A DNA stretch of 64,000 bases, taken from assembly GCA_016235345.1 (NCBI GenBank), contig JACRLG010000024.1, positions 62,001 through 126,000 on the forward strand, written 5' to 3'. This DNA is from Deltaproteobacteria bacterium. Lineage in GTDB: Bacteria; Desulfobacterota; Desulfobacteria; Desulfobacterales; Desulfatibacillaceae. The translations under genes and the position numbers were made by a program. The notes beneath the pieces were generated by a model. The model was given only the letters and a program-made list of their open reading frames with translations. It ran no database searches and was not told the DNA's origin. Position 1 is the first letter of the stretch. Each line of letters opens with the position of its first letter. Shown piece by piece: positions 1 to 64,000 of the stretch.

Positions 1-261
1 CACATGGCGGTGGCCGCAGCGGTTTCAAGCGGCGAGGTTGATTGCGGCATGGGGATATTCTCAGCCGCCAAGGCCCTTAACTGCGATTTCGTGCCGGTTA
101 TAACCGAACAGTACGACCTTGTGATTCCGGCGGCTTTTTGGGAGACGGAAAAGATTGCCGCAATGATGGACGTTATACGGGACCCCGGCTTCAAAAAACG
201 GGTGACGGAGCTTGGCGGCTATCACACCGAACGCACCGGAGATGTGGTTTTCATGGGCTGA
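1..261 (+). CDS. C-terminal end of a PBP-like (PF12727-type) substrate-binding domain protein, partial
   Basis: The reading frame is open from the first base, so the gene begins upstream of the window. The visible 86 residues resemble the end of the periplasmic-binding-protein-like domain found fused to MoeA or to ModE/HTH-type regulators: a segment HMAVAAAVSSGEVDCGMGI, then FVPVITEQYDLVIP, and a closing helix before a GGYHTERTG tail. In that family the domain probably senses molybdate or a related small ligand in the cytoplasm. Which N-terminal partner (MoeA or a helix-turn-helix domain) is present cannot be seen here. A GC-rich hairpin with a short T run follows the stop codon. Confidence 0.6.
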   Translation, partial: HMAVAAAVSSGEVDCGMGIFSAAKALNCDFVPVITEQYDLVIPAAFWETEKIAAMMDVIRDPGFKKRVTELGGYHTERTGDVVFMG

Positions 262-270
262 AGGCGTGGT

Positions 271-303
271 GGGCGGCGGGCCGGAATTGTCCGCCGCCCT
301 TTC
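271..303. terminator. Hairpin terminator between convergent genes
   Basis: GGGCGGCGG (271-279) pairs perfectly with CCGCCGCCC (291-299) over an 11-base loop and is followed by TTT. It lies between the end of the partial plus-strand gene and the end of the minus-strand kinase gene, so it may serve both. Confidence 0.55.
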
Positions 304-310
304 CTCCGAA

Positions 311-1972
311 CTAAACGCCGGATGAAAGGGGCAGCCTTACGGTGAAGCGCGCGCCTTCGCCCGGAAGACTTGCGGCGGAAAGCCTGCCCCCAAGGCCCTC
401 CACGATTGAGAAGGCCACGGAAAGCCCAAGGCCCGTTCCCTTGCCCGGCGACTTGGTGGTGAAAAAAGGCTCGAAGATGTGGGCCAGGGTGTACTTGTCC
501 ATTCCGGGGCCGTCGTCGCCCACCATAACCTCCACGAAATTTCCCCCCGAATAACGGCTCTCGATCCAGATGTGGCCGTTCTGCTCAACCGCGTCCATGG
601 CGTTGTTCACCAGGGTCAGGAACACCTGCTGCACAAGCGCCCTGTCGGTCTGAATTTTCGGTTGGTCCGAATCGAGCCTGAAATCGATTTCTATGTTGCG
701 GTAAAGGGCGTCCTTTTCAAGATAGGACACCGTTTCGCGCAAAAGGTCGTTTAGGTTTATGGTGTCGATTTTCGGCTCCATGCGCCGGGCGAAGCCAAGC
801 ATCCTGCGGGTAATTTCGCCCGCCCGGTTGACCAGGGAGATGATCTTTCGGGTGTGTTCCCGGAACTGGTCCGCGTTGGGGGTATCCTCCGTGAAGGTCT
901 CGTCCGCGAGGTCGTCCAGAATGCCCGCCGAGTTTCCTATGGCCGCAAGGGGATTGTTGATCTCATGCGCTATTCCCGCCGCCATCCGTCCCAGGGCTCC
1001 CAGCCTTGCGCTGTGGGCCGCCCGCTCATCGGCCTCCGCCTTGCGTTTTTCGATCGTTAGAAGGCTTGACGCCGCCCTGTAAATGAAAAACGCCATGAGC
1101 CCGGCGGACAGCATACCCGCCATTATAAGTACCAGCACCGCAATGCTCATCCGGGCCGGGGACGCGGAAGTCCCTTCTCCGGGGTCCTTTTCCACCACCA
1201 GAAGCCAGCCCTGGCCTGGAATCCGGGCGAAGGCCGAAATTACCGTGCGCCCGTCCCTGGTCAAGCGCTGGGATGATGTGACGCCGGGGGGGACGTTCCG
1301 GGGCCTTATGCCGGAATCGGCCATAAGTTCTCCGCCAAGGCGGGGCGATGTCTGAAAGAGCCCCTCCGAGTTCACGATGAAGGCGTCTCCGGTCTCGCCT
1401 GTGCGAAGGGGGGCCAGAAGGCGGTCCAGGGCCTCAGGGTTCATGGTGGCCCTTATCAGGTGGGAAGTTTTCCCCTCGTCCCGGCGCACGGCCAGTATGA
1501 AATGAGGGACCTTGCGGACCCCCATCAGAAGGTCGGAAAAAAGGCTGCCTCGAAACATGGCCTGGGCGAACCAGGATGCCTGGGAGTAGTTATGCCCGGA
1601 TAGCGCATACGGGCCGGAATAGGCGTATTGGTTCGCGTTTTCGTCCAAAAGGCCCAAGTCCGTGAAGTATTTTTCCCCGTGATTGAGAAGGGCCAGGCGG
1701 TCTTTCAGCATTTCCGGGGATGACAAGTCAGAACTTGTTGAAATGGATGCCAAAACAGCAAGGAGATTGATTCGCTCCATGAGGAAAAGAGTTACGGCGT
1801 CCGCGCGTTCGGCGGCCATTTCCTGAAGGTGTGCTTCCGCCAGGTTTTTTTCCGAACGCTCCTGGTGGGCGGTAAAAAGGATGGCCATGACGCACAAGGG
1901 CAAAATGGCGGAAGCCGCGCAAAGCATCATGAGGCGGATGAAGATTTTTTTATGCGGGATGTTGAGCTGCAT
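311..1972 (-). CDS. Membrane sensor histidine kinase with extracytoplasmic Cache-type domain
   Basis: The 553-residue protein has a transmembrane helix near residues 11-33, an extracytoplasmic region of about 240 residues resembling a dCache sensor, and a second helix at about 275-299. A HisKA domain follows, with phospho-acceptor H336 in the motif AAGIAHEINNPLA. The HATPase domain shows N-box NNAMDA (about 456-461), G1 box GDDGPGMD and G2 box GKGTGLGLS, so it should be an active kinase. No response regulator gene lies next to it; the partner must be encoded elsewhere, and the ligand is unknown. It is transcribed away from the universal stress gene, with a 324-base divergent intergenic region. 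Confidence 0.9.
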   Translation of the reverse strand: MQLNIPHKKIFIRLMMLCAASAILPLCVMAILFTAHQERSEKNLAEAHLQEMAAERADAVTLFLMERINLLAVLASISTSSDLSSPEMLKDRLALLNHGEKYFTDLGLLDENANQYAYSGPYALSGHNYSQASWFAQAMFRGSLFSDLLMGVRKVPHFILAVRRDEGKTSHLIRATMNPEALDRLLAPLRTGETGDAFIVNSEGLFQTSPRLGGELMADSGIRPRNVPPGVTSSQRLTRDGRTVISAFARIPGQGWLLVVEKDPGEGTSASPARMSIAVLVLIMAGMLSAGLMAFFIYRAASSLLTIEKRKAEADERAAHSARLGALGRMAAGIAHEINNPLAAIGNSAGILDDLADETFTEDTPNADQFREHTRKIISLVNRAGEITRRMLGFARRMEPKIDTINLNDLLRETVSYLEKDALYRNIEIDFRLDSDQPKIQTDRALVQQVFLTLVNNAMDAVEQNGHIWIESRYSGGNFVEVMVGDDGPGMDKYTLAHIFEPFFTTKSPGKGTGLGLSVAFSIVEGLGGRLSAASLPGEGARFTVRLPLSSGV

Positions 1973-2296
1973 GGCTTAGGGCAATCCTCGCATGAAAGGT
2001 CTACGACGTGGTCCTGAATTCTTTGTCAATCCTCTGATGAAATGGCAAGCAAAAACTGTACAGAGCCTTTGATCCCATCCGCAAGCCAACTTGATTACTG
2101 CTTTCGTGCATCAATTTTACGGAATGTAAAAGAGGCTGACAGTATTGCCGGAAAATTTTCTTCCGGTTTTTCAGGCGGCCTTATTCTGGGCGGATGCCGA
2201 CGGCGAACGTGGGCCATCGGGCTCTGGCATGTTTTATGCTCATTTATAATGCGTAATGAAACTTTTTGTATTGTCCTGAAATAGAAGGAGTACAAC
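1973..2296. other. Divergent intergenic region between kinase and usp genes
   Basis: No convincing gene is present. The only recognisable signals are close to the usp gene: a sigma-54-like element at 2225-2240, TATAAT at 2245-2250, and the ribosome-binding site AGAAGGAG just before 2297. Confidence 0.5.
2225..2240 (+). promoter_or_regulatory. Candidate sigma-54 (-24/-12) promoter for usp
   Basis: TGGCATGTTTTATGCT matches the -24/-12 consensus TGGCACG-N4-TTGCW with correct spacing and two mismatches. It lies about 57 bases upstream of the usp start. A TATAAT at 2245-2250 overlaps the expected start region, so a sigma-70 promoter is an alternative, although no good -35 is visible for it. Confidence 0.35.
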
Positions 2297-3235
2297 ATGA
2301 AAAAAAATACGGTAAAAATTCTTCTGGCGGTGGACGGGTCCAAGCAGGCCGAAGACGCGGCCCGTTACGTGGGCGGGCTTCTGCCGCCCGGTCGCATGGA
2401 GCTTACGCTCTTCCACGTTGCGGGCAAAATCCCGGAATTTTACTGGGACATGGAAAGGTTTCCCGGTCACAACGACAGGATTTCCGCCTATCACGCCTGG
2501 GCGGTCCAGCACCGGGAGGAGGCGTCCTCCTTCATGGAAAGGGCGAGGGCGGCTGCGGTTTCCAGGGGCATCCCCGAAAATATGGTCTCTGTGAAGATCG
2601 AGGAAAGAAAGGTCGGGATAGCCCGGGACATCGCCTTTGAAAGCCAGGGAGGCTACGACGCAGTGGTTGTGGGGCGCACCGGAACCAGCAGGATAAAGGA
2701 CCTTCTTCTGGGAAGCGTGGCCAACAAGCTCCTGGGCCGCCTGGCCAGCGTCCCCCTGTGGCTGGTGGGCGGAGCGCCCGCGAACAGGAAGGTGATCATG
2801 GCGGTGGACAATTCGGAAAACGCCATGAACGCGGTTGAATACGCAGGCGCCGTGCTGGCAGGGGCCAACGCCCAGGTGATGCTCCTGCACGTAAGGCGCA
2901 ACCCCATGATCTTCCACACGAAAGAGGAAGAGGACTACGCGGCGGTATATGACCGGGAGATCGAACGCATAAAGGGCGAAATGGACTCGGTGATTGAGGA
3001 GGCCACCAGAAGGCTCCTCAAGGCGGGCATGACCCGCGAGAGCATCACGGGTCGTGTCCGGGCGGACGTGGAAAGCCGTGGAGGGGCCATTTTCGAGGAG
3101 GCCGTTCGCGGCGGATTCGACACCATAGTGGTGGGAAGGCGCGGCCTTTCCCGGGTGGAGGAATTCTTCATGGGCCGGGTGAGCCACAAGGTCATCCAAC
3201 TGGCCCGCGAGAAGGCCGTGTGGGTGGTTGGCTGA
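2297..3235 (+). CDS. Universal stress protein with two UspA domains
   Basis: The 312-residue protein is a tandem fusion of two UspA domains, roughly residues 1-157 and 165-312. Each ends with the ATP-binding signature of the family: VVGRTGTSRIKDLLLGSVAN in the first and VVGRRGLSRVEEFFMGRVSH in the second, i.e. the G-2x-G-9x-G(S/N) loop. Each domain starts with a beta strand such as KILLAVDGS or KVIMAVDNS. The start is supported by AGAAGGAG seven bases upstream. Family members are cytoplasmic nucleotide-binding stress proteins; the specific role cannot be inferred from the neighbours. Confidence 0.92.
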   Translation: MKKNTVKILLAVDGSKQAEDAARYVGGLLPPGRMELTLFHVAGKIPEFYWDMERFPGHNDRISAYHAWAVQHREEASSFMERARAAAVSRGIPENMVSVKIEERKVGIARDIAFESQGGYDAVVVGRTGTSRIKDLLLGSVANKLLGRLASVPLWLVGGAPANRKVIMAVDNSENAMNAVEYAGAVLAGANAQVMLLHVRRNPMIFHTKEEEDYAAVYDREIERIKGEMDSVIEEATRRLLKAGMTRESITGRVRADVESRGGAIFEEAVRGGFDTIVVGRRGLSRVEEFFMGRVSHKVIQLAREKAVWVVG

Positions 3236-3612
3236 TCCCAACGCCCGCAAGCGTTGGCCGCTCCAGCGTGTCTCCTGGCGGTCCGTCAACGCTGAAAAGC
3301 CCGTGATTCCTCCAGATGCGGCGTGCGATGCTGCGATTGTTCCGGGGTGGCTGCATCCACCCCCATTCGCCGTGGCGCAGAAGGCCTCATGGCGTAGCCG
3401 GGTTTTGCGGGGCTTCAGACGCTGTGGCGAATCGGAATGGTGCCAACCACAGAGTCGGAAAGGTGGTGGTTCTGCTAGTGGCAAAAAAAATTGGCGTAAG
3501 GTTTTTAAAGCAAAGGGCGATCCAAACGGATCGCCCTTTGCATGTTCAAACGGTGATTTTCGAGGCCTTGGAATCGACGGCCCTTCCGACCGCAGAAATG
3601 TTTTTCCCCGTT
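3236..3612. other. Intergenic region with several inverted repeats, no gene seen
   Basis: This stretch follows usp. It contains a perfect 7-bp hairpin CCAACGC/GCGTTGG at 3238-3257 without a T run. A weaker long-range symmetry is seen around 3366-3431 (ATTCGCC against GGCGAAT). The strong hairpin at 3510-3541 is annotated separately. Long open frames across it on the minus strand are antisense to usp or extend out of neighbouring genes and lack ribosome-binding sites. Confidence 0.45.
3510..3541. terminator. Perfect 14-bp hairpin, probable terminator for the minus-strand gene
   Basis: GCAAAGGGCGATCC (3510-3523) pairs perfectly with GGATCGCCCTTTGC (3528-3541) around an AAAC loop. On the minus strand it lies about 70 bases beyond the DUF3187 stop codon and is followed by CTTTAAAAAC, which is only weakly T-rich. 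Confidence 0.5.
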
Positions 3613-4659
3613 TCAGAACCTTCTTGTAAGCCCCGCGTGAACGCCGAAATCCGGGCTGTTGGCGTAGACGATGATGTTTTCCAGAAGCCCCGCCTCCAAC
3701 AGGTAGTGCTTGCCAAGCCGGGTCTTGAATCCAAGGCTCACCTCGTGGGAGGCTTCGGAAAAAGGCCCAAGGTTTTCGCAGGCCCCCTCTATGGCCAGAT
3801 ACTGAAGAAGCAGCGACCACGAGGGCGAAAAATGCCACTCAAGCCCCAGAAGAAGGGACGCCTGGGTGCTGGTGAGGACGATGTCGCCTATCCGGTCTGC
3901 TCCGTACCACACGAAACCGGGGGCAACGTAAGCGTAGAAATCGCCGAACTTTTTGGCCGCCGCCAGGGAGACGCCGATGTCGAAGGGCCTGTCGTAATCT
4001 ATCTCGTCGGCGTCCCAGAAGGTGTGCCGGGCGGTCACGGCCCAGGATAGGGCCGGGAGCCACTGTCCGCCGCAGGTCACGTTGTGCTGCAAGGTTACGG
4101 CCAGGCTCTGGGAGTAGGCGGCGCTCCTGCCCTTCCAGGATATCAGCTTGTTTTTTTCCCTGTCCAGGATCACCACCTGGGTGGCCCCGTTCTCGTAAAC
4201 GTCGCGGCTGTTCTGATCCACCGAGAACACGTCGTGAAAATCGGATATGAACCCGTCCAGAATACCGCCGAAATACCTCTTGTCCTCAAAGGCCAGCTCG
4301 ACGAGAAAACCGTCGGTGAGGCCGTAGGCCACGTCCAGCCGGGAGGTCAGCATCTCGTAATCCAGCATGTACTTGTCTTCTTTGAACGACCACACGTTGG
4401 ACAGGGTTTCGATGACCTGGGCCTCGAAATCGCCACTGGGGAGGATTTCCGGGGGCCTTGGGGTGAGTACCAGCCTGAGGGACTGGAAGGGCGACTGGGA
4501 TGCCAGGTTCAGGGGCCCCAGTCCCACGTTTCCCTTGCAAAAAAGGGCTCCCGGCCCATCAGCCTCAGAATCTGCGGCGCTCGCCCCAAAAGGAAAGGCG
4601 GCCCCCACTGCAAGGGAGCAGGCCAGCAAAAATAAGATTATCAGCCTTTTTATTCCCAT
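3613..4659 (-). CDS. DUF3187-type outer-membrane beta-barrel protein
   Basis: The frame is open much further upstream, but that extension is antisense-like code inside guaA. The start chosen, [19 protein letters not shown], gives a clean signal peptide ending near ASA and a 348-residue protein. The mature part opens with [16 protein letters not shown], contains many alternating beta-strand segments, and ends in [15 protein letters not shown] with a C-terminal aromatic residue, typical of outer-membrane barrels and matching the DUF3187 family as I recall it. The start codon overlaps the 3' end of guaA by ten bases, so it may be translated by coupling. The function of the family is unknown. Confidence 0.75.
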
Positions 4660-6178
4660 TCGATGGTGCTCGGCGGCTTGGAGCTTATGTCGTAAACCAC
4701 CCTGTTGACGCCCCGGATTTCGTTTATTATGCGGTTCGAGACTTTCGCAAGAAAATCGTGGGGAAGCCTCGCCCAGTCGGCGGTCATGGCGTCGGTGGAA
4801 GTGACAGCCCTGATTGCGGCGATGTTTTCGTAGGTGCGAAGGTCGCCCATTATCCCCACGCTCTTTATGGGCAGTAGCACGGCGAAGCTCTGCCAGAGCT
4901 TGCGGTAGAACCCGTGGGCCTTGATCTCCTCGTTCAAAAGCGCGTCCACCTTGCGAAGAAGTTCGGCCCGCTTCGCGGTGACCGGGCCAATTATGCGGAT
5001 GGCGAGCCCCGGCCCGGGAAAGGGCTGACGCCACACCATGTCGTCGGGAAGCCCAAGCTCCGCGCCCACGGCCCTCACCTCATCCTTGAAAAGAAAACGC
5101 AGAGGCTCCACCAGGGAGAGCTTCATCTTCTTGGGAAGCCCGCCCACATTGTGGTGGCTCTTGATTACGGCGGTGGGGCCGCCGAAGGCCGAGACCGACT
5201 CAATCACGTCCGGGTAGAGGGTGCCCTGGGCAAGGAATTTCGCGCCTTTTATTTTTTTCGCCTCGGCCTCGAAAACCTCCATGAAAACGCGGCCTATGAT
5301 CTTGCGCTTTTTTTCCGGATCGGAAACGTCCTTCAATTCCGATAAAAAGCGCCTGCCGGCCTTGACCATTCTGACCGGAACGTGAAGGTTCTCCTTGAAG
5401 ACCACGATAAGCCTTTCCGCCTCGTTATGGCGCAGAAGGCCGTTGTCCACGAATATGGGATAAAGGTTTTTTCCGATGGCCCTGTGGATGAGGACTGCGG
5501 CCACTGAGGAATCCACGCCGCCCGAAAGGCCAAGGATCACCTTGCCGTCCCCCACGGTTTCGCGGATTTCATCCACCGCGTCCTTTATGAAGCTCTTGGT
5601 GGTCCAGCTTTTTTTGCACCCGCACACCGAATAGAGGAAGTTTTTCAGCATCAGGCTTCCCTCCGGGGTGTGGGTGACTTCCGGGTGGAACTGGAAGCCG
5701 TAGAGCCTTCGCTCGTCGTTGGCGGCTGCGGCAAAGGGCGTGTTGGCGGTTTTTGCCGTAACCCGAAAACCGGGGGCGAGCCTTGTTATGGAATCCCCGT
5801 GGCTCATCCAGCAGGGTGTCTTGGGGCTGGCCCCGGCGAAAATTCCGCTGTTTTCAAGTACTTCAAGCTCAGCCGGGCCGTATTCGCGCTTGTCCGCGCG
5901 CTCCACGGATCCGCCTAAGGCCTGGGTGAGAAACTGCATTCCGTAGCAGATTCCAAGGACCGGCACGCCAAGGTCAAGAATGCCCGGATCGCACTTGGGG
6001 CTCCCCTTTCGTAGATGGAGGCCGGGCCGCCCGAAAGGATTATGCCTTCGGGTTTGAGCTCCGCTATGCGGTCAAGGGGAATGGTTGGCGGCTCGATGCG
6101 GCAGAACACCTTATGTTCGCGCACCCTTCGCGCTATGAGCTGGTTGTACTGGGAACCGAAATCGATGATGATTATCAT
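4650..6178 (-). CDS. guaA: GMP synthase (glutamine-hydrolysing), interrupted by a 1-base frameshift
   Basis: GMP synthase converts XMP to GMP with glutamine and ATP. The N-terminal piece (5915-6178) begins [19 protein letters not shown] and carries the amidotransferase start through [14 protein letters not shown]. It then leaves frame. The rest continues in the next frame as [19 protein letters not shown], with the nucleophile Cys in GICYGMQ, the PP-loop [14 protein letters not shown] and the C-terminal dimerisation domain ending in STIEWE. Restoring one G in the G run at 5997-6000 (one C on the coding strand) rejoins a normal-length protein of about 509 residues. This could be a homopolymer sequencing error or a real mutation. 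It would be read as 4650-5966 plus 5915-6178 by a gene caller. Confidence 0.9.
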
Positions 6179-6279
6179 GTGTCGCCTGCCGGTGTTTTAA
6201 GGTGAAAGCCTTGTTGGCGAAAACTAATGATTATGGTACACGGCGGAAAAAATCAATGCGAAAGGCGGGATTGAGCGAA

Positions 6280-7029
6280 ATGAGCGGGATGACAGTTCAG
6301 ATTTACGAGATAGAGTCCCCCGAAGAAGCGAGGCTTGCGGCGGGCCTTGGGGTGGATCACCTGGGCACCGTGCTTCTGACCCCGGAATCCGCAAACGACC
6401 CGGAAATCCGAAGGGCCGTGGAAGTTGCGCGGGAGTCGGGCAGGGTGTCTTGCGTGATCCCCCTTTTCACCGATTTGAATGCCGTTTGCCGGGCTGTTGA
6501 AATCTTGCGGCCCCACATAATCCACTTTTGCGACGACCTGGTTGATCGCCTTGGCCGGCCCCTCGATCCCGCGCCCTTTCTGGCGCTTCAAAAATCGGTG
6601 AGGGACCGTTTTCCGGAAGTCAAGATCATGCGCTCCATCCCCATTGCCCTCACGGGGCAGGGGGGCAGGATTCCGAGCCTTGAAATCGCGGAAAAATTCG
6701 CCGCAGATTCCGATTATTTTCTCACCGACACCTGGCTTGGGGGGGACGAGGGCGAGCCCGTTGGCGGATTTATAGGCATCACCGGAAAAACCTGCGACTG
6801 GGACGTGGCGGCAAGGCTCGTGAAGGCATCCCCCATTCCGGTGATTCTGGCGGGCGGAATAGGACCCGAAAACGTGCGGGAGGGGATTTTGGCGGTGCGC
6901 CCGGCGGGTGTGGATTCCTGCACCCTGACCAACGCCGTGGACGGGGCGGGGCGGCCCATCAGGTTCAAAAAGGACCCGGAAAAAGTGAAAAAAATGGTGG
7001 CCGAGGCAAAGGGTGCATGGGAGATGTGA
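6280..7029 (+). CDS. TrpF-like (phosphoribosylanthranilate isomerase-related) TIM-barrel protein
   Basis: The 249-residue protein has late motifs typical of TrpF: GITGKTCDWDVA, PIPVILAGGIGPENV (phosphate loop) and RPAGVDSCTLTN. The catalytic aspartate strand may correspond to DYFLTDT. The N-terminal strand reads MTVQIYEIES, where true TrpF has the KICG motif with the catalytic Cys, so that residue is missing. This argues for a different reaction in the same fold. The start is uncertain: GTG 6202, ATG 6256, ATG 6280 and ATG 6289 are in frame; 6280 follows AAAGGCGGGA at a suitable distance. It is divergent from guaA, and no trp genes are nearby. Confidence 0.6.
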   Translation: MSGMTVQIYEIESPEEARLAAGLGVDHLGTVLLTPESANDPEIRRAVEVARESGRVSCVIPLFTDLNAVCRAVEILRPHIIHFCDDLVDRLGRPLDPAPFLALQKSVRDRFPEVKIMRSIPIALTGQGGRIPSLEIAEKFAADSDYFLTDTWLGGDEGEPVGGFIGITGKTCDWDVAARLVKASPIPVILAGGIGPENVREGILAVRPAGVDSCTLTNAVDGAGRPIRFKKDPEKVKKMVAEAKGAWEM

Positions 7030-7184
7030 TGAATAGGAGGATTTGGCGGGTTTCGGCCATTTTGGTCGTAGCCTTAATGGGTGACGAAACCCGCAGCGTC
7101 GCTCCCCAACGTTGCCCTGTCTTCCGGGCGGGTGGATGGCTTGTACATAAACGACACAGAAAACTCAACCTTTACCCATTTTAA
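7029..7184 (+). CDS. Possible 51-residue small ORF, unknown
   Basis: ATG at 7029 overlaps the stop codon of the TrpF-like gene and is preceded by GGGAG. The predicted peptide begins MNRRIWRVSAILVVALMG, which resembles a signal or membrane segment. The rest (GDETRSVAPQRCP onward) is not recognisable. The region also contains the inverted repeat GCGGGTTTC (7046-7054) / GAAACCCGC (7086-7094), so it may be a repeat remnant rather than a gene. Confidence 0.2.
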   Translation: MNRRIWRVSAILVVALMGDETRSVAPQRCPVFRAGGWLVHKRHRKLNLYPF

Positions 7185-7248
7185 TGGACGATCCTAACAT
7201 TTCGAATGGTACAGTCGTTGGGGGATAGTCATATCCTGCGCCACCGTG

Positions 7249-7710
7249 TCATTTGACTGCCTCTATCTTAACGCTGTGCGGCTCAGACACAACATGTCCT
7301 CCAGGCACCACCGCACCATAGAATACCATTGTTAGCATTGCAGCTTGTTTGCTAATATCGTAAGAATCGGTCCGTCCCATTGATATATTAATCTCATCTT
7401 TGAGGGGGATCATCCATTTAGATACATTCCGCCTTCTTTCTTTATCGGCATAGTCGATTCTGGTAGCCGTAAACGGGAACTGATCGATAGATGAAAAGTC
7501 AACCCAATCAGGGGCGCTGCCAATTCGATAACACAGATGCACCTTGTAGGCGTGAAAACCGTCTTCAAAAGTGGAGAGGTCTTCTTGTGTCTCCACCAGG
7601 AATACACCGTAGGCACCCTCTCTGTGGATGGGCGACACATTCACAATGTGCACTGTTGCCGTACATGCGTGCAAATTGAAGAACATCATTAATAATGTGA
7701 GCCACTTCAT
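7249..7710 (-). CDS. Small putative lipoprotein, copy 1 of a tandem pair
   Basis: The protein starts MKWLTLLMMFFNLHACTATV, a short signal peptide with a lipobox-like LHAC, so it is probably lipid-anchored. The mature part (about 138 residues) is not a family I recognise. It is nearly identical to the product of the neighbouring copy at 7905-8363, including IHREGAYGVFLVETQEDL and the tail VVSEPHSVKIEAVK. The two copies differ mainly in the middle, for example YRIGSAPDWVDF against YRIGSSANGVYDIF. The frame is open ten codons upstream, but the chosen ATG gives the proper signal peptide. Confidence 0.6.
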   Translation of the reverse strand: MKWLTLLMMFFNLHACTATVHIVNVSPIHREGAYGVFLVETQEDLSTFEDGFHAYKVHLCYRIGSAPDWVDFSSIDQFPFTATRIDYADKERRRNVSKWMIPLKDEINISMGRTDSYDISKQAAMLTMVFYGAVVPGGHVVSEPHSVKIEAVK

Positions 7711-7814
7711 GGAATCCTCTGTTCTTAAGCTGGTAGTCACGAACGAATACTGGTCCTATTTCTGATTTTGGTCGGCACTCAATCTATCGCTTTCAGGAAG
7801 AACTTGCCAGCGGC
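7250..7814. repeat. Direct repeat unit 1 (lipoprotein gene plus Sel1 3' end)
   Basis: This stretch repeats at 7906-8467 with high identity. The unit covers the whole small lipoprotein gene and, at its right end, a fragment matching the last codons of the Sel1 gene. So the duplication included the boundary between the two genes and left a Sel1 tail fragment between the lipoprotein copies. Confidence 0.8.
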
Positions 7815-7904
7815 AAAGTGGTTATAGTCTATCCCAATATTTATCGCTCCAGCTTCTGACCCAAGTTGCCCGCCGAGCGTGGCGATTACATCGCTTAGGT
7901 CATG

Positions 7905-8363
7905 TCATTTGACTGCCTCTATCTTAACGCTGTGCGGCTCAGACACAACATGTCCTCCGCCCATTGTCGCACCATAGAGCACTATTATTAGTTCTGCAGC
8001 TTGTTTGCTAATATCGTAAGAATAAGTCCGTCCCGATATCCCGATCTCATGTTTTAGGGGGATCCGCCATTTAGATACATTCCGCCTTCTTTCTTTATCG
8101 GCATAGTCGATTCTGGTAGCCACAAACGGGAACTGATCTGCAGAAAAAATGTCGTAAACCCCATTGGCGGAGCTGCCAATTCGATAAAATACAGATACCT
8201 TGTAGGCGTGAAAACCGTCTTCAAAAGTGGAGAGGTCTTCTTGTGTCTCCACCAGGAATACACCGTAGGCGCCCTCTCTGTGGATGGGCGAAACATTCAC
8301 AATGTGCACTGTCGCCGTACATGCCTGCAAGAAGAACATCATTAATAATATGAACCACTTCAT
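7905..8363 (-). CDS. Small putative lipoprotein, copy 2 of a tandem pair
   Basis: This paralogue of the gene at 7249-7710 starts MKWFILLMMFFLQACTATV with lipobox LQAC and encodes about 152 residues. It keeps the same core and the same VVSEPHSVKIEAVK tail, but has an altered middle and one residue fewer overall. It lies 26 bases downstream of the stop codon of the Sel1 gene and is probably cotranscribed with it. Function is unknown; both copies look intact, which suggests recent duplication or continued selection. Confidence 0.6.
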   Translation of the reverse strand: MKWFILLMMFFLQACTATVHIVNVSPIHREGAYGVFLVETQEDLSTFEDGFHAYKVSVFYRIGSSANGVYDIFSADQFPFVATRIDYADKERRRNVSKWRIPLKHEIGISGRTYSYDISKQAAELIIVLYGATMGGGHVVSEPHSVKIEAVK

Positions 8364-8467
8364 GGAAGCCTCTGTTCTTGAGCTGGTAGTCACGGACGAA
8401 TACTGGTCCTGTTTCTGATTTTGGCCGGCACTCGATCTATCGCTTTCAGGAAGAACTTGTCAGCGGC
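7906..8467. repeat. Direct repeat unit 2 (lipoprotein gene plus Sel1 3' end)
   Basis: Second copy of the unit at 7250-7814, offset by 656 bases. Here the right end is still joined to the full Sel1 gene, so this is probably the parental arrangement. A short unrelated stretch (about 7815-7905) separates the copies. Confidence 0.8.
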
Positions 8468-8719
8468 CAGGCGGTACCATTTCATTGCCTGGACATAATC
8501 CTGAGCCACACCCTTGCCGGTGGCGAACATTACGCCGATTCTCGTCCGGGCCTCATCATCGCCCTTTTCTGCAAGAGGAAGAAGAATCTCGAACGCTTTT
8601 GCATAATCATTATTTTCATAAGCGGCCCGGGCCTCTTCCAACTGATCTGCAAGGGCAGCCGCCGGGAGGATCGAGAGAAGCAGGGCAAGAATAGCAAGGC
8701 CGGGTTTAATCCGTTTCAT
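8390..8719 (-). CDS. Short exported Sel1-repeat protein
   Basis: The 109-residue protein has a signal peptide (MKRIKPGLAILALLLSILPAA, cleavage near ALA). One TPR/Sel1-like helix pair follows (EEARAAYENNDYAKAFEILLPLAEKGDDEARTRIG in outline) and one Sel1 repeat (MFATGKGVAQDYVQAMKWYRLAA). It then ends abruptly with a basic tail, KAIDRVPAKIRNRTSIRP. It resembles the N-terminal part of the longer Sel1 protein at 14917-15654 and may be a shortened paralogue. Sel1 repeats usually mediate protein contacts, here in the periplasm. Confidence 0.65.
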   Translation of the reverse strand: MKRIKPGLAILALLLSILPAAALADQLEEARAAYENNDYAKAFEILLPLAEKGDDEARTRIGVMFATGKGVAQDYVQAMKWYRLAADKFFLKAIDRVPAKIRNRTSIRP

Positions 8720-8870
8720 GGTGTCGCTCCGTTTGCCGGAAAAATCGGATAAGGTTTATCAGGATGGTTCCCTTATAGGGCATGGAGAGCGCAAAGGCAA
8801 CCGGCTTGTTCGCAGGCCTGCCTTTTGTTCTGAGCGTGGCGGCGATTTTTGACGGGTCGCAAAAAAATCC

Positions 8871-8898
8871 TTGACATTAAATTTAATTAGTTTAAATT
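8871..8898 (+). promoter_or_regulatory. Candidate sigma-70 promoter of the TetR-glycyl radical operon
   Basis: TTGACA (8871-8876) is a perfect -35. TAAATT at 8893-8898 is a fair -10 with a 16-base spacer. The whole promoter is buried in the first operator palindrome, as expected for a repressor-controlled and autoregulated operon. Confidence 0.6.
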
Positions 8899-8932
8899 TA
8901 ATGTCATTAAATTTAAACTAATTAATTTAATG
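8875..8932. promoter_or_regulatory. Double palindromic operator upstream of the TetR gene
   Basis: Two adjacent AT-rich palindromes are separated by one base. The first (8875-8903) has perfect 12-bp half sites CATTAAATTTAA and TTAAATTTAATG around TTAGT. The second (8905-8932) is nearly the reverse complement of the first, with one base deleted. The 58-base block stands out sharply from the GC-rich surroundings. Position over the promoter and next to a tetR gene makes it the probable binding site for two repressor dimers. Confidence 0.8.
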
Positions 8933-8968
8933 AGGTCAGATCATTCATTTCAAATCCGGCAGGCTCAC

Positions 8969-9622
8969 ATGGCGAGAACAACGCGAAGCAAGGTCGAAAT
9001 CGGGGAGGTCAAAAACCGGATCATCGACTGCGCCATCGAAATCATAGAAAAAAACGGCGTGGAAAACCTCACCATGGCGGCCCTCGGAAGCCGCCTGCGC
9101 ATGACCGGCCCCAATCTCTATAACTATTTTCCGGGCAGGGACGAGCTTCTGATCTCCCTTAACCGGAAGCTCTTCCAGGGCCTTCTGGCCGAACTCACGA
9201 GCGCCGCCGAAAATTCCGGTCCTCCGGGCGACCGGCTGAGGGCCCTGGTGATGGCCTTTATCGGGTTCGGAACCCGAAACGCCCACATCTACGACCTCAT
9301 GTTCAGCCGGCCAAGGAGAATAACCCGCGACTACGCCGGAACCCCCCAGGAAGATCTGGCCGGGGAGGAGACCCGCATCGCGCTTGGCGCAATGAACCTT
9401 GCGGCGGAGGTATTGAAGGAGCACATAACGGCGGACGCCACCCTGAACGTGGCCGACCCGCATTATCTGATCGTCAAGGTGATCAGCGAGCTTCACGGGA
9501 TAATCTCCCTCCACAACAGCGGCCTTCTCTTCGACATGGTGGAGAAGCCGCGCGAGGTTTTGATGAAAATGGCCGGGGAAATCATAGATTCCGCCCTTTT
9601 GAGCCACCAGCCAAAAAAATGA
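8969..9622 (+). CDS. TetR family transcriptional regulator
   Basis: The 217-residue product starts MARTTRSKVEIGEVKNRI (AGG five bases upstream); an ATG at 8930 is in frame but lies inside the operator and has no ribosome-binding site. The N-terminal helix-turn-helix is clear: IIDCAIEIIEKNGVENLTM, then the recognition part MTGPNLYNYFPGRDELL. The C-terminal ligand domain (about 70-217) is TetR-like but not assignable to a ligand. It is 13 bases upstream of the glycyl radical enzyme gene and shares the operator-promoter block, so it most likely represses its own operon until a substrate-related ligand binds. Confidence 0.88.
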   Translation: MARTTRSKVEIGEVKNRIIDCAIEIIEKNGVENLTMAALGSRLRMTGPNLYNYFPGRDELLISLNRKLFQGLLAELTSAAENSGPPGDRLRALVMAFIGFGTRNAHIYDLMFSRPRRITRDYAGTPQEDLAGEETRIALGAMNLAAEVLKEHITADATLNVADPHYLIVKVISELHGIISLHNSGLLFDMVEKPREVLMKMAGEIIDSALLSHQPKK

Positions 9623-9635
9623 AGGAAGGCCCATC

Positions 9636-12600
9636 ATGTTAAAGAACCTCCTGGAAGGAATGACCGGAAACTTTTCGGCGGGTCCGATGATTTTGCAGCG
9701 ACTGGAAAGGCTGTCCGGCCCGGGCAGGGGTGCTGCCCTCGACAGTCGTGGGTTTTTCTCCTTCAGCCGCAGCATCCCGGAAAAAAGCGTGAAGGCCCGT
9801 GGCATAAACGCCCTGGTTTACGGGCTTTTGCAACTTTTCGCCCACGCGTTCAATCTCAGGCCCGACCTTCGCCAATGGCTTACGGCCAACGGAAAGGGGA
9901 AGCCCGGAAAGCTCAAATTCGACAGGTATCTCGATTTTTCCGTGGGAATACGCTCCCGCGACAACCAGGTGAAACAAACCCTGGTCTTTGAGAACGGCAG
10001 GGTGAGGGCCATTTGGGGAATGCCGGAAAAAACCGACACCAGCCTGGTTTTCCGGACGCCGGAGCACGTTTTGGAAATGCTTCGGGCCACCCCGGACGAG
10101 GCCATGATCATGCTGGTGGAAAACCGCATGAACACCGAGGGCAACCTTGCCCTCACGAACCTGTTCAATTTCTACTTAAACCTCCTCTTGGGGAAAAAGC
10201 AGCAGGAAGAGGTGGACAAGCGGATCGCCGAAAATCGGAAGCGCCTTCTTGGTGAGGCCAAACCCCTATCTTTGGGGCGGCGGGAGGAGAAAAGCCAGCG
10301 GCGGAATTCCCGGATATCGGCCCGCTCCGTGGATAAGGGCTTGAAATACCTGGAAGATCCCTTTCTCCCCGAATGGGGGCTGGAGGACTTTCCCAGGCTT
10401 GGCGACATCCATTCCAAAATTTTCACCGTAAGGCCGAAAATCTGCGCCGAGCGGCCAAGGCTTCTCACCGAGTGGCACCGGGAAAACGGCTTCGAGACCG
10501 ACCGCGAGGGACGGCCCTGGAACCCGGAGCTCAGGCAGGCTTTGGCGCTTCAGCACCTTCTGAGCAACAAGAAGCCCATAGTGTGGGAGAACGACCTTCT
10601 GGGAGGCACAAGCGGCACCTCCTTCATAAGCCCCCTGATCTATCCCGACGCCTCAGGCACCACCATCTGGGGCGAGCTTTTTTCCTGCCGGGACCGGGAA
10701 CTGGTTCCCTACGAGGTGGACGACGAAACCATCAACGAGCTTCATTACGACATCTTTCCCTTCTGGAGCCGCCGGAACATAAGGGAATGGGTGCGCGACG
10801 AGTACGCTAGCCCCCTGTGCCAGAGAATCGACGAGCACATGGCGGCCTTCCTTATCTGGAAAACCATAGGAGCCAGCGAAACCATACCGGATTTCGAATC
10901 CATCCTCACCCTTGGAACATCGGGCCTCATCTCTAAGATGGAGGACGAGCTTTTGCGGGACAAGGAGGCGGACCGGAAGAAGATTGACACGCTTCGGGCC
11001 ATGATGATCAGCCTTCAGGGCGTTAACGCCTGCGCCCGGAACGTGGCTTCGGAGGCCCGGAACCAGGCGGCCCTTTGCAAAGACCACGCGCGCCGGGAGG
11101 AACTGGACAGGATTGCCAAGGCCCTGTCCCACGCGCCGGAGCGCCCGGCCCGGACCCTCTTCGAGGCGGTGCAGGCGGTGTGGATAGTAAAAATCGCCCT
11201 GAACATGGAAAACTCCAACGACGGCATGGGCTACGGACGCCTGGACCAGCTCCTTCAACCATATTTTGCCGCCGACATGGAGCTTATCCCAAGCCCCGCC
11301 GCACGGAGGGACTATGTCAAAAAGGCGGTGGAACTCCTGGGCTGCCTCTTTCTCAAGACCAAGGACCACACGACCTTGAACCCGGACCTTGCCAACCACA
11401 TCTTCGGCGGAAGCCCCCCCAGCCAGACCGTCACCGTGGGCGGCGTCACCCCCGACGGCGAGGACGCGGTCAATGACATGAGTTACGTGATTTTGAAGGT
11501 CACCGAGCTTCTGGGCCTGGACGACCCCAACGTTAACGTGCGCTACTCGCAGGAAAAGAACAGCGCCGAATTTTTGCGCAGGGCCAATGACGTCAACTAC
11601 ATCACAGGGGCCACACCCGCCATTCACAACGACAGCGCCATGATCGGGGCGCTTTCCCAACACGGCTACGACATCCGGGACATCAGGGACTGGGCCGCCA
11701 CCGGCTGCGTGGAGCCCACCATGAGCGGACGCCACTACGGCCACACCTCGGCCATCAACATCTCCATCGTAGCGGCCCTGGAAATGGCCTTAAACAACGG
11801 CCACCATCCCTTAATGGGATGGGACCTGGGGCCTCAAACGGGTGATATCAGCGCTAACGCCTTCCCCGACTTCGAGTCCTTTTTCAGGGCCTTCGAGGCC
11901 CAGTTCGGCTTTTTGATCGATCAGTCGGTGGAATACAACAATCTTTGCGGCAAGGTTTACCAGAAGTACCGGCCCTCGAACCTCCTGTCGGCCCTCACAC
12001 GCGGCTGCGTGGAAAAAGGACGCACGGTGGTCAACGGCGGGGCGAAAATCAATTCCACCGGAGCCACCTGCATAGGGCTGGCCGACGTGGCGGACTCGCT
12101 CATGGTGATCAAAAAGCTCGTGTTCGATCAAAAAAAGGTGAGCTTTCGGGAATTGAAGGAGGCCATAGACCGGAACTTCGAGGGCCACGAGGCCCTTCGC
12201 AAAATGGCCGTCAACCGTGTGGGCTTTTTCGGGTCAGGCGACCCGGAGGCCGTGGCAATGGCAAACCGGGTGGCGGGCTTCGCCCACGATTCCTACGCAA
12301 GCCGCGAAAACTACCGGGGAGGCGGGCATCACACCGGCTTCTGGTCCATGTCCAGCCACGCGGCCTACGGCAGGCTCACGGGAGCCCTTCCATCCGGGCG
12401 GCTCTCCGGCAAGCCCTTCACCCCCGGCCTCACCCCGGAGCCCAACGCGTCCCCGAACCTTCTGGACAACCTAAACGACGTGGCGCGCCTTGAATCCAAA
12501 AACCTGGACAACAACATAGCCTTCAACGTAAAGGTTGTGCCGGGGCTAAAGGACTCCCACGAAAAGGTGGTGGATTACATCCATGCATACTCGTTGACCT

Positions 12601-12788
12601 TTTTCCAGCAGGGCGGGATGCAAATCCAGATGAACGTGGTTTCCACCGAAATGCTGAAGGACGCCATGGCCCACCCGGAAAACTACCGGAACCTTCTGGT
12701 CAGGATTTCCGGCTACTGCGCCTTTTTCACCCAACTGGACGAAGACGCCCAGAGGGAGCTGATCGAACGCGCTGAATACGGCCTGTAA
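9636..12788 (+). CDS. Glycyl radical enzyme with N-terminal SCP2-like lipid-binding domain
   Basis: The 1050-residue protein is about 200-250 residues longer than usual for this superfamily. Residues ~55-190 resemble an SCP2 sterol-carrier domain (YLDFSVGIRSRDNQVKQTL, then VENRMNTEGNLALTNLF). After a charged linker, the PFL-like barrel starts near 270. The thiyl Cys is C691 in ATGCVEPT and the glycyl radical Gly is G1026 in VRISGYCAFF. The Cys-x-Glu arrangement matches dehydratases and C-N/C-S lyases such as glycerol dehydratase or CutC, and differs from the Cys-Cys of pyruvate formate-lyase. An SD (GAAGGAAGG) precedes the start. The SCP2 domain suggests a hydrophobic or acyl substrate, which is inference. 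The operon also holds tetR and an activase. Confidence 0.85.
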   Translation: MLKNLLEGMTGNFSAGPMILQRLERLSGPGRGAALDSRGFFSFSRSIPEKSVKARGINALVYGLLQLFAHAFNLRPDLRQWLTANGKGKPGKLKFDRYLDFSVGIRSRDNQVKQTLVFENGRVRAIWGMPEKTDTSLVFRTPEHVLEMLRATPDEAMIMLVENRMNTEGNLALTNLFNFYLNLLLGKKQQEEVDKRIAENRKRLLGEAKPLSLGRREEKSQRRNSRISARSVDKGLKYLEDPFLPEWGLEDFPRLGDIHSKIFTVRPKICAERPRLLTEWHRENGFETDREGRPWNPELRQALALQHLLSNKKPIVWENDLLGGTSGTSFISPLIYPDASGTTIWGELFSCRDRELVPYEVDDETINELHYDIFPFWSRRNIREWVRDEYASPLCQRIDEHMAAFLIWKTIGASETIPDFESILTLGTSGLISKMEDELLRDKEADRKKIDTLRAMMISLQGVNACARNVASEARNQAALCKDHARREELDRIAKALSHAPERPARTLFEAVQAVWIVKIALNMENSNDGMGYGRLDQLLQPYFAADMELIPSPAARRDYVKKAVELLGCLFLKTKDHTTLNPDLANHIFGGSPPSQTVTVGGVTPDGEDAVNDMSYVILKVTELLGLDDPNVNVRYSQEKNSAEFLRRANDVNYITGATPAIHNDSAMIGALSQHGYDIRDIRDWAATGCVEPTMSGRHYGHTSAINISIVAALEMALNNGHHPLMGWDLGPQTGDISANAFPDFESFFRAFEAQFGFLIDQSVEYNNLCGKVYQKYRPSNLLSALTRGCVEKGRTVVNGGAKINSTGATCIGLADVADSLMVIKKLVFDQKKVSFRELKEAIDRNFEGHEALRKMAVNRVGFFGSGDPEAVAMANRVAGFAHDSYASRENYRGGGHHTGFWSMSSHAAYGRLTGALPSGRLSGKPFTPGLTPEPNASPNLLDNLNDVARLESKNLDNNIAFNVKVVPGLKDSHEKVVDYIHAYSLTFFQQGGMQIQMNVVSTEMLKDAMAHPENYRNLLVRISGYCAFFTQLDEDAQRELIERAEYGL

Positions 12789-12954
12789 CAGGCTGTCGAA
12801 AAACGCGAATCGGCAGTGCCAGAGCATCAAAGTCAATTTCGGTCACGTACAAACATCCTGATTTAACCCAAGAATTATGCGATTTCTTGGGCGGGTACGC
12901 TCCCACCTTGCCTTTTCGCTCTCCTTGCGCTTCATCGTTTTTCATCAGCCTGTT
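12787..12954 (+). repeat. Dispersed cruciform repeat, copy A (long form)
   Basis: The left arm AACAGGCTGTCGAAAAACGCG begins inside the stop codon of the glycyl radical enzyme gene; the right arm ends CATCGTTTTTCATCAGCCTG. The CGTAC/GTAC core is expanded by about 45 bases compared with short copies, an insertion shared in inverse orientation with copy E. Confidence 0.8.
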
Positions 12955-12997
12955 TGATTCGAGTTTTTTACGGGCTGCTAATTCAGAAAGGACGCTC

Positions 12998-13918
12998 ATG
13001 GCGAAAAAGCCTCTCATACTGGACATCAAGGGGCACACCCTGGATGACGGGCCTGGGATACGGTCCGTCATCTTTTTCAAGGGCTGCCCCTTAAACTGCG
13101 TGTGGTGCCACAACCCCGAAAGCAAGAAGCCGGAGCCCGAAATCTCCTTCGACCCCAAGGAATGCGTCGGCTGCAAGGCCTGTGTCGACGCCTGCCCGGA
13201 AGGCACCATCTCCTTCGACCTGCCCCATCGCGTGGACCGCGCCCGCTGCACCCTTTGCATGGCCTGCGCCGAGGCCTGTCCTTCCAAGGCCCTGGCCCCG
13301 GTGGGAAAGCTCATGGAGATCGAGGACATCGTGGACGCCGTCATCCGCTACAAGCCCTTTTTCGATACGTCGGGCGGCGGCGTCACCCTCTCCGGCGGGG
13401 AGCCCACCCTGTTCCCGGAATTTTTGTCCGGGGTGTTGAAGGCTCTGAAGGCCGCAGGTATTCACACGCTTCTGGAAACCAGCGGCCACTTTCTACGGGA
13501 GCGTTTTGAAACCCTCATCCTTCCCTGGGTGGACGACATCTACATGGACATCAAGTTCATCTCCCCCGATTCCCACAAGAAGCATTGCGGGATTCCCAAC
13601 GAAAGGATCCTCGATAACTTTCGCTGGCTCCACTCCATAAAAGAGGGCAGGGGGATCGGGCTTCTTCCGCGCACCCCCCTGGTGCCCGGCATCACCGACA
13701 CGGAGGAAAATCTTTCGGCCATCGCAGGCTTTCTTAAAGACCTGAACGTGGAAAAGGCGGCCCTTCTGGCCTACAACCCGCTCTGGCACGACAAGAACTT
13801 CAAGATCGGCGAGGAAAACATCCTTGGCAGGGAAGAGATCATGACAAAGTGGATGAGCCGGGAGCGTATCGGGGAATGCGAGGCTATTTTCAAGGAAGCG
13901 GGAATAAGGCTTGTGTGA
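12998..13918 (+). CDS. Glycyl radical enzyme activating enzyme (radical SAM, two [4Fe-4S] ferredoxin motifs)
   Basis: The 306-residue protein starts MAKKPLILDIKGHTLDDGPG, with AAAGGA upstream; the longer open frame runs through a repeat element. The radical SAM triad is C30-x3-C34-x2-C37 (FKGCPLNCVWCHNPES). An inserted ferredoxin domain has two CxxCxxCxxxC sets, C56/59/62/66 and C84/87/90/94, as in activases of non-PFL glycyl radical enzymes. The GGEPT motif for SAM amino-group binding is present as LSGGEPTLFPEF. It abstracts a hydrogen from the glycine (G1026) of the upstream enzyme. Because the second glycyl radical enzyme at 20054 lacks its own activase, this one could serve both. Confidence 0.92.
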   Translation: MAKKPLILDIKGHTLDDGPGIRSVIFFKGCPLNCVWCHNPESKKPEPEISFDPKECVGCKACVDACPEGTISFDLPHRVDRARCTLCMACAEACPSKALAPVGKLMEIEDIVDAVIRYKPFFDTSGGGVTLSGGEPTLFPEFLSGVLKALKAAGIHTLLETSGHFLRERFETLILPWVDDIYMDIKFISPDSHKKHCGIPNERILDNFRWLHSIKEGRGIGLLPRTPLVPGITDTEENLSAIAGFLKDLNVEKAALLAYNPLWHDKNFKIGEENILGREEIMTKWMSRERIGECEAIFKEAGIRLV

Positions 13919-13982
13919 CGGAAATTCTTGAGATCAAGGCAAAACGACTTGCCGGACGAAGCATGGACCAAGCCCGGACCCC

Positions 13983-14014
13983 CCATTTAAAATGTGACCC
14001 GAAATTTTAAATGG
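13983..14014. repeat. AT-rich 11-bp inverted repeat
   Basis: CCATTTAAAAT (13983-13993) is repeated inverted as ATTTTAAATGG (14004-14014). It lies just upstream of the penicillin-acylase remnant and could be an old operator; there is no T run, so a terminator is unlikely. Confidence 0.4.
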
Positions 14015-14022
14015 AGGCGTAA

Positions 14023-14343
14023 ACATGAATCAGACAAGGCCCCTGTCCATGCCCTATTTGCGGAAACTCATCCACATTCGCTGCGGCGACCTCTGCAAGG
14101 CCCCAGGCATAGGCGCAGCGGGCCTTCCCGAAGTGGTGGCCGGGTAAACGGGCATCTTGCCTGGGGCATGACAATGGTCTAGGGCGACCGCGACAACATC
14201 GACCGGCAGGCGCTGACATTTACCCCATGCGCAAAAAGGGCCTCGTTCCATCTCCGGGCCGGACCGGCGGGCACGACTGGGAAGGCTTCGTGCCCAACGG
14301 GTCGCTTCCCTTTTCCATCAATCCCGAACCAAAACAGGCATAG
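14023..14343 (+). pseudogene. Remnant of a penicillin acylase (Ntn hydrolase) family gene
   Basis: Three family-typical pieces lie in order but in broken frames. The first, from ATG 14023, reads PLSMPYLRKL, then GIGAAGLPEVVAG, where the family has GxxxPGxPGVVAGHN. A frame change gives VNGHLAWGMTMV, ended by an in-frame TAG; the family motif is GHNxHIAWGxT. A further frame change gives KKGLVPSPGRTGGHDWEG and VPNGSLPFSINPEP, matching the family's PGWTGxxxWxGFIP and NP segment. Only about 100 of the usual 700-800 residues remain, with no catalytic Ser region, so the gene is dead. Confidence 0.65.
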
Positions 14344-14360
14344 AAACGGGAGGACGCCAA

Positions 14361-14822
14361 ATGCTCACCGAAACGGACATCCTTGAGAGAATGATGTACA
14401 TGGCCGATAACGGTTACAATTGCAGCCAGATTCTGATGGACTTGACCTTAAAACAACTGGGCAGAAACAATCCCGATCTCGTGCGCGCCATGTCCGGCCT
14501 CGGCGACGGCTGCGGATTTTTCCAGGAAACCTGCGGAGTAATGACCAGCGCGGCATGCGTTATTTCGCTTTTTGCGGGGAAGGGCGCAGACGACGAAAAC
14601 GAGGAAAGATACCTGCTTCCCATGCTTCAGGACTTAAACGACTGGTTTCAGGAGGAAATCGGCGCGAAATATAAGGGTACGAGGTGCAGGGATATCGTGG
14701 GCGATCTGGTTGGCACTCCTTCCGGCAAACAAATTTGCGGCGGCGTGGTTCTGATGGCCTGGGCCAAGGTGAATGAATTGCTTCAATCCTATGGATATCC
14801 GCGCGACACGGCGCAACCCTGA
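14361..14822 (+). CDS. C_GCAxxG_C_C family redox-type protein
   Basis: The 153-residue protein contains the family's spaced cysteines: NGYNCSQILM near the start, then GLGDGCGFFQETCGVMTSAACVI, RCRDIVG and a final KQICGGVVLMAW. This matches the C_GCAxxG_C_C family of anaerobes, thought to be redox-active or metal-binding, usually small and cytoplasmic. The start is supported by CGGGAGGA eight bases upstream. It follows the acylase remnant and is probably the last gene of the tetR-led region, although its own promoter is possible. Confidence 0.75.
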   Translation: MLTETDILERMMYMADNGYNCSQILMDLTLKQLGRNNPDLVRAMSGLGDGCGFFQETCGVMTSAACVISLFAGKGADDENEERYLLPMLQDLNDWFQEEIGAKYKGTRCRDIVGDLVGTPSGKQICGGVVLMAWAKVNELLQSYGYPRDTAQP

Positions 14823-14916
14823 CCGCCACCGCGCTAGGGCTTATCGTCTCTTTTAGGGCGCTTCGGGCGTCTTTGGTTTCCACTCCCGCAGCGTCTTTGC
14901 CGGTTAGGCTATTTGG

Positions 14917-15654
14917 TTAGGGGTCATTTTTGATACTGTTAGTGGGTAGTCGACTCCACTCCCACTCCAAGCGTTCGGCCTCGTCTATTTGGGCAGAGGT
15001 CATTTTTGACAATGCAAGACTGGCGTTCGTCATTGCATTGACTTGGTCTTCATCATGCCCTTGTAAACTTTCTACCGCCCGAAGGGACCAAATATACGAT
15101 TGAACAATATTTAGGGGTAAGCCTATACCTTCTCCGTACATGACGCCCAAATTATATTGAGCCAAACCGTGCCCCTGTTCGGCGGCCTTGTGGCACCACT
15201 TGGCAGCCTCGACAGAATTTTTTGATACGCCCCGACCGGTTTCATACATCCCGGAAAGGCAAAATTGAGCATTCGGATTTCCTTGTTCCGCCGCCATGTT
15301 GTACCATTTCACGGCCTCGGAAAAGTCTTGAGGCACGCCGTCGCCATTATTGTACATCCGGCCAAGATTTAATTGCGCGGTTGAATTTTTTTGTTCCGCC
15401 GCCTTTCGATACCATTTTGAAGCCTCTGAATAATCCAGGGGAACGCCTTGGCCCTTGGCATACATTGTGCCGAGTATCGATTGAGCCTCTGCATTACCCT
15501 TTTTTGCCAATGAATGGAAAATCTCCAACGCCTTTGCATAGTCCTTTTTCTCGTAGGCGGCCTTTGCGTCTTCAAGCTGATCGCAAAAGGCAATCGCCGG
15601 AAGGATTAGGAGAAGCAGGGCAAGAAGCGCAAGGGCAGATTTTGTGTGCTGCAT
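14917..15654 (-). CDS. Exported Sel1-repeat (TPR-like) protein
   Basis: The 245-residue protein has a signal peptide (MQHTKSALALLALLLLILPA, cleavage near AFC/D). Five or so Sel1 repeats follow, such as MYAKGQGVPLDYSEASKWYR, MYNNGDGVPQDFSEAVKWYN, MYETGRGVSKNSVEAAKWCH and MYGEGIGLPLNIVQSYIWSL. Each has the A/G pattern of the family. The final 40 residues (MTSAQIDEAERLEWEW) form a charged helix. The first 80 residues closely resemble the shorter Sel1 protein at 8390-8719. Such proteins are periplasmic adaptors; no partner gene is evident. Confidence 0.88.
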   Translation of the reverse strand: MQHTKSALALLALLLLILPAIAFCDQLEDAKAAYEKKDYAKALEIFHSLAKKGNAEAQSILGTMYAKGQGVPLDYSEASKWYRKAAEQKNSTAQLNLGRMYNNGDGVPQDFSEAVKWYNMAAEQGNPNAQFCLSGMYETGRGVSKNSVEAAKWCHKAAEQGHGLAQYNLGVMYGEGIGLPLNIVQSYIWSLRAVESLQGHDEDQVNAMTNASLALSKMTSAQIDEAERLEWEWSRLPTNSIKNDP

Positions 15655-15811
15655 GGCGATGGTTCCGTAATCTCAAGGGGAACGGAGGAAGCGCGTTGAT
15701 CCCGGCGAGTCCCATATATGGCATTGGAAGCGCAAAGGCAACGCAATTTCGGTATTGCAGGGGCAAGTGATGCCGCCACGGCCTGTCGGCATGGCGGCCC
15801 TTGATCGAAAA

Positions 15812-16603
15812 TCAGTCCCTCAGGCAGCGGAGTTTGGCCAGTTGTTCCGCGTAGCCGTAGATGTGCAGGCCCTTGGATTCCACCAGCATCTCGCCGTCCT
15901 TTACCCCTATGGAGGCCGCCATGTATTCCTTCAGGTGCTGGATTCCGGCCAGATTGGCGGGAAGCCCGGCCCAGAGGTCCCAGCTTCTGAAATAGACGAA
16001 AAAGTTCAAGGCCCCATCCTGGATGCGGGTGTCTATGTGCCGCAGGCATGGCGGGTCGCAAAGGGCCAGGTCCGAAGGCTGGGCCACCTGGAGCACCATC
16101 TGGTTATTGCGGTGCCCGTATTTTTTGTAGGCCGCGATTATCCACTCTATCTGGTTGATGAAAAGATCGTCGCCCTCCCTGAAAACCGCCTTGCCGTCCA
16201 CCTCCTCCAGGTTGATTATCTCGCAGTTGCCCTCCTGCCACCAGGAAAGGGTCTGGCCGGTGACCGGAACGCGGGTGAGGCGCTCGCCGTAGGTGTAGCT
16301 CTCGCCCTCGGCCTTTTCCGGGGTCATGAGGTATTCCAGGTAGCTCCTGTCCCGGCCAGGGCCGCCGTAGATGTAGTCGTTCTCCACGGGGTTGGGGATT
16401 CCGAGAGCGGGGGGGATGTCCGGCAAAAGGGGCAGGGTGCCGGGAAGGCGCACCCTTGCGGCGAAAAAGTCGTATTCCAGCCGGGTCTGGCCGGCGTATG
16501 AGCCCTTGTCTATGGTGAAGCGCCGCCCGTGGTCCAGGATGTCGTGCACGGCCTGGAACCAGAGGTCGGGCAGGTCGCGGGCGGTGATGAGATGCATGTT
16601 CAT
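15812..16603 (-). CDS. thyA: Thymidylate synthase, archaeal/methanogen-like type
   Basis: The 263-residue protein starts MNMHLITARDLPDLWFQAVH, with CGGGAG eight bases upstream. The catalytic Cys is C186 in DPPCLRHIDTRIQ. This is followed by FFVYFRSWDLWAGLPANLAG, equivalent to the QRSxDxxLGxPFNI nucleotide-binding motif of ThyA, and by SKGLHIYGYA, equivalent to the GDxHIY motif. The CLR and RSWDLW wording matches methanogen-type thymidylate synthases rather than E. coli ThyA. Family function is reductive methylation of dUMP; the methyl donor in the archaeal-type enzymes is less certain. It is 90 bases downstream of the amidohydrolase gene on the same strand. Confidence 0.82.
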   Translation of the reverse strand: MNMHLITARDLPDLWFQAVHDILDHGRRFTIDKGSYAGQTRLEYDFFAARVRLPGTLPLLPDIPPALGIPNPVENDYIYGGPGRDRSYLEYLMTPEKAEGESYTYGERLTRVPVTGQTLSWWQEGNCEIINLEEVDGKAVFREGDDLFINQIEWIIAAYKKYGHRNNQMVLQVAQPSDLALCDPPCLRHIDTRIQDGALNFFVYFRSWDLWAGLPANLAGIQHLKEYMAASIGVKDGEMLVESKGLHIYGYAEQLAKLRCLRD

Positions 16604-16693
16604 TTTTTCGGTCTCCCGGATGGACGGATTGAGGGCCTTTGAAGAGGATGCGAATATGGCGTCAATCCGGCTGTTTTTCAACCCAAAAAGGAA

Positions 16694-17629
16694 TCACCCC
16701 ATTTTTTGGCGAAGGGGCCTCGTGCGCAGGCGGTAGTACCATTTGCCGTGGAAATTCTGGTAGGCCCAGGCAAGGCGTATCTGCCAGGGCAGCTTCGGTA
16801 TCCAGAAGCTTTCGGGAATGGGCTCGCGGCCACCCTGGCTGATTTTTGGTTCGATTTCGGCGCTTACGAATCCCTCTCCGTCCTGCCATGCCATGCGGGC
16901 GAGGATTTTTCCTTCGGCGTCGATTATCGAGGTTTCCCCCAGCATGTGGGATTTGAAGGGAAAGCCTGGGATGAGGGGCATTTTTCCGGTGAAATGACCG
17001 GCGTGGGCCGCGTGAACCACCGGTACCCCAAGGATGCGGGCCATGCGGGACGGGGTGTCCTTCATGATTTCCAGCATCTCGTCATCCAGGCTTCTTGGAA
17101 AACCCGGAAGGAGCTTTTCAGGAAGCCCCCACCAGCAGGAGCCGCCCACAACCATTTTCACCCTGCCCCTAAGCCTTTTTGCGGTCTGGGTGCGCACGAA
17201 CTCCCAACACATGGCGGCTCCCACCGGCCCGATGGGGGTGTCTATGATTCCGTCGTCGGAGCCGCCCACGTAGTAGCAGTTCTCCCACATGGTGGGAAGG
17301 TCCTTGTCGTGGAATCCGAAGGATCCGTCGGGATTGGCCAGCACGAAGCGGTTGACGGTGTCGCCGCCGGTGTCAGCCATGAAGGAGCCGCCCACGAAGC
17401 CGCCGTGTTTTTTCGCCAGATCGCGCAAAAGCAGGAAGGGCTCGCCGTCTGCCGGACGGCTGGCGCGGATGAAATCCGGGTGGAAGTTCACTGCAGAGGG
17501 GAAAAATTCGGGCAGTACAACCAGTTCCGCGCCCGCCCGGAAGGCGTCTTCCACAAGCCTTTTAGCCATTTCAAGGTTGGCGGAAACGTCCGCCGGTTTG
17601 GCCGTCATCTGAATCGCAGCAACCTTCAT
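16694..17629 (-). CDS. Carbon-nitrogen hydrolase (nitrilase superfamily)
   Basis: The 311-residue protein begins MKVAAIQMTAKPADVSANLE. The catalytic triad of the superfamily is visible as E41 (VVLPEFFP), K109 (GFHDKDLPT) and C141 (GAAMCWEFVR). Members hydrolyse amides or nitriles, often in detoxification or nitrogen salvage. The C-terminal extension after residue 265 (FWIPKLPWQIRLAWAYQNFHG) is rich in aromatics and may help oligomerisation. It sits upstream of thyA on the same strand, without a metabolic link I can name. Confidence 0.85.
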   Translation of the reverse strand: MKVAAIQMTAKPADVSANLEMAKRLVEDAFRAGAELVVLPEFFPSAVNFHPDFIRASRPADGEPFLLLRDLAKKHGGFVGGSFMADTGGDTVNRFVLANPDGSFGFHDKDLPTMWENCYYVGGSDDGIIDTPIGPVGAAMCWEFVRTQTAKRLRGRVKMVVGGSCWWGLPEKLLPGFPRSLDDEMLEIMKDTPSRMARILGVPVVHAAHAGHFTGKMPLIPGFPFKSHMLGETSIIDAEGKILARMAWQDGEGFVSAEIEPKISQGGREPIPESFWIPKLPWQIRLAWAYQNFHGKWYYRLRTRPLRQKMG

Positions 17630-17675
17630 TCATGCCCCTTCATGGCCAAGGCCTCTAATATTTTCATCGGCGGAA

Positions 17676-18335
17676 TCAGTCTTCCACCTTGGTCCAGTCC
17701 ATTTTTTCCGAAATCGCCCCGGCCAGGGATTCCAGGTCGGCGTCCGTGTGGTATTCCATGCCTGCGGGCGTAATGCTCACGGAATCAGCGTGGGCGGTGA
17801 GGAGAAAGGCCCTGTGATGCGCTGATTCGGCGTCCACAGAGTCCCTGCCGTCTTTTGCGGCCACGTTCATTTTTCCGTTGCACAGGCATACGTAGGAGTT
17901 CATGGAATCCTTCACCCTCACGCAAAAGGCCGTGCCCCTCACCCCGCATACGGCAGTGGGGGTGTTCACCGAAAGGGCGAACTGCCTCTTGTTGCCGTAG
18001 CGGTTGAGCCCCCTGGCAAGGGCGGAAAGGGTTCCCCTTATAAGCTCCAGGGTCTTCCTTTTTCCGCTTACCGAAATTTTTACGCGGGTTTCATGCCAAA
18101 GGCGCAGAATGTTCTTATCGGCGAAAACAATCTCGCACAGGCCCATTTTGCCCGTGGCCACCCAGTCCCCGTCCTTCAAAAGGCCTCCCTGTACGGCCCG
18201 CCTGCCGTTTACCGTGACCCTGCCTTCCACTTTCGTTATCCGGGCCTGATCGGATTTTCCTGCGGCCCACGCGCCAAGGGAGGCTGCCGTCAACAGAAAA
18301 GCCATCACCGATAAAAGAAGAGCTGTCTTTTTCAT
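17676..18335 (-). CDS. Exported FecR-domain protein
   Basis: The 219-residue protein has a signal peptide (MKKTALLLSVMAFLLTAASL, cleavage after AWA). A FecR-type domain follows: VEGRVTVNGRRAVQGGLLKDGDWVATGKMG, a strand FADKNILRLWHETRVKI and VNTPTAVCGVRGTAFCV in outline. The domain is usually periplasmic and binds peptidoglycan or acts in signalling. Here there is no sigma factor or TonB receptor gene nearby, so it is probably not a classical FecR. Two cysteine pairs in the mature part could form disulfides. Confidence 0.78.
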   Translation of the reverse strand: MKKTALLLSVMAFLLTAASLGAWAAGKSDQARITKVEGRVTVNGRRAVQGGLLKDGDWVATGKMGLCEIVFADKNILRLWHETRVKISVSGKRKTLELIRGTLSALARGLNRYGNKRQFALSVNTPTAVCGVRGTAFCVRVKDSMNSYVCLCNGKMNVAAKDGRDSVDAESAHHRAFLLTAHADSVSITPAGMEYHTDADLESLAGAISEKMDWTKVED

Positions 18336-18727
18336 GTTCCCTCACGTTTTTTGAGTGAACGGCGTTTGCGGACGGATAGCCACAAGGATTCACCATGGAA
18401 ACCGATTGCTGAACCTCTTACTTATCACAGGCCGCAGCGGAATATCAAACCCCTGCCCGCGAGGCGTTTTTACCCATTGAATTTTTCTGGACTGGAAGAC
18501 ACTTTTCATGTTAGGGTAGGATACTTTCTAATACTTTGTAAAGTTGCGCACAAGGGCAACTGGTTTATGATGGGACGGAAAACCGCGTCAGCCGGCGGGA
18601 TGGAACAAAATACCGCATCGGGTGATTGAGCGTGACTGACGAGACGCCATGATTCGCATTCGCCTGGCTTAAGGGTCTTAAGCCCGAAACCGGCGGGAAT
18701 GGCATGGAAACGGTGTTGGGGGGAACA
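18336..18727. other. Divergent intergenic region, nothing recognised
   Basis: This lies between the FecR gene (minus) and the exported unknown (plus). There is an AT-rich patch at about 18500-18550 that may hold promoter elements. Open frames across it have no ribosome-binding sites and no recognisable products. Confidence 0.4.
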
Positions 18728-19852
18728 ATGAACAGGATCGTTCGGGTTGCCATGGCAGTCTTTCTGGCTGCGGCGTTTTGCCTCGTGAACACGGGCCTTG
18801 CATCGGACAACGCTCCGGCTCCGTCTCCCCAGAGCCTGATCAAGGAAGTAAGGAAAAGCACCCGGAAGCCCGCCCCTCTTGTTCCGGGCGAGTCCGCCCA
18901 CAGCCGCAAGGCTTTTCGGGCGCACAGAAGGCAGCTTCGCAATTTTAACGCCACAACGGCTTCCTGGGGTGAGAAGGCCCTGGACGATGCAGCCTTGAGC
19001 GAGCTTACGGGCAACCTCGGCCTGCCCCTCATCGCCGTTGACCGCGTAAGGCCCGGAGTGGCCGGCGGGCGCTATATCCGGCTTTCTTCCACCTACCTTC
19101 TGTCTTCAAGGGGAGTTGACCCCGAAACCGGGCTTTACAGGACGAACATCGTTCCGCTGGTTTTCATCGAAAGCGCCTACACCGATGACGACCCGCCCAT
19201 GTTCGACCCCATTGCCCTCATGGAGCCTTTCGGCAACGAGATTTCAGCCTCACTGGACGGCGAAAACTACAACATTTTCGCCCTCGACGGAACGCCCCCG
19301 TTTTTTTTCGACAAAGACTTCAAGGATTACTACGCCTACGGCTCCCACCTTCGCTACTGGACCCTGGCGAAATGGCCCTATGACAGCGGCGAAGACGTTT
19401 ATGTCTATGGGGATTTTCCGGGCAACTGGCCCCTGGTGTACTGGCCGTACAGCAAAAATTACGACGGCACGCGCATCAGGGGCTGGAAAAGGCCGCCCCG
19501 ACCGAACGTCACCGTTGTGACCAAGGATGGAACCATCACCCTTTACACCAACCTTGAGATAGAGCTTGAGCACATAAGCTCCTACGACGACGACGGCTGC
19601 GGCGACGATGTCGGCGGCTACTGGACCTGGGCCGGGCTTTACGCCTACATACCGGTGAACGGAGTCACCCTGGGCGGAAGAAGCGACCGGGACAGCTGGC
19701 TTTGGGTGGACCTGCCCGTAAGCACCATGCATTTGAGGGTGAGAGACATCTACATAGACGACAAGATCACCTACACCGGACCCCGCAGCCTGGGCTCCCT
19801 GGATGCGAGCCTCACCCTGGGCGCAAAAATATATCTCACCACCCACAGGTAG
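18728..19852 (+). CDS. Exported protein of unknown function
   Basis: The 374-residue product begins MNRIVRVAMAVFLAAAFCLV with a signal peptide cleaved near GLA/S, preceded by GGGGGGAAC. I do not recognise a family. The middle is rich in aromatic and acidic residues (FFFDKDFKDYYAYG, DGCGDDVGGYWTWAG) and in short strands, suggesting a beta-rich fold. The end, LGAKIYLTTHR, follows strand-like segments. It is encoded divergently from the FecR protein. A hairpin followed by T5 lies beyond the stop codon, so it is probably monocistronic. Confidence 0.6.
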   Translation: MNRIVRVAMAVFLAAAFCLVNTGLASDNAPAPSPQSLIKEVRKSTRKPAPLVPGESAHSRKAFRAHRRQLRNFNATTASWGEKALDDAALSELTGNLGLPLIAVDRVRPGVAGGRYIRLSSTYLLSSRGVDPETGLYRTNIVPLVFIESAYTDDDPPMFDPIALMEPFGNEISASLDGENYNIFALDGTPPFFFDKDFKDYYAYGSHLRYWTLAKWPYDSGEDVYVYGDFPGNWPLVYWPYSKNYDGTRIRGWKRPPRPNVTVVTKDGTITLYTNLEIELEHISSYDDDGCGDDVGGYWTWAGLYAYIPVNGVTLGGRSDRDSWLWVDLPVSTMHLRVRDIYIDDKITYTGPRSLGSLDASLTLGAKIYLTTHR

Positions 19853-19881
19853 TCTTGTCCGGCAAAAGTATTTCAGGGGGG

Positions 19882-19918
19882 CTCTTCTTTTCCTTAGGAA
19901 ATGAGGGGCTCCCTTTTT
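19882..19918 (+). terminator. Probable terminator of the exported-protein gene
   Basis: CTC-TTCT-TTTCC pairs with GGAAA-T-GAG around a TTA loop, and GGGCTCCC then leads into TTTTT at 19914-19918. The stem is imperfect, but the placement, 30 bases after a stop codon, fits. Confidence 0.4.
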
Positions 19919-20053
19919 CGCTCAATCCCCCCCGGTGTTCCGTAACCCGCATCAACCGGCATTATGCATAAGCCCGAAGAGAGCCCAAGGCTTAGGGTTG
20001 CTTTTTGCTCATCCGGGCGGGTGCTTGCCCGGAAAAAAGTTCAGGAGCGGCAG

Positions 20054-22471
20054 ATGACAGTCAGCCAGTACGAAACGAAAGAGAACCGAGCCGTTCGGTT
20101 GAGGGCCGTGCCCCAGCCCGACTCCATCCGCATAAGGAAGCTGAAAAAGGCGGTGATGGAGGCCTCCCCCGGAGTCTGCCCTGAGCGCGCCCTTATCTGG
20201 ACCGATTATTTCCGGGACAAGTCCAACCGGTCCAAGCCCGCGCCGGTTCAGATAGCCGAGGCCCTGAGCCGGGTTCTCGCCGAAAAGTCCGCCACGGTTT
20301 ACGACGATGAAATCATAGTGGGCAATTACAGCAGCCACAGGGTGGGGGGAAACATCTTTCCGGAGCTTCACGGCGCTGCCGTGCTTCTGGACCTCTTCCG
20401 CATTCCCTTCAGAAAAACCTCGCCCCTCAGGCTTTCTTCCTCCGACGCCGTGAAACTGAGCGCCATACTGCCCTTCTGGTCCACCCGATTTCTCGCCGCA
20501 AGGGCCTTCCCGTCCCGGATCGAGAGCCTTAAGTTCACCGCCGACCAACTGTCCGCACGGTTTTACCTGATAAACGAGACAGGCGGCATAAGCCATTTTC
20601 TGCCCGATTACGAAAAGCTCATCAACAAGGGAGCGGAAGGGATCGCAGAAGAGGCGGCGGAGCGCCAGAGGCAGGCCGAATACGGAAGCGGGCAGTGGGC
20701 GTTTTACGAGGGCGTGATCATTGCGATGACGGGGCTTTCAAGGTTCGGAGAGCGCTACGCCGAACTTTGCGGGAAAATGGCCGAGCGGGCAAAGGACCCG
20801 GAGCGCGCCAGGGAGCTTATGGAGATCGCCGAAACCTGCCGAAGGGTTCCCAAAAAACCCGCCCGCACCTTAAGGGAGGCGGTTCAGTCGCTTTTCTTCG
20901 CCCAGGTGGCCATCAACCTGGAAAGCCTCGACAACTCGGTGTGTCCGGGGCGCATGGATCAATACCTTTTTCCGTTCTACAAGGCTGACCTGGACGCGGG
21001 CAGGCTCGACCGCGAACGCGCCAAGGAGATACTTTCGGCCTTTTCCATAAAGATGAGTGAGATAGTGCCTGTTTTTTCAGGGGCAATAACCCGGTATCAC
21101 GGGGGCATGTTCAACGGCCAGGTGGTCTGCGTGGGCGGAACCGACGAAAAGGGCCTCGATTCGTCCAACGAGCTTTCCTTCATCTTCCTGGAGATCATGG
21201 ACGAGCTTCGGATGCGCCAGCCCAACTATCTTGCCCGGATGCACAAAAACTCCCCTGACGAGTATCGGGAAAAGGTCTATTCCGTGCTTTCGGCTGGGGC
21301 CAATTCCCCGGCTGTCTACAACGACGAGGTGATAGTCCCGAACCTCGTTCGCGGTGGACTGTCTCTCGCCGACGCACGCAATTACTCGCCCGTGGGCTGC
21401 GTGGAGCCGGTCTGCCAGGCAAAGAGCTTCTCCTCCACCGACGCGGCCCTGGTGAACGCCCCCCTTGCCCTGGAGCTCGCCCTCAACCAGGGTCGGCGCT
21501 TCGGCTCGCACCTAAGAACCGGCGTCCCCACCGCTCCCGTAAGCGAGATGCGGACCTTTGACGAGGTTAGGGACGCCTTTCTCGCCCAGTTGGGCCACAT
21601 CGTGGAAAAGCTGATCCTGGACCTCCAGGCCATAGAGCGGGCCAACGCCAGATTCCACCCCACGCCCCTTTCGTCCGGCCTGATCGACGGTTGTCTCGAT
21701 AAAGGCATCTGCTCCACGGCGGGCGGCGCGGTCTACAATTTTTCGGGCATCCAGTGCGTGGGGCCAGCCGAGGTCGGCGACAGCCTTGCCGCCATCGAGC
21801 AGGCGGTCTTCATCGAAAAGCGTTTCAGCCTTTCCGATCTTGTTGGGCATCTCAAATCGAACCTGGAAGACGAGGCGGTGAGGCGCTACCTTCTTTCGCT
21901 TCCCAAGTTCGGAAACGACCTCGAGAAGGCTGATCTGCACACGGCCTGGGTGGTTTCCTCCTTCCACGACCAGCTTCTCGGACGGAAGAACACCCGTGGC
22001 GGGCCTTACACGATGGGGCTTTACTCGGTGACCGTCCACGCCCATTTCGGGAGCGTCACCGGGGCGCTTCCCAGCGGACGCCGAAGGGGCGAGCCCTTCG
22101 CCAGCGGCATAGCCCCCGGAAACGGCAGGGACCGCAAGGGGCCAACGGCCCTGGTGAACTCGGTGAACAGGCTGGATTTCACCAAGGCCCAAAACGGGGT
22201 CAACTTTAACCTGAAATTCGACGGCAACACCGTAAGGGGCAAAAAGGGCGCGAAACTCCTGGACAGCCTCATCGGGGCCTATTTTACAGGCGGGGGGATG
22301 CAGGCCCAGGTGAACGTGATAAGCCCGGAAGTCCTCCTGGAGGCCCGGAACAACCCGGAGCGCCATCCCGGCCTTCTGGTTCGGGTCTCCGGCTATTCGG
22401 CCTATTTCAACGATCTCACACCCGGACTCAAGGACGACGTCATCCGCCGCACGAGCCTTCAGGGGATTTAG
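20054..22471 (+). CDS. Glycyl radical enzyme, dehydratase/lyase type
   Basis: The chosen ATG follows CAGGAGCGG; an upstream in-frame ATG at 19964 lacks a good site. The 805-residue protein has normal length for the family. The thiyl Cys is C449 in SPVGCVEPVCQ and the radical Gly is G780 in VRVSGYSAYF. The Cys-x-Glu pair indicates a dehydratase or C-N/C-S lyase mechanism and excludes pyruvate formate-lyase. Other landmarks are PARTLREAVQSLFFAQVAIN and TGGGMQAQVNVIS. The substrate cannot be assigned from sequence alone. No activase is adjacent; the one at 12998 is the nearest. A small lipoprotein gene follows after 24 bases. Confidence 0.87.
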   Translation: MTVSQYETKENRAVRLRAVPQPDSIRIRKLKKAVMEASPGVCPERALIWTDYFRDKSNRSKPAPVQIAEALSRVLAEKSATVYDDEIIVGNYSSHRVGGNIFPELHGAAVLLDLFRIPFRKTSPLRLSSSDAVKLSAILPFWSTRFLAARAFPSRIESLKFTADQLSARFYLINETGGISHFLPDYEKLINKGAEGIAEEAAERQRQAEYGSGQWAFYEGVIIAMTGLSRFGERYAELCGKMAERAKDPERARELMEIAETCRRVPKKPARTLREAVQSLFFAQVAINLESLDNSVCPGRMDQYLFPFYKADLDAGRLDRERAKEILSAFSIKMSEIVPVFSGAITRYHGGMFNGQVVCVGGTDEKGLDSSNELSFIFLEIMDELRMRQPNYLARMHKNSPDEYREKVYSVLSAGANSPAVYNDEVIVPNLVRGGLSLADARNYSPVGCVEPVCQAKSFSSTDAALVNAPLALELALNQGRRFGSHLRTGVPTAPVSEMRTFDEVRDAFLAQLGHIVEKLILDLQAIERANARFHPTPLSSGLIDGCLDKGICSTAGGAVYNFSGIQCVGPAEVGDSLAAIEQAVFIEKRFSLSDLVGHLKSNLEDEAVRRYLLSLPKFGNDLEKADLHTAWVVSSFHDQLLGRKNTRGGPYTMGLYSVTVHAHFGSVTGALPSGRRRGEPFASGIAPGNGRDRKGPTALVNSVNRLDFTKAQNGVNFNLKFDGNTVRGKKGAKLLDSLIGAYFTGGGMQAQVNVISPEVLLEARNNPERHPGLLVRVSGYSAYFNDLTPGLKDDVIRRTSLQGI

Positions 22472-22495
22472 CGACGTTTTTAAAGGAGGGGTTCC

Positions 22496-22735
22496 ATGAA
22501 AAAGCTGGCGTCTGTTTTAATGGGCGTGGTTCTGGCTATAGCCGTAACGGCTTGCGGAAAACCGGAGGTCAAGGAGGAGAAGGCCGAAGCCCCCAAGCCA
22601 GAGGTGGCCAATCCTTACGCGGTGCAGGTGAAGGTGATGGAAAAGGCCAAGGACTTGAAGGCCGAAAGCGAAAAGAAACTGGCCGAGCAGATGGCGAGAG
22701 AGGCGGCCCTGGCCAGGGAGGAGGCAGGGCAGTGA
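22496..22735 (+). CDS. Small putative lipoprotein with charged helix
   Basis: The 79-residue protein has a lipoprotein signal peptide with lipobox VTAC (MKKLASVLMGVVLAIAVTAC). The mature part is a 59-residue, strongly charged, Ala/Lys/Glu-rich helix (VMEKAKDLKAESEKKLAEQM), possibly a coiled coil. AAAGGAGGGG lies just upstream. It is 24 bases after the second glycyl radical enzyme gene and may share its transcript, but a functional link is not evident. Confidence 0.65.
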   Translation: MKKLASVLMGVVLAIAVTACGKPEVKEEKAEAPKPEVANPYAVQVKVMEKAKDLKAESEKKLAEQMAREAALAREEAGQ

Positions 22736-22759
22736 GGCTTACGGGCCGTTTGGCCCGGA

Positions 22760-24136
22760 CTATGGACTTTCAAGGGATTTGACCGAGGCTGCGTAGGCTG
22801 CGATGTCTCCCTTGCGCAAAAGACCTTCGGCGGTCATGGAGCGCACCATGCCGTAAACCGGCCTTTCCTTGAAGGGGCGGTCGTGCAGGCCGAAAATCCA
22901 TCCCACGCCCGCGTATGAGTTGGGGTCCCGCCCGTCCAGAAAATAGCGGTTGTTGAGCCGCATAAGGTTGGCGTGCGCCTGCTGCGGGGTTTCGGACCAG
23001 AAAAGGACCATCTTCCCCCAGTACATGCGAAGATGATTGGGCGCGAACCCGGTCACCCGCATCTGGGTCATGACCGCGTTCCAGTAAGGGTCGTGGGTCT
23101 TTGAGGCTTCCAGTTCTTCAAGCCGGTAAAGGGCTGGCCGTTTGTCCGCCAAATGGCTGTGAAGGGTTTTTCCGGCCCATGACGGAACCGATGAATAATC
23201 TCCGCAATCCGGGGTATGGGCCGTGAAATTGGCGGCAAGCTCACGCCTTACGACCAACTGCTCCAAAAAGGAGTCAATGGCCGCCTGTGGGGCGTGTCCG
23301 GCTGATTTCGCGGCCAGGGCCACAGTGACCGGCGAAATCTGGCCGAAATGAAGATAAGGGCCAAGCCGCGAAACCCGGTGCGGAGCAAAGGGGTCGCCGC
23401 CCATGCCGTATTCCGGGAGCCCTTTTTCGATGAACCTTTCAAGAATCACGCGGGCCTGACCGCTTCCCCCCCTGTAAAATCCGCTCACCCTTCCGGCAGT
23501 TTCATCCAAAGGAAGCCCGTTCAAAAGGCGTTCGCAAAAGGGCAGGGGCTCATTGTGAAGGTCAAGGCCCAGGCCGCTCCTTTTCGGGGTCCTGTTTTCG
23601 TGGGGCTTTAGAAAGCCATCCCGGATTTTCATTATTTTCGGGCGGATGGTGCGGGCTGCGTACTCGCTTTTATCGGACACGGCAAAAACCGGAACCACCA
23701 CGTCGGTCTCCACCCTGTCCACCCTGACTTCGGCCTTTTCAAGGAACATCCGGGCCCAGGCAAGCTGTATCGGGGTATAGCCCGTGTCGCACACCACGCA
23801 GGCGGCGTTTTCGGAAAGTTCCAGGGCCGCCCGCCAAGGCTCGGCGAGCTTCATGACCAGGGGGATTTTCCGGTCGGCCAGGGCGGAGGCGGTTTCCTCA
23901 AGGCCTTCCAGCATGAAGGCGTAGTGGCGCAGGTTGGCTTCGGGGTATGACGAAGTGAGCCCGAAAACAGCGGCCACCGGAAGGCCAAGGCGGTCCGCCA
24001 GCATGACCGCGTGGTCCAGGGCCGGGTTGTCCCAGGCCCTCTGGGCCTGCTGCATCCAGTACAGGACGTAGCCCCCCCTAGGCGAAATGCTGAGCCCATT
24101 GGAGCTTATGCGCATGTCTTCCAGGTCTTCGGCCAT
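22760..24136 (-). CDS. phr: Deoxyribodipyrimidine photolyase, class II type
   Basis: The 458-residue protein repairs cyclobutane pyrimidine dimers with FAD and blue light. Class II features include the start region GGYVLYWMQQAQRAWDNPAL. The C-terminal FAD/DNA-binding domain shows HLRMYWGKM and DGRDPNSYAGVGWIFGLHDRP, characteristic of class II enzymes. The N-terminal Rossmann domain covers about residues 20-150. The gene lies just downstream of a DUF523/DUF1722 gene, an association also known from E. coli ybgA-phr, which supports the assignment. Confidence 0.9.
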   Translation of the reverse strand: MAEDLEDMRISSNGLSISPRGGYVLYWMQQAQRAWDNPALDHAVMLADRLGLPVAAVFGLTSSYPEANLRHYAFMLEGLEETASALADRKIPLVMKLAEPWRAALELSENAACVVCDTGYTPIQLAWARMFLEKAEVRVDRVETDVVVPVFAVSDKSEYAARTIRPKIMKIRDGFLKPHENRTPKRSGLGLDLHNEPLPFCERLLNGLPLDETAGRVSGFYRGGSGQARVILERFIEKGLPEYGMGGDPFAPHRVSRLGPYLHFGQISPVTVALAAKSAGHAPQAAIDSFLEQLVVRRELAANFTAHTPDCGDYSSVPSWAGKTLHSHLADKRPALYRLEELEASKTHDPYWNAVMTQMRVTGFAPNHLRMYWGKMVLFWSETPQQAHANLMRLNNRYFLDGRDPNSYAGVGWIFGLHDRPFKERPVYGMVRSMTAEGLLRKGDIAAYAASVKSLESP

Positions 24137-24159
24137 TTCCCGGTTTCCCGTTCCCGTTA

Positions 24160-25107
24160 TCAGACGTGGTTGCGGAGCCCAAGTTCAGCCGGATGGGGGT
24201 TGAGGTAGGCCTGCTCTTTGAGATAGGCCTGGTCGAACTTTCGCACGTAGTGGTTGCAAAGGGTTATGGGAACGATGAGGGGCAGGTGGCCCTTGCGGTA
24301 GCTTTCCAGCATCTCCAGAAATTCGGCCTTGTCCGGGGAATCGAGCCGGTTTTTGAAATAGCCGATTATGTGCATCAGCACATTCACGTTTTTTGCAGGG
24401 GTTGCCGCATACGAAAGGGCTTGGTTCAGGCTTTTGGCATATTCCGAAAAAAGGGCGGCCAGATCGCTTTTTCCGGCCAGGGCCACGAGTTTTCCCATTT
24501 TGCGGTAATGCTCCGGGCTGTGGCTCATTAAAAGGAGCTTGTGCCGGGTATGGAAATCCACCAGCCCGGAAGGTGTGGCGCGCTCTTGCATCATTTCCCT
24601 GAAACGCATGAAAACGAAGACCTTTTCGATGAACCTTTCCCGCAGGACCGGATCGTTAAGGCGTCCCTCGTCCTCAACCGGGACAAGGGGAAAGCGCTTC
24701 ATGAAGGCCCTGGCGAAGATGCCTGCGCCCTTCGGTTCGGGCACTCCCTTTTCGTTGTAGACCTTGACCCGCATCATCCCCGAAGAAGGCGAGCGGCTCT
24801 TGAAAATGAAGCCGGATAGCGGCTCGCGGGCGAGTTCGTCCAGGCGCTTTTCCGCCCAGGACTTCATGAGGAAGGTGATGTCTTTCCGGGTGGTTATGGT
24901 CATAAGGCGCGGGTCCGCCACGTCGCCTTCCAGCCTCATGGGCTCGCGCGGAACCGGCAGCCCGCACTCCACCTCCGGGCAGACGGGCAGGAAGCTGACC
25001 CAGCGTCCAAGGGTGTCGCAAATATACGGGTCGCGGGTGTGGTTGCCGTCGTAGCGCACGTTTTGCCCCAGAAGGCAGGCACTGATGCCCAATGTTAAGG
25101 GGAGCAT
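24160..25107 (-). CDS. DUF523 and DUF1722 (YbgA-type) protein
   Basis: The 315-residue protein has an N-terminal DUF523 domain (SACLLGQNVRYDGNH, VCPEVECGLPVPREPMRL, about 1-150). A C-terminal DUF1722/YbgA domain follows (FREMMQERATPSGLVDFHTRHKLLLMSHSP in outline, about 165-310). Conserved cysteines at the start of DUF523 could bind metal. It lies 23 bases upstream of the photolyase gene on the same strand, as ybgA and phr do in enterobacteria. A role in DNA repair or cofactor chemistry is possible but unproven. Confidence 0.85.
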   Translation of the reverse strand: MLPLTLGISACLLGQNVRYDGNHTRDPYICDTLGRWVSFLPVCPEVECGLPVPREPMRLEGDVADPRLMTITTRKDITFLMKSWAEKRLDELAREPLSGFIFKSRSPSSGMMRVKVYNEKGVPEPKGAGIFARAFMKRFPLVPVEDEGRLNDPVLRERFIEKVFVFMRFREMMQERATPSGLVDFHTRHKLLLMSHSPEHYRKMGKLVALAGKSDLAALFSEYAKSLNQALSYAATPAKNVNVLMHIIGYFKNRLDSPDKAEFLEMLESYRKGHLPLIVPITLCNHYVRKFDQAYLKEQAYLNPHPAELGLRNHV

Positions 25108-25152
25108 GGGTCTTTTCCCTATCCCTTCATCTTTCCTGTTGACGGAAGGCTT

Positions 25153-26346
25153 TCAGCAGGAATCATCGTCCAGAACCTCGCGCAGCTTGCTGCGGATGCC
25201 TTCGATGCTGTAGGGCTTGCTGATGAAATAAAAGCCCTTTTCCAGTATCCCGTTTCTGGAGATTATGTCAGAGGAAAAACCGGACATGAAAATGGCCTTC
25301 AGACCGGGCTGTCTGGCCCTCAGCCTGTCCACCAGCTCCCGTCCGTTCATTTTGGGCATTCTGACGTCAGTCAGCACAACGTTGATGGGTTCGTTCAGTT
25401 TTTCGTATATCGCCAGGGCCATTTCGCCGTCACTGGCCGCAAGAACCCGGTAGCCCGCCTGGGTCAGTATCTGCTTTGTCACGTTTAAAACAGCCGCCTC
25501 GTCTTCCACAAGCAGAATGGTTTCACCAAGGCCGCATTTTTCCGGGCCGGAAGGAAGAAGGGCGTCCGGTTCAAGGGATTCGTAAACCCTGGGCAAATAT
25601 GCGCGAAAAGCCGTTCCTTCCCCTGGGGGGCTGAAAACCTTCACCGTTCCGCCCTGTCTGGTGAAAAAGTTATGAACGGTGGCTAACCGCAGCCCGGTTC
25701 CCTTGTCAGGAGCCTCGGTGGTCAAAAGAGGATCGAATATCTTTTCCTGGATGAATTCCGGAATCCCGCCTCCGTTGTCTTTTACCTCGATCATAACGTA
25801 GTGGCCGGGAGCAAGGCCCAACGCAGATGCCTCGCTTTCACTTTCCAGGTACTGGTTTTCGGTCCTTATGGTGATTGTCCCGGGTCCGTTGATGGCGTCC
25901 CTGGCGTTTGAAACCAGGTTGTGGATGCACTGGAACAACTGGCCGGGGTCGGTCTTGACGTATCCCAGGTTCGGGGCCAGGTTGAGGGAAAGCCGGATGT
26001 TTTCTCCGACGTTCATGTGAAGCATATCCTTCATTTCCTTCACCACCCGGTTGATGGCGAAGACCTTGCTCGCGATCACCCTGTTGCTGGCGAAGGCGAG
26101 AATCTGCCTGGCCAGGTTGGCCGCCTGATCGGCGGCTTTTTGAATTTCGCGTATGGGCGTGCGCCAGGGGTCGTTTTCCAGCACGTCCTTCAGCATCAGG
26201 TCTGCGTAGCTTTTTATGATGGTTAAGCTGTTGTTGAAGTCGTGCGCTATCTTGGCGGCAAGCTCGCCCAGGCTTTCCCGGCGCTGGGAAGCCTCCATTC
26301 TTTCCATTTTGGCCAAATCCGCCACTGGTGCAAGATATTCCGGCAT
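25153..26346 (-). CDS. Soluble histidine kinase-receiver hybrid without sensor domain
   Basis: The 397-residue protein starts [17 protein letters not shown], preceded by GGAGG; the open frame upstream is not protein-like. It opens almost directly with HisKA, H35 in [16 protein letters not shown]. The HATPase has N-box [10 protein letters not shown] and G1 KDNGGGIP, but the G2 box reads GTGLRLA, with Arg where Gly is usual. A C-terminal receiver domain holds D327 in [13 protein letters not shown] and acidic EDE near 281. With no sensory or membrane segment, it probably receives its signal from another protein. The G2 change may weaken ATP binding. Confidence 0.85.
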
Positions 26347-27052
26347 GAAACGCCTCCAGTGCTTTTCAGGGAAAGGGTGGATCCTAAAGTCCGCCTTGTG
26401 TTGGAATCTGCGCGTCGCTGTTTGGCGACCTGTAAAGCTGATTTTGGGCGGCAAGGGTTTCCCGGCGTCCGGTAGGCCCTTGGAAACGGTGTGGACTTCA
26501 GGTTGGCGGCCTTCAAACTGGCTGTTTTTGCCCGTTTGAAGGCGCTTTCATTTTCAGGTTGCAGCATAAGGCCAAGCGTACGGGGCGGTCGGACCCACGC
26601 CCTCCAGCGATTTGATGAAACCGGGCATGGCCGTCAATATGGCTTTTATGTCCCGTTCAATCCTGAAAACACATTATACCCCTTGAAAACCTTTTTTGCA
26701 CCATTTTTCATACCGGGAAAGGTTTGCCCAAAGCCTTGCAGGGGCTCCGGGGCTAATGGCCTGATTGCCTAAAATTAATCGTAAATTAAATTAGTTGTGC
26801 TTAACGCCACTTCGCCCGAAACCGGCCCTCGGCCTTTTTTGGTATCCTTTCAAGGGCTTCCGTTTTTCTTTTCGGGAACGCAAAAAATACCCACTTGTCC
26901 TACGTCAGAAACTGTGAATATGCAAGATTTTTTACTTCTGTGGATTAATCAATACCAATTCAGACGGAATAGGGAAGCGGAACATGCGGAAGGGGCCTGC
27001 AAGTTAATTGTTGCGGCCCTGATTGAGGCGTGGGCGATTTATGCCATTTTGT
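26347..27052. other. Long intergenic region, no gene recognised
   Basis: Seven hundred bases between the hybrid kinase (start) and DUF3786 (stop). Short open frames exist on both strands but none has a ribosome-binding site and recognisable product. An AT-rich island lies at about 26765-26800 (TAAATTAAATTAG) and could be a promoter or binding site. Confidence 0.4.
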
Positions 27053-27862
27053 CTATACGACGAACCCGTGCCTTGCGGCGAATTTGGAAAACATATGGGC
27101 AAGCCCCGCGCCGATGGTGAAGATGCATTGGTTGTCCAGGTTCTTGTCCGCAGTTTCGTCGAAAAAAACGTGAAGCGAGCTGGGAAGCCCGTCTTCGGGA
27201 AGGCGGTAGCAGATCATGACGGGCACCAGGGGCAGGGGGCGAAGCACCACCGAAACGTCCGACTGGAACTGGGGGGCCACCGGCTTTCCCCCGAACATGT
27301 GGACCATATCGTCGAAAAGGTCCGTGTAGACGTCGGCGATTTGCTTCAATACATCCTCGCAACGCTTTTTGAAAAGGGGGTAGTGGTCGATTCCGTCTTT
27401 CAGTTCACGGAAGGAAACCCAGTTGCCGGTGGGTATAAGCCCCTGGCCGTGGAGAACGTAAACAAGGAAGGGCACCGCAACCCAGGGGTTTACGTGGATA
27501 TCCGTAAAGATGTTCCCCTTTTCATCGACGCCGTAATCCTTGCCCAGAACCTTTAAGGTGAGCCTGCCCGACGAAAAATCGGCCCCAAGCCTTTTGGCGG
27601 CTTCGGCAAGGTCGATTTTGGCGATACGCGCCTTCAGGTCGTCCATGAAGGCATTGCCGTCGCGGGCGGCCAGCCCGGACGGGCCTGATTTTGAATCTTT
27701 GGGGATGAATTCCTCCGGGACCTTCGGGCATTCGCCCAGTTGCTTCTGGCCGGTGAAAACTGCGGCGGCGAAGGCCAGGCAGGTTTTGCTGCCGCATTTC
27801 AGGCAGTTGGACTTGTCCAGGAGCTTATAAACCTCCATCACGTTTTTGAACTGAGCCATCAT
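27053..27862 (-). CDS. DUF3786 protein with N-terminal iron-sulfur motif
   Basis: The 269-residue protein begins with a small Fe-S domain resembling the 4Fe-4S unit of corrinoid iron-sulfur proteins: cysteines C20, C23, C28 and C45 in NCLKCGSKTCLAFA and LGECP. The remainder (about 75-269) matches DUF3786, with HVNPWVAVPFLVYVLHG and PVMICYRLPEDGLPSS. AGGAG precedes the first of two adjacent ATGs. DUF3786 proteins are common in anaerobic Desulfobacterota and Clostridia; their role is unknown but probably redox or one-carbon related. Confidence 0.8.
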   Translation of the reverse strand: MMAQFKNVMEVYKLLDKSNCLKCGSKTCLAFAAAVFTGQKQLGECPKVPEEFIPKDSKSGPSGLAARDGNAFMDDLKARIAKIDLAEAAKRLGADFSSGRLTLKVLGKDYGVDEKGNIFTDIHVNPWVAVPFLVYVLHGQGLIPTGNWVSFRELKDGIDHYPLFKKRCEDVLKQIADVYTDLFDDMVHMFGGKPVAPQFQSDVSVVLRPLPLVPVMICYRLPEDGLPSSLHVFFDETADKNLDNQCIFTIGAGLAHMFSKFAARHGFVV

Positions 27863-27914
27863 TGAATCTCCTGAAGAAACTTCCTTGAACCGGACGCCCG
27901 CCCATCGGCGGAAA

Positions 27915-28691
27915 TCACTTCAACCCGGCCAGGGCCTTTCTGGCGTCCGGCCAGTCGTAGAGGACGGAGTCCCATACATAGGTGGGCCTGGCCGTTGCAA
28001 GGCAGCGGGAAAGCTCCTTCCGGGCAAGGTCCTTTTTGCCGCGCCTGGCCAGGGTTCGCCCAAGGGTCACAGAGGCCCAGGTAAGGTTGGGGTCTTCGGA
28101 AGCCGACTGCCGGGCGAGTTCCTCGGCTTTTGCCAGGTCCCGGAGAGGCCAGGGGGATTCCAGGTAGATGGCGGCCAGCACGGCCTTGGCAAGGGTTGCG
28201 AACCGGTTTTTAGGGTCCATCTCGATGACCTTGGCCAACTCGCTTTTGGTGCGGTTGACGAGGTTCAAGGCCTTCAGGGCTCCGGCCATGTCCGCCTTCA
28301 TGGCGCAGTTGACCGCCACCCAGTAATGGGGTTCGGCCTTTTGGGGCGAAAGGGCCAGGGATTTTTCGGCCCATGAAAGGGACAGGTCGAAAAGCTCCTT
28401 TTTCCGCTTTTTATCCTCAAGAGCCTCGCCCTTTTTGAATATGACCTCGGAAAGTTTCCACATGGCATCGGAATTATCCGGGTAGATGGAAAGGACCTCC
28501 CGGTATTGGGCAGCGGCAAGATCGAGGTTTTTCAGGTCCTTGTGCATGATGCTCATAAGGGCCCAGCCCCGGTCGAAGGCCGCCTTCACCCTGGGATCGT
28601 CGTTTCCCGTATCGGCATGGGCGAAACAGGGCAGTCCCAGGAGCAGGGCCGCCAACACGGGAAAGATGATGAGCGCAGCGTTTGATCTCAT
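27915..28691 (-). CDS. Exported TPR protein, paralogue 1
   Basis: The 258-residue protein starts MRSNAALIIFPVLAALLLGL, a signal peptide ending near AHA. TPR-like helices follow: LDLAAAQYREVLSIYPDNSDAMWKLSE in outline and DLSLSWAEKSLALSPQKAEPHY. It ends TARPTYVWDSVLYDWPDA. It aligns throughout with the gene at 28941-29717, with about equal length. The organisation somewhat resembles TatT-like periplasmic TPR proteins, but no transporter genes are nearby, so I leave function open. DUF3786 lies 52 bases downstream. Confidence 0.72.
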   Translation of the reverse strand: MRSNAALIIFPVLAALLLGLPCFAHADTGNDDPRVKAAFDRGWALMSIMHKDLKNLDLAAAQYREVLSIYPDNSDAMWKLSEVIFKKGEALEDKKRKKELFDLSLSWAEKSLALSPQKAEPHYWVAVNCAMKADMAGALKALNLVNRTKSELAKVIEMDPKNRFATLAKAVLAAIYLESPWPLRDLAKAEELARQSASEDPNLTWASVTLGRTLARRGKKDLARKELSRCLATARPTYVWDSVLYDWPDARKALAGLK

Positions 28692-28940
28692 TATCCGTCT
28701 CCTTTTTTTTCCCAACCCCTGCTGTCCCGCCCCTTGCCTGTACATCAAAATATATTACGGGGAGCAGGGTCTGGTTCCATTTTTCGAACTCCAAAAAACT
28801 TTGCAGGATGAGGGTTGTAGTATTTCTCCCCCCGGCCAGATTCCCTTGAAAATTTGGAAAAGAACCATGCTCCGCTTAATATCTTATCCTCTCCGGCACC
28901 GAAAAAAAAAGACCCTGGCGACATTTCATTTCAAACCGGC

Positions 28941-29717
28941 TCATTTGAGGGATGCAAGAACCTTTTTTGCGTCCGGCCAGTCATAGATTATCGAATCCCA
29001 CACGTAGGTGGGGCGGGCTATGGACAGGCAGCGCGAAAGCTCCTTTTTGGCGAGATCGGTTTTCCCAAGGCTTGCGTAAACTTTTCCCAGCATCGTCGAG
29101 GCATAGGTCATGTTGGGGTCTTCGGCCACGGCCTCCCTTGCGTTGCACAGGGCCTTTTCCAGGTCCCGCACCGGCCAGGGGGAATCGTTGTAAATGGAGG
29201 CCAGAACCACTTTGGAAAGGGTGGCGAAACGGTTCTTGGGGGCCAGCGAGATCACCAGGGCGAGTTCCCTCTTGCAGCGTTTTATCATGCCCAGGGCCTT
29301 GACGGTCCTGTTTATTTCGGCCATCACCGCCATGTTGACCGCTATCCAGTAATGGGGTTCCGGCTTTTGGGGAGCTATTGCTGCAGCCTTCTCGGCCCAG
29401 CTTAATGATTGGTCGAAAAACGGCTTTCCCTTTTTCCAGTCTTTCAGTATCTGCCCCTTCTTGAACACGGTCTCGGACATCTTCCACATGGCGTCGGCGT
29501 TATCCGGATAAAGGGCGAGGACCTCTCTGTACTGGGCGATGGCCAGATCGAGATTCTTGATATCCTTGTGCATCTGCCCGAAAAGATACCAGCCGCGATC
29601 GAAAGCCGCCTTAACCTTCGGGTCGTTGTCTGCCTGGCTTGCGCCCGCTAAGCCCGGCAAAACGAACAAGAGCGTGGCCACGATGAAAAAAATTTCGATT
29701 TTGAACCCTGACCTCAC
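28941..29717 (-). CDS. Exported TPR protein, paralogue 2
   Basis: This 258-residue protein is a clear paralogue of the product of 27915-28691. Shared segments include DPKVKAAFDRGW, QYREVLALYPDNADAMWKMS and IARPTYVWDSIIYDWPDAKK. It starts MRSGFKIEIFFIVATLLFVL, a signal peptide ending near AGA. The two genes are in the same direction, 250 bases apart, the result of an old tandem duplication given the sequence divergence. TPR repeats suggest a periplasmic scaffold. Confidence 0.72.
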   Translation of the reverse strand: MRSGFKIEIFFIVATLLFVLPGLAGASQADNDPKVKAAFDRGWYLFGQMHKDIKNLDLAIAQYREVLALYPDNADAMWKMSETVFKKGQILKDWKKGKPFFDQSLSWAEKAAAIAPQKPEPHYWIAVNMAVMAEINRTVKALGMIKRCKRELALVISLAPKNRFATLSKVVLASIYNDSPWPVRDLEKALCNAREAVAEDPNMTYASTMLGKVYASLGKTDLAKKELSRCLSIARPTYVWDSIIYDWPDAKKVLASLK

Positions 29718-29803
29718 AACCCCCTCCTTTTCAGCCTTCCTGTTTTCATGAATTACAGCCCGCCGGTTTGATCCTAACGGAGCTTGCGTTTTTATCCAGG
29801 CTG

Positions 29804-31582
29804 CTAACCTTCGCCTTCAAGAGACTCGGCTATGCGGCCCTTTTCATAGATGCTTGCGTAAACAGGGCCGGTTTCCAGAAGCTCCCGGTGGCAACCCTCC
29901 TCGACCAGTTTCCCCGAGGCCATGACGAAAATCACGTCCGCCCTGGCGAGGGTGGATGTGCGATGGGTTGCCATGATGGTGGTCCGGCCCTGGCGGGACC
30001 ACAAAAGAGCGTCCACCACGGCGCTTTCGGTGCGCACGTCCACCATTGAAAGGGCGTCGTCAAGAACCAGAACCGCCGGGTCGCCGGCAAGGGCCCTGGC
30101 AAGGGCCAGCCTCTGGCGCTGGCCGCCCGATAGCGTTATGCCGCGCTCGCCCATGACCGCGTCGAGCCCGCCTTCGACCTGGCTTATTTCATCGCCCAGT
30201 TTCACAGCCGAAAGGGCCTTCCACACGGTTTCGTCCGAGATGCCGTCCCGCCCGAAAACGACGTTTTCCCTTATGGTTTCGGAGAAAATCACCGGCTCCT
30301 GGGTTACGAAGCCCATGTTTTTCCTGAGGGACGAAAGAGTTGCGTCCAACACGTCCAGTCCGTCCAGTATCACGCTTCCGGGAGGAGGTTCAACCAGCCT
30401 TGCGAGAGCAGCTAAAAGGGTGCTCTTGCCGCTTCCCACCGCCCCGGCGAAAACCGCGAAGGAGCCCGCCGGAATGTTTAAACTCACACCGGAAACAGCA
30501 GTCTCCGTCCTTCCCGGATGGGAAAGGGTGAGGGATTTGATTTCCACACAGCCACGTACGGGTTCCGAAATCGGCTTCGCGCCGGGCTTGTCCCGTACTG
30601 CGGGCCTTGTGTCCATCACTGCGCTTATGCGCTCCATGGCAGCCGCCCCTCGCTGGATGAGGTTGGCCACCCAGCCCATGGCCATCATGGGCCATGCGAG
30701 AAGCGAAAGGTAGGTTATGAAGGCCACGAAATCGCCGGGGCTGATCCTTCCCCATACGGCCAGCATCCCTCCGTACAGGAGCACCACCGCAAGACAGAGG
30801 TTGGTGACGGACTCCATCATGGGGAAGAATATCCCCAGGTTCTTCGCCATTCGGATGTTGCTGGAAGCGTACAGGGAGCTTGCCGCGAACACGCGCTCGC
30901 GTATCCAGCCCTTGCGCCCGTAGGCGGTGATCACGCGGTTTCCCGCAAAGGCCTCGCGGGTGCGCTCGGTCAGATCCCCGAAAATCGCCTGGAGCTTCTG
31001 GTATCCAAGCCACATGCGCTGGGTGTAAACCCGGCTTGCGATGATAACGAAGGGTGCGGGCAAAAGGGTCCAGAATGTTAGCCAGCCGTCGATGGCCGCC
31101 ATGAACCCCACAGCAGCCGCGCCCAGCACGAAGCCGTCCATGGCCGCCACCAGGCCGAAACCCGCAGCCATGCGCACGGCGGTGAGGTCGTTCACCATCC
31201 GGGCCATCAGGTCTCCGGTGGGCGTTTTCTGGTACCAGGCGTCATCCAGGTTCTGAAGGTGTTCGTAGAGCCTTAGCCGCACCTCACGCTCCACCCTCCG
31301 GCTGTGGCCCAGAAGGTAATAGCGCCAAAGATACCGGAAAACCGCCATTGCAGCAGCCAGCCCCACGATCCAGGCGGCGAACGCAAAAAGAAGGTCCTGG
31401 TCCGCCCGGCCCGCAGCCAGGGAGTCCACCGCATCCCTTATAATGAGCGGCGTCACAAGCTGAAGGCCGTCCACGAAAAGAAGGCACAGAAGCCCGGCAA
31501 TAACGGCGTAGCGCCCCTCGATGAACATGCCCCGGAGAGGGGCGAAGTTTTTAAGGGCTGGCAGGATTTTGGACGATTTCAT
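29804..31582 (-). CDS. ABC exporter half-transporter (membrane domain fused to ATPase), MdlA-like
   Basis: The 592-residue protein starts MKSSKILPALKNFAPLRGMF, with AAGG upstream. Six transmembrane helices lie in about residues 20-310. The ATPase has Walker A GAVGSGKST (380-388), signature LSGGQ (484-488), Walker B VLVLDDA (504-510) and switch H540. The catalytic Glu after Walker B is Asp509, as in the degenerate-site subunit of heterodimeric exporters of the MdlA/YheI kind. No partner subunit gene is adjacent. Substrate is unknown, probably a hydrophobic compound or peptide exported across the inner membrane. Confidence 0.88.
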   Translation of the reverse strand: MKSSKILPALKNFAPLRGMFIEGRYAVIAGLLCLLFVDGLQLVTPLIIRDAVDSLAAGRADQDLLFAFAAWIVGLAAAMAVFRYLWRYYLLGHSRRVEREVRLRLYEHLQNLDDAWYQKTPTGDLMARMVNDLTAVRMAAGFGLVAAMDGFVLGAAAVGFMAAIDGWLTFWTLLPAPFVIIASRVYTQRMWLGYQKLQAIFGDLTERTREAFAGNRVITAYGRKGWIRERVFAASSLYASSNIRMAKNLGIFFPMMESVTNLCLAVVLLYGGMLAVWGRISPGDFVAFITYLSLLAWPMMAMGWVANLIQRGAAAMERISAVMDTRPAVRDKPGAKPISEPVRGCVEIKSLTLSHPGRTETAVSGVSLNIPAGSFAVFAGAVGSGKSTLLAALARLVEPPPGSVILDGLDVLDATLSSLRKNMGFVTQEPVIFSETIRENVVFGRDGISDETVWKALSAVKLGDEISQVEGGLDAVMGERGITLSGGQRQRLALARALAGDPAVLVLDDALSMVDVRTESAVVDALLWSRQGRTTIMATHRTSTLARADVIFVMASGKLVEEGCHRELLETGPVYASIYEKGRIAESLEGEG

Positions 31583-31757
31583 TTCAGCCTTCGATTTCTG
31601 GGACAAGACCCCCGCACAGGCCCGACAGGGATTCACCGGGCCATTCCTACATCCGGCGGCCCCGTTCGTCAAGGTCGGTGAGCGGTCAACCGGGCGGTAA
31701 TCCGAAATGGTTTTTCACGCCTTTGATGCCGGATTTTCGAAAACCGTAAAAAAATGC

Positions 31758-31763
31758 TTGACA
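31758..31763 (+). promoter_or_regulatory. Candidate -35 element for the aro leader transcript
   Basis: A perfect TTGACA lies 60 bases upstream of the leader peptide start. No convincing -10 is visible at 16-18 bases (GAAAAC region), so promoter identity is tentative. Confidence 0.35.
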
Positions 31764-31822
31764 GCATCCGCCTGTGTATGGAAAACTCCCGGCAACGTCA
31801 ATCTTTCAGGGAGTCTTTTTCC

Positions 31823-31906
31823 GTGCATAATTCGGGCATGAACTTTTACGGGGCCTTTTACTTTTATTATTACGGCACCGGTCTGCCCGGAGGTGCGCGG
31901 CCCTGA
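31823..31906 (+). CDS. Phe/Tyr-rich leader peptide of the aromatic amino acid operon
   Basis: A 27-codon ORF starts at GTG 31823, nine bases after AGGGAG (31808-31813); an internal ATG at 31838 is an alternative start. The peptide contains MNFYGAFYFYYYGTG, i.e. eight Phe/Tyr codons out of eleven between 31844 and 31873. It ends TGA at 31904-31906. This is the pattern of ribosome-stalling leader peptides such as pheL. It lies upstream of a terminator hairpin and of genes for chorismate, Phe and Tyr synthesis. Ribosome stalling when charged tRNA-Phe or tRNA-Tyr is scarce should expose the antiterminator segment at 31881-31890. Confidence 0.8.
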   Translation: MHNSGMNFYGAFYFYYYGTGLPGGARP

Positions 31907-31945
31907 TCTGAACATACAGGCGACGCGAACCGAGCCGAGGCGGAC
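31881..31945 (+). promoter_or_regulatory. Antiterminator pairing that excludes the terminator
   Basis: GTCTGCCCGG (31881-31890), inside the leader ORF just after the Phe/Tyr run, can pair with CCGAGGCGGAC (31935-31945) in ten pairs with one G-U and one bulged A. CCGAGGCGGAC is part of the 5' arm of the terminator, so the two structures are mutually exclusive. A ribosome stalled at the Phe/Tyr codons leaves the segment free; one that reaches the stop codon covers it. Confidence 0.65.
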
Positions 31946-31975
31946 CTAACAGTCCGCCTCGGCTCTTTGCGTTTT
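31932..31975 (+). terminator. Attenuator terminator of the aro operon
   Basis: GAGCCGAGGCGGAC (31932-31945) pairs perfectly over 14 bases with GTCCGCCTCGGCTC (31952-31965) around CTAACA. It is followed by TTTGCGTTTT. It begins 25 bases after the leader stop codon, the usual geometry of an amino acid attenuator. Confidence 0.8.
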
Positions 31976-32099
31976 GGGGCATCGTAGTCGCTGATGGCTG
32001 TGTCAGGCATCGGAATCCGTTTCGGTAACGTACAAAAGCGTACGCTCCCTCACGGCTTCCTCGCCTTCCTTGCCCTAAGCGACTACGCAGCCCCAAAAC
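31971..32099 (+). repeat. Dispersed cruciform repeat, copy I (exchanged outer stem)
   Basis: The inner part (GCTGTGTCAGGC, ACGTACAAAAGCGTACGCTCCCTC) matches the other copies. The outer arms are different in sequence but still pair: GTTTTGGGGC...GTAGTCGCT at 31971-31992 against AGCGACTACG...GCCCCAAAAC ending at 32099. It sits between the attenuator and the first aro gene. Confidence 0.7.
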
Positions 32100-32205
32100 C
32101 TGGGCGGAAGGGGAGCGGAGAAAAGGCAAAAAGAAAGACCTCACGCAGCGGTCGGGCTTGGCCGCATCATCAAAACTGGAAAAGAGCATTGAACGAGGGT
32201 TTTCG

Positions 32206-32370
32206 ATGAAGATGAAAATTGGAGGAAATGTCAAAGCCGGGCGGAAAATGTGCGTGGCGAGTGTTTGCGCAGCTTCCGTCCGGCCTGCCTTTGCTTACCG
32301 GGTGACGGGCTTGGCAGGTTCCGGCACGGGGCCGTTTTCGGCGGCAAAGGCGACGATAAATAGTCTTTAA
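32206..32370 (+). CDS. Possible 54-residue small ORF in the aro leader region
   Basis: ATG 32206 is preceded by GAGGG at six bases. The predicted peptide begins MKMKIGGNVKAGRKMCVASV and is not recognised. It has no aromatic run, so it is not a second leader peptide of the same kind. Codon use is not informative at this length. Confidence 0.2.
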   Translation: MKMKIGGNVKAGRKMCVASVCAASVRPAFAYRVTGLAGSGTGPFSAAKATINSL

Positions 32371-32381
32371 GGTTCAAAACG

Positions 32382-32418
32382 GCTCCTGAAAAACGACGTT
32401 TCAGTCATTTCAGGGAGC
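32382..32418 (+). promoter_or_regulatory. Two alternative hairpins next to the first aro ribosome-binding site
   Basis: CTGAAA (32386-32391) can pair with TTTCAG at 32399-32404. Alternatively GCTCCTGAAA (32382-32391) can pair with TTTCAGGGAGC at 32408-32418 with one bulged G. The larger stem ends directly beside AAGGCAG and the ATG at 32426, so it may affect translation initiation. Confidence 0.35.
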
Positions 32419-32425
32419 AAGGCAG

Positions 32426-33262
32426 ATGAGCAACAACAACATTCCAGGATCGAGGAGAAGTGTCATGACGATGGTCGGCAAACAGATCAGGCTTGAGAGG
32501 ATCAAGAACCGCGAAACCGGCAGAATGGTCATAGTCCCCATGGATCACGGCATTTCGGTGGGGCCGATAGCGGGGCTTATCGACATGAAAAAGGCGGTTT
32601 CGGCGGTTGCCAGGGGCGGGGCCAATGCGGTTGTGGAGCACAAGGGCCTGGTCGGGGCCGGCCATCGCGGAAAAGGCCCGGACATCGGCCTCATTCTGCA
32701 CCTTTCGGCCTCCACGGCGCTTTCTCCCTTCCCCAACGCCAAGACCATTGTCACGTCCCTTGAAGAAGCCATGAAGCTGGGCGCTGACGCGGTATCCATC
32801 CACGTCAACATAGGTGATGGCAAGGAAAAGGAAATGCTCAAGGATTTCGGGCGTATAAGCTACGAGGCCCGGAACTGGGGAATGCCGCTCCTGGCAATGG
32901 TCTACGCACGCGGCAAGAAAATCACCAACGAGTATGGTGTGGAATACGTGAAACACGCGGCCCGCCTTGGCTACGAAATGGGCGCGGACATCGTTAAAGT
33001 CCCCTACACCGGAAGCGCCGAAACCTTCCGCGAGGTCGTGGAATGCTGCGGCGTGCCCGTGGTTATAGCAGGCGGGGCCAAGATGGACTCCGACCGTGAC
33101 ATCCTGGAAATGGTGAAGGGCTCCATTGACGCCGGCGGCTCCGGGGCCTCCATAGGCCGCAACATCTTCCAGCACGACGACCCGGAAAAGATGACCCGCG
33201 CCATCGCCGCCATCGTCCATAACGAAGTGACGGTGGATGAGGCCCTTAAGATTCTTGCTTAA
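32426..33262 (+). CDS. aroA': 2-amino-3,7-dideoxy-D-threo-hept-6-ulosonate (ADH) synthase, AroA'
   Basis: The 278-residue class I aldolase-like protein matches the archaeal enzyme type (MJ0400). Landmarks are [53 protein letters not shown], a Schiff-base lysine region [11 protein letters not shown] and the phosphate loop [11 protein letters not shown] and [11 protein letters not shown]. In the archaeal route it joins aspartate semialdehyde with a 6-deoxy-ketohexose phosphate, replacing DAHP synthase. An alternative start is M 32465. It is the first structural gene after the attenuator, and is followed by AroB'. Confidence 0.88.
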
Positions 33263-33294
33263 CCTGTCAAAATAGCGGACATGACCGGATTCGC

Positions 33295-33414
33295 AGCCTG
33301 GATAAAAACGATGAAATGCAAGGAACGCGAGAAGCCAATGAGCAAGCGTACTGAAAGTACGTGGCGGAATTGGCTTTGAAGCGTGACACAGCAGTTCGCG
33401 TTTTTGGACGGGCC
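33295..33414 (-). repeat. Dispersed cruciform repeat, copy B (inverse orientation)
   Basis: Begins GCCTGGATAAAAACGATGAA and ends TTCGCGTTTTTGGACGGGC, the inverse of the usual orientation. AAGCCAAT/ATTGGCTT flank the GCGTAC...GTACG core. It lies in the gap between the AroA' and AroB' genes. Confidence 0.75.
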
Positions 33415-33438
33415 GTAAAGAAGGAAGGAAAGGTTTGC

Positions 33439-34431
33439 ATGAAATCCGTATGGGTGAAGATTATCCCCTGGGACAAAAAACTGGCCACCACGGCCATTGA
33501 AAACGGGGCTGACGCCTTAATGGTCGAGCCTTCCGACACCGAAAAGGTGAGGGAGCTTTCCAGGATGGCGGTCATCTCCGACAACGGCGACCTTGTTCCG
33601 GGGCGCGACGTTATCGAAATCGAAGTGACAAGCCAGGACGACGAACCGGCTGTTGTGGCGGCGGCGGCAAAGGGCCGGGTGATAGTGCACACGCCCGACT
33701 GGACCATAATCCCCCTGGAAAACCTCATCGCCCGAAAAGCCGAGGTTGTCGTTCCGGTGGCTGATTTCGACGGGGCGCAGATGGCCGCCGGAGTCCTGGA
33801 GCACGGGGTATGGGGCATTCTCACCGAAACCCGCGACCCCCTGGAACTGAAGCGAATACTCACCACCCTTAAAAGCGGGGACGAGGACGCGGCCCTCGTC
33901 CCCGCTGAAATCGTAAACGTGAAACCCGTGGGCATGGGCGACCGGGTCTGCGTGGACACCTGCACTAATATGGGGCTTGGCCAGGGGATGCTGGTGGGCA
34001 ATTCCAGCAAGGCCCTTTTCCTGGTTCACGCCGAAAGCGTTGAAAACCCATACGTGGCCCCAAGGCCCTTCAGGGTCAACGCCGGTGCTGTTCACGCTTA
34101 CACCCGCATTCCGGGCGGCAAGACCCGCTATCTGTCGGAACTCAAAAGCGGAGATGCCGTGCTGGTAAGCGATTACACGGGCAAGTCCGAGCCCGCCGCA
34201 GTGGGCAGGGTAAAGATCGAAAAAAGGCCGCTCCTTCTGGTCACCGCAAGGGCCGGGGAAAAGGAGTTTTCAGTGGTTCTCCAGAACGCCGAAACCATAC
34301 GCCTGACAGATACGGCAGGAAAGCCGGTATCTGTGGTTAAGCTCAACCCCGGAGACAAGGTGCTGGCGGCCCTGGAGGAGGGCGGGCGGCATTTCGGAAT
34401 GAAGATAGAGGAAACCATCCTCGAAAAATAG
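33439..34431 (+). CDS. aroB': 3-Dehydroquinate synthase II, AroB'
   Basis: The 330-residue protein starts MKSVWVKIIPWDKKLATTAI with GGAAGGAAAGG upstream; the open frame before it runs through repeat B. Family landmarks are ENGADALMVEPSD, the stretch VTSQDDEPAVVAAAAKGRV, HGVWGILTETRDPLELKRIL, and GMGDRVCVDTCTNMGLGQGMLVGN. The enzyme oxidises and cyclises the AroA' product to 3-dehydroquinate using NAD, replacing AroB. Together the pair shows that this organism enters the shikimate pathway by the archaeal-type route. Confidence 0.9.
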   Translation: MKSVWVKIIPWDKKLATTAIENGADALMVEPSDTEKVRELSRMAVISDNGDLVPGRDVIEIEVTSQDDEPAVVAAAAKGRVIVHTPDWTIIPLENLIARKAEVVVPVADFDGAQMAAGVLEHGVWGILTETRDPLELKRILTTLKSGDEDAALVPAEIVNVKPVGMGDRVCVDTCTNMGLGQGMLVGNSSKALFLVHAESVENPYVAPRPFRVNAGAVHAYTRIPGGKTRYLSELKSGDAVLVSDYTGKSEPAAVGRVKIEKRPLLLVTARAGEKEFSVVLQNAETIRLTDTAGKPVSVVKLNPGDKVLAALEEGGRHFGMKIEETILEK

Positions 34432-34458
34432 CAGGCCTTTCCATGAAGGATTACTTCC

Positions 34459-35556
34459 ATGAACGGACCCCCAAACGGCAGGGACGCTGAATTAGCCGCC
34501 CTGCGGCAGGAGATTGACTCCGTTGACGAGCAGATGGTCAATCTCCTCAACAAGCGCATCGAAATCGCCCAGAGAATAGGGCGGGTGAAAAAGGACAAGG
34601 GCCTTTCGGTGGTGGATTTCTCCCGTGAAAGGGCCGTGCTTTCAAGGGTTGCGTCCTTGAACAACGGGCCGCTTCCCCAGGACACCTTAAGGCTCGTTTA
34701 CGCCGAGGTGATGGCGGCGGCCCGCAAGATTCAAAAGCCGGTAAAGGTCGCCTATTTCGGCCCGGAGGCCACCTTTACGCATCTTGCCGCCACCCGCCAC
34801 TTCGGCCAGACCACGAGCTTCGTGCCTCAGGTCTCCATTGCCGACGTGTTCGACGAGGTGGAAAAATCAAAGTGCGAGTACGGCGTGGTGCCGGTGGAAA
34901 ATTCCATCGAAGGCGCTGTGAATCACACCTTAGACCTTCTCTACAGCGCCGACGCCCTGATTCTCGCCGAAATCTACACCCCCATAGTGCATGAACTTAT
35001 GAGCAAGGGGGCGAAGATCGAGGACATCAAAAGGGTGTACTCCCACCCGCAGCCCCTGGCCCAGTGCAGGGCATGGCTTCGGAGGCACCTTCCCAACGCG
35101 GAGCTAGTGGAGGCGGCCTCCACCTCAGAGGCGGCCAGGCTTGCGGTGAAGGAGCCGGGAACAGCCGCCATCGCATCCAGCCTCGCGGCGGTGGTGTACG
35201 ATCTTGACGTGCTTGCCTCCCACATCCAGGACGCCACCCACAACGCCACCCGATTCCTTGTAATCGGCAAGGACAAGGTGTCCCCGACCGGTAACGACAA
35301 GACCTCCATCCTCTTCGCCACGGCCCACGTTCCGGGCGCGCTCTACCACGCGCTTCAGCCCATTTCGGAATCGGGCATAAACATGGTGAAGCTGGAGAGT
35401 CGGCCATCCAAAAGCGCAAGCTGGCATTATCTTTTTTACGTCGATCTGGTGGGCCACATCGAAGACGAGATCGTAAAGGGCGTGCTGGAAAAGATGCAGC
35501 CGTACTGCGCGTTCATCAAGTGGCTGGGGTCGTATCCCATCTCCGAGAACGTCTGA
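34459..35556 (+). CDS. pheA: Bifunctional chorismate mutase / prephenate dehydratase (P-protein)
   Basis: The 365-residue protein has an N-terminal AroQ chorismate mutase (about 8-90; LRQEIDSVDEQMVNLLNKR, IGRVKKDKGL). The prephenate dehydratase domain follows (about 93-270; VAYFGPEATFTHLAA, VPVENSIEGAVNHTLDLL, the catalytic ATHNATRFLVI). An ACT domain closes it (about 280-360; TSILFATAHVPGALYHAL and KLESRPSKSASWHYLFYVD), which normally binds Phe for feedback inhibition. AAGGA lies eight bases before the ATG. It makes phenylpyruvate, and with tyrA links the operon to both amino acids sensed by the leader. Confidence 0.93.
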   Translation: MNGPPNGRDAELAALRQEIDSVDEQMVNLLNKRIEIAQRIGRVKKDKGLSVVDFSRERAVLSRVASLNNGPLPQDTLRLVYAEVMAAARKIQKPVKVAYFGPEATFTHLAATRHFGQTTSFVPQVSIADVFDEVEKSKCEYGVVPVENSIEGAVNHTLDLLYSADALILAEIYTPIVHELMSKGAKIEDIKRVYSHPQPLAQCRAWLRRHLPNAELVEAASTSEAARLAVKEPGTAAIASSLAAVVYDLDVLASHIQDATHNATRFLVIGKDKVSPTGNDKTSILFATAHVPGALYHALQPISESGINMVKLESRPSKSASWHYLFYVDLVGHIEDEIVKGVLEKMQPYCAFIKWLGSYPISENV

Positions 35557-35557
35557 A

Positions 35558-35684
35558 AGCCTGTCTAAAAAAGCGAACTGCGTGCGCCAGCGCATCGCCT
35601 CGCGGCTCGGTCACGTACAAAAGAGTACGCTCCCTCGCCACTCGCTCGCGCGCCTTGCATTTCATCGTTTTTATCCAGGCTTTG
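35558..35684 (+). repeat. Dispersed cruciform repeat, copy C
   Basis: Starts directly after the pheA stop codon with AGCCTGTCTAAAAAAGCGAA and ends CATCGTTTTTATCCAGGCTT. The core is CACGTACAAAAGAGTACGCTC. The outer arms AAAGCCTG and CAGGCTTT pair. Confidence 0.8.
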
Positions 35685-35727
35685 TGCCCGGCTTTTTTCA
35701 AATAAGGCGGGCAAAGGAAATAATAAT

Positions 35728-36561
35728 ATGCTGCCTGACGCAAAAACCGTTCTCCACGCCGTTTTCGGGCACCCGGTGGGCCACAGCCTGTCGCCTTCCA
35801 TGCACAACAGGGCCTTTTCAGAACTTGGCTTAAACTGCGTGTATCTCGCCTTTGACGTCACCGACATAGGGGCGGCCATGAAGGCGGTGCGGACGCTTTC
35901 CATGCGCGGGGCCTCGGTCACCATTCCCCATAAGCTTGCGGTGATGGATCATCTTGACGAGGTTGACGAGGCGGCCCGGAAAATGGGAGCGGTGAATACC
36001 ATCATCAATGACGGCGGGCGGCTTTACGGGAAAAACACCGACGGCCTTGGCGCTGTCATTGCCCTTGAGGAAAAAATTTCGCTTGCGGGAAAATCCCTCC
36101 TTCTTCTGGGAAGCGGCGGGGCGGCGCGGGCCGTGGCCCACGCGGTGAAAAACGCCGGGGCGAAGGTGGCCATCGCCCACAGGCCGGAGGACGCCCAAGA
36201 GGCTGAAACACTCGCGGGTGAAGTTAATGCCAAGGTGCTGCTTCTATCGCAAGCATCCGGGGAGTCCTGCGATATTGCAGTCAACGCCACGCCCCTCGGC
36301 ATGGCTCCCAAGGTTGAAGATACCCCTGTATCCGCCGATTTTTTCCGGCCCGGAATGGTTGTGATGGACGTTGTATACAATCCCCTTGAAACCCGGTTTT
36401 TGCGGGAGGCGAAACAAAAAGGCTGCGAAACGGTTGACGGGGCCGCAATGTTCGTTTACCAGGGAGCAGCGCAGTTCACGCTTTGGACGGGCAGGGAAGC
36501 GCCGTATGCCGTGATGAGAAAAACCGTGCTTGACGCTCTTTTTCCCCAACCAGGAAAATGA
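35728..36561 (+). CDS. aroE: Shikimate dehydrogenase
   Basis: The 277-residue enzyme reduces 3-dehydroshikimate with NADPH. The substrate domain has FGHPVGHSLSPSMHN and SVTIPHKLAVMDHLDE with the catalytic Lys. The cofactor domain shows the glycine loop LLLGSGGAARAVAHAV, followed by HRPEDA where NADP enzymes have NRT, and NATPLGMAP. It ends with DGAAMFVYQGAAQF. Its stop codon overlaps the ATG of aroA, so the two are translationally coupled. No gene for 3-dehydroquinate dehydratase, the preceding step, is seen in the cluster. Confidence 0.93.
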   Translation: MLPDAKTVLHAVFGHPVGHSLSPSMHNRAFSELGLNCVYLAFDVTDIGAAMKAVRTLSMRGASVTIPHKLAVMDHLDEVDEAARKMGAVNTIINDGGRLYGKNTDGLGAVIALEEKISLAGKSLLLLGSGGAARAVAHAVKNAGAKVAIAHRPEDAQEAETLAGEVNAKVLLLSQASGESCDIAVNATPLGMAPKVEDTPVSADFFRPGMVVMDVVYNPLETRFLREAKQKGCETVDGAAMFVYQGAAQFTLWTGREAPYAVMRKTVLDALFPQPGK

Positions 36562-37826
36562 AAATGTACAAGACCATAAAGTCGGCCCAAAGCGGCCCGT
36601 TTACGGCAAGCGTGCCCGGTTCCAAGAGCCTGACCCACAGGATGCTCATTGCGGCAAGCCTTGCCGCAGGCGAATCGGTGATCGAAAACGCCCTTTTGAG
36701 CCGCGACACGGAGCTCACCCGCGAGGGCCTTGTCCGAATGGGGGCCGGGATCACCCAAAACGGGTCCCGCCTGGAAATCACAGGCACCGGGGCCGATCTT
36801 GCGCCTTATTCCGATCCCATTTACCTGGAAAATTCAGGCACTTCCATGCGCCTCCTGTCAGCGGTGGCGGTGCTTGGAAAGGGAGCCTACACCCTGACCG
36901 GAAGCCGCCGCATGTGCGAGCGTCCCGTGGGTGAGCTTCTTTCGGCCATAAACGCGCTTGGCGCGGTTGCCGAGGCATTAAGCCCAGGCGGCTGCCCTCC
37001 GGTGCGCATAAAATGCCGCCCCATAACCGGAAGCCACGTTTATGTTGACTGCCGAAAAAGCTCCCAGTTCCTTTCCGCGCTTCTCCTCATATCCCCGTAC
37101 TGCCCGGAGGGGCTCGCCATCTCGGTTTCAGGGGGCTTGGTTTCAAGGCCCTACGTGGACCTCACTCTTTCGGTGATGAATTCCTTCGGCGTGGAAGTCA
37201 AACGCGAAGGCTATGAAAATTTCTCGGTAACGGGTAAGGATTTCTATCTTCCAGGCAAGTACGCGGTGGAGCCGGACGCGAGCGCCGCCAGCTATTTTTT
37301 CGCGGCAGGGGCCATCACCGGAAACCCGGTAACGGTTCCCGGCCTTTCCGCAACCTCAGCCCAGGGGGACGCCGGGTTCGTCAGGGTGCTGGAAAAAATG
37401 GGCGCAGTGGTGCGAGAGGGCAGGCAGGGCATAACGGTTTCCGGCGGCCAGCTCAAGGGGATCACCGTCGACATGGGCGACATGCCCGACGTGGTGCCCA
37501 CACTTGCCGCCGTGGCGGCCTTTGCCAAAGGGACAACGCGGATTCTCAACGTGGCGCACCTTAAGGTGAAGGAGTCCGACAGGCTGGAGGCAGTTGTCCG
37601 GGAGCTCTCCCGAATGGGAATCAAGGCCGCAACCGACGGCGAAACCCTCACCATAGAAGGCGGCGTCCCGAAACCGGCCTCCATCGAAACATACGAGGAC
37701 CACAGAATAGCCATGAGTTTTGCCGTGGTCGGCCTGAGGGCTCCGGGAACGGTCATCCGCGATCCTTCTTGCGTTGGCAAATCCTTCCCGGATTTTTGGG
37801 ACCAGTGGGAGAAAATGTACGCATGA
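36558..37826 (+). CDS. aroA: 3-Phosphoshikimate 1-carboxyvinyltransferase (EPSP synthase)
   Basis: The 422-residue protein carries the family landmarks: N-terminal SVPGSKSLTHRMLIAASLA-like segment (SKSLTHR), the phosphoenolpyruvate loop ENSGTSMRLLSAVAV, SSQFLSALLLISPY, VEPDASAASYFFAA and LKVKESDRLEAVVREL. It ends with YEDHRIAMSFAVVGL and PSCVGKSFPDFW. It transfers enolpyruvyl to shikimate 3-phosphate. The start is either ATG 36558, overlapping the aroE stop, or ATG 36564. The end overlaps aroK by four bases. Confidence 0.95.
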   Translation: MKMYKTIKSAQSGPFTASVPGSKSLTHRMLIAASLAAGESVIENALLSRDTELTREGLVRMGAGITQNGSRLEITGTGADLAPYSDPIYLENSGTSMRLLSAVAVLGKGAYTLTGSRRMCERPVGELLSAINALGAVAEALSPGGCPPVRIKCRPITGSHVYVDCRKSSQFLSALLLISPYCPEGLAISVSGGLVSRPYVDLTLSVMNSFGVEVKREGYENFSVTGKDFYLPGKYAVEPDASAASYFFAAGAITGNPVTVPGLSATSAQGDAGFVRVLEKMGAVVREGRQGITVSGGQLKGITVDMGDMPDVVPTLAAVAAFAKGTTRILNVAHLKVKESDRLEAVVRELSRMGIKAATDGETLTIEGGVPKPASIETYEDHRIAMSFAVVGLRAPGTVIRDPSCVGKSFPDFWDQWEKMYA

Positions 37827-38362
37827 TCCGTGCGCAAAATATTTATCTTACAGGATACCGATGTACCGGAAAAACAACCGTGGGACGGGCCCTGGCGGAT
37901 GTGCTTGGGCTTGATTTCGCCGACGCGGATGAAGTTCTGGTGGGTGAAGCCGGAAAGGACGTGGCCTCCATAGTTGCCGAAGAGGGCTGGGAAGGATTTC
38001 GCGACCGGGAAAGCGCAGTGCTGAAAAGGCTTGCCGAGCATGGCGGGCTCGTTGTGGCCACGGGGGGCGGGGTCATCCTTCGTCCGCAAAATACGGCGCT
38101 CATGCGGGAAACCGGATGCGTGGTCTGGCTTACGGCGGAGCCTGCAGTCATCAGAAACCGCATGGGGGCGGATTCGGTCACGTCATCCCAGAGGCCGTCT
38201 CTTACGGGGCAGGATGTGCTGTCGGAGATCGAGGACGTGCTATCGCAGCGCGGCCCGCTTTACGCGGCGGCGGCGCACGTCACGATAGCCACGGACGATC
38301 TTCAGGTATCCGAAATAGTACGCGAAATTTTTGAATCAGCGGGGCAATTCCATGCCGGGTAA
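37823..38362 (+). CDS. aroK: Shikimate kinase
   Basis: The 179-residue kinase starts MIRAQNIYLTGYRCTGKTTV, with Walker A GYRCTGKT near residues 11-18. The shikimate-binding DADEVL follows (family DxD), then EGWEGFRDRESAVL and GLVVATGGGVILRP. The lid arginine lies near SSQRPSLTG. The ATG overlaps the aroA stop as ATGA; the 3' end overlaps aroC by 11 bases. It phosphorylates shikimate with ATP. Confidence 0.92.
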   Translation: MIRAQNIYLTGYRCTGKTTVGRALADVLGLDFADADEVLVGEAGKDVASIVAEEGWEGFRDRESAVLKRLAEHGGLVVATGGGVILRPQNTALMRETGCVVWLTAEPAVIRNRMGADSVTSSQRPSLTGQDVLSEIEDVLSQRGPLYAAAAHVTIATDDLQVSEIVREIFESAGQFHAG

Positions 38363-39413
38363 CACCTTTGGAACAATGTTTCGGGTCACCACCTGGGGCG
38401 AAAGCCACGGCCCCGCCTTAGGCGCGGTGATAGACGGCTGCCCGCCCATGCTGGCCCTGTCCGAGAAGGACATCCAGACAATGCTGGACCGCAGAAAGCC
38501 CGGAAACGGCTCGGCGGCGGGGACGGCGCGGCGCGAGGGGGACAGCGTCCGCATACTTTCGGGCGTGTTCCAAGGCCTCACCACCGGAACCCCCATCTGC
38601 GTTATGGTGGAAAACACCGACCATAAAAGCCGTGATTACGGGGCGCTGGAGCGGGTTTTCAGGCCGGGTCACGGCGATTATACCTATTATAAGAAGTACG
38701 GCATACGCGACCACAGGGGCGGAGGCCGGGCCTCGGCCCGTGAAACGGTGGGCCGGGTAGCCGCCGGGGCCGTTGCCGGGCGGGTGCTGGAAAGGGCCGG
38801 TATAAAGGTTTTTTCCGCGACACTTGAAATGGGGGGCGTAAAGGCGGTAGATATGGATTACGCCCAATGCGGGGAAAACCCCTACTGCTGCCCGGACGCC
38901 GACGCGGCGCTGAAAATGGACGAGCGGGTGAAGGAGGTGCGGGGTATAGGGGACTCCATAGGCGGAATCGTGGAGGTAACCGCCACCGGCCTTTCCGCAG
39001 GGCTTGGCGAACCTGTTTTCGACAAGCTGGACGCGAAAATTGCGGCAGCCCTCATGAGCATAGGCGCGGTGAAGGGGGTTGAGATAGGCTCCGGTTTCGC
39101 CGCAGCCAGGTCCACGGGTTCCGTCAACAACGATCCCGTTACCATCCAGGGGTTTTCCTCCAACAACGCTGGCGGCGTTCTGGCCGGGGTTTCAAGCGGC
39201 CAGGACATAGTGGCCCGGGTGGCGGTGAAGCCCATACCCTCCATCGTCATGGAGCAGGACACCGTGGACCTCGAAAACAGCGCTGTGAAGCTTTCCGTGG
39301 GGGGCCGCCACGACGTGTGTGCAATTCCCCGCGTCAACGTTGTTTGCGAGGCCATGATCATGCTGGTTCTGGCGGATTTCATTCTTCAGCAGAGGGCTGT
39401 TTCCGGCTGGTAA
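38352..39413 (+). CDS. aroC: Chorismate synthase
   Basis: The 353-residue protein starts MPGNTFGTMFRVTTWGESHG, the usual start with GESHGPALG. Other signatures are RRKPGNGSAAGTARREGDSV in outline, FRPGHGDYTYYKKYGIRDHRGGGRASARET in parts, and the C-terminal GRHDVCAIPRVNVVCEAM. It forms chorismate from EPSP and needs reduced FMN. The stop codon TAA is also the first three bases around the left arm of repeat D. It is the last enzyme before the branch to pheA and tyrA. Confidence 0.95.
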   Translation: MPGNTFGTMFRVTTWGESHGPALGAVIDGCPPMLALSEKDIQTMLDRRKPGNGSAAGTARREGDSVRILSGVFQGLTTGTPICVMVENTDHKSRDYGALERVFRPGHGDYTYYKKYGIRDHRGGGRASARETVGRVAAGAVAGRVLERAGIKVFSATLEMGGVKAVDMDYAQCGENPYCCPDADAALKMDERVKEVRGIGDSIGGIVEVTATGLSAGLGEPVFDKLDAKIAAALMSIGAVKGVEIGSGFAAARSTGSVNNDPVTIQGFSSNNAGGVLAGVSSGQDIVARVAVKPIPSIVMEQDTVDLENSAVKLSVGGRHDVCAIPRVNVVCEAMIMLVLADFILQQRAVSGW

Positions 39414-39548
39414 CAGCCCGCCGAAAAACGCGATTTGCTGTGTCAGGCTTCGCGGGCGTCGTGCTCACGTGCATAAAGCACGCTCCGCCGCCGTCCGCTT
39501 GCCTTCCTTGCACTTCATCGTTTTTATCCAGGCTTTTTCAACAGGCTG
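39412..39548 (+). repeat. Dispersed cruciform repeat, copy D (compensated core)
   Basis: Starts inside the aroC stop codon with AACAGCCCGCCGAAAAACGCG and ends CATCGTTTTTATCCAGGCTT plus TTTCAACAGGCT. The core reads CGTGC...GCACG in place of CGTAC...GTACG: both sides have changed together, so pairing is kept. Confidence 0.8.
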
Positions 39549-39579
39549 GCAGGCATTCGGAAGAAAATCACGGAGAAAA

Positions 39580-40449
39580 ATGGAACCCCACTTTAATAGA
39601 AAAAGCGTAACCATAGGCATAATAGGCGGAACCGGGCTCATGGGCCAGTGGTTCCGCCGTTTTTTTGAAAGCGCCGGGCACAGGGTTCTCATCTGCGGCA
39701 GAAAAACGGAACTCACCGAAGACGAGCTTGTCCGGGGCTCCCAGGTGGTGATTATAAGCCAGCCGCTTTCCGCAGCCCTTGAAACCGCCCGCCGGGTGGG
39801 GCCGTTGATGGGCGAAACCCAGGCTTTGATGGACATCTGCTCGTTAAAAAGCGAGATTGCCTCCGCAATGCTGGAAAGCACCGGGGCCGAGGTGGTGGCG
39901 GCCCATCCGCTCTTCGGGCCTTCCACGGAATCATTAAAGGGCCAGAACGTGGTTCTCTGCCCCATGCGGGGTTCAGTCTGGGCGGCCTGGCTTGGGGCTG
40001 AGCTTTCAAAGGGAGGGGCGAAGGTCACCCAAAGCGATCCGGTAACCCACGACCGCATGACCGCCGTGGTGCAGGGCCTGACGCACTTCATCACCATAGC
40101 CCTTGGCCGCACCCTTGCCGATCTGGGCCTTGCCCCGGAAACCCTTCTTCCCTTCGCCACCCCCATCTTCCGGGCCAAGCTCGCCCTGGTTGGCCGGCTT
40201 TTCGCCCAGGACCTTTCCCTTTACGCGGCGCTTGTGGGAAAGAACCCGGAAGCCGCTTGGGTGATAGAAGCCTTCATGAAAGCCTGTCAGGAGGCGAAAG
40301 GCTCCATTTCGCCGGGCGCGAGCCCTGAAACCGGCATGGGGTATCTTGAGAACATCCGCGATTTTCTGGGGGATTACAGCGCAAGGGGCCTTAAAGAAAG
40401 CGACTTTTTTCTTGCGGCCCTGGCGGGATATGGGCGTAAGACCGAATAA
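39580..40449 (+). CDS. tyrA: Prephenate dehydrogenase (TyrA family)
   Basis: The 289-residue protein starts MEPHFNRKSVTIGIIGGTGL with CGGAG upstream; the longer open frame crosses repeat D. The Rossmann loop is IGIIGGTGLMGQWF. Family landmarks are VVIISQPL, MDICSLKSEI, AAHPLFGPS and the catalytic His region VVQGLTHFITIALG. The C-terminal helical dimerisation domain shows LYAALVGKNPEA. It converts prephenate to 4-hydroxyphenylpyruvate, or arogenate to Tyr. No mutase or ACT domain is fused. It closes the aro cluster. Confidence 0.88.
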   Translation: MEPHFNRKSVTIGIIGGTGLMGQWFRRFFESAGHRVLICGRKTELTEDELVRGSQVVIISQPLSAALETARRVGPLMGETQALMDICSLKSEIASAMLESTGAEVVAAHPLFGPSTESLKGQNVVLCPMRGSVWAAWLGAELSKGGAKVTQSDPVTHDRMTAVVQGLTHFITIALGRTLADLGLAPETLLPFATPIFRAKLALVGRLFAQDLSLYAALVGKNPEAAWVIEAFMKACQEAKGSISPGASPETGMGYLENIRDFLGDYSARGLKESDFFLAALAGYGRKTE

Positions 40450-40526
40450 CAGGTTTCGGGAAAGATTTCCGGTCCGGCGGAGCATAAGGGATTCCGGTTT
40501 CCGTCCATTCATGAAGGGTCGCCTTA

Positions 40527-41708
40527 GTGTTTTTTAACCGCGCCGCAAACCGATTCCGCCTAACCCTTCTTTCGGCCCGCCACAGGCGTATGGCTGGAGC
40601 CGTGGCCGTTCGCCGGGCCGCCGAAATGCTGTGCCGGGCGCGTCCCGGTTTCGTGCTGCCCCACCCGGTGGAGCTTGTGGTGGCGGTGGAAAGCGCCTGT
40701 CAGTTAAAATGCTCCATGTGCGGAATAAGAAAGGTGATGAAGCGCCCGGAATTTTTTGGCCGACGCATCACCCGTGCCGACCTTCTCCCGGCGCTCACGG
40801 AAGCCTCGAAATGGCGGCCCCGCCCCTACCTCAAGCTGACCGGCGGGGAGCCGCTTCTTCTTGGCGACGGGCTTTTGGGGATGCTTGACGATGCCGGTCG
40901 CCTGGGCCTTGCTTCCAGGCTCTCCACCAACGGGGTGCTTCTTTCCGACGCCGCCCTCGCACGCGCCCTGGTAAAAACCGGCGTGGACGCCGTGACCATC
41001 TCCCTGGACGGGCCGCGCGACGTCCACAATGCCATAAGGGGCAGGGATTTCGCCTTTGACAGGGCCGCCCTGGGAATCAAAAATCTTTTCCTTGCGCGAA
41101 AATCCCTTGGAAGCGCGGGGCCGCTCATAATGGTTTCCACGGTGGTGAGCGCCGCCAACCACCACCGGCTGATCGAGCTTTTCGGAATTTTAAAAGAGCT
41201 TCCCATAGACTGGTGGAACGTCCAACTGATAAACTACGTTTCCGAAAAGGCCAGGGACGAGGCTGACGCCGTATCGAAGAGCTTCGGTTTCGAGCCGGGG
41301 GCCTGGGACGCCTTCGTGAACGAGCCGGTGACGCAGGTCAACCCGGAATCTCTTGCGGAGCAGTTGATGGCCGTGGCCGGGGCGCGGAAGAATTTCGTAT
41401 TGAGTTTTCTCGACGCCGGGGGCTTTTCGCCGAGAAGCCTCAAAGCCTATTACGGGGGAAGCGAAATCGAGGTTTCGCCAAGATTTTGCACGGTTCCGTA
41501 TCTGGCAATGCACGTGGTTCCAAGCGGCGACATGGTGTTTTGCATAGATTATCCGCACGTGTCTTACGGCAACATAAAAACCCACGGCTTGAAAGATGCC
41601 TGGAAGTCGGAAACCGCCCGGAAATACAGGCGCTACCTTGAGGAATGCCGCAGGCTGACCGGGAGCAACCCGCCCCAGTGCCAAAGGTGCAACTGGCTTT
41701 ACAACTGA
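40527..41708 (+). CDS. Radical SAM protein with SPASM-like C-terminal cysteines
   Basis: The 393-residue protein starts at GTG with GAAGGG eight bases upstream. The radical SAM triad is C58-x3-C62-x2-C65 (SACQLKCSMCG), and TGGEPLL is the SAM-binding motif. Extra cysteines near the end (RFCTVPYLAMH, VFCIDYP and CQRCNWLYN) suggest a second cluster, as in SPASM/twitch proteins. It follows tyrA by 77 bases and precedes a membrane glycosyltransferase-like gene by 26, so it may belong to a surface-polymer operon. The substrate is not known. Confidence 0.8.
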   Translation: MFFNRAANRFRLTLLSARHRRMAGAVAVRRAAEMLCRARPGFVLPHPVELVVAVESACQLKCSMCGIRKVMKRPEFFGRRITRADLLPALTEASKWRPRPYLKLTGGEPLLLGDGLLGMLDDAGRLGLASRLSTNGVLLSDAALARALVKTGVDAVTISLDGPRDVHNAIRGRDFAFDRAALGIKNLFLARKSLGSAGPLIMVSTVVSAANHHRLIELFGILKELPIDWWNVQLINYVSEKARDEADAVSKSFGFEPGAWDAFVNEPVTQVNPESLAEQLMAVAGARKNFVLSFLDAGGFSPRSLKAYYGGSEIEVSPRFCTVPYLAMHVVPSGDMVFCIDYPHVSYGNIKTHGLKDAWKSETARKYRRYLEECRRLTGSNPPQCQRCNWLYN

Positions 41709-41734
41709 GAAGTCTGCCGGAGCCCAGCCCACGT

Positions 41735-43177
41735 ATGGAAACCGCCCAAGAAGAGTCAACAGGCGCGAAGAGTCCTCCCGCGCCTTTCACGCCGCCCGAA
41801 AACGCTTGGCTGCGCGATCTGTTCATTATCGCGGCAGCCTGGTTCGCCGTGCGCGTTCCGCTTATTGTTTTTCGGGTCAAGCCCTTCGTTCAATGCGACA
41901 GCTTCAACTACCCGACTTTTTTCAACGCTATACGTATTCCTCACTATCCTTTCATGTATGGCCAATTCCTGGAGTGTTTCGGGCATTTTCCCGCCATGCT
42001 GATTCAGCACTTTCTGGTGCTTTTCTGCGCCGTTATTTTATATTTCATAGGCAGGGATATCTCCGGCAGGAATGGAGGGCTTTTTTCGGGCCTTTTCGTG
42101 TCCGTTTACGGCGGCTTCGTTCTCTACGCCCACTCGATAATGAGCGAAACCCTGTTCAATTTTTTTGTGGTTTGCCATCTCGCAGTTCTCTGGATGGCCC
42201 TCAAAGAGGAAAAGGCCCGGTCAAAATGGTGCTGCGCGTGGTTTTTTCTGGCCGGATTTCTGGCTTCGGTGGCATCAAACGTGCGTCCGGTAATTCAATA
42301 TCAGGTCTTCGTCATTTTTCTGGCCCTTTTTCCCTTTTACCTGGCCAGAAGGCAGGTAAAAAGCCTGTTGAAGTTTTCCGGCTGGCTGGCTCTCGGATTT
42401 CTTTCGCTCCACCTTTATGTGGCAGGGGCCACTTATACCCACTACGGGCTTTTCGGAATTTCGTCCGGGCTTCCGAAGGCGGCGATGTATCGCCTGGTTT
42501 ACGATTCCAAGGCCCCCCTGTCAGGAGTCAGGGTTTCAGATCCGAAACTTGCGGCGGTAAGGGATTATCTGGTCCAAGTCGGCCCTGATGACAAAAATAT
42601 CTGGGTTAACGCCTTTAACCACATAACCGGTGAGATACTTCCCAAATTCAATGGAAACAGGTGCGTGTACAACATTGAAACCGACCGGGTGATAATGGAG
42701 CTGTGGAGAAAATATGTATTGACCTACCCCTTTGAGTATTTCAGGTATTCGGTGGCCGAGCTTGTCCTGCAGTTGTTGTACGTCGAAAAGTTCAGCGGCC
42801 TTTTGGAGTTCTCCCAGCGCATGTCGAAAGACGGCCCCCCCCCGCCTTCATCCCGCGCGGTCTCTTTTCTTCGCGCCTTTTATCTCCTGTTTTCATCGAT
42901 GCTGGGGAATATTTTTTTTATCATCTTCGGAATAACGGCAGGTTTTTTATTCATGCGAAGAGAAAATGATCCGAAAAATTATTTTATGGCCTGCCTGTTT
43001 CTCACCATGTTCTTTCTTTACGTACCCCAATTTTTTGCGAGCCTGGGCATGATCCGGTACAGGTATCCATTCGACATGGTTTTTTTTCTTGCGGCGGGAG
43101 CCGGTTTTTCCAGACTCAGCCTTAATTCCGCCCGGAAGCGTGCCATGTCGAAGATCGCCCCCGGCGGGGGGAAATAA
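41735..43177 (+). CDS. Polytopic membrane protein, GT-C (ArnT/PMT-like) glycosyltransferase candidate
   Basis: The 480-residue protein starts METAQEESTGAKSPPAPFTP. Several hydrophobic segments follow (for example LFIIAAAWFAVRVPLIVF, LIQHFLVLFCAVILYFIG, SMLGNIFFIIFGITAGFLF). The first periplasmic loop with PFVQCDSFNYPTFFNAIR and the segment SIMSETLFNFFVV resemble the GT-C fold, where an acidic residue follows the first helix. I am not sure of the family. It sits between a radical SAM gene and asnB, consistent with polysaccharide or lipid modification. Confidence 0.6.
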   Translation: METAQEESTGAKSPPAPFTPPENAWLRDLFIIAAAWFAVRVPLIVFRVKPFVQCDSFNYPTFFNAIRIPHYPFMYGQFLECFGHFPAMLIQHFLVLFCAVILYFIGRDISGRNGGLFSGLFVSVYGGFVLYAHSIMSETLFNFFVVCHLAVLWMALKEEKARSKWCCAWFFLAGFLASVASNVRPVIQYQVFVIFLALFPFYLARRQVKSLLKFSGWLALGFLSLHLYVAGATYTHYGLFGISSGLPKAAMYRLVYDSKAPLSGVRVSDPKLAAVRDYLVQVGPDDKNIWVNAFNHITGEILPKFNGNRCVYNIETDRVIMELWRKYVLTYPFEYFRYSVAELVLQLLYVEKFSGLLEFSQRMSKDGPPPPSSRAVSFLRAFYLLFSSMLGNIFFIIFGITAGFLFMRRENDPKNYFMACLFLTMFFLYVPQFFASLGMIRYRYPFDMVFFLAAGAGFSRLSLNSARKRAMSKIAPGGGK

Positions 43178-43178
43178 T

Positions 43179-45119
43179 ATGTGCGGAATAGCCGGGGCTG
43201 CAGGAAAAATCCGGGTGACGGAAAAGGAGCTTTGCTCCGCCCTTTCGGTCATGCGCAACAGGGGGCCGGACGGAAGCGGCGTCTTTATGGATGACGGCGC
43301 GGCCCTTGCCCACACCCGGCTGGCCATCCTGGATTCGGCGGGCGACGCCGGACGCCAGCCCATGAGGGACCCTTCGGGGCGGTACGCGATTGTCCATAAC
43401 GGCGAGGTGGGCAATTTCAGGGAAATCCGGCGGGAGCTGGAAAAAAGCGGACTCCGTTTTTTTTCCGGCACGGACACCGAGGTGATCCTTGCGGCCTACA
43501 TCCTTAGGGGTGAGAGGTGCCTTGACGATTTTTCCGGCATGTTCGCCTTCGCGATTTGGGACAGGCTGGAAAAGAGCCTCTTTTTCGCACGCGACCGGCT
43601 GGGCATAAAGCCATTTTATTACGCCGAAAAAAACGGCTGTTTCTATTTCGGGTCCCAGCCGCGCGCCATAACGGCCCTGGGATTCGGCCCCGTGTCGCCC
43701 AACCCCAAGGCTTTGGCCTATTTTCTCCAGTTTAGGCACAACGACCTTGACGAGACCATCTTCAGGGGCGTGATGAAGCTCCAGCCCGGCCACAGGGGAA
43801 CCTTCAAAAACGGGCGGGCCGAGATTTCGCCCTGGTGGACCCTGCCACGGTTCGGAACCGGTGACGGATCATCGAGGCCCGAAGAGCTTGGCGCGCTTCT
43901 GGAAAGCGCCGTGAAGACGAATCTATTGGGCGACGGGGCCACCGGGCTCTTTCTTTCGGGCGGGCTCGATTCATCGGGGCTTCTTGCCATCATGAGCGAA
44001 AGCGAAAGGCCGGTCCACACCTTCACCGTGGAAATGGACGGGCTTGGGGCGTCCGGCAACCTTCCCGCGCTTTCGGAGCGCTTCGGAAACGTCCATCACC
44101 CGGTTGCGGTGGACGCCGAAGCCTGTCGGCTTTTGCCCGAAATCGTCTGGCATTACGACGAACTGAACGCCGACCCGGCCTCCATTCCCCTTTATCTTCT
44201 TGCAAGGGAGGCCGCCCGGCACGTGAAGGCGGTGTGCGCTGGCGAGGGCGCTGACGAGCTTTTCGGGGGCTACGAGAGGATATACATCCTAAACGCCCTA
44301 AGGCTTGCAGGAAGGCTGGCTCCCAAGGGCCTCCTGCAGGTTTTGCCGGAAGCCATGCGGCTTGCGCCCAAAAAGCTGATGGACGGGATTTTCCCCTATT
44401 TTTCCATGCTCATGCCCGAAGGGCTCGACCGGCTGAAAATCCTTCTGGCCGATTCCGCCAATCCGCGCAAAAGCTACCTCGCCCTTCAATCGGTAATAAT
44501 GCCCCACGAGATGAAGGGCCTGATCCTTTCCGAGCATCTTGACCAAGGCAGCATAGAGGCCCTTGCGGAAGGCGTCATGGCCCCCTGGATCGGGGCTGCG
44601 GGCAACAGGGAAGGCCTGCCTGAGCTTCTGCGTTTCGAGCTGGCCAAGAGGCTTGCCACGGATTTACTGATGAAGTCGGACGCCATGACCATGGCTCACG
44701 GCCTGGAATGCCGGGTGCCTTATCTCGATCACAGGGTGGTGGAATTTGCGGCCAGGATTCCCATGGATAGCCAGGTGGGGCTGGGCGGCGGAAAAAAGTT
44801 TCTCCGTGCGGCCTTAAAATCCCGTTTGCCGGAAAGGGTTGTCAGGCAGAAAAAGGAGAATTTTTTCGTGCCCATCCACCACTGGCTGGCGAGCCTCAAA
44901 CCCCTCACGGAGGCGATGCTGTCGGAAAAAAACATAAGGCGGCAGGGGATGTTCGATCCGAAAAGGGTGGGGATGCTGGTGGAAAGATACCGATCCGGGA
45001 AACTCTATTACGCCCGCATCGTATGGAACCTTCTGACCTATGCCCTGTGGCACGAAATATTTATGGAAAGGGGCGGCGCGTTCACGAAAGGGGAGCGTTA
45101 CGGCGGGGATTTTTCCTGA
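43179..45119 (+). CDS. asnB: Asparagine synthase (glutamine-hydrolysing)
   Basis: The 646-residue protein starts MCGIAGAAGKIRV, so Cys2 becomes the N-terminal amidotransferase nucleophile; the start is one base after the stop of the membrane protein gene. Glutaminase landmarks are MRNRGPDGSG and DPSGRYAIVHNGE. The synthetase PP-loop is LFLSGGLDSSG, and AGEGADELFGGYERI is the second signature. AsnB-type enzymes make Asn, but paralogues in polysaccharide clusters amidate other compounds. Its location among glycosyltransferases leaves that possibility open. The 3' end overlaps the convergent GT2 gene by 38 bases. Confidence 0.9.
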   Translation: MCGIAGAAGKIRVTEKELCSALSVMRNRGPDGSGVFMDDGAALAHTRLAILDSAGDAGRQPMRDPSGRYAIVHNGEVGNFREIRRELEKSGLRFFSGTDTEVILAAYILRGERCLDDFSGMFAFAIWDRLEKSLFFARDRLGIKPFYYAEKNGCFYFGSQPRAITALGFGPVSPNPKALAYFLQFRHNDLDETIFRGVMKLQPGHRGTFKNGRAEISPWWTLPRFGTGDGSSRPEELGALLESAVKTNLLGDGATGLFLSGGLDSSGLLAIMSESERPVHTFTVEMDGLGASGNLPALSERFGNVHHPVAVDAEACRLLPEIVWHYDELNADPASIPLYLLAREAARHVKAVCAGEGADELFGGYERIYILNALRLAGRLAPKGLLQVLPEAMRLAPKKLMDGIFPYFSMLMPEGLDRLKILLADSANPRKSYLALQSVIMPHEMKGLILSEHLDQGSIEALAEGVMAPWIGAAGNREGLPELLRFELAKRLATDLLMKSDAMTMAHGLECRVPYLDHRVVEFAARIPMDSQVGLGGGKKFLRAALKSRLPERVVRQKKENFFVPIHHWLASLKPLTEAMLSEKNIRRQGMFDPKRVGMLVERYRSGKLYYARIVWNLLTYALWHEIFMERGGAFTKGERYGGDFS

Positions 45120-45849
45120 ACCTGAATACGTAAGTCAGCCGGATGAGCTTTACAGCCATGAGAAAGGAATCCCGCAAAAGCCTTACCGAGGACTGGCCCA
45201 CCCTGCGGTAATAGTTGATGGGAACATTGGTCACCCGAAAGCCTCCGAAAACGGCCCCCATCGTTATGGTTGACGTGAAGCTGAAGCCTTCGGGATAGTG
45301 GTCCCAGAACCTAAGGCAAAGCTCGCGGGAAAACACCCTCATGCCGCTGTTTAAGTCGGTTATCGGGGAGCCGGTCAGGATGGATGCGGCAAGATTGAGG
45401 CCCCGCTTCAAAAAGACCCTGAGGGGAAATTCCTCAACAACCGGGCCGTTTCTGGTGCCCACCACCATGTCGCTTACGTTCATCAGCTCCGCAAGCCGGG
45501 CCATGTCGCCTGCGGGATAGCTTCCGTCCGCGTCGATTATGGCGATGAGAGGCGCGGAGCCATTTTCTATGCCGGTTTTTAGCGCCCTTCCGTAGCCCCT
45601 GTTTTTTTCGTGGCGCACCACCGTAACCAGGGGGTCCGGGCATTGGAGAAGGCAGGGCGCGGACGAGCCGTCATCAACGACGATGATGCGGAAGCTCCCC
45701 CTTTTCGCAAGCGAGAACTTCACCCCGTCCACGGTTTGGCGCACCACCTCCCCGGATTCGTTATAAACCGGGATGATCACGTCAAGCCCCGGAGTTGCTT
45801 CGTCCTGCGAAAAATGCCGCCCCGGTTTTTCGGTCGCGCTGCGATTCAT
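45082..45849 (-). CDS. Glycosyltransferase family 2
   Basis: The 255-residue protein has the GT-A fold signatures: DVIIPVYNESGEV, IIVVDDGSS and DADGSYPAGD, whose DxD binds the metal and sugar nucleotide. It resembles DPM1-like or undecaprenyl-phosphate glycosyltransferases (ITDLNSGMRVFSRE). There are no clear transmembrane helices at the C terminus. The stop overlaps the convergent asnB end, and the start overlaps the stop of the SUMF1 gene, so it is the downstream gene of a two-gene operon. Confidence 0.85.
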   Translation of the reverse strand: MNRSATEKPGRHFSQDEATPGLDVIIPVYNESGEVVRQTVDGVKFSLAKRGSFRIIVVDDGSSAPCLLQCPDPLVTVVRHEKNRGYGRALKTGIENGSAPLIAIIDADGSYPAGDMARLAELMNVSDMVVGTRNGPVVEEFPLRVFLKRGLNLAASILTGSPITDLNSGMRVFSRELCLRFWDHYPEGFSFTSTITMGAVFGGFRVTNVPINYYRRVGQSSVRLLRDSFLMAVKLIRLTYVFRFRKNPRRNAPLS

Positions 45850-46844
45850 CGGGAAAAAAGCGTCCGAATGAAACAGCCGCCGCCACCGCCGCCCTCGGAG
45901 GAGCTAGGTTTTACAACCACCGTGCCGCCGCCGCCCGAACCGCCCTGGCCGGGGAGGTAGGCGTAAGGGGAAAGCTGGCGAAGAACCCGAAAGCCTATGC
46001 CCTTGTTGGTTACTGAGGCTGACGCGGGCGAGCGGTTGGCCGACGAGCAGTCCGAGCCGGGCGGTATGTAGGCCGATTCCTGGAAAGAGCCTCCGCGAGT
46101 TATTCTTGCGGTGCCGGTTGAAGGGCCTGACGGGTCGTTCTGGGCCGCCGCCGAATAGCCGTCGTAGTAGTCCAGCACCCATTCGGCCACGTTGCCGTGC
46201 ATGTCGTAGAGCCAGTCGGTGGCGGCAAGGCCCCACCTGGTGGGCAGCTTTAGGCCGACGGGGTGGGTAAAGGCTTCTCCTAAAAGCACGGTGTTGTCCC
46301 GAAACCAGGCGTAATCGGCCAGGTTGTCAACGGTGATTTCAGGCGAATAGGTCATGAAGTTTCCCAGGTTTCCAACCCGGGCCGCGTATTCCCATTCCGC
46401 CTCGGTTGGGAGCCTGTACCAGTTGGCGCCTGCCAGGGCGTTTTTTGCCGCGCACCAGGCCATGGCCTGGGTCCAGCTTATGCAGGAGGCCGGGAAGGCG
46501 TCGTCCTCGTCTTCGGTGGCTCCGAGAACGACTCCCTCGCGCGGGGTTACGCCGTCGTCTTCAAGCCAGGGCCGGGTGGCCATCACGTCGAACCATTCCC
46601 CTCGCGTGATCTCGTGTTTGCCCAGGTAAAAGCCCGAAACAGTCACCGAGTGGGCGGGCTTTTCATCAGCGTTGGCATCGGGCGCGGTGCTGCCCATGTT
46701 GAAGGTGCCGCCCTTGATCCACACGAATCCGTCGATTACGGGCTCCGCCAGGGCGGAAGCAAGGGGGAACGCGGCCAGGAAAAGAACAAGGGCGGCCAGT
46801 AGGATTGTGCCGACACCGGCATTTCGTGCGCCGGGTTTTTTCAT
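45846..46844 (-). CDS. Exported SUMF1/formylglycine-generating-enzyme-like protein with CFI-box-like tail
   Basis: The 332-residue protein has a signal peptide (ends near ALA). The SUMF1/FGE-sulfatase domain spans about 35-290: FVWIKGGTFNMGS, FYLGKHEITRGEWFDVM, YRLPTEAEWEYAAR, MHGNVAEWVLDYY and RGGSFQES. The C-terminal tail is SSSEGGGGGGCFIRTLFSR. A poly-Gly run followed by CFI is reminiscent of the CFI-box C-terminal sorting segment seen in Desulfobacterota and Geobacter-like exported proteins. Here the end is shorter and basic. Its stop overlaps the GT2 start. Confidence 0.82.
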   Translation of the reverse strand: MKKPGARNAGVGTILLAALVLFLAAFPLASALAEPVIDGFVWIKGGTFNMGSTAPDANADEKPAHSVTVSGFYLGKHEITRGEWFDVMATRPWLEDDGVTPREGVVLGATEDEDDAFPASCISWTQAMAWCAAKNALAGANWYRLPTEAEWEYAARVGNLGNFMTYSPEITVDNLADYAWFRDNTVLLGEAFTHPVGLKLPTRWGLAATDWLYDMHGNVAEWVLDYYDGYSAAAQNDPSGPSTGTARITRGGSFQESAYIPPGSDCSSANRSPASASVTNKGIGFRVLRQLSPYAYLPGQGGSGGGGTVVVKPSSSEGGGGGGCFIRTLFSR

Positions 46845-46904
46845 GCGAAACCTCCGCTTTAAGGACCGTTTTTTCGATTTCCCGAGGAAATTTTGGTGAA
46901 GATT

Positions 46905-46932
46905 TTGACAAGCTCCAAAACATGCCTATATT
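46905..46932 (+). promoter_or_regulatory. Candidate sigma-70 promoter directed toward sapC
   Basis: TTGACA (46905-46910), a 16-base spacer and TATATT (46927-46932). It points rightward across repeat E toward sapC, about 475 bases away. Confidence 0.4.
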
Positions 46933-46978
46933 GCGACATCAAAAAAGACAGGGAAAGCCTTTTCAATCAAGCCTTAAA

Positions 46979-47171
46979 AGCCTGTTGAAAAACTCGAATA
47001 GGACAGGCTGATGAAAAACGATGAGCCGTGAAGGCGGTACGAAAAGCCAATGAGTCAAGCGTACCCGCCCAGGAAATCGCAGAGTTCTTGGGCTAAATCA
47101 GTATGTTCGTACGTGACGGAATTGGCTTTGAAGTGCGAACACTGGCGGATCGCGTTTTTCGACAGCCTGTT
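46979..47171 (-). repeat. Dispersed cruciform repeat, copy E (long form, inverse orientation)
   Basis: Starts AGCCTGTTGAAAAACTCG, ends GCGTTTTTCGACAGCCTGTT. The inner arms AAGCCAAT and ATTGGCTT match copies B and F. Its core contains the same insertion as copy A in inverse orientation, for example CCCGCCCAGGAAATCGCAGA and GCTAAATCAGTATGTTCGTA. Confidence 0.8.
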
Positions 47172-47406
47172 AAAGATAGACCAACCGGATTGATAAGGCA
47201 ACACTCAATCGGATGGAATTTTCAAGGCCCGTGGTGAAGCCCGCCACAAACATTCTGTGAAAAACATTGAATTATCCGATTGTTGCGGTTGACGGGCGGT
47301 TTTTTTTCTGGTATCGAGAATCGCCTTCCTGGAACAGAAGCCCATTTTTCGCCGGGCTTCCATTTGACTTTTTTCACTGCACCACAAAACCTCAAGGAGA
47401 AACATC

Positions 47407-48135
47407 ATGGCAGAAGCCGGTATCTACAAAAACCCCATTTTCATCAATTCCGTAACCCACAAATCCGTCAAAATCGCCCCCGTAACCAACTTCTCCTTTG
47501 CCGCAAAACTGAACTCAGTGGTGCTGGTGGGCCAGGAATTCCTGGAAGCCGCAAAATACTATCCCGTGGTCTTCACAAAGACCAACAATGAAGATATCGT
47601 GCCCGTGGCCATCCTTGGCCTTAGGAACAATGAGAACATGTTTGTGGACAAGAAGGGCAACTGGAAGGAAGGCTGCTACATCCCCGCCTTTTTCCGCCGC
47701 TATCCCTTCATCCTTGCAAGCAACGTGGGCCAGGACGGCTCCTTTGCGGTGTGCGCGGATTCCAGCTACGACGGTTTCGGCAAGGACACCGGTTTCGCGC
47801 TTTTCGACGACAAGGGCGAGCAGACCAAGGAGTTTCAGAACGTGGTGGCCTTCCTTCGCAACTACCACATGCAGCACGCCGCCACCCAGGAGATGATCAA
47901 GACCCTGGCCGATTCCAAGCTCTTCAAGGATTTCACCGCCAACATCACCCTGCCCGCAGGCGAGAAGATCGGCTTCGGTAAGCTCCTCATGGCCGACGAG
48001 ACCGCGATCTCCGGCATGGACGAGGCAAAGATAGTGAACCTGGTGCGCACAGGCTATCTCGCGGTGATCTACGCGCATCTTTATTCCCTGTCCAACTTCC
48101 GCTCCCTCATGGCCATGGCCGGGGCCAAGAAATAG
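47407..48135 (+). CDS. SapC family protein
   Basis: The 242-residue protein has the SapC family layout: NFSFAAKLNSVVLVGQEFLEAAKYYPVVFTK in outline, VAILGLRNNENMFVDKKGNW, YIPAFFRRYPFIL, and LFDDKGEQTKEFQNVVAFLRNYH. No signal peptide is seen. SapC was named from Campylobacter S-layer genes, where it is linked to secretion of the surface protein, but its real role is unclear. CAAGGAG precedes the start. Its own terminator follows at 48313-48355, so it is monocistronic. Confidence 0.85.
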   Translation: MAEAGIYKNPIFINSVTHKSVKIAPVTNFSFAAKLNSVVLVGQEFLEAAKYYPVVFTKTNNEDIVPVAILGLRNNENMFVDKKGNWKEGCYIPAFFRRYPFILASNVGQDGSFAVCADSSYDGFGKDTGFALFDDKGEQTKEFQNVVAFLRNYHMQHAATQEMIKTLADSKLFKDFTANITLPAGEKIGFGKLLMADETAISGMDEAKIVNLVRTGYLAVIYAHLYSLSNFRSLMAMAGAKK

Positions 48136-48139
48136 CCTT

Positions 48140-48291
48140 GACAGCCCGTCGAAAAACGCGATTTGCTGTGTTGCACTTCAAAGCCAATTCCGTCACGTAC
48201 GAAAAGTACGCTTACTCATTGGCTTTTCGTGCGCCTTGCAACTCATCGTTTTTCGGCGGGCTTTACTGCCAGTCTTTTTCAACAGGTTGTT
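48140..48291 (+). repeat. Dispersed cruciform repeat, copy F
   Basis: GACAGCCCGTCGAAAAACGCG pairs with CGTTTTTCGGCGGGCT with one mismatch. The inner arms AAAGCCAAT and ATTGGCTTTT flank CACGTACGAAAAGTACGCTT. An outer TTTTTCAACAGG follows. It begins four bases after the sapC stop codon. Confidence 0.8.
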
Positions 48292-48312
48292 AAAGCCTTG
48301 ATTGTTTAAATG

Positions 48313-48355
48313 GGCGTCCGGGGGTGGGTAATCTCATCTTCGGACGCCTTTTTTT
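48313..48355 (+). terminator. Rho-independent terminator after sapC
   Basis: GGCGTCCG (48313-48320) pairs with CGGACGCC (48341-48348), followed by seven T. The loop is 20 bases. Confidence 0.75.
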
Positions 48356-48443
48356 ATCCTTCTCCCGCTTCCGACCGTCCCTCCCCCGCTCCTTGACTTT
48401 TCAGGCTTAAAGCCTGACTATTGGCCGAAAGGAGGGACGGAAA

Positions 48444-49607
48444 ATGCCCAAGCCGGAAAAGGATGCGCCATACACGGGTTTCGAGCAGGGGCCCATAAGG
48501 CCACCAAGCGAGGCGAGAAGCCTTCTCGTGCGGGTGACGCGAAACTGCCCCTGGAATCGCTGCACATTCTGCCCGGTTTACAAGGGGGCGGATTTTTCGT
48601 TAAGGCCCGTAGGCCACGTTATGGCCGACATCGACTCCGTGTGCGGGCATCTTGCGGAGATTTTCAGGCTGGCCCAGGAGCCTTCGGGCCTGACTCAGGA
48701 CGGCGTAAACGGCCTGATGGAAAGGCTCGCCCCAGGCGAGCGCCCGGCCTTCGCAGCCGCAATCAACTGGTACACATCAGGCATGGAATCCATTTTTCTG
48801 CAGGACGCCAACAGCCTGATAATAAAACCAGCCGACCTCGTCGCCATTCTAAGGCACCTTAAAGAGCGCTTCCCCTGGGTGAAAAGGATAACCTCCTACG
48901 CCCGCAGCCACAGCGTGGCGCGCATAAGCGATGAGGACCTCGCGGCAATTGGCGGGGCGGGCCTGAACCGCATACACATCGGCATGGAATCGGGCTCGGA
49001 CGCGGTTTTATCCAAGGTTAAAAAGGGCGTCACCAAGGCGGAGCAAGTGAAGGCGGGGCAGAAGGTGAAAAAGGCCGGTATCGAGCTTTCCGAATACGTG
49101 ATGCCGGGCCTTGGCGGGCGGGAGCAATCGCTGGAAAACGCCCTGGAGACGGCGGACGCCTTGAACCTCATCAACCCGGATTTCATCCGCCTGCGCACCC
49201 TTGCGGTGCCGTCATCCACGCCTCTTTTCGCCGAGCTTTCAAGCGGGGCATTCACTCAGGCCACCGAGGTTGAGGTTGCGGAGGAAATCCTCCTTTTCCT
49301 GGAAAACCTCAAGGTGACCGGCACCGTGCTTGCGTCCGATCATATTCTGAACCTTTTCGAGGACATGGAAGGCGTCCTGCCAAGGGATCAGCCCGCCATG
49401 ATCGCCACGGTAAGGCGCTTTCTGGCTCTTGATCCCGAAATACGCACCCTTTACCAGGTGGGGCGGCGCATAGGGGTTTTCCGTGGGCTTTCGGACATGA
49501 AAAACCCGGACGCGGCGGCCCGCGCAAAAGCCATGATGGAGCGGCTTTCCATAACCCCGGAAAACGTGGATGAGACTATCAACCGCATAATGCGTTCCTT
49601 CGTGTAG
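48444..49607 (+). CDS. Radical SAM protein with unusual CX4CX2C motif
   Basis: The 387-residue protein has its cluster-binding cysteines as C35-x4-C40-x2-C43 (TRNCPWNRCTFCPVYKG), one residue longer than the standard CX3CX2C. Downstream parts are radical SAM-like: VKRITSYARSHSVARIS, RIHIGMESGSDAVLSKVKKG and ELSEYVMPGLGGREQSLE. AAAGGAGGGACGG precedes the ATG. The motif recurs in uncharacterised radical SAM proteins of anaerobes as I recall; the substrate is unknown. Its stop codon is followed directly by repeat G. Confidence 0.8.
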   Translation: MPKPEKDAPYTGFEQGPIRPPSEARSLLVRVTRNCPWNRCTFCPVYKGADFSLRPVGHVMADIDSVCGHLAEIFRLAQEPSGLTQDGVNGLMERLAPGERPAFAAAINWYTSGMESIFLQDANSLIIKPADLVAILRHLKERFPWVKRITSYARSHSVARISDEDLAAIGGAGLNRIHIGMESGSDAVLSKVKKGVTKAEQVKAGQKVKKAGIELSEYVMPGLGGREQSLENALETADALNLINPDFIRLRTLAVPSSTPLFAELSSGAFTQATEVEVAEEILLFLENLKVTGTVLASDHILNLFEDMEGVLPRDQPAMIATVRRFLALDPEIRTLYQVGRRIGVFRGLSDMKNPDAAARAKAMMERLSITPENVDETINRIMRSFV

Positions 49608-49732
49608 CAGGCCATCCACAAGCGCGAACTGCTGTGTCAGAGCAAAGCGGGCGGGGCGTCATGTACGACAAGTACTATTTCTTCCCGCCCGATTCACTCA
49701 ACCTTCGCATTTCATCGCTTGTGATCGGCCTG
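49608..49732 (+). repeat. Dispersed cruciform repeat, copy G (covarying arms)
   Basis: CAGGCCATCCACAAGCG (left) pairs with CGCTTGTGATCGGCCTG (right). Other copies have AAAAACG and CGTTTTT here, so both arms changed together. The inner GGGCGGG and CCCGCCC flank the GTACGACAAGTAC core. Confidence 0.8.
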
Positions 49733-49809
49733 AGGGGTTGCGGAAAAACCTAATGCACCGATAAGGCGTTTTTTGCTTGGGTGTTCAAGACAGTTTAGAG
49801 GCATATTAA

Positions 49810-50979
49810 ATGGCGGCCTGCAAAAAATCTTCGCCGCTGCCCGGCCTTTACATCCACGTGCCCTTCTGCGTGAAAAAATGCCCCTACTGCGCGTTTTATT
49901 CGGTTACGGACCTAAGCCTCACAGGCTCTTATGTGGACTCGCTTTTGAAGGAGATGGAGTTTCAGGCGGCAGGTTCGGGCTTTTCGGGTTTCGATACCGT
50001 CTATTTCGGCGGCGGCACCCCAAGCCTTCTGACTCCATCACAAATCAAGGCAGTTCTTGACCGCGCGGCGGGGCTTTTCTCCCTTGCGGGCGATCTTTCC
50101 GTCACCCTGGAGGCCAACCCGAAAACCGTGAGCCGGAAAACTCTTGAGGGCTACAGGGCGGCGGGGGTCAATCGAATCAATTTCGGGGTCCAGTCCTTCA
50201 ACGGCGAAAACCTGAAATTCCTGGGCAGAATCCATGATTCGGGCGATGCGAAAAAGGCTCTTGCCGACGCCCGGAAAGCAGGATTTACCGACGTGGGCCT
50301 CGATCTCATTTTCGGCCTTCCCGGCCACTCCCCCGAATCCTGGCGCGCCGATCTTGCGGAAGCCCTGAGCTTTTCGCCGGAGCACCTTTCCTGCTACATG
50401 CTCACCATCGAAAAGGACAGCCCATTCGGAGCCATGAGGGAGAAGGGCAGGGCGATGTCCGCCGATGATGGCCTTCTGGCGGACCTTTTTTTGCTGACCC
50501 ACGAGGTCCTGACGGGAGCGGGTTACATCCACTACGAGGTTTCCAACTACTCGAAAAGCCACGGTTTTCTGAGCCGTCACAACGTGAAGTACTGGAACGG
50601 CGCGCCCTACCTGGGGCTTGGTCCCTCGGCCCACAGTTTTGACGGCACCTCGCGCCGGTGGAACGCCGGAAATCTTTACGATTATCTTGCGATGGCGGGA
50701 AAGGGCGGGTCAGCCTGCGAGGGCAGGGAGGAGCTTTCAGGCCGGGATCGGATTCTTGAGACCCTTTTCATTGGCTTAAGGCAGGCGGAGGGGATCGATG
50801 TCGGGGCTTTTTCAGGCATGGCCGGGCTGGATTTCTTCGAGGTTTTCGGCGGGGCCTTCAAGAGGTGCGAAAACGAGGGCTGGCTCATTTTGTCGGAGGG
50901 CCGGGTAAGGCCCACTCCTCACGGGATGCTTTTCAGCGACGGCATGGCGCGACTTTTCATTGAAAGCCTTGAAGAATGA
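49810..50979 (+). CDS. hemW: HemW-type radical SAM haem chaperone (coproporphyrinogen oxidase-like)
   Basis: The 389-residue protein starts MAACKKSSPLPGLYIHVPFC. The cluster cysteines are C20-x3-C24-x2-C27 (PFCVKKCPYCAF). Family landmarks are FDTVYFGGGTPSLL, VTLEANPKT, GVNRINFGVQSFNGENLKFLGR in outline, and GLDLIFGLPGHSPESW. HemW proteins are probably haem chaperones and lack the Cys of HemN's second SAM site. The C-terminal HemW domain shows HNVKYWNGAPYLGLGPSAHSF. It is separate from its neighbours and preceded by repeat G. Confidence 0.9.
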   Translation: MAACKKSSPLPGLYIHVPFCVKKCPYCAFYSVTDLSLTGSYVDSLLKEMEFQAAGSGFSGFDTVYFGGGTPSLLTPSQIKAVLDRAAGLFSLAGDLSVTLEANPKTVSRKTLEGYRAAGVNRINFGVQSFNGENLKFLGRIHDSGDAKKALADARKAGFTDVGLDLIFGLPGHSPESWRADLAEALSFSPEHLSCYMLTIEKDSPFGAMREKGRAMSADDGLLADLFLLTHEVLTGAGYIHYEVSNYSKSHGFLSRHNVKYWNGAPYLGLGPSAHSFDGTSRRWNAGNLYDYLAMAGKGGSACEGREELSGRDRILETLFIGLRQAEGIDVGAFSGMAGLDFFEVFGGAFKRCENEGWLILSEGRVRPTPHGMLFSDGMARLFIESLEE

Positions 50980-50986
50980 GGGCTGA

Positions 50987-51721
50987 TCAGCCTTCGGACT
51001 TCTTCTTTTGGGTCTTGGAAGCGGAGAGCCCAAGCCTTTTCATTATCACCTGCATGTGCTTCCATACCTCGCCCTTGATCTGTTTTTCCTCCTCCGGGAA
51101 ACGGCAGGCGAGAATGGTTGACGGATGCCACGTGGGCAGCACCTTGCCGATTTCAGCCTGATGGAATCGCCCGGCAAGCGCGGCGAAGGGGGCTTTTGCA
51201 CCGAGCACGTCCCGTGTGGCCTTCTCGCCCAGAACGCAAACAGCCTGTGGCCTTATGGCGTTCATGACCTCATCGAGGCTCCCGCTTTCCTTTTCCCCTT
51301 CGATTCCCCCGTTCAGGTCGGCCACCTTGTATTCGTCGCCGGAAAATCCCATAGCTTGCGCGATCTTATTCAAAAGGGCTCCGGCCTCGCTGTTTGCCGG
51401 AATCGGCAGGTCACTCACGAAAAGAACCTTCACCCCGCTCGATGCGGCGTCCTGTGCAGGAGCGGCTATCGGCCTTGCAGCCTGCCTGGGCCGCGCTACG
51501 TTGGTCACTGGCTGAACTCGTTGATAAGGGGCATCCTTGTCGGCGGGGCGGGGAGCGGCCTTTGCCGGAGCTTTCGAGGAATCCCAGCGATCGAGCACGG
51601 CAAGGGCTTCCGGGGAAAGGTCGTATCCGGGGGAGCCTAAGTCCCTCTGAACGCGAAGGTCCTCGATGACCGCTTCGGTGAGGACAAGAAGTTCCTTCAC
51701 AAGGGGCGCTGTGCGTTTCAT
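50987..51721 (-). CDS. Uracil-DNA glycosylase superfamily-like protein, degenerate
   Basis: The 244-residue protein has an N-terminal region of about 90 residues that is Pro/Ala-rich and probably disordered. A UDG-like core follows: VLFVSDLPIPANSEAGALLNKIAQAMG resembles the GExPG...F...GLL region, AVCVLGEKATRDVLG the middle strand, and VLPTWHPSTILACRFPEE the TxHPSxLL motif. The Fe-S cysteines of family 4 enzymes and the usual GEAPG wording are missing, so activity is doubtful. The start overlaps the coaBC stop by four bases, so it may be cotranscribed. Confidence 0.6.
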   Translation of the reverse strand: MKRTAPLVKELLVLTEAVIEDLRVQRDLGSPGYDLSPEALAVLDRWDSSKAPAKAAPRPADKDAPYQRVQPVTNVARPRQAARPIAAPAQDAASSGVKVLFVSDLPIPANSEAGALLNKIAQAMGFSGDEYKVADLNGGIEGEKESGSLDEVMNAIRPQAVCVLGEKATRDVLGAKAPFAALAGRFHQAEIGKVLPTWHPSTILACRFPEEEKQIKGEVWKHMQVIMKRLGLSASKTQKKKSEG

Positions 51722-52938
51722 TTTTCCAATTGGCCGTGAAGGATGAGCACGGCCTTATCCAAAATGTGATGGGCAAGGCTTGCCTTGGACATGAGCCCAA
51801 GCGAGTGGCTGGTTCCATCCCGAAAAAAGAGGGTGGCGCGGTTGGTTTCCGTGGAAAAGCCCGATCCTGCCGCCCCTATGAGGTTGGCCGCTATGATGTC
51901 CAGATTTTTCTTTTTCAGCTTTTCCGTGGCGTGACGCGCCAGCTTTTCGGTTTCCGCCGCAAAGCCCACCAGGACCGTTCCGGGGCGTTTATTCTCGCCG
52001 AGGGCGGCCAGAATGTCCGGGTTGGGGCAGAGGGACAGGGTCATGCAGTTGCGGGAGCCCTTGATTTTCTGATTTGCCGCCTCTTCGGGCCTGTAGTCGG
52101 AAACCGCAGCGGTTTTCACAACGATATCGGCCTTGGGGGCGTGGGCGAAGACAGCGTCGGCCATTTCCAGGGCCGAGGTAACCCTTATCACGGTCACGTT
52201 CTGGGGGGGCGTTATGTGGACCGGGCCTGTTACGAGGATCACCTCGGCCCCCCGGTGCTCGGCGGCGCGGGCAACGGCAAAGCCCATTCTGCCAGAAGAC
52301 GGGTTGGACACGAAGCGCACCGGGTCGATGAATTCCCTGGTGGGGCCCGCCGAGACCAGAACCGTCCTGCCGGAAAGGTCCTTTTTGGTGAGGAGCATCT
52401 CGATCCTGTCAACGATGTCGGCGGGTTCGGGAAGCCTGCCTGCGCCCGTGTCCCCGCAGGCCAGAAACCCGCTTCCGGGCGCGATCACACCGTAACCCCG
52501 TTTCGCAAGGGCCGCCAGGTTGTCTTGGGTGGCCCGGTTTTCGTACATGTGGACGTTCATGGAAGGGCATAGAAGCACCGGCGCCGTGACCGCGAGAACC
52601 AGGGTGGAAAGCGGGTCGTCGGCTATTCCGTGGGCAATTTTGGCGCAGGCGTTTGCGGTGGCCGGAGCCACCACAACCAAATCCGCCTCGTTCGCCCAGG
52701 AGATGTGCCTTATGGCGTCGTCGCCTTTTTCCCACATGTCCTTATAAACCCGCTCGCCGCTTAAGGCCTCGAAGGTTAGGGGCCCCACGAATTTCGTGGC
52801 GGATTCTGTCATGACCACCCGCACCCTGGCGTCCTGTTTCTGCAGAAGCCTGAGAAGCTCAACGCTCTTGTAGGCGGCGATTCCGCCGCACACTCCCAGG
52901 ACCACAGTCTTTCCGGCGAGCGCGCCGTTTTTTTCCAT
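51718..52938 (-). CDS. coaBC: Bifunctional phosphopantothenoylcysteine decarboxylase / synthetase
   Basis: The 406-residue protein starts MEKNGALAGKTVVLGVCGGI with AGGAG thirteen bases upstream. The CoaC half (about 1-180) carries the active His in RHISWANEADLVVVAPATAN and PSMNVHMYEN, with Cys in LACGDTGAGRLPEP. The CoaB half (about 185-406) shows SAGPTREFIDPVRFVSNPSSG in parts, VKTAAVSDYRPEEA and GFAAETEKL. It makes 4'-phosphopantetheine in coenzyme A synthesis. It lies between the UDG-like gene and the GT4 gene, all in the same direction. Confidence 0.93.
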   Translation of the reverse strand: MEKNGALAGKTVVLGVCGGIAAYKSVELLRLLQKQDARVRVVMTESATKFVGPLTFEALSGERVYKDMWEKGDDAIRHISWANEADLVVVAPATANACAKIAHGIADDPLSTLVLAVTAPVLLCPSMNVHMYENRATQDNLAALAKRGYGVIAPGSGFLACGDTGAGRLPEPADIVDRIEMLLTKKDLSGRTVLVSAGPTREFIDPVRFVSNPSSGRMGFAVARAAEHRGAEVILVTGPVHITPPQNVTVIRVTSALEMADAVFAHAPKADIVVKTAAVSDYRPEEAANQKIKGSRNCMTLSLCPNPDILAALGENKRPGTVLVGFAAETEKLARHATEKLKKKNLDIIAANLIGAAGSGFSTETNRATLFFRDGTSHSLGLMSKASLAHHILDKAVLILHGQLEK

Positions 52939-52939
52939 C

Positions 52940-54085
52940 TCACCGGCTCCTTTTGGAAGGCTTTTCAAAGGCTCCTGCGATCATCGATATAACGGACTTT
53001 TCATCGTACCGGGCAAGCATTTTCTCGCGCCCGGCGGCGCCCATTTCCCCGCACAGACCGGGATTTTCCAGAAGGCTGGAAACCGCCTCCGCCAGGGATT
53101 TCGCATCCCTCACCGGAACCAGGAGGCCGGTTTTTCCGTGATCCACAACGTCCCGGCAGCCGGGAACGTCTGCGGCCACTATGGGTTTCGCCATTGCCGA
53201 TGCCTCCAGAAGGCTCCGGGGGGTGCCTTCCCGGTAGGAGGGAAGCGCCACAATCCTGGCCTTGGCCAGCCAGGGCCGCACGTCGTCGGTCTCCCCCGGC
53301 CATTCCAGGACGCCTTCATCGATCCAGGAGGCAATTTCCTTTTCGGGAATCACCGAAGGGTTGCGCTCGTCTCTGCGCCCCAGGATGACGAACCGGGCCT
53401 CCGGGCGCTTTTCCCGGACCATCCTTGCCGCCCCGGCGAATTCCCGGACGCCCTTGTCTTCCAGGAGCCGGGCCACCATGAGGATTACGGGCCTGTCGCC
53501 GTCAAGGGCTTCCGGGCGGGGGCGGAACCGGTCGCAGTCCACGCCGGAGCCCGGAAGGACGCCGGTATTTTCGGGCCTGGCAAGATTGCGGGACACGAAA
53601 AAGTCGCGGTCCTCGCTGTTTTGAAAAAAGGTGAAATGGGCGCTTGAAATGGCGGCCCTGTACATGGGCATCACGATACGCTTAAGCCAGCCCGACTGGC
53701 GGCCGGTGAAGGCGTAGCCAAGGCCGGTGATCGTGTTGACTATGCGGGGCACCCCCGCCAGGCGCGCCGCCACCGAGCCGTAGATCACGGGCTTTATGGT
53801 GAAGTGGAGAACCACGTCGGGCGCAAGTTTTCTGTAAAGGAAAAAAAGGTGAAACAAAAGCCTTAGGTCCGCCAGAGGGTTTATGCCGCGCCTGTCCACG
53901 GGTATGGGGATGAAATCGAAATCTTCCTCTCTAAGGCGCTTTTCGAAGCCATCGCCTTCCGCCCCGGCGCAGCGCACCTTGTGGCCTTTTGCAATGAGGC
54001 CCTTCATGAGGCCCGCGCGGAAGTTGTAAAGGGTCCAGGCGCAACGGGATACCACGAGAATGTTTTTTTGAATGGTTTTGCTCAC
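52940..54085 (-). CDS. Glycosyltransferase family 4
   Basis: The 381-residue protein has a GT-B fold. The N-terminal domain is ILVVSRCAWTLYNFRAGLMKGL through VVLHFTIKPVIYGSVAARLAG. The C-terminal domain shows VILMVARLLEDKGVREFAGAA, ARFVILGRRDER, and the donor-binding ALPSYREGTPRSLLEASAMAKPIVA segment (E-x7-E type). Such enzymes add sugars to surface polysaccharides or lipid carriers at the cytoplasmic membrane face. Its end is one base from the coaBC start; the FtsB-like gene is immediately upstream. Confidence 0.88.
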   Translation of the reverse strand: MSKTIQKNILVVSRCAWTLYNFRAGLMKGLIAKGHKVRCAGAEGDGFEKRLREEDFDFIPIPVDRRGINPLADLRLLFHLFFLYRKLAPDVVLHFTIKPVIYGSVAARLAGVPRIVNTITGLGYAFTGRQSGWLKRIVMPMYRAAISSAHFTFFQNSEDRDFFVSRNLARPENTGVLPGSGVDCDRFRPRPEALDGDRPVILMVARLLEDKGVREFAGAARMVREKRPEARFVILGRRDERNPSVIPEKEIASWIDEGVLEWPGETDDVRPWLAKARIVALPSYREGTPRSLLEASAMAKPIVAADVPGCRDVVDHGKTGLLVPVRDAKSLAEAVSSLLENPGLCGEMGAAGREKMLARYDEKSVISMIAGAFEKPSKRSR

Positions 54086-54091
54086 CGCTGG

Positions 54092-54583
54092 CTATGTTTC
54101 TTTCTTTTTCCGGTCTTTTTTGTTTTCGGGTTTTTCCGTCTTTTTTCCGCCGGATTTTTTGGTGGACCCTTCCGATTTTTCCGGCTTTTTGGCCTCAGGC
54201 TTGTGGCCTTCCTCCTGCTCCCTTTTCAGCTTTCTGGCCTCCTCGACCCTCCGGGCCTCGTCTGCGGCTCGTTCTTCGGGCCACACGGGCTTGCCTGTCC
54301 GGGTCCTGTCAAAGGTGAAAACCATGTCGTCAGGGCCGGTCAGCCCGTATTCCTGCCTGGCCACGAACTCCACGAAAAAGGGGTCTTCCTTGAGCCTTTG
54401 GATGGTTCGCGCCATTTCGGCGTTTTCCTCTTCCATCTTTCGGTTGGCCGCAAGCACGGCCTCGTGTTCGCGGCGCTTGGCCTCAACAAGCTTCACCCCG
54501 TTATTGCTGAAAACCAGGAAAACGAAGGCACCGCAGGCCACCGCAAAGAGGGTTGCGAGTATGGCCGAATTTTTCCACCCCAT
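54092..54583 (-). CDS. FtsB/DivIC-like septum formation protein
   Basis: The 163-residue protein has one transmembrane helix (about residues 7-26, SAILATLFAVACGAFVFLVF). A coiled coil follows (about 32-66, EAKRREHEAVLAANRKMEEE) and then RLKEDPFFVEFVARQEYGLT, a typical FtsB/DivIC end motif. The last 55 residues are a highly charged Lys/Glu tail that is longer than in standard FtsB. Function in the family is recruitment of septal peptidoglycan synthases. MurJ is encoded just upstream, 130 bases away. Confidence 0.75.
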   Translation of the reverse strand: MGWKNSAILATLFAVACGAFVFLVFSNNGVKLVEAKRREHEAVLAANRKMEEENAEMARTIQRLKEDPFFVEFVARQEYGLTGPDDMVFTFDRTRTGKPVWPEERAADEARRVEEARKLKREQEEGHKPEAKKPEKSEGSTKKSGGKKTEKPENKKDRKKKET

Positions 54584-54712
54584 GTGTCATTCGCCTCATC
54601 TGATCATGGTTTGCGAGTCAAAAACGCCGCGTCTCCGCCCGGAACTGGGAAAAGCGCGGGCCGCGCCGGAAATGGCCCGGCAGTCGGGTTTTTCCGATAA
54701 TAAGCCATCCTA

Positions 54713-56317
54713 TCATTTTTTGAAGCGTCCAAAAAGCCGGTTTCCCAGATTTTTGAATCTTCTTCCGCCTCCGAACATGGCAAGGGCGAATCCGAAATCC
54801 TCCCTGGCCACATTCCAGGCGGTTACGCCGTAAACCGACATGCCGACCGTGATGCAGGCTCCCATCCGCCATAAAAGGTCCAGAGTGTGGAGATGCCCAT
54901 CGCCGATCAGAACAAGACGCAGGCCCCATACCACAGCCGCCATCAGGCCGGATGCGAAAAGGGCCTTCAGAAGGGATTTCATTATGGCCCGGCCCCCAAG
55001 GCGACCGAAGCGCTTTTTCAGGTGATAGGCCAAAAGGCCCATGTTGACTGTGGCCGAAAGGCTGGTGGCCAGGGCCAGCCCGCCGTGGGCCAGAGGCCCC
55101 ATGAGGGCGGCGGAAAAGGCGATGTTGGCGAGAACCGCTATTATCGCCACCTTGGTGGGGGTCATGGTGTCCTGGAGAGCCGAAAAGGGCCGGATCAGAA
55201 TGGGCACGGCGGAAAAGGAGACAAGCCCCAGGTTGTAGTATAAAAGCGCCTTGGCGGTCTGGATGGTGGTGTCGGGGGAGAACTCCCCGCGCTCGAAAAG
55301 AAGCGCCACTATGGGGCGGTTGAGCACTATCTGCCCAACTGCGGCGGGCACGGTGATGAAGATCATGAGCCGCATGGCGTAGCCGAAGCTCTCCAGGAAG
55401 CCCTCCCGGTCGTTTTTGGCCGCCTGCCGGGCCAGGGTGGGCAGCACCGCAGTTGAGATGGACACCGCAAAAATGCCGAAGGGAAGCTCCACTATGCGGT
55501 CGGCGTAATAAAGATAGGATACGCTTCCGGCGGCCAGGAGCGAGGCCAGCATGGTGCCCACCATCACGTTTATCTGGTAGACGCCCGTGGAAAGGATTCT
55601 GGGCCCCATAAGAAGCAGAACCCGCTTTATAGCAGGGTGCCACAGTGTGCGGCCCTTCCAGGGCTTAACACCTCTTACGGCCATGTAGGGCATCTGGAAA
55701 ATGAGCTGGATCACCCCGCCGATAACCACGCCGATGCAAAGTCCCATCACCCTGGGGTCCACGAAGGGGGCCAGGAAATAAATGGAGCCTATCATGGAAA
55801 GGTTCAAGAGAACCGGGCCGAAGGCGGGGGCGAAAAAATGCCCCAGGCTGTTCAAGACCCCCTGGCACAGGGCCACCAGGGAAATGAAGAAGATATACGG
55901 AAAGGTGATCCTGGTAAGGTAAATGGTGAGTTCCAGCTTGCCGGGGGACGCGTCGAAACCCGGAGCGATGACCTTCACCACAAGGGGCGTGAATATCATG
56001 CCCAGGGCCGTAATCACCAAGAGGCACAGGGCGAGAAAGCGGAACATGGCCACCGCCAGCCGGGCCGCCTCGTCCTTGCCTTCCCTCACCAATTTTTCGG
56101 TGAAGACCGGCACGAAGGCGTCGTTCAAGGCCCCTTCGCCCACCAGGCGGCGCAGCAGGTTGGGAATTCGGAAGGCCACGAAAAAGGCGTCGGCGGCCAT
56201 GCCGCTTCCGCACAGCCAGGCGGTGGAGGCGTCGCGCACGAAGCCCAGTAGACGCGAGATGAGGGTGGCGGCCCCGCTTGTTCCCGCCGCCCTTGCCACC
56301 TTGGAAATTTCACTCAT
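54713..56317 (-). CDS. murJ: Lipid II flippase MurJ
   Basis: The 534-residue protein has about 14 membrane segments and the MVF family start: TSGAATLISRLLGFVRDAS, MAADAFFVAFRIPNLLRRL and EGALNDAFVPVFTE. Charged cavity residues and the segment ITFPYIFFISLVALCQGVLNS match MurJ. It flips the peptidoglycan precursor lipid II across the inner membrane. The last portion (EDFGFALAMFGGGRRFKNL) is a short cytoplasmic tail. It is divergent from the SbcD-like gene. Confidence 0.92.
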   Translation of the reverse strand: MSEISKVARAAGTSGAATLISRLLGFVRDASTAWLCGSGMAADAFFVAFRIPNLLRRLVGEGALNDAFVPVFTEKLVREGKDEAARLAVAMFRFLALCLLVITALGMIFTPLVVKVIAPGFDASPGKLELTIYLTRITFPYIFFISLVALCQGVLNSLGHFFAPAFGPVLLNLSMIGSIYFLAPFVDPRVMGLCIGVVIGGVIQLIFQMPYMAVRGVKPWKGRTLWHPAIKRVLLLMGPRILSTGVYQINVMVGTMLASLLAAGSVSYLYYADRIVELPFGIFAVSISTAVLPTLARQAAKNDREGFLESFGYAMRLMIFITVPAAVGQIVLNRPIVALLFERGEFSPDTTIQTAKALLYYNLGLVSFSAVPILIRPFSALQDTMTPTKVAIIAVLANIAFSAALMGPLAHGGLALATSLSATVNMGLLAYHLKKRFGRLGGRAIMKSLLKALFASGLMAAVVWGLRLVLIGDGHLHTLDLLWRMGACITVGMSVYGVTAWNVAREDFGFALAMFGGGRRFKNLGNRLFGRFKK

Positions 56318-56511
56318 GGCCTTTGATGTTCCTTCAGTATTAAGATGAAGGGGTTATAGACCCGGATGACTGAAATGGCAAGAAAGCTGTGTGAAAGGCC
56401 CGCACTCATGGGATTTTTGCCGCCAGCCGTCGGCTGGTTGGCGGGCTTGCCATAAATTTCCCGTTCATGTATCTGTAATGAATCGCCATAATCCTTTTCA
56501 GGAAAATCATC

Positions 56512-57768
56512 ATGGAGCCCTTCAAATTCGTCCACGCGGCTGACCTGCACCTTGGAAGCCCCTTTGCCGGAGTCACGGCCCGTGAGCCGGAAATCGCCCA
56601 GGTGCTCAAGGACGCCTCCATTGCGGCTTTTCGGAACCTCGTGGATTGCGTCATCGAACAGGATGCCCGGTTTCTTCTGGTGGCTGGGGATGTTTTCGAT
56701 CTCGACGCGCCCAGCCTTAAAGCCCGCCTTGCATTCGCCGAGGGCATGAAAAGGCTTTCCGAGCGTGGAATCCCGGTGTTCGCGGTTTACGGCAACCATG
56801 ACCCGGTGGCTTCCGGCTTCAAGAGCGTGGCGCTTCCCGAAAACGTCCATGTGTTCGATTCCAAAAAGGTCGAATCCATCCTGGTTGAGGTTTCCGGTCG
56901 GACCATAGCCCTTGTGAGCGGAATCAGCTACGCGAAACGCGAGGAAACAAGAAACCTTGCGGCCATGTTTCCTGTTCATGAATCCCCCCTTTTTTCCATC
57001 GGCCTTGTACACGCCAACGTGGGAGGAGTGGGCGGCTACGAAAACTATGCCGCCTGCTCCATAAGCGACCTTGCCCAATGCGGCGTTCGCTATTTCGCCC
57101 TTGGCCACGTCCACGAGCGCCGCAAAGTCTGCGACTCCCCCCTTGCGCTTTATCCCGGCAACATCCAAGGCCGCAGCTTCCGGGAAACCGGGCCGAGAGG
57201 CGCGCTCGTTGTCACGGTTGACCATGCCGGAGGGGCCGTCGAAGTCTTCGCGCCGCTTGATACCGTGCGATTTTCAGAAAGAGCCTTGGATATCGCGCCC
57301 TTTGAAAGCATAGGCGGCCTTCTGGACGCCATGATACGACAGGTGCGCGAGATGGCCGCCGAAGCCGACGGAAGGGGCCTCGTATGCCGACTGCGGCTTA
57401 CCGGGCGGGGCTCCCTCTACGGGGAGCTTGCGGCGGCTATGGCGGTGGAGGACCTTCTTTCGGGGCTTAAGGAGGAATTTTCGGGGCTTTCGCCTTTTGT
57501 ATGGGTCGAGGAGATCATCAGCCGGGTTCTTCCCGACGTCGATCTCGATGAAAGGCGCGGCGGCGGCGATCTGTTCGCCCAGGTTCTTGCGATTTCGGAC
57601 GAATGGCGCGGGGAGGGGTTTTTGTCCACGAAAAAAGTCCTGGCCGACCTTTATTCCAATACAAGGGCAAGGGACGCCCTTCCGGCGCTGACGGACAAGG
57701 AAATCGAAGAGTTGGCGGAAGGCGCGGTTCTTTTGTGCCTGGACCGTCTGGAAGGGGAGGCCCAATGA
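56512..57768 (+). CDS. SbcD/Mre11-like metallophosphoesterase (YhaO type)
   Basis: The 418-residue protein has the calcineurin-like metal motifs in order: FVHAADLHLGSPF, FLLVAGDVFD, VYGNHDPVAS, and FALGHVHERRKV. YhaO-type DNA repair nucleases have this layout, with a capping domain near residues 250-330 and a C-terminal part that contacts the ATPase. The stop codon overlaps the ATG of the next gene (ATGA). The pair should form a nuclease-ATPase complex that processes DNA ends. Confidence 0.88.
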   Translation: MEPFKFVHAADLHLGSPFAGVTAREPEIAQVLKDASIAAFRNLVDCVIEQDARFLLVAGDVFDLDAPSLKARLAFAEGMKRLSERGIPVFAVYGNHDPVASGFKSVALPENVHVFDSKKVESILVEVSGRTIALVSGISYAKREETRNLAAMFPVHESPLFSIGLVHANVGGVGGYENYAACSISDLAQCGVRYFALGHVHERRKVCDSPLALYPGNIQGRSFRETGPRGALVVTVDHAGGAVEVFAPLDTVRFSERALDIAPFESIGGLLDAMIRQVREMAAEADGRGLVCRLRLTGRGSLYGELAAAMAVEDLLSGLKEEFSGLSPFVWVEEIISRVLPDVDLDERRGGGDLFAQVLAISDEWRGEGFLSTKKVLADLYSNTRARDALPALTDKEIEELAEGAVLLCLDRLEGEAQ

Positions 57769-60700
57769 TAATCCGGGACTTTCATCTCGACGGCTTCGGG
57801 GTCTTTAATAATGTGGAGGTGACCGGCCTTTCTTCAGGCCTGAACATTTTTTACGGCGACAACGAGGCTGGAAAATCGACTCTTCTGGCCTTTTTCCGGG
57901 CCGTGTTCTTCGGGTTTCCCGACGGACGCCGGAGCGTGCAGGCCCCGCCGCCCCTTTGCGGGGGCGAGCACGGGGGGCTCATAGTCCTTGCCGGAGCAGG
58001 CCCCGGAACAGTTATGATTAGCCGCCATAGAAAAAACAGGTCAAAGCCCGAAATCCTTTTCGAAAACGGGCAAAAGGGCGGCGAGGAGGAGCTTCGGCTC
58101 CTTTTTGCCGGCGTCACCGAGCCCCTCTTCAACTCTATTTACACCTTCAGCCTAAAGGAGCTTGCCGAGTTCAAGAATCTTACGGACGAGGCAGTCAAGG
58201 GAGCGCTTTTCGGGGCAAGTTTTGGCGCTGGAATGCATACCTTCGCGGACGCCTTCAAAAAGCTCGGAAACGTAAAGGAGGAGCTTTTCAAATCAGGCGG
58301 CTCCAAGCCTGCGATCAACCAGGAACTTGCGGCGCTTTCCGAGATCAGGAAAAAAATCGTCATGGCCCTTAAGGATCAGGACCGGTACTCCCAGGTGACA
58401 AGCGAGCTATCCGAGGCCGAAACCCTTGCCGGAGAACTCGCCCTTTTGCGAAAAGAACTGGGCCGGGAAAGGCTTGGCCTGGAAAACACCGTAAAACTCT
58501 GGGCTGACTGGGTGGTTTTCCGGGATACCGCAGCCCGGATGGAAGCTCTGGGGCCGGGCCATTCAGGGTTTCCCCCAAGGGGGATCGAAAGGCTCGAACG
58601 CCTGATATCCCTTGCGGACAAGGAAAAATACGAACGCGCCAAGTGCCTGGCTGAAAAGGAGGATCACGAGGCTGATTTGAAGGCTTGGACGGTTGACCCT
58701 CTTTTGGAGGAAAACGCGGCGGCCATAGAGCGTCTTAATGAAAATCTTGCGGCCTTCAGGGAAAACGTACGGGAGCTTTCCGGGAAAAATGGCAGGATTG
58801 CCGGGCTCATGGCCGAGGCGGACGGAATCTGCCGGGGGCTTGGGCCTGACTGGACCAGGGAGAGGCTTAAAAATGCGGACTGCTCGGTGTTTGTGAAACA
58901 GGACCTTGACGACAAGGGAAAGGCTCTTTTAGAGGCTGAGCGAGCCGTGGAGAAGGCGAGGGAGATTCTTGGCGTTCATTTCGGGACGGCCCGCGAGGCG
59001 GAAGCGGAGGAGGCCCGCGCCGCCGAAAACGCGGCCCTTTACAACGATGATACTGTGATGGATTACGCCGATATGGCCGGAGTCCGGAAAAACCTGCGCC
59101 TTTGCAGGGATTTGGAAACAGAGGCCAGGGGTTTGGAAAAGGAGGCGGAGTTCGCCCAAGTCCGCGCAAAAGACCATGAAGGCCGGGTGTACCCCTTATG
59201 GGTTGTTTTCGCCCCCGTCTTTGCGGGTCTTGTCTTTGCGGCCCCATTCTTTTATTACGCGGGCGTTCTTCAAGGAGTCGGGGTGGTTCTGGCTGCCCTT
59301 GTCGTCTGCGGCTTTTTGTTTTTCCAACGTAAAAGGAATACAAAAATATTTGAGGAAGCTCGAAAAGGAGCCGAAAACGCAAACCGGGCATGGCGTGACT
59401 CAATTTCCAGGTTGAATGAGCTTGCAGGGGAATCAGGTTTTACGGGCAACGACTGGGACGGCATGGCGGAGGCCCTTGACCGCCGCGAAAGGGAACAGGC
59501 GGATCGGGAAAACAGGCGGCAGGCGGCGGAAGCCGCCCTTGAAAAGGCGAAAGAGGCCGCCCGGACTGCCCGAAACAGGCGGGATGAAGCCGGGACTGGC
59601 CTTGAAAAGGCCGTGGCGGCTCATGATGAAACACTGTCCGCTTGGAAGGAGGGGCTTTCATCCCTTGGGCTTCCCGCCGATCTTTCGCCCAAAACGGCTT
59701 TTGACGCCTTTGGCTTTATGGAAAACGGCGCAAGGATAGTAAGGGAGCTTGAAAATGCTATTTCGGAGGCTGCGGAAATCGAAAAGAGGATTTCCAGCTT
59801 CAAGACTGATGCCCAAAGAGTGATTGCCGCCTGCGGCAGGGAAATCGCAACGGACGAAATTCTTGATTCCTCAGTGCGCCTCATCCAGTCTGATCTAAAG
59901 AAGAATATGGACGCCAAGGCCGAATTGATAAGGCTTTCAGAACTTGCGGCGGCCCTTGGCCGCCGGATTTGCGCCCACGACAAAGAGCTTTTGAGGCTCG
60001 ATTCCGAGGTGAAAAATCTGCTTGAATCAGCGGGGGCGAGGGACATCGATGAATTCATGGAGCTTGGGGCAAGGGCGGAGGAACATGCAAGGCTGTCATC
60101 AGCCCACGATGTTGCGGCCCGGAACCTTCTGACAATTTCGGGGGAGGCCGATCTTGACGCCCTCTGCCGGAGGCTTTTAGCCCTTGATCCGCAGGCCGTG
60201 TCCGAAAGGCTCGACGAGGTGAGGGGCCTTCTTGAAAGAGTGGAGGCGGACCTTGAAACGGCGCGCCAAAGGGCCGCCGATTCCAAGAGCCTCCTTGAAA
60301 AAATCGCTTCGGATACGGTTCTTGCCGAGCTTCGCCTGGAAGAATGCGCCGTAAGGGAGCGCCTGCGGGTCCTGGCCCTTTCCTGGGGCCGCCACGCCAC
60401 AGCCCTTGAGCTTTTATCCCAGGCCAGGAGCCGCTTTGAGGAAAGCGAGCGGCCCACGGTGATAAAGGAGGCGGAAAGCCTTTTCGCAAAGATAACGGAC
60501 GGGGCCTACACCCGCCTTCACACTCCCACAGGCCAGCTTGAGATAGAGGCGGAAGCTCCGTCAGGGGTTCGCAGGAAAACCTCCGAATTGAGCCGTGGAA
60601 CCGCCGAGCAGCTCTACCTGTGCCTTCGTCTTGCCTATGCCAGGGCCGGAGCCGCCCGACACGGCGGGATTCCCCTTGTGATGGACGACGTTTTCGTCAA

Positions 60701-60887
60701 TTTCGATCACCCAAGAGCGGAAAGGGCCGCCATGGTGCTTTCTGACATCGCGCGCTCCATGCAGGTCCTCTACTTCACCTGTCACGCCCACACCTTTGAC
60801 ATGTTCAGGCAGGTTGCCCCTGATTCCGGGTTTTTCCGGCTGGATGGCGGCGTAATAGAAAAGGCCTCCTCGGCTTCGCCCTCCTGA
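57765..60887 (+). CDS. YhaN-like SMC/Rad50-type ATPase with membrane-like segment
   Basis: The start is MIIRDFHLDGFGVFNNVEVT, overlapping the upstream stop; the longer frame runs inside the nuclease gene. The 1040-residue protein has Walker A GDNEAGKSTLL near residues 31-41. Long coiled coils fill about 190-880 (many EAETLAGELALL-like heptads). Within them is a stretch of about 50 hydrophobic residues near 480-530 (VFAPVFAGLVFAAPFFYYAG), which could be two transmembrane helices, as in B. subtilis YhaN. The C-terminal lobe has the signature LSRGTAEQLYLCLRLAYA and Walker B IPLVMDDVFVNFD. It should pair with the YhaO-like nuclease. Confidence 0.88.
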   Translation: MIIRDFHLDGFGVFNNVEVTGLSSGLNIFYGDNEAGKSTLLAFFRAVFFGFPDGRRSVQAPPPLCGGEHGGLIVLAGAGPGTVMISRHRKNRSKPEILFENGQKGGEEELRLLFAGVTEPLFNSIYTFSLKELAEFKNLTDEAVKGALFGASFGAGMHTFADAFKKLGNVKEELFKSGGSKPAINQELAALSEIRKKIVMALKDQDRYSQVTSELSEAETLAGELALLRKELGRERLGLENTVKLWADWVVFRDTAARMEALGPGHSGFPPRGIERLERLISLADKEKYERAKCLAEKEDHEADLKAWTVDPLLEENAAAIERLNENLAAFRENVRELSGKNGRIAGLMAEADGICRGLGPDWTRERLKNADCSVFVKQDLDDKGKALLEAERAVEKAREILGVHFGTAREAEAEEARAAENAALYNDDTVMDYADMAGVRKNLRLCRDLETEARGLEKEAEFAQVRAKDHEGRVYPLWVVFAPVFAGLVFAAPFFYYAGVLQGVGVVLAALVVCGFLFFQRKRNTKIFEEARKGAENANRAWRDSISRLNELAGESGFTGNDWDGMAEALDRREREQADRENRRQAAEAALEKAKEAARTARNRRDEAGTGLEKAVAAHDETLSAWKEGLSSLGLPADLSPKTAFDAFGFMENGARIVRELENAISEAAEIEKRISSFKTDAQRVIAACGREIATDEILDSSVRLIQSDLKKNMDAKAELIRLSELAAALGRRICAHDKELLRLDSEVKNLLESAGARDIDEFMELGARAEEHARLSSAHDVAARNLLTISGEADLDALCRRLLALDPQAVSERLDEVRGLLERVEADLETARQRAADSKSLLEKIASDTVLAELRLEECAVRERLRVLALSWGRHATALELLSQARSRFEESERPTVIKEAESLFAKITDGAYTRLHTPTGQLEIEAEAPSGVRRKTSELSRGTAEQLYLCLRLAYARAGAARHGGIPLVMDDVFVNFDHPRAERAAMVLSDIARSMQVLYFTCHAHTFDMFRQVAPDSGFFRLDGGVIEKASSASPS

Positions 60888-60934
60888 TTTTTGCACAAGC
60901 TGCTCAATTTTTCGCTTTAACCGCAGAAATTTTT

Positions 60935-60963
60935 GACACCCCCTGATTTTTTTGGGGGGTGTC
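60935..60963. repeat. Perfect 9-bp inverted repeat upstream of korD
   Basis: GACACCCCC (60935-60943) pairs with GGGGGTGTC (60955-60963) over a T-rich loop. A TTGACA overlaps the left arm (60933-60938). No T run follows on the plus strand. It may be a terminator for the ATPase gene or an operator of the kor promoter. Confidence 0.4.
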
Positions 60964-61072
60964 CGCAAAAACTCTTATGCTCTTCCATTCATTCCCTTGC
61001 GTTTTCCACCGGGTCATGTTAAAGAGATGCTCTTTAGGATGGCTTTTGACCCAAAATTTCAAGGACACCCCC

Positions 61073-61363
61073 ATGACTTACTGGCGACTTCCCCTGGATG
61101 CGGACGACATCCCGGTTACCCGTGGCAAGGTCCACGTGGTGGAGGACCGCTGCAAGGGATGCGGCTATTGCATCGCCTACTGCCCCAAGAAGGTCCTTGC
61201 GCCCGCCGAGCACTATAACCAGAAGGGCTATCATCCGCCCGAAGTGCAAAGGCCCGAAGAGTGCGTAAACTGCCATTACTGCGAATCCATCTGCCCTGAA
61301 TTCGCCATTTTCTCCGTGGAAATCCCGGTTTCCCCGGACGCCTCCCGAAAGGACGCTGCCTGA
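61073..61363 (+). CDS. korD: 2-Oxoacid:ferredoxin oxidoreductase, delta (ferredoxin) subunit
   Basis: The 96-residue protein starts MTYWRLPLDADDIPVTRGKV with AAGGA upstream. Two [4Fe-4S] motifs are present: C27/30/33/37 (DRCKGCGYCIAYCP) and C64/67/70/74 (EECVNCHYCESICP). It moves electrons from the catalytic subunits to ferredoxin. Its stop overlaps the korA start. Subunit order delta-alpha-beta-gamma is typical of Kor/Vor type enzymes, probably 2-oxoglutarate synthase. Confidence 0.93.
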   Translation: MTYWRLPLDADDIPVTRGKVHVVEDRCKGCGYCIAYCPKKVLAPAEHYNQKGYHPPEVQRPEECVNCHYCESICPEFAIFSVEIPVSPDASRKDAA

Positions 61364-62547
61364 TGTCACCAGTGGTTCTTACAGGCGAGCATTATATGAC
61401 CGGCGACGAGGCCATAGCCGAAGGCGCACTGGCCGCAGGATGCCGGTTTTTCGGGGGATATCCCATAACCCCCGCCACAGAGGTGGCCGAGCGCATGGCG
61501 AACCGTATGCCCGGCGTGGGGGGAGTGTTCGTTCAGATGGAGGACGAAATCGCCGCAATGGCCTCCATTATCGGGGCGTCCTGCGCCGGGGTGAAGTCCA
61601 TGACGTCCACCTCAGGCCCCGGTTTTTCCCTCATGATGGAAAACATTGGCCTTGCGGTGATCACCGAAACCCCATGCGTGGTGGTTAACGTCCAGCGGGC
61701 CGGCCCTTCCACCGGTCTTCCCACCCAGGGCGCCCAGGGCGACATGATGCAGGCGAGGTGGGGCTCCCACGGCGATTACTCCCTCATCGCGTTGGCCCCG
61801 GCCTCCGCCCAGGAGGCATTTTACGAGACCATCCGGGCCTTCAACCTCTCGGAAAAGTACCGTGTGCCGGTGCTTGTGATGGCCGACGAGGTGGTGGGCC
61901 ACATGTCCGAGCGGGTGGTTATACCCGAAGAGTCCCGGATAACGGTGATCGACCGGGTGAAGGCCAAAGGGCGCAAGGACCGGTTCAGGCCTTTCGAGCC
62001 TGCGGAAAACGGCGTGCCCCCCATGGCCGTTGCCGGGGACGGCTACTGTATCCATGTAACCGGGCTCACCCACGACGAAAAGGGCTACCCGGTGATGACC
62101 GTGGAAGCCCAGGATTCAATGCAGACAAGGCTTTTCGCCAAGATCGAAAAGAACCTCGAAGACATAATAAAGGTGCGCGAGTTCGAGCTGGCGGACGCTG
62201 AAATCGTGCTCGTCTCCTACGGGGTATCCACCCGCACCTGCCTTGCGGCGATGGAGGAGGCGAGGGCGGAGGGCCTTAAAGTCGGCCTTCTCCAGCTTCT
62301 GACCGTATGGCCCTTTCCCGAAAGGATAATCGCCCGGCTGGCTGAAAAGGCGAAGGCCATGATCACCGTGGAAATCAACCTGGGCCAGGTTCATCTTGAA
62401 GTCGAGAGGGCCGCCAAGGGCAGGGTTCCGGTGCATCTGGTGGGCCACTGCGGGGGGAGCCTGATTTCACCCGATACAGTCTTGGATAAAATCCAGGCCG
62501 TCCTAAAACGCGAACTGCTGTGTTGCACTTCGCCGGGCGGCTCGTAA
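61363..62547 (+). CDS. korA: 2-Oxoacid:ferredoxin oxidoreductase, alpha subunit
   Basis: The 394-residue protein has the KorA landmarks: TGDEAIAEGALAAGCRFFGGYPITPATEVAE in parts, QMEDEIAAMASIIGASCAGVKSMTSTSGPGFSLM in parts and RAGPSTGLPTQGAQGDMMQA. It forms the thiamine diphosphate catalytic core with KorB, converting 2-oxoglutarate plus CoA to succinyl-CoA and CO2. The last 17 residues (from QAVLKRELLC to SPGGS) are encoded by repeat H, an abnormal tail that replaces whatever stood there before the insertion. Confidence 0.93.
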   Translation: MSPVVLTGEHYMTGDEAIAEGALAAGCRFFGGYPITPATEVAERMANRMPGVGGVFVQMEDEIAAMASIIGASCAGVKSMTSTSGPGFSLMMENIGLAVITETPCVVVNVQRAGPSTGLPTQGAQGDMMQARWGSHGDYSLIALAPASAQEAFYETIRAFNLSEKYRVPVLVMADEVVGHMSERVVIPEESRITVIDRVKAKGRKDRFRPFEPAENGVPPMAVAGDGYCIHVTGLTHDEKGYPVMTVEAQDSMQTRLFAKIEKNLEDIIKVREFELADAEIVLVSYGVSTRTCLAAMEEARAEGLKVGLLQLLTVWPFPERIIARLAEKAKAMITVEINLGQVHLEVERAAKGRVPVHLVGHCGGSLISPDTVLDKIQAVLKRELLCCTSPGGS

Positions 62548-62615
62548 CGTACTTTTAGTACGCGTCCTCCCCGCCCGGCTCGTGCGCCTTGCATTTCATC
62601 GTTTTTGATCGGCCT
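62494..62615 (+). repeat. Dispersed cruciform repeat, copy H (inside the korA 3' end)
   Basis: CAGGCCGTCCTAAAACGCGA pairs with CGTTTTTGATCGGCCTG. The inner GCCGGGCGG and CCGCCCGGC flank the core AACGTACTTTTAGTACGCG. The first 54 bases lie within the korA reading frame, ending at its TAA (62545-62547). Confidence 0.85.
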
Positions 62616-62677
62616 GGGGGCTTATGGGTGATTAAGGATTTTTTCTAATCCTTTCGCAGTATAAAAAGGTTAAAAAA

Positions 62678-63550
62678 ATGGCCACAACAGCCAAAAAACA
62701 GGAACAAGCCGCCGAAGGGTTCGATCATCATCCACTTGACGATCTTCTGCGCACGGACCGGATTCCTCACATCTGGTGTCCGGGCTGCGGCATAGGCCCC
62801 ACCTTTTCGGCCACGCTTCGGGGAATCAAGGCATCCGGCGTTGACCTCGCCTCCACAGTAATGGTTTCCGGCATAGGCTGTTCGGGACGCGCGGCGGGGT
62901 ATGTCAAGCTCGATTCCTACCACACCACCCACGGCAGGGCCATTCCCTTCGCCACGGGCTTGAAGCTCGCCAACCCGAAACTGAACGTCATCGTGTTTTC
63001 GGGCGACGGCGACCTTTTCGCAATCGGCGGAAACCACTTCATCCACGCGGCCCGGCGCAACATGGACTTAACAGTCATCTGCGTCAACAACTTGAACTAC
63101 GGCATGACGGGCGGCCAGGCCGCCGCCACCACCCCGCGCATGGCCAAGACCACCACCACCCCCAAGGGGAACCCGGACCGGCCCTTCAACCTGCCCCTTC
63201 TGGCATACGCGGCGGGCGCGACCTTCGTTGCCCGATGGACCATACTCCACAGCCGGGACCTGATGGAATCGGTGCAGACGGCCCTCACCCGCCGGGGCTT
63301 TTCCTTCATAGAGGTTCTGGCCCCATGCCCCATCAACTACGGCAGGCGGAACAAGGAACTGCCCCTGGTGACCCTCAGGAATTACCAGGGCAACACCATC
63401 ATCAAAAACGGCGCAAGCCCGGCAGAAATCGCCCCGCCGGGCCAGGGCCCGGTCGTTTTGGGGCGTTTCATCGACGAGGACCAGGACAGCTTTCTCTCCC
63501 TCTACGACAAGACATACCGGCCCCAGCTTGCCGAGACGGGAAAGGATTGA
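62678..63550 (+). CDS. korB: 2-Oxoacid:ferredoxin oxidoreductase, beta subunit
   Basis: The 290-residue protein carries the thiamine-diphosphate half of the enzyme: IPHIWCPGCGIGPTFSATLR, VSGIGCSGRAAGYVKLDSYH in parts, the metal/ThDP motif GDGDLFAIGGNHFIHAARRN and NNLNYGMTGGQAAATTPRM in parts. Cys residues of the WCPGCG motif bind the internal cluster. It lies 130 bases after korA, the gap being mostly repeat H and an untranslated leader. Confidence 0.93.
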   Translation: MATTAKKQEQAAEGFDHHPLDDLLRTDRIPHIWCPGCGIGPTFSATLRGIKASGVDLASTVMVSGIGCSGRAAGYVKLDSYHTTHGRAIPFATGLKLANPKLNVIVFSGDGDLFAIGGNHFIHAARRNMDLTVICVNNLNYGMTGGQAAATTPRMAKTTTTPKGNPDRPFNLPLLAYAAGATFVARWTILHSRDLMESVQTALTRRGFSFIEVLAPCPINYGRRNKELPLVTLRNYQGNTIIKNGASPAEIAPPGQGPVVLGRFIDEDQDSFLSLYDKTYRPQLAETGKD

Positions 63551-63555
63551 AGGCC

Positions 63556-64000
63556 ATGACTGCAATCGGAAAAAAGGAAATCCTGGTCACCGGCTTCGGC
63601 GGCCAGGGCATAGTGCTTCTGGGAAAGATTCTGGGAGCCGCTGCGGCCATAGGCGATCACAAGGAAAGCACCCTTATCCAGGCATACGGGCCTGAATCGC
63701 GCGGCGGGGCCTGTTCGGCACAGGTGATGATCTCGGATTCCGTGATCCACTATCCCTTCGTGCGAAGGCCCGACGTTCTGGGCGCCATGAGCCAGGCCGG
63801 GTTCGATAAATACATAGGATCGGCCAAGGACGACACCGTGCTCCTCATCGACCAGGACCTCGTGAAGGCCAAGGGCACAAAGACCGAGGTCTTCGCCATT
63901 CCGGCCACCCGCCTTGCCGAGGAAATGGGCAAAAAGATGATGGCCAACATCATAATGCTCGGCTTCATCGTGGCCGTGAGCCGTGTGGTGACGGGGGACG
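63556..64000 (+). CDS. korC: 2-Oxoacid:ferredoxin oxidoreductase, gamma subunit, partial
   Basis: The gene starts MTAIGKKEILVTGFGGQGIV five bases after the korB stop and runs off the window. The visible 148 residues include the CoA-binding gamma subunit motif GFGGQGIVLLGKILG, and AYGPESRGGACSAQVMIS, typical of KorC/PorC. It contains DDTVLLIDQDLVKAKG further on. It completes the korDABC set. Confidence 0.93.
   Translation, partial: MTAIGKKEILVTGFGGQGIVLLGKILGAAAAIGDHKESTLIQAYGPESRGGACSAQVMISDSVIHYPFVRRPDVLGAMSQAGFDKYIGSAKDDTVLLIDQDLVKAKGTKTEVFAIPATRLAEEMGKKMMANIIMLGFIVAVSRVVTGD

Follow-up and report, generated by a model that had tools for sequence, protein, structure and literature searches.

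The window, a 64,000-nucleotide stretch of a contig from an anaerobic Desulfatibacillaceae bacterium, encodes at 9636-12788 a complete, oxygen-sensitive glycyl radical enzyme (GRE) with an SCP2-fold domain at its N-terminus, and this fusion is a widespread family rather than a lone event. The same association also occurs in a split form, with enzyme and SCP2 protein encoded by neighbouring genes. Collectively our data suggest that these GREs are a clade not described before, which has a lipid-carrier module either fused or as a separate protein. We propose, with a probability of roughly 0.6, that the window protein is an eliminase-type GRE, akin to glycerol dehydratase, HypD and CutC, acting on a substrate whose hydrophobic tail is presented by the enzyme's own SCP2 domain.

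The features of the locus are collected in Table 1. The GRE gene starts at an ATG preceded by the Shine-Dalgarno-like AAGGAAGG. Both catalytic Pfam domains score well above their cut-offs, and C691, E693 and G1026 are invariant in all 22 aligned family members, which bears out the initial annotation of a complete GRE with a Cys-x-Glu motif. The genes for TetR, GRE and activase follow one another directly, with 13 bases between the end of the TetR gene and the start of the GRE. A TetR repressor and a dedicated activase had been predicted beside the enzyme: the two TetR domain matches place the former as claimed, and the gene directly after the GRE exceeds the cut-off of the activase model. The activase carries the CxxxCxxC motif in KGCPLNCVWC, and its start is probably the ATG at 12998, which has GAAAGGA upstream. 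Ahead of the TetR gene lies a sigma-70-like promoter (TTGACA at 8871, TAAATT ending at 8898) overlapped by two palindromes, one with fully (100%) complementary arms (8872-8886/8892-8906) and one with arms that are 96% complementary (8880-8903/8905-8928). Further upstream, on the reverse strand, 7249-7740 and 7905-8393 encode two tandem, near-alike, secreted-looking short proteins of 163 and 162 aa, probably the result of a recent duplication.

Table 1. Features of the SCP2-GRE locus; positions are those of the window, residues those of the protein concerned.
Feature	Position	Strand	Evidence
Promoter and operator-like palindromes ahead of the TetR-GRE-activase genes	8871..8932	+	Motif and complementary arms
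TetR-family regulator, 230 aa	8930..9622	+	TetR_N E 1.3e-8, TetR_C_33 E 5e-8
SCP2-fused glycyl radical enzyme, 1050 aa, ATG start	9636..12788	+	Open frame, Pfam and model
SCP2-fold domain, about residues 51-187	9786..10196	+	Model of residues 48-230; VIA aligned ranges and Foldseek
PFL-like catalytic barrel, residues 263-912	10422..12371	+	Pfam PF02901 E 4e-164, 548.2 bits vs cut-off 24.3
C691-V-E693 active-site motif (GCVEP)	11706..11714	+	Alignment; equals C433/E435 of glycerol dehydratase 1r8w
Glycyl radical domain, residues 929-1032	12420..12731	+	Pfam PF01228 E 8.9e-21, 74.9 bits vs cut-off 22.2
G1026 codon, radical glycine in RISGY	12711-12713	+	Gly_radical domain
Radical SAM activase	12998..13918 (open frame from 12887)	+	TIGR02494 265.5 bits vs cut-off 174.35

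When the N-terminus of the window protein was scanned alone, no Pfam SCP2 model was matched at E<=1 (the gathering score of PF02036 was not reached), and a PDB sequence search with the N-terminal 270 residues gave zero matches. Homologous N-termini scanned singly matched Pfam SCP2 at E<=10 in 14 of 36 cases (best E 2.5e-5), and no other Pfam family was matched by more than two of the 36. A profile of these 36 rows retrieved only three PDB sequences at E<=10, all of them SCP2 at weak E-values of 0.38-0.43. Comparison of the family profile by hhalign with five Pfam-labelled SCP2 domains of one genome gave a moderate match (probability 53, E 1.3e-4), against E 0.47 for an unrelated control.

Residues 48-230 were modelled with AlphaFold2 (mean pLDDT 87.9, pTM 0.71). 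The best 45 Foldseek rows for this model were all of SCP2 fold, led by UbiJ (E 3.6e-6) and including the SCP2-like domains of alkylsulfatases, and the best 31 VIA rows were again SCP2-fold, with Z from 12.3 to 7.7 and the first other fold at Z 7.1. Taking the profile and model evidence together, we consider it established that about residues 51-187 have the SCP2 fold. The SCP2-like segment of the initial annotation is thus recovered by Foldseek and VIA, though Pfam misses it in the window protein itself. The extension is shorter than the approximately 270 residues first given: the GRE fold begins near residues 226-253, leaving about 225-250 residues, and in the full-length model a long helix (171-207) follows the SCP2 part.

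The N-terminal profile was run on 291 genomes of the order and found a match at E<=1e-6 in 70 of them. At E<=1e-40 there were 72 matches, 65 of which fall within open frames of at least 850 aa. A scan of genome contigs returned 24 relatives, including Desulfobacterota, Myxococcota, Spirochaetota and one Lachnospiraceae bin; outside the order, SCP2-GREs come from bins of Spirochaetota, Myxococcota and Bacillota, and the organism that best matches the window is a Desulfatibacillaceae bin. Among plasmid records, 143 match the GRE part and none covers 80% of the window protein in one place. In one other genome about 1.45 kb of sequence breaks up the SCP2-GRE gene (L195 7019-8476) near query residue 610, within the GRE domain.

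The window's own genome encodes seven PFL-like GREs altogether, of which two are SCP2-GREs (the window locus and one on contig C16). A second GRE in the window, at 19964-22471 on the forward strand (835 aa, GCVEP), lies ten kilobases away, lacks an SCP2 domain and has no adjoining activase among the listed frames; in the reference tree its clade is sister to the SCP2-GREs. Four more GREs of 842-869 aa occur in the same genome (G000 C1:113125, C1:116289, C15:57606 and C31:3624); they show 25-28% identity, and we take them to be possibly alkylsuccinate synthase-like. Other SCP2 fusions were seen in one genome (L109 6092-8260 and 8366-11122; L110 6115-9135) in three architectures, namely MaoC-SDR-SCP2 (MFE-2-like), SDR-SCP2 with a ChsH2-like part, and an AMP-binding domain with three SCP2 domains.

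The nearest GRE without the extension, at 40% identity, is found in genome G049, where it is followed about 25 bases downstream by a gene for a 174-aa protein and then by the activase. This small protein has a sub-threshold Pfam SCP2 match (E 0.0093) and aligns with the fused N-terminal profile by hhalign at probability 98 and E 1.6e-13. In total 23 free-standing SCP2 genes were found in short frames, the G049 query included. In all 22 loci whose contig reaches far enough, the SCP2 gene lies directly downstream of a GRE gene, often only a few bases away or overlapping it; at the 23rd (L142) the contig begins at the SCP2 gene. An activase stands alongside in 20 of the 23 loci, the exceptions being L133, L141 and L143. 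That one association recurs in two gene arrangements is, in our view, the strongest sign of a joint function of carrier and enzyme. Two further families recur in the split loci. One, an unnamed two-repeat family that we call c4, is present in 10 of 21 (for example L138 948-4119 and L144 3820-10795), with zero Pfam matches for the 4 of its 10 members scanned and none in the PDB for a profile of 7 members. The other, DUF6765, is encoded in 8 of 21, and a profile of 7 of these 8 likewise found no PDB match. At L146 (3922-6295) a split-type GRE is read in two frames of 367 and 447 aa.

Many of the 41 fused loci (from which L065 was dropped as a copy of L009) end at contig ends. An activase-cluster gene is present in 23 of them and a TetR-cluster gene in 20. 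A short-chain dehydrogenase (SDR) lies directly downstream of the GRE or activase in eight (L002, L006, L022, L063, L064, L066, L067 and L070). Three of these consist of a 3-beta-HSD/epimerase half fused to a classical SDR; the L002 gene is cut by the contig end and shows the first half only, with HpnA, OleD and SdmB as the best, though distant, relatives. The window locus has no SDR downstream, like the other loci among the 33 of 41 without one directly downstream, many of which are cut at contig ends. The HpnA-like neighbours hint at endogenous hopanoids as substrate, which we rejected: squalene-hopene cyclase was found in only 7 of the 291 genomes, and a single one of these (G220) also belongs to the 70 genomes that match the SCP2-GRE domain.

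We then placed the family among known GREs using quick SH-aLRT trees, built without bootstrap and with truncated GREs left out (fused below 960 aa, split below 780 aa). In the main tree the 37 fused rows group as one clade (SH-aLRT 100) and the 18 split rows as its sister (99); their union is set off from 13 other GREs at 100. A reference tree with CutC and HpsG rows, for which 19 fused and 9 split rows were picked from the main tree, kept the fused and split clades apart from both, so that clustering with these families of small polar substrate, named at the outset as a refuting outcome, was not observed. No HypD reference sequence was found in the 10 genomes searched, and the trees consequently hold zero HypD rows. 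None of the NCBIfam equivalog cut-offs was reached by the window protein. The best-scoring model, TIGR01774 (PFL2/glycerol dehydratase), gave 480.6 against a cut-off of 678.2, followed by HypD (trans-4-hydroxy-L-proline dehydratase, NF043068; 386.7 against 1100), CutC (choline TMA-lyase, TIGR04394; 372.7 against 1050) and HpsG ((2S)-3-sulfopropanediol dehydratase, NF048011; 347.5 against 1000). The full-length model (mean pLDDT 80.8, pTM 0.85) has as its closest solved folds the glycerol/1,2-propanediol dehydratases 1r8w, 9rcp and 5i2g (Z 39.6-39.4; for 1r8w Z 39.6 over 769 residues, rmsd 2.3). CutC and HypD follow about one Z unit below, which is a near tie.

The active-site pocket was compared column by column in two alignments, one made by phmmer to 1r8w and CutC and one by MAFFT. 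C691, E693 and T704 are kept in all 19 fused rows. Column 415, equivalent to glycerol dehydratase H164 and to the CutC aspartate column, is H in 16 of the 19, E in the window protein and its nearest relative L074, and Q in L079. The same three proteins have D in column 529 (A, T or S in the other 16), S or N in column 596 (D or T elsewhere) and N or E in column 708 (M or L elsewhere). The columns of 1r8w H164, H281, Y339 and D447 hold E415, D529, S596 and S705 in the window protein. H164, H281 and D447 are substrate-contact residues of 1r8w. This glycerol/propanediol dehydratase contact set is absent from the window protein, and of its columns most relatives retain just that of H164, with H415. 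Judged by these columns, the pocket has changed on the branch of the window protein (H415E, A529D), so that this protein probably acts on a different substrate from most of its relatives.

Based on this data, we infer the following scheme for the chemistry and substrate class. The radical SAM activase would put the radical on G1026, from which C691 would become a thiyl radical and abstract a substrate hydrogen, and E693 would aid the departure of a hydroxyl, amine or similar group to leave an aldehyde or ketone. A radical elimination to such a carbonyl is what the Cys-x-Glu motif, the dehydratase-like fold and the carbonyl-processing SDR neighbours point to. The product would probably pass to the SDR where one is encoded. 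The SCP2 domain, for which we infer lipid binding by analogy, would hold or deliver the hydrophobic tail, as proposed for UbiJ and UbiT in ubiquinone synthesis, and in the split clade a separate SCP2 subunit would do this job. The TetR protein may be autoregulated through the palindromes and so switch the operon. A lipid-like substrate is backed circumstantially by the SCP2 fold, the unfused GRE-SCP2-activase operons and the neighbouring SDRs, and candidates include long-chain diols, alkylglycerols and hydroxylated or amino lipids. The proposal is weakened by the failure of Pfam to find SCP2 in the window protein itself, and by the lack of a directly downstream SDR in the window and most fused loci.

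SCP2-like domains may also serve as scaffolds, and we count this against the main reading. The domain could be a scaffold or membrane-docking module for the GRE, the activase or an SDR, with a substrate that is small and polar, as are the diols used by the nearest solved GREs. UbiJ, the best Foldseek match, is also described as a membrane-located complex organiser, and the helix at 171-207 could bind partners. We nevertheless consider such a role rather unlikely, given that the SCP2 fold is retained, that alkylsulfatases and ligand-bound SCP2s are among the best VIA rows, and that the neighbouring SDRs include OleD/HpnA/3-beta-HSD-like ones. The more acidic pocket of the window branch (E415, D529) does not by itself point to a greasy substrate, and it would suit a lipid-bound counterpart of CutC, namely a C-N lyase whose target is an amino or quaternary-ammonium head group on a lipophilic molecule. 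E415 occupies the column that is D in 4/4 CutC rows (the choline contact), D529 would supply a second acid, and T704 is also T in all CutC rows. This proposal appears improbable, as position 596 is S rather than F and 708 is N rather than Y in comparison with CutC, the CutC family score is far below its cut-off and most of the family (16/19) has H415.

The Cys-x-Glu motif also occurs in arylacetate decarboxylases, and the genome's four GREs of 842-869 aa look like alkylsuccinate synthases, so that a decarboxylase or fumarate-adding enzyme working on a hydrophobic acid or hydrocarbon might be considered instead of an eliminase. The comparisons make this very improbable: the decarboxylase models score only 261.3 and 212.1 bits, far under HypD and CutC, and the diol dehydratases rank first in structure, whereas decarboxylases reach Z 34.6-33.8 and succinate synthases 34.1-31.4. 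A more specific and highly speculative version of the elimination reading is radical dehydration of SCP2-presented, membrane-derived alkyl lipids such as 1-O-alkylglycerol, that is, an O2-free opening of ether lipids by an undescribed GRE branch, in which the window protein would represent another offshoot, its pocket re-cut for a different head group. The 1-O-alkylglycerol diol would give a 3-alkoxyaldehyde, from which oxidation and retro-Michael cleavage would then release the alcohol. Desulfatibacillum alkenivorans produces ether lipids of the alkylglycerol type (PMC11150832), which renders such a substrate just conceivable.

Among characterized systems, the B12-independent glycerol/1,2-propanediol dehydratases share the Cys-x-Glu motif, the Gly loop and the closest fold with the window protein, at about 26-28% identity, but have no SCP2 domain. 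CutC is likewise a GRE with Cys-x-Glu and T at column 704, but forms its own clade in the reference tree; some CutC proteins (9f3w) also have a long N-terminal extension, part of which aligns with residues 416-623 of the query GRE and not with the SCP2 part. The alkylsulfatases Pisa1 and SdsA1, among the best VIA rows (Z 12.3 and 11.1), combine a catalytic and an SCP2-like domain in one chain and have an alkyl substrate; these are, however, hydrolases and their SCP2-like domain is C-terminal. The benzylsuccinate and alkylsuccinate synthases are GREs with hydrophobic substrates and small extra subunits, which to our knowledge are not SCP2, and they are structurally more distant. UbiJ and UbiT share the SCP2 fold, but they work with other enzymes of the Ubi pathway, among them U32-family UbiU-UbiV, and not with GREs. 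According to PMC6747719, UbiT is an SCP2 protein of 174 aa that assists an O2-independent enzyme and pathway, and in two Zymomonas genomes it is fused to UbiU. Hydrophobic intermediates are reported to be bound by the SCP2 domain of UbiJ, and the same is proposed for that of UbiT (PMC6747719 and PMC9499169).

The open-literature listings that we searched contained no paper on a GRE paired with SCP2 or another lipid carrier, and none was found in the PDB by N-terminal sequence, in line with the initial view that the architecture has no characterized precedent. Most of the PDB GREs compared here use small polar substrates, and others join hydrocarbons to fumarate with the help of other small subunits. 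If our proposal is true, a GRE branch with a dedicated carrier module would extend radical enzymology to lipids. The split clade lets the carrier be added or omitted directly, and the family offers a testable lead to how anaerobes may handle hydroxylated, ether or amino lipids without oxygen.

Follow-up and report, generated by a model that had tools for sequence, protein, structure and literature searches.

The shikimate operon in the window, the whole 64-kb stretch of DNA analyzed here, is almost certainly preceded by a ribosome-mediated transcription attenuator of the trp/phe/his type, judging from its sequence and those of its relatives. The explanation that best fits the region overall, and which we consider very probable, is an attenuator that senses Phe and Tyr, extended by a second terminator that would answer to the same leader peptide.

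The operon lies on the plus strand in the order aroA′-aroB′-pheA-aroE-aroA-aroK-aroC-tyrA. Its first two genes encode 2-amino-3,7-dideoxy-D-threo-hept-6-ulosonate synthase (aroA′, 32465 to 33262; TIGR01949 above cut-off, supported by the alignment of relatives) and 3-dehydroquinate synthase II (aroB′, 33361 to 34431; PF01959, NF002627). The ATG at 32465, with the Shine-Dalgarno sequence GAGGAG, is probably the true start of aroA′ rather than position 32426, because it agrees with the alignment of relatives and has the better Shine-Dalgarno sequence. Then come pheA (chorismate mutase/prephenate dehydratase/ACT, 34459 to 35556), aroE (shikimate dehydrogenase, 35728 to 36561), aroA (EPSP synthase, 36558 to 37826), aroK/aroL (shikimate kinase, NF002988; ORF listed as 37769 to 38362, with a later true start), aroC (chorismate synthase, 38331 to 39413) and tyrA (prephenate dehydrogenase, 39469 to 40449), all on the plus strand. 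Directly 3′ of tyrA, a radical SAM/SPASM protein gene (40527 to 41708) scores under the cut-offs of all the named families listed.

Upstream of the operon, the first-pass annotation had described a 27-codon ORF with eight aromatic codons in a run of eleven, and each of its elements was found in place on the plus strand. The Shine-Dalgarno sequence AGGGAG (31808 to 31813) lies 9 nt before the GTG start at 31823, and the ORF (31823 to 31906, stop codon at 31904 to 31906) encodes the peptide VHNSGMNFYGAFYFYYYGTGLPGGARP, which has homologues in relatives. The putative control codons, NFYGAFYFYYY at 31841 to 31873, have matching runs in relatives and also match the products of the operon, which includes both pheA and tyrA. 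In all six frames of the 64-kb window, this run is the only stop-free stretch of 11 codons with at least eight Phe, Tyr or Trp codons, and none occurred in 20 Markov-simulated windows. A likely −35 element, TTGACA, is present at 31758 to 31763 on the plus strand, and the sister species has the identical hexamer at the equivalent position, which makes a transcription start downstream of 31906 unlikely. An automatic scan upstream of the leader returned no full sigma-70 site, and no good −10 element was recognized.

The 3′ part of the ORF and the sequence that follows it can form mutually exclusive structures. Segment 2 (GGTCTGCCCGGAGGTGCGCGG, 31880 to 31900), inside the leader ORF, is the 5′ strand of the antiterminator: GGTCTGCC, from position 31880, is complementary to GGCGGACC, which ends at 31946. 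Segment 3 (31932 to 31945) serves both as the 3′ strand of the antiterminator and as the 5′ arm of terminator 1, whose 3′ arm is segment 4 (31952 to 31965). Terminator 1 (3:4, 31932 to 31965) has a stem of 14 bp, GAGCCGAGGCGGAC/GTCCGCCTCGGCTC, with all 14 positions paired, and a 6-nt loop. The antiterminator and the perfect terminator stem had both been proposed in the first-pass annotation; the pairing scheme as a whole stood in those two parts but lacked an additional inner stem of the antiterminator, a protector hairpin and the coupled second terminator described below. The protector involves segment 1 (TCGGGCA, 31832 to 31838), which would pair with positions 31885 to 31891 of segment 2 in the absence of a stalled ribosome. 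The T-rich stretch claimed after the terminator is present, but the tract, TTTGCGTTTT, is broken up and only mediocre; the same stem in the sister species is followed by T9. Relative to shuffled versions, the leader region folds with a z score of −5.9. All these segments are on the plus strand. Because terminator 1 sits between divergently transcribed genes, the ABC transporter gene on the minus strand (29804 to 31672) and the plus-strand aro operon, it cannot be an ordinary gene 3′ end. A known amino acid leader was also rejected as its identity, since the Rfam leader models, including the Phe leader, gave no match above the gathering score in the window; in a search of 12 related loci, they gave no leader match, and only a tmRNA was found.

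From this layout we infer ribosome stalling, termination and a dependence of both on amino acids. The attenuator would sense the charging of tRNA-Phe and tRNA-Tyr and control the shikimate-Phe-Tyr operon. When Phe and Tyr are sufficient, the ribosome would reach the leader stop codon and cover segment 2, upon which 3:4 would form and RNA polymerase would stop before aroA′. When Phe or Tyr is scarce, the ribosome would stall at 31844 to 31873 and leave segment 2 free; formation of 2:3 would then preclude terminator 1, and the operon would be transcribed. Without translation, 1:2 would form, making termination the default. By extension, segment 4, once released by 2:3, would pair with segment 5 and weaken terminator 2 (5:6). 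In the resulting chain of six segments, 1:2, 3:4 and 5:6 would correspond to both terminators on, and 2:3 and 4:5 to both off. Such an arrangement, with one sensor and two terminators in series, would give tighter repression.

Homologous leader ORFs, which the first-pass annotation had proposed to look for, are present in nearly all relatives. Among the 31 loci of the same order whose DNA upstream of aroA′ was available (the window is one of them), 30 have a short ORF there that contains an aromatic run, usually ends in TGLPGVR or a similar sequence and mostly lies 75 to 200 nt before the aligned aroA′ start; aroB′ was found in 38 of the 59 relatives searched. Most of 80 named Desulfobacterota loci likewise have an aromatic leader ORF upstream of aroA′, and among named genomes the leader ranges over Desulfobacteria, Desulfobacca, Syntrophobacterales, Desulfofervidaceae and Desulfonatronovibrio. 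Runs of at least seven aromatic codons in 11 occur in 89 of 106 upstream regions versus 13 of 1055 control segments. Together with the Markov simulation of the window, this comparison ruled out a chance origin of the run. In the nearest relative, of the same genus, the leader reads VASISGGLFFGAYYFYYYAPGLPGGARP, segments 2 to 4 are near-identical to those of the window and T9 follows terminator 1. These findings indicate that Desulfobacterota widely use leader-peptide attenuation, although it is hardly described for them in the literature that we found. The original reading of the codons as Phe and Tyr holds for the window but overlooked Trp: Trp codons are absent from the leaders of the window's family, and one or two are present in most other leaders. 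Their occurrence had no clear relation to trp genes in the operon. Most Desulfobacterales leaders have Trp codons, yet no trp genes were detected in the 6 to 11 kb scanned downstream.

The pairings are maintained by compensatory change. For 51 nonredundant loci, we compared the pairing energies of a locus's own segments with those after between-species swapping (2000 swaps). The own energies of 2:3, 3:4, 4:5 and 5:6 were better than those of 2000 of 2000 swaps, and the sham pairs 2:5 and 3:6 had no such advantage in the same test on these loci. For the protector 1:2, likewise, 0 of 2000 swaps were as good in relatives. We also counted cells changed on both sides in 44 aligned sequences against 500 shuffles, a kind of test that sequence relatedness inflates: 2:3 had 12 such cells, 3:4 and 5:6 together 70, and 4:5 had 17 (0 of 500 shuffles in each case), and the sham pair 3:6 had 5 (148 of 500). 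Neither the swaps nor the shuffles correct for relatedness, but it affects the sham pairs equally. The anatomy of the leader is thus conserved, and 1:2, 2:3, 3:4, 4:5 and 5:6 all covary in relatives. The covarying terminator and antiterminator that the first-pass annotation had put forward as a check are among them, as 3:4 and 2:3.

Conservation of the C-terminal sequence (S)TGLPG(V)R over many genera might instead mean that the ORF encodes a small functional peptide, with the hairpins merely insulating the operon. Several observations make this very improbable. The C-terminal conservation tracks the RNA: in the distant loci L145 and L147, translation passes through segment 2 in another frame (GVCPPP and GVYPPP), and segments 2 and 3 change together, from GTCTGCCC/GGGCAGAC to GTCTACCC/GGGTAGAC. 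That segment 2 remains in step with segment 3 in a different frame argues that what is conserved is the RNA and not the peptide tail. In Syntrophia, the C terminus is quite different (PECASTFKRK) and so is the RNA. Finally, the amino acid runs change with the downstream operon, as detailed below.

We return to the attenuator and its second terminator. Of 100 loci, 70 have another terminator-like hairpin at most 40 nt beyond the first; some classes (Syntrophia, Desulfobaccia) have one terminator only. The 3′ arm of terminator 1 can pair with the 5′ arm of terminator 2 (4:5), and the complementarity often extends to the U-tract, opposite a run of A. On these comparisons, it is somewhat probable that the second terminator is functionally coupled to the leader sensor. 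The two hairpins could also be independent back-up terminators, the second a duplicate that adds strength, with 4:5 arising incidentally from common descent or from a favored GCCGTGG stem, a possible but rather doubtful alternative. Consistent with it, GCCGTGG-like stems occur in 81 of the 415 terminators of the scanned loci (own attenuators included), as illustrated by the false match L162, and 4:5 is on average no more stable than 5:6 (medians of −18.0 and −19.7, respectively). Because stems of this kind abound in these genomes, we compared segment 5 with 299 other terminators of the same loci. Segment 4 paired with segment 5 at a mean of −17.9 kcal/mol versus −8.1 with the others, only 10 of which paired with it as strongly as segment 5. 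The view that a generic terminator consensus alone accounts for the complementarity is mostly rejected by this within-genome control. The double changes in 4:5, absent to that extent from the sham pair 3:6 of equal kinship and stem similarity, also speak against independent back-ups, as does the persistence of the complementarity across the wider gap between the terminators in the window and with a different stem sequence in a Trp leader (see below).

With segment 3 sequestered, the minimum-energy (equilibrium) fold preferred 4:5 in only 16 of 51 loci. Given this result and the similar energies of 4:5 and 5:6, coupling must either be partial or act cotranscriptionally; in the latter case, 4:5 would need to pair ahead of 5:6 as the transcript is being made.

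Terminator 1 and segment 5 of the window are set apart by an inserted dispersed repeat element (31971 to 32099). It has inverted ends of 28 nt that are 86% complementary, and its core (31997 to 32073) matches approximately 40 other places in the genome at 76 to 97% identity. An insert of similar appearance occupies the corresponding position in the sister species. A probable remnant of terminator 2 follows on the plus strand (5:6, 32236 to 32284; GCCGGGCGGAA/TTCCGTCCGGC), with 11 bp, an inner stem and a weak T-tract, CTGCCTTTGC; the sister species retains its stem, with a diverged loop. Despite a separation of approximately 270 nt, the 4:5 pairing in the window amounts to −22.0 kcal/mol. Because the inserted repeat separates the two terminators, we consider coupling of the second one less probable in the window itself than in relatives. 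A 54-codon ORF (32206 to 32370) overlaps the terminator-2 hairpin; its start is similar in the sister species and the remainder has diverged, and it is probably not a gene.

The interrupted T-tract of terminator 1 and the weak tract of terminator 2 suggest that this copy of the attenuator may be leaky or partly eroded. Taken further, these two features and the repeat could mean that the attenuator has been disabled in this genome, leaving the operon constitutively expressed. We regard such decay as improbable, since relative to the sister species the leader ORF, the near-identical segments 2 to 4 and the stem of terminator 2 are kept while flanks and loops have diverged, which suggests continued selection, and a GC-rich stem of 14 bp followed by U residues can still terminate.

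Leaders of the same layout precede other operons. We searched other genomes and operons with a covariance model of the aro leader (R1) and identified downstream genes with NCBIfam for representatives. As R1 contains two hairpins, its matches in 223 of 395 genomes of the phylum include ordinary terminators and are biased toward tandem cases, so the prevalence figure was taken from the aroA′-anchored set. One R1 match in the window's own genome (C13:49880) is an ordinary gene-end terminator.

Codon specificity in these leaders follows the downstream gene. Phe/Tyr/Trp runs precede canonical DAHP synthases, of the AroFGH type in L176 and of the Bacillus subtilis type, with aroB, in L183. Trp runs precede trpE, trpD and aroF-trp, and an aromatic run precedes an aminotransferase gene. 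Val/Leu-rich leaders with the same tandem hairpins (TGVLVVVV in L209, VLVLVVVV in L212) precede the gene for the large subunit of acetolactate synthase (ilvB). Phe-rich leaders precede a paaK-like phenylacetate-CoA ligase gene (IFFFFFYF in L199:740-2250, LYFYFYF in L201) in two genomes of the window's family, one of them Desulfatibacillum alkenivorans; a Phe leader at this position suggests a role of the ligase in making Phe from arylacetate and not in catabolism. In the window's own genome, contig C34 carries a Trp leader on the minus strand (L160:6205-6306; MNRVFAKGFSGWVWCWRTSYSCAQSNPFGENAA, with WVWCW) before aroF (DAHP synthase)-trpEGDCF, an operon whose trpB is split across contig ends. 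This leader has two terminators and a 4:5 pairing of 12 bp (−21.2). The archaeal-type AroA′ and a canonical DAHP synthase thus coexist in one genome. Aromatic leaders of the same type precede a canonical DAHP synthase in L176, L181, L183, L185, L188, L189, L191, L195 and L198, and AroA′ was not found in the fetched stretches of these nine loci. As the leader stands over both AroA′/AroB′ and canonical DAHP synthases, it may have outlived a replacement of the entry enzymes that it controls.

Leader-peptide attenuation is classical. Like the trp leader and those of pheA and pheST (pheL, pheM) in Escherichia coli, the element has a short ORF with control codons, 1:2, 2:3 and 3:4 alternatives and a terminator before the first gene. 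It differs from them in its mixed Phe and Tyr (often also Trp) codons for a whole shikimate-Phe-Tyr operon and, in most relatives, in the coupled second terminator. A chain of mutually exclusive segments is also a feature of the his leader, in which A:B, C:D and E:F alternate with B:C and D:E and the last hairpin alone acts as a terminator. In the present leaders, in contrast, 3:4 and 5:6 both look like intrinsic terminators (two such hairpins in 70 of 100 loci). The enterobacterial his leader likewise has six segments, with an extra hairpin that is proposed to reduce read-through at the basal level (PMC1183508). Two terminators in series before one operon are also found in the tandem riboswitches of Desulfovibrio, where two THI elements each have a terminator (PMC545781); there, each terminator has its own sensor, whereas here one sensor seems to serve two.

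The first-pass annotation had called attenuation of an aroA′-aroB′ operon a combination not seen described, which is only partly right. A 2005 report (PMC1173090, Table 7) includes a putative attenuator of Desulfovibrio vulgaris before aroA′>aroB′>aroQ-pheA>aroF>tyrA>[trp], with the same two first genes, and the combination is thus not wholly new. In the part of that report that bears on it, the attenuator is a database prediction, with no mention of a leader peptide, codon content, conservation or tandem terminators. Neither a single leader-peptide sensor coupled to two terminators nor the clade-wide leader set was described in the literature searched, a coverage mostly outside subscription journals.

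The leaders may represent a common Desulfobacterota design, in which one leader-peptide sensor, six segments and two serial terminators are re-used with other codon runs for Phe/Tyr/Trp, Trp, branched-chain and phenylacetate-CoA ligase operons, the Phe codons at the ligase reflecting assimilation of arylacetate into Phe; in our assessment this proposal is evenly balanced. One sensor gating two terminators could explain very low basal expression without a repressor, and the codon content of a leader would be a tool for assigning the amino acid that its operon serves, as for the paaK operon with its Phe leader.
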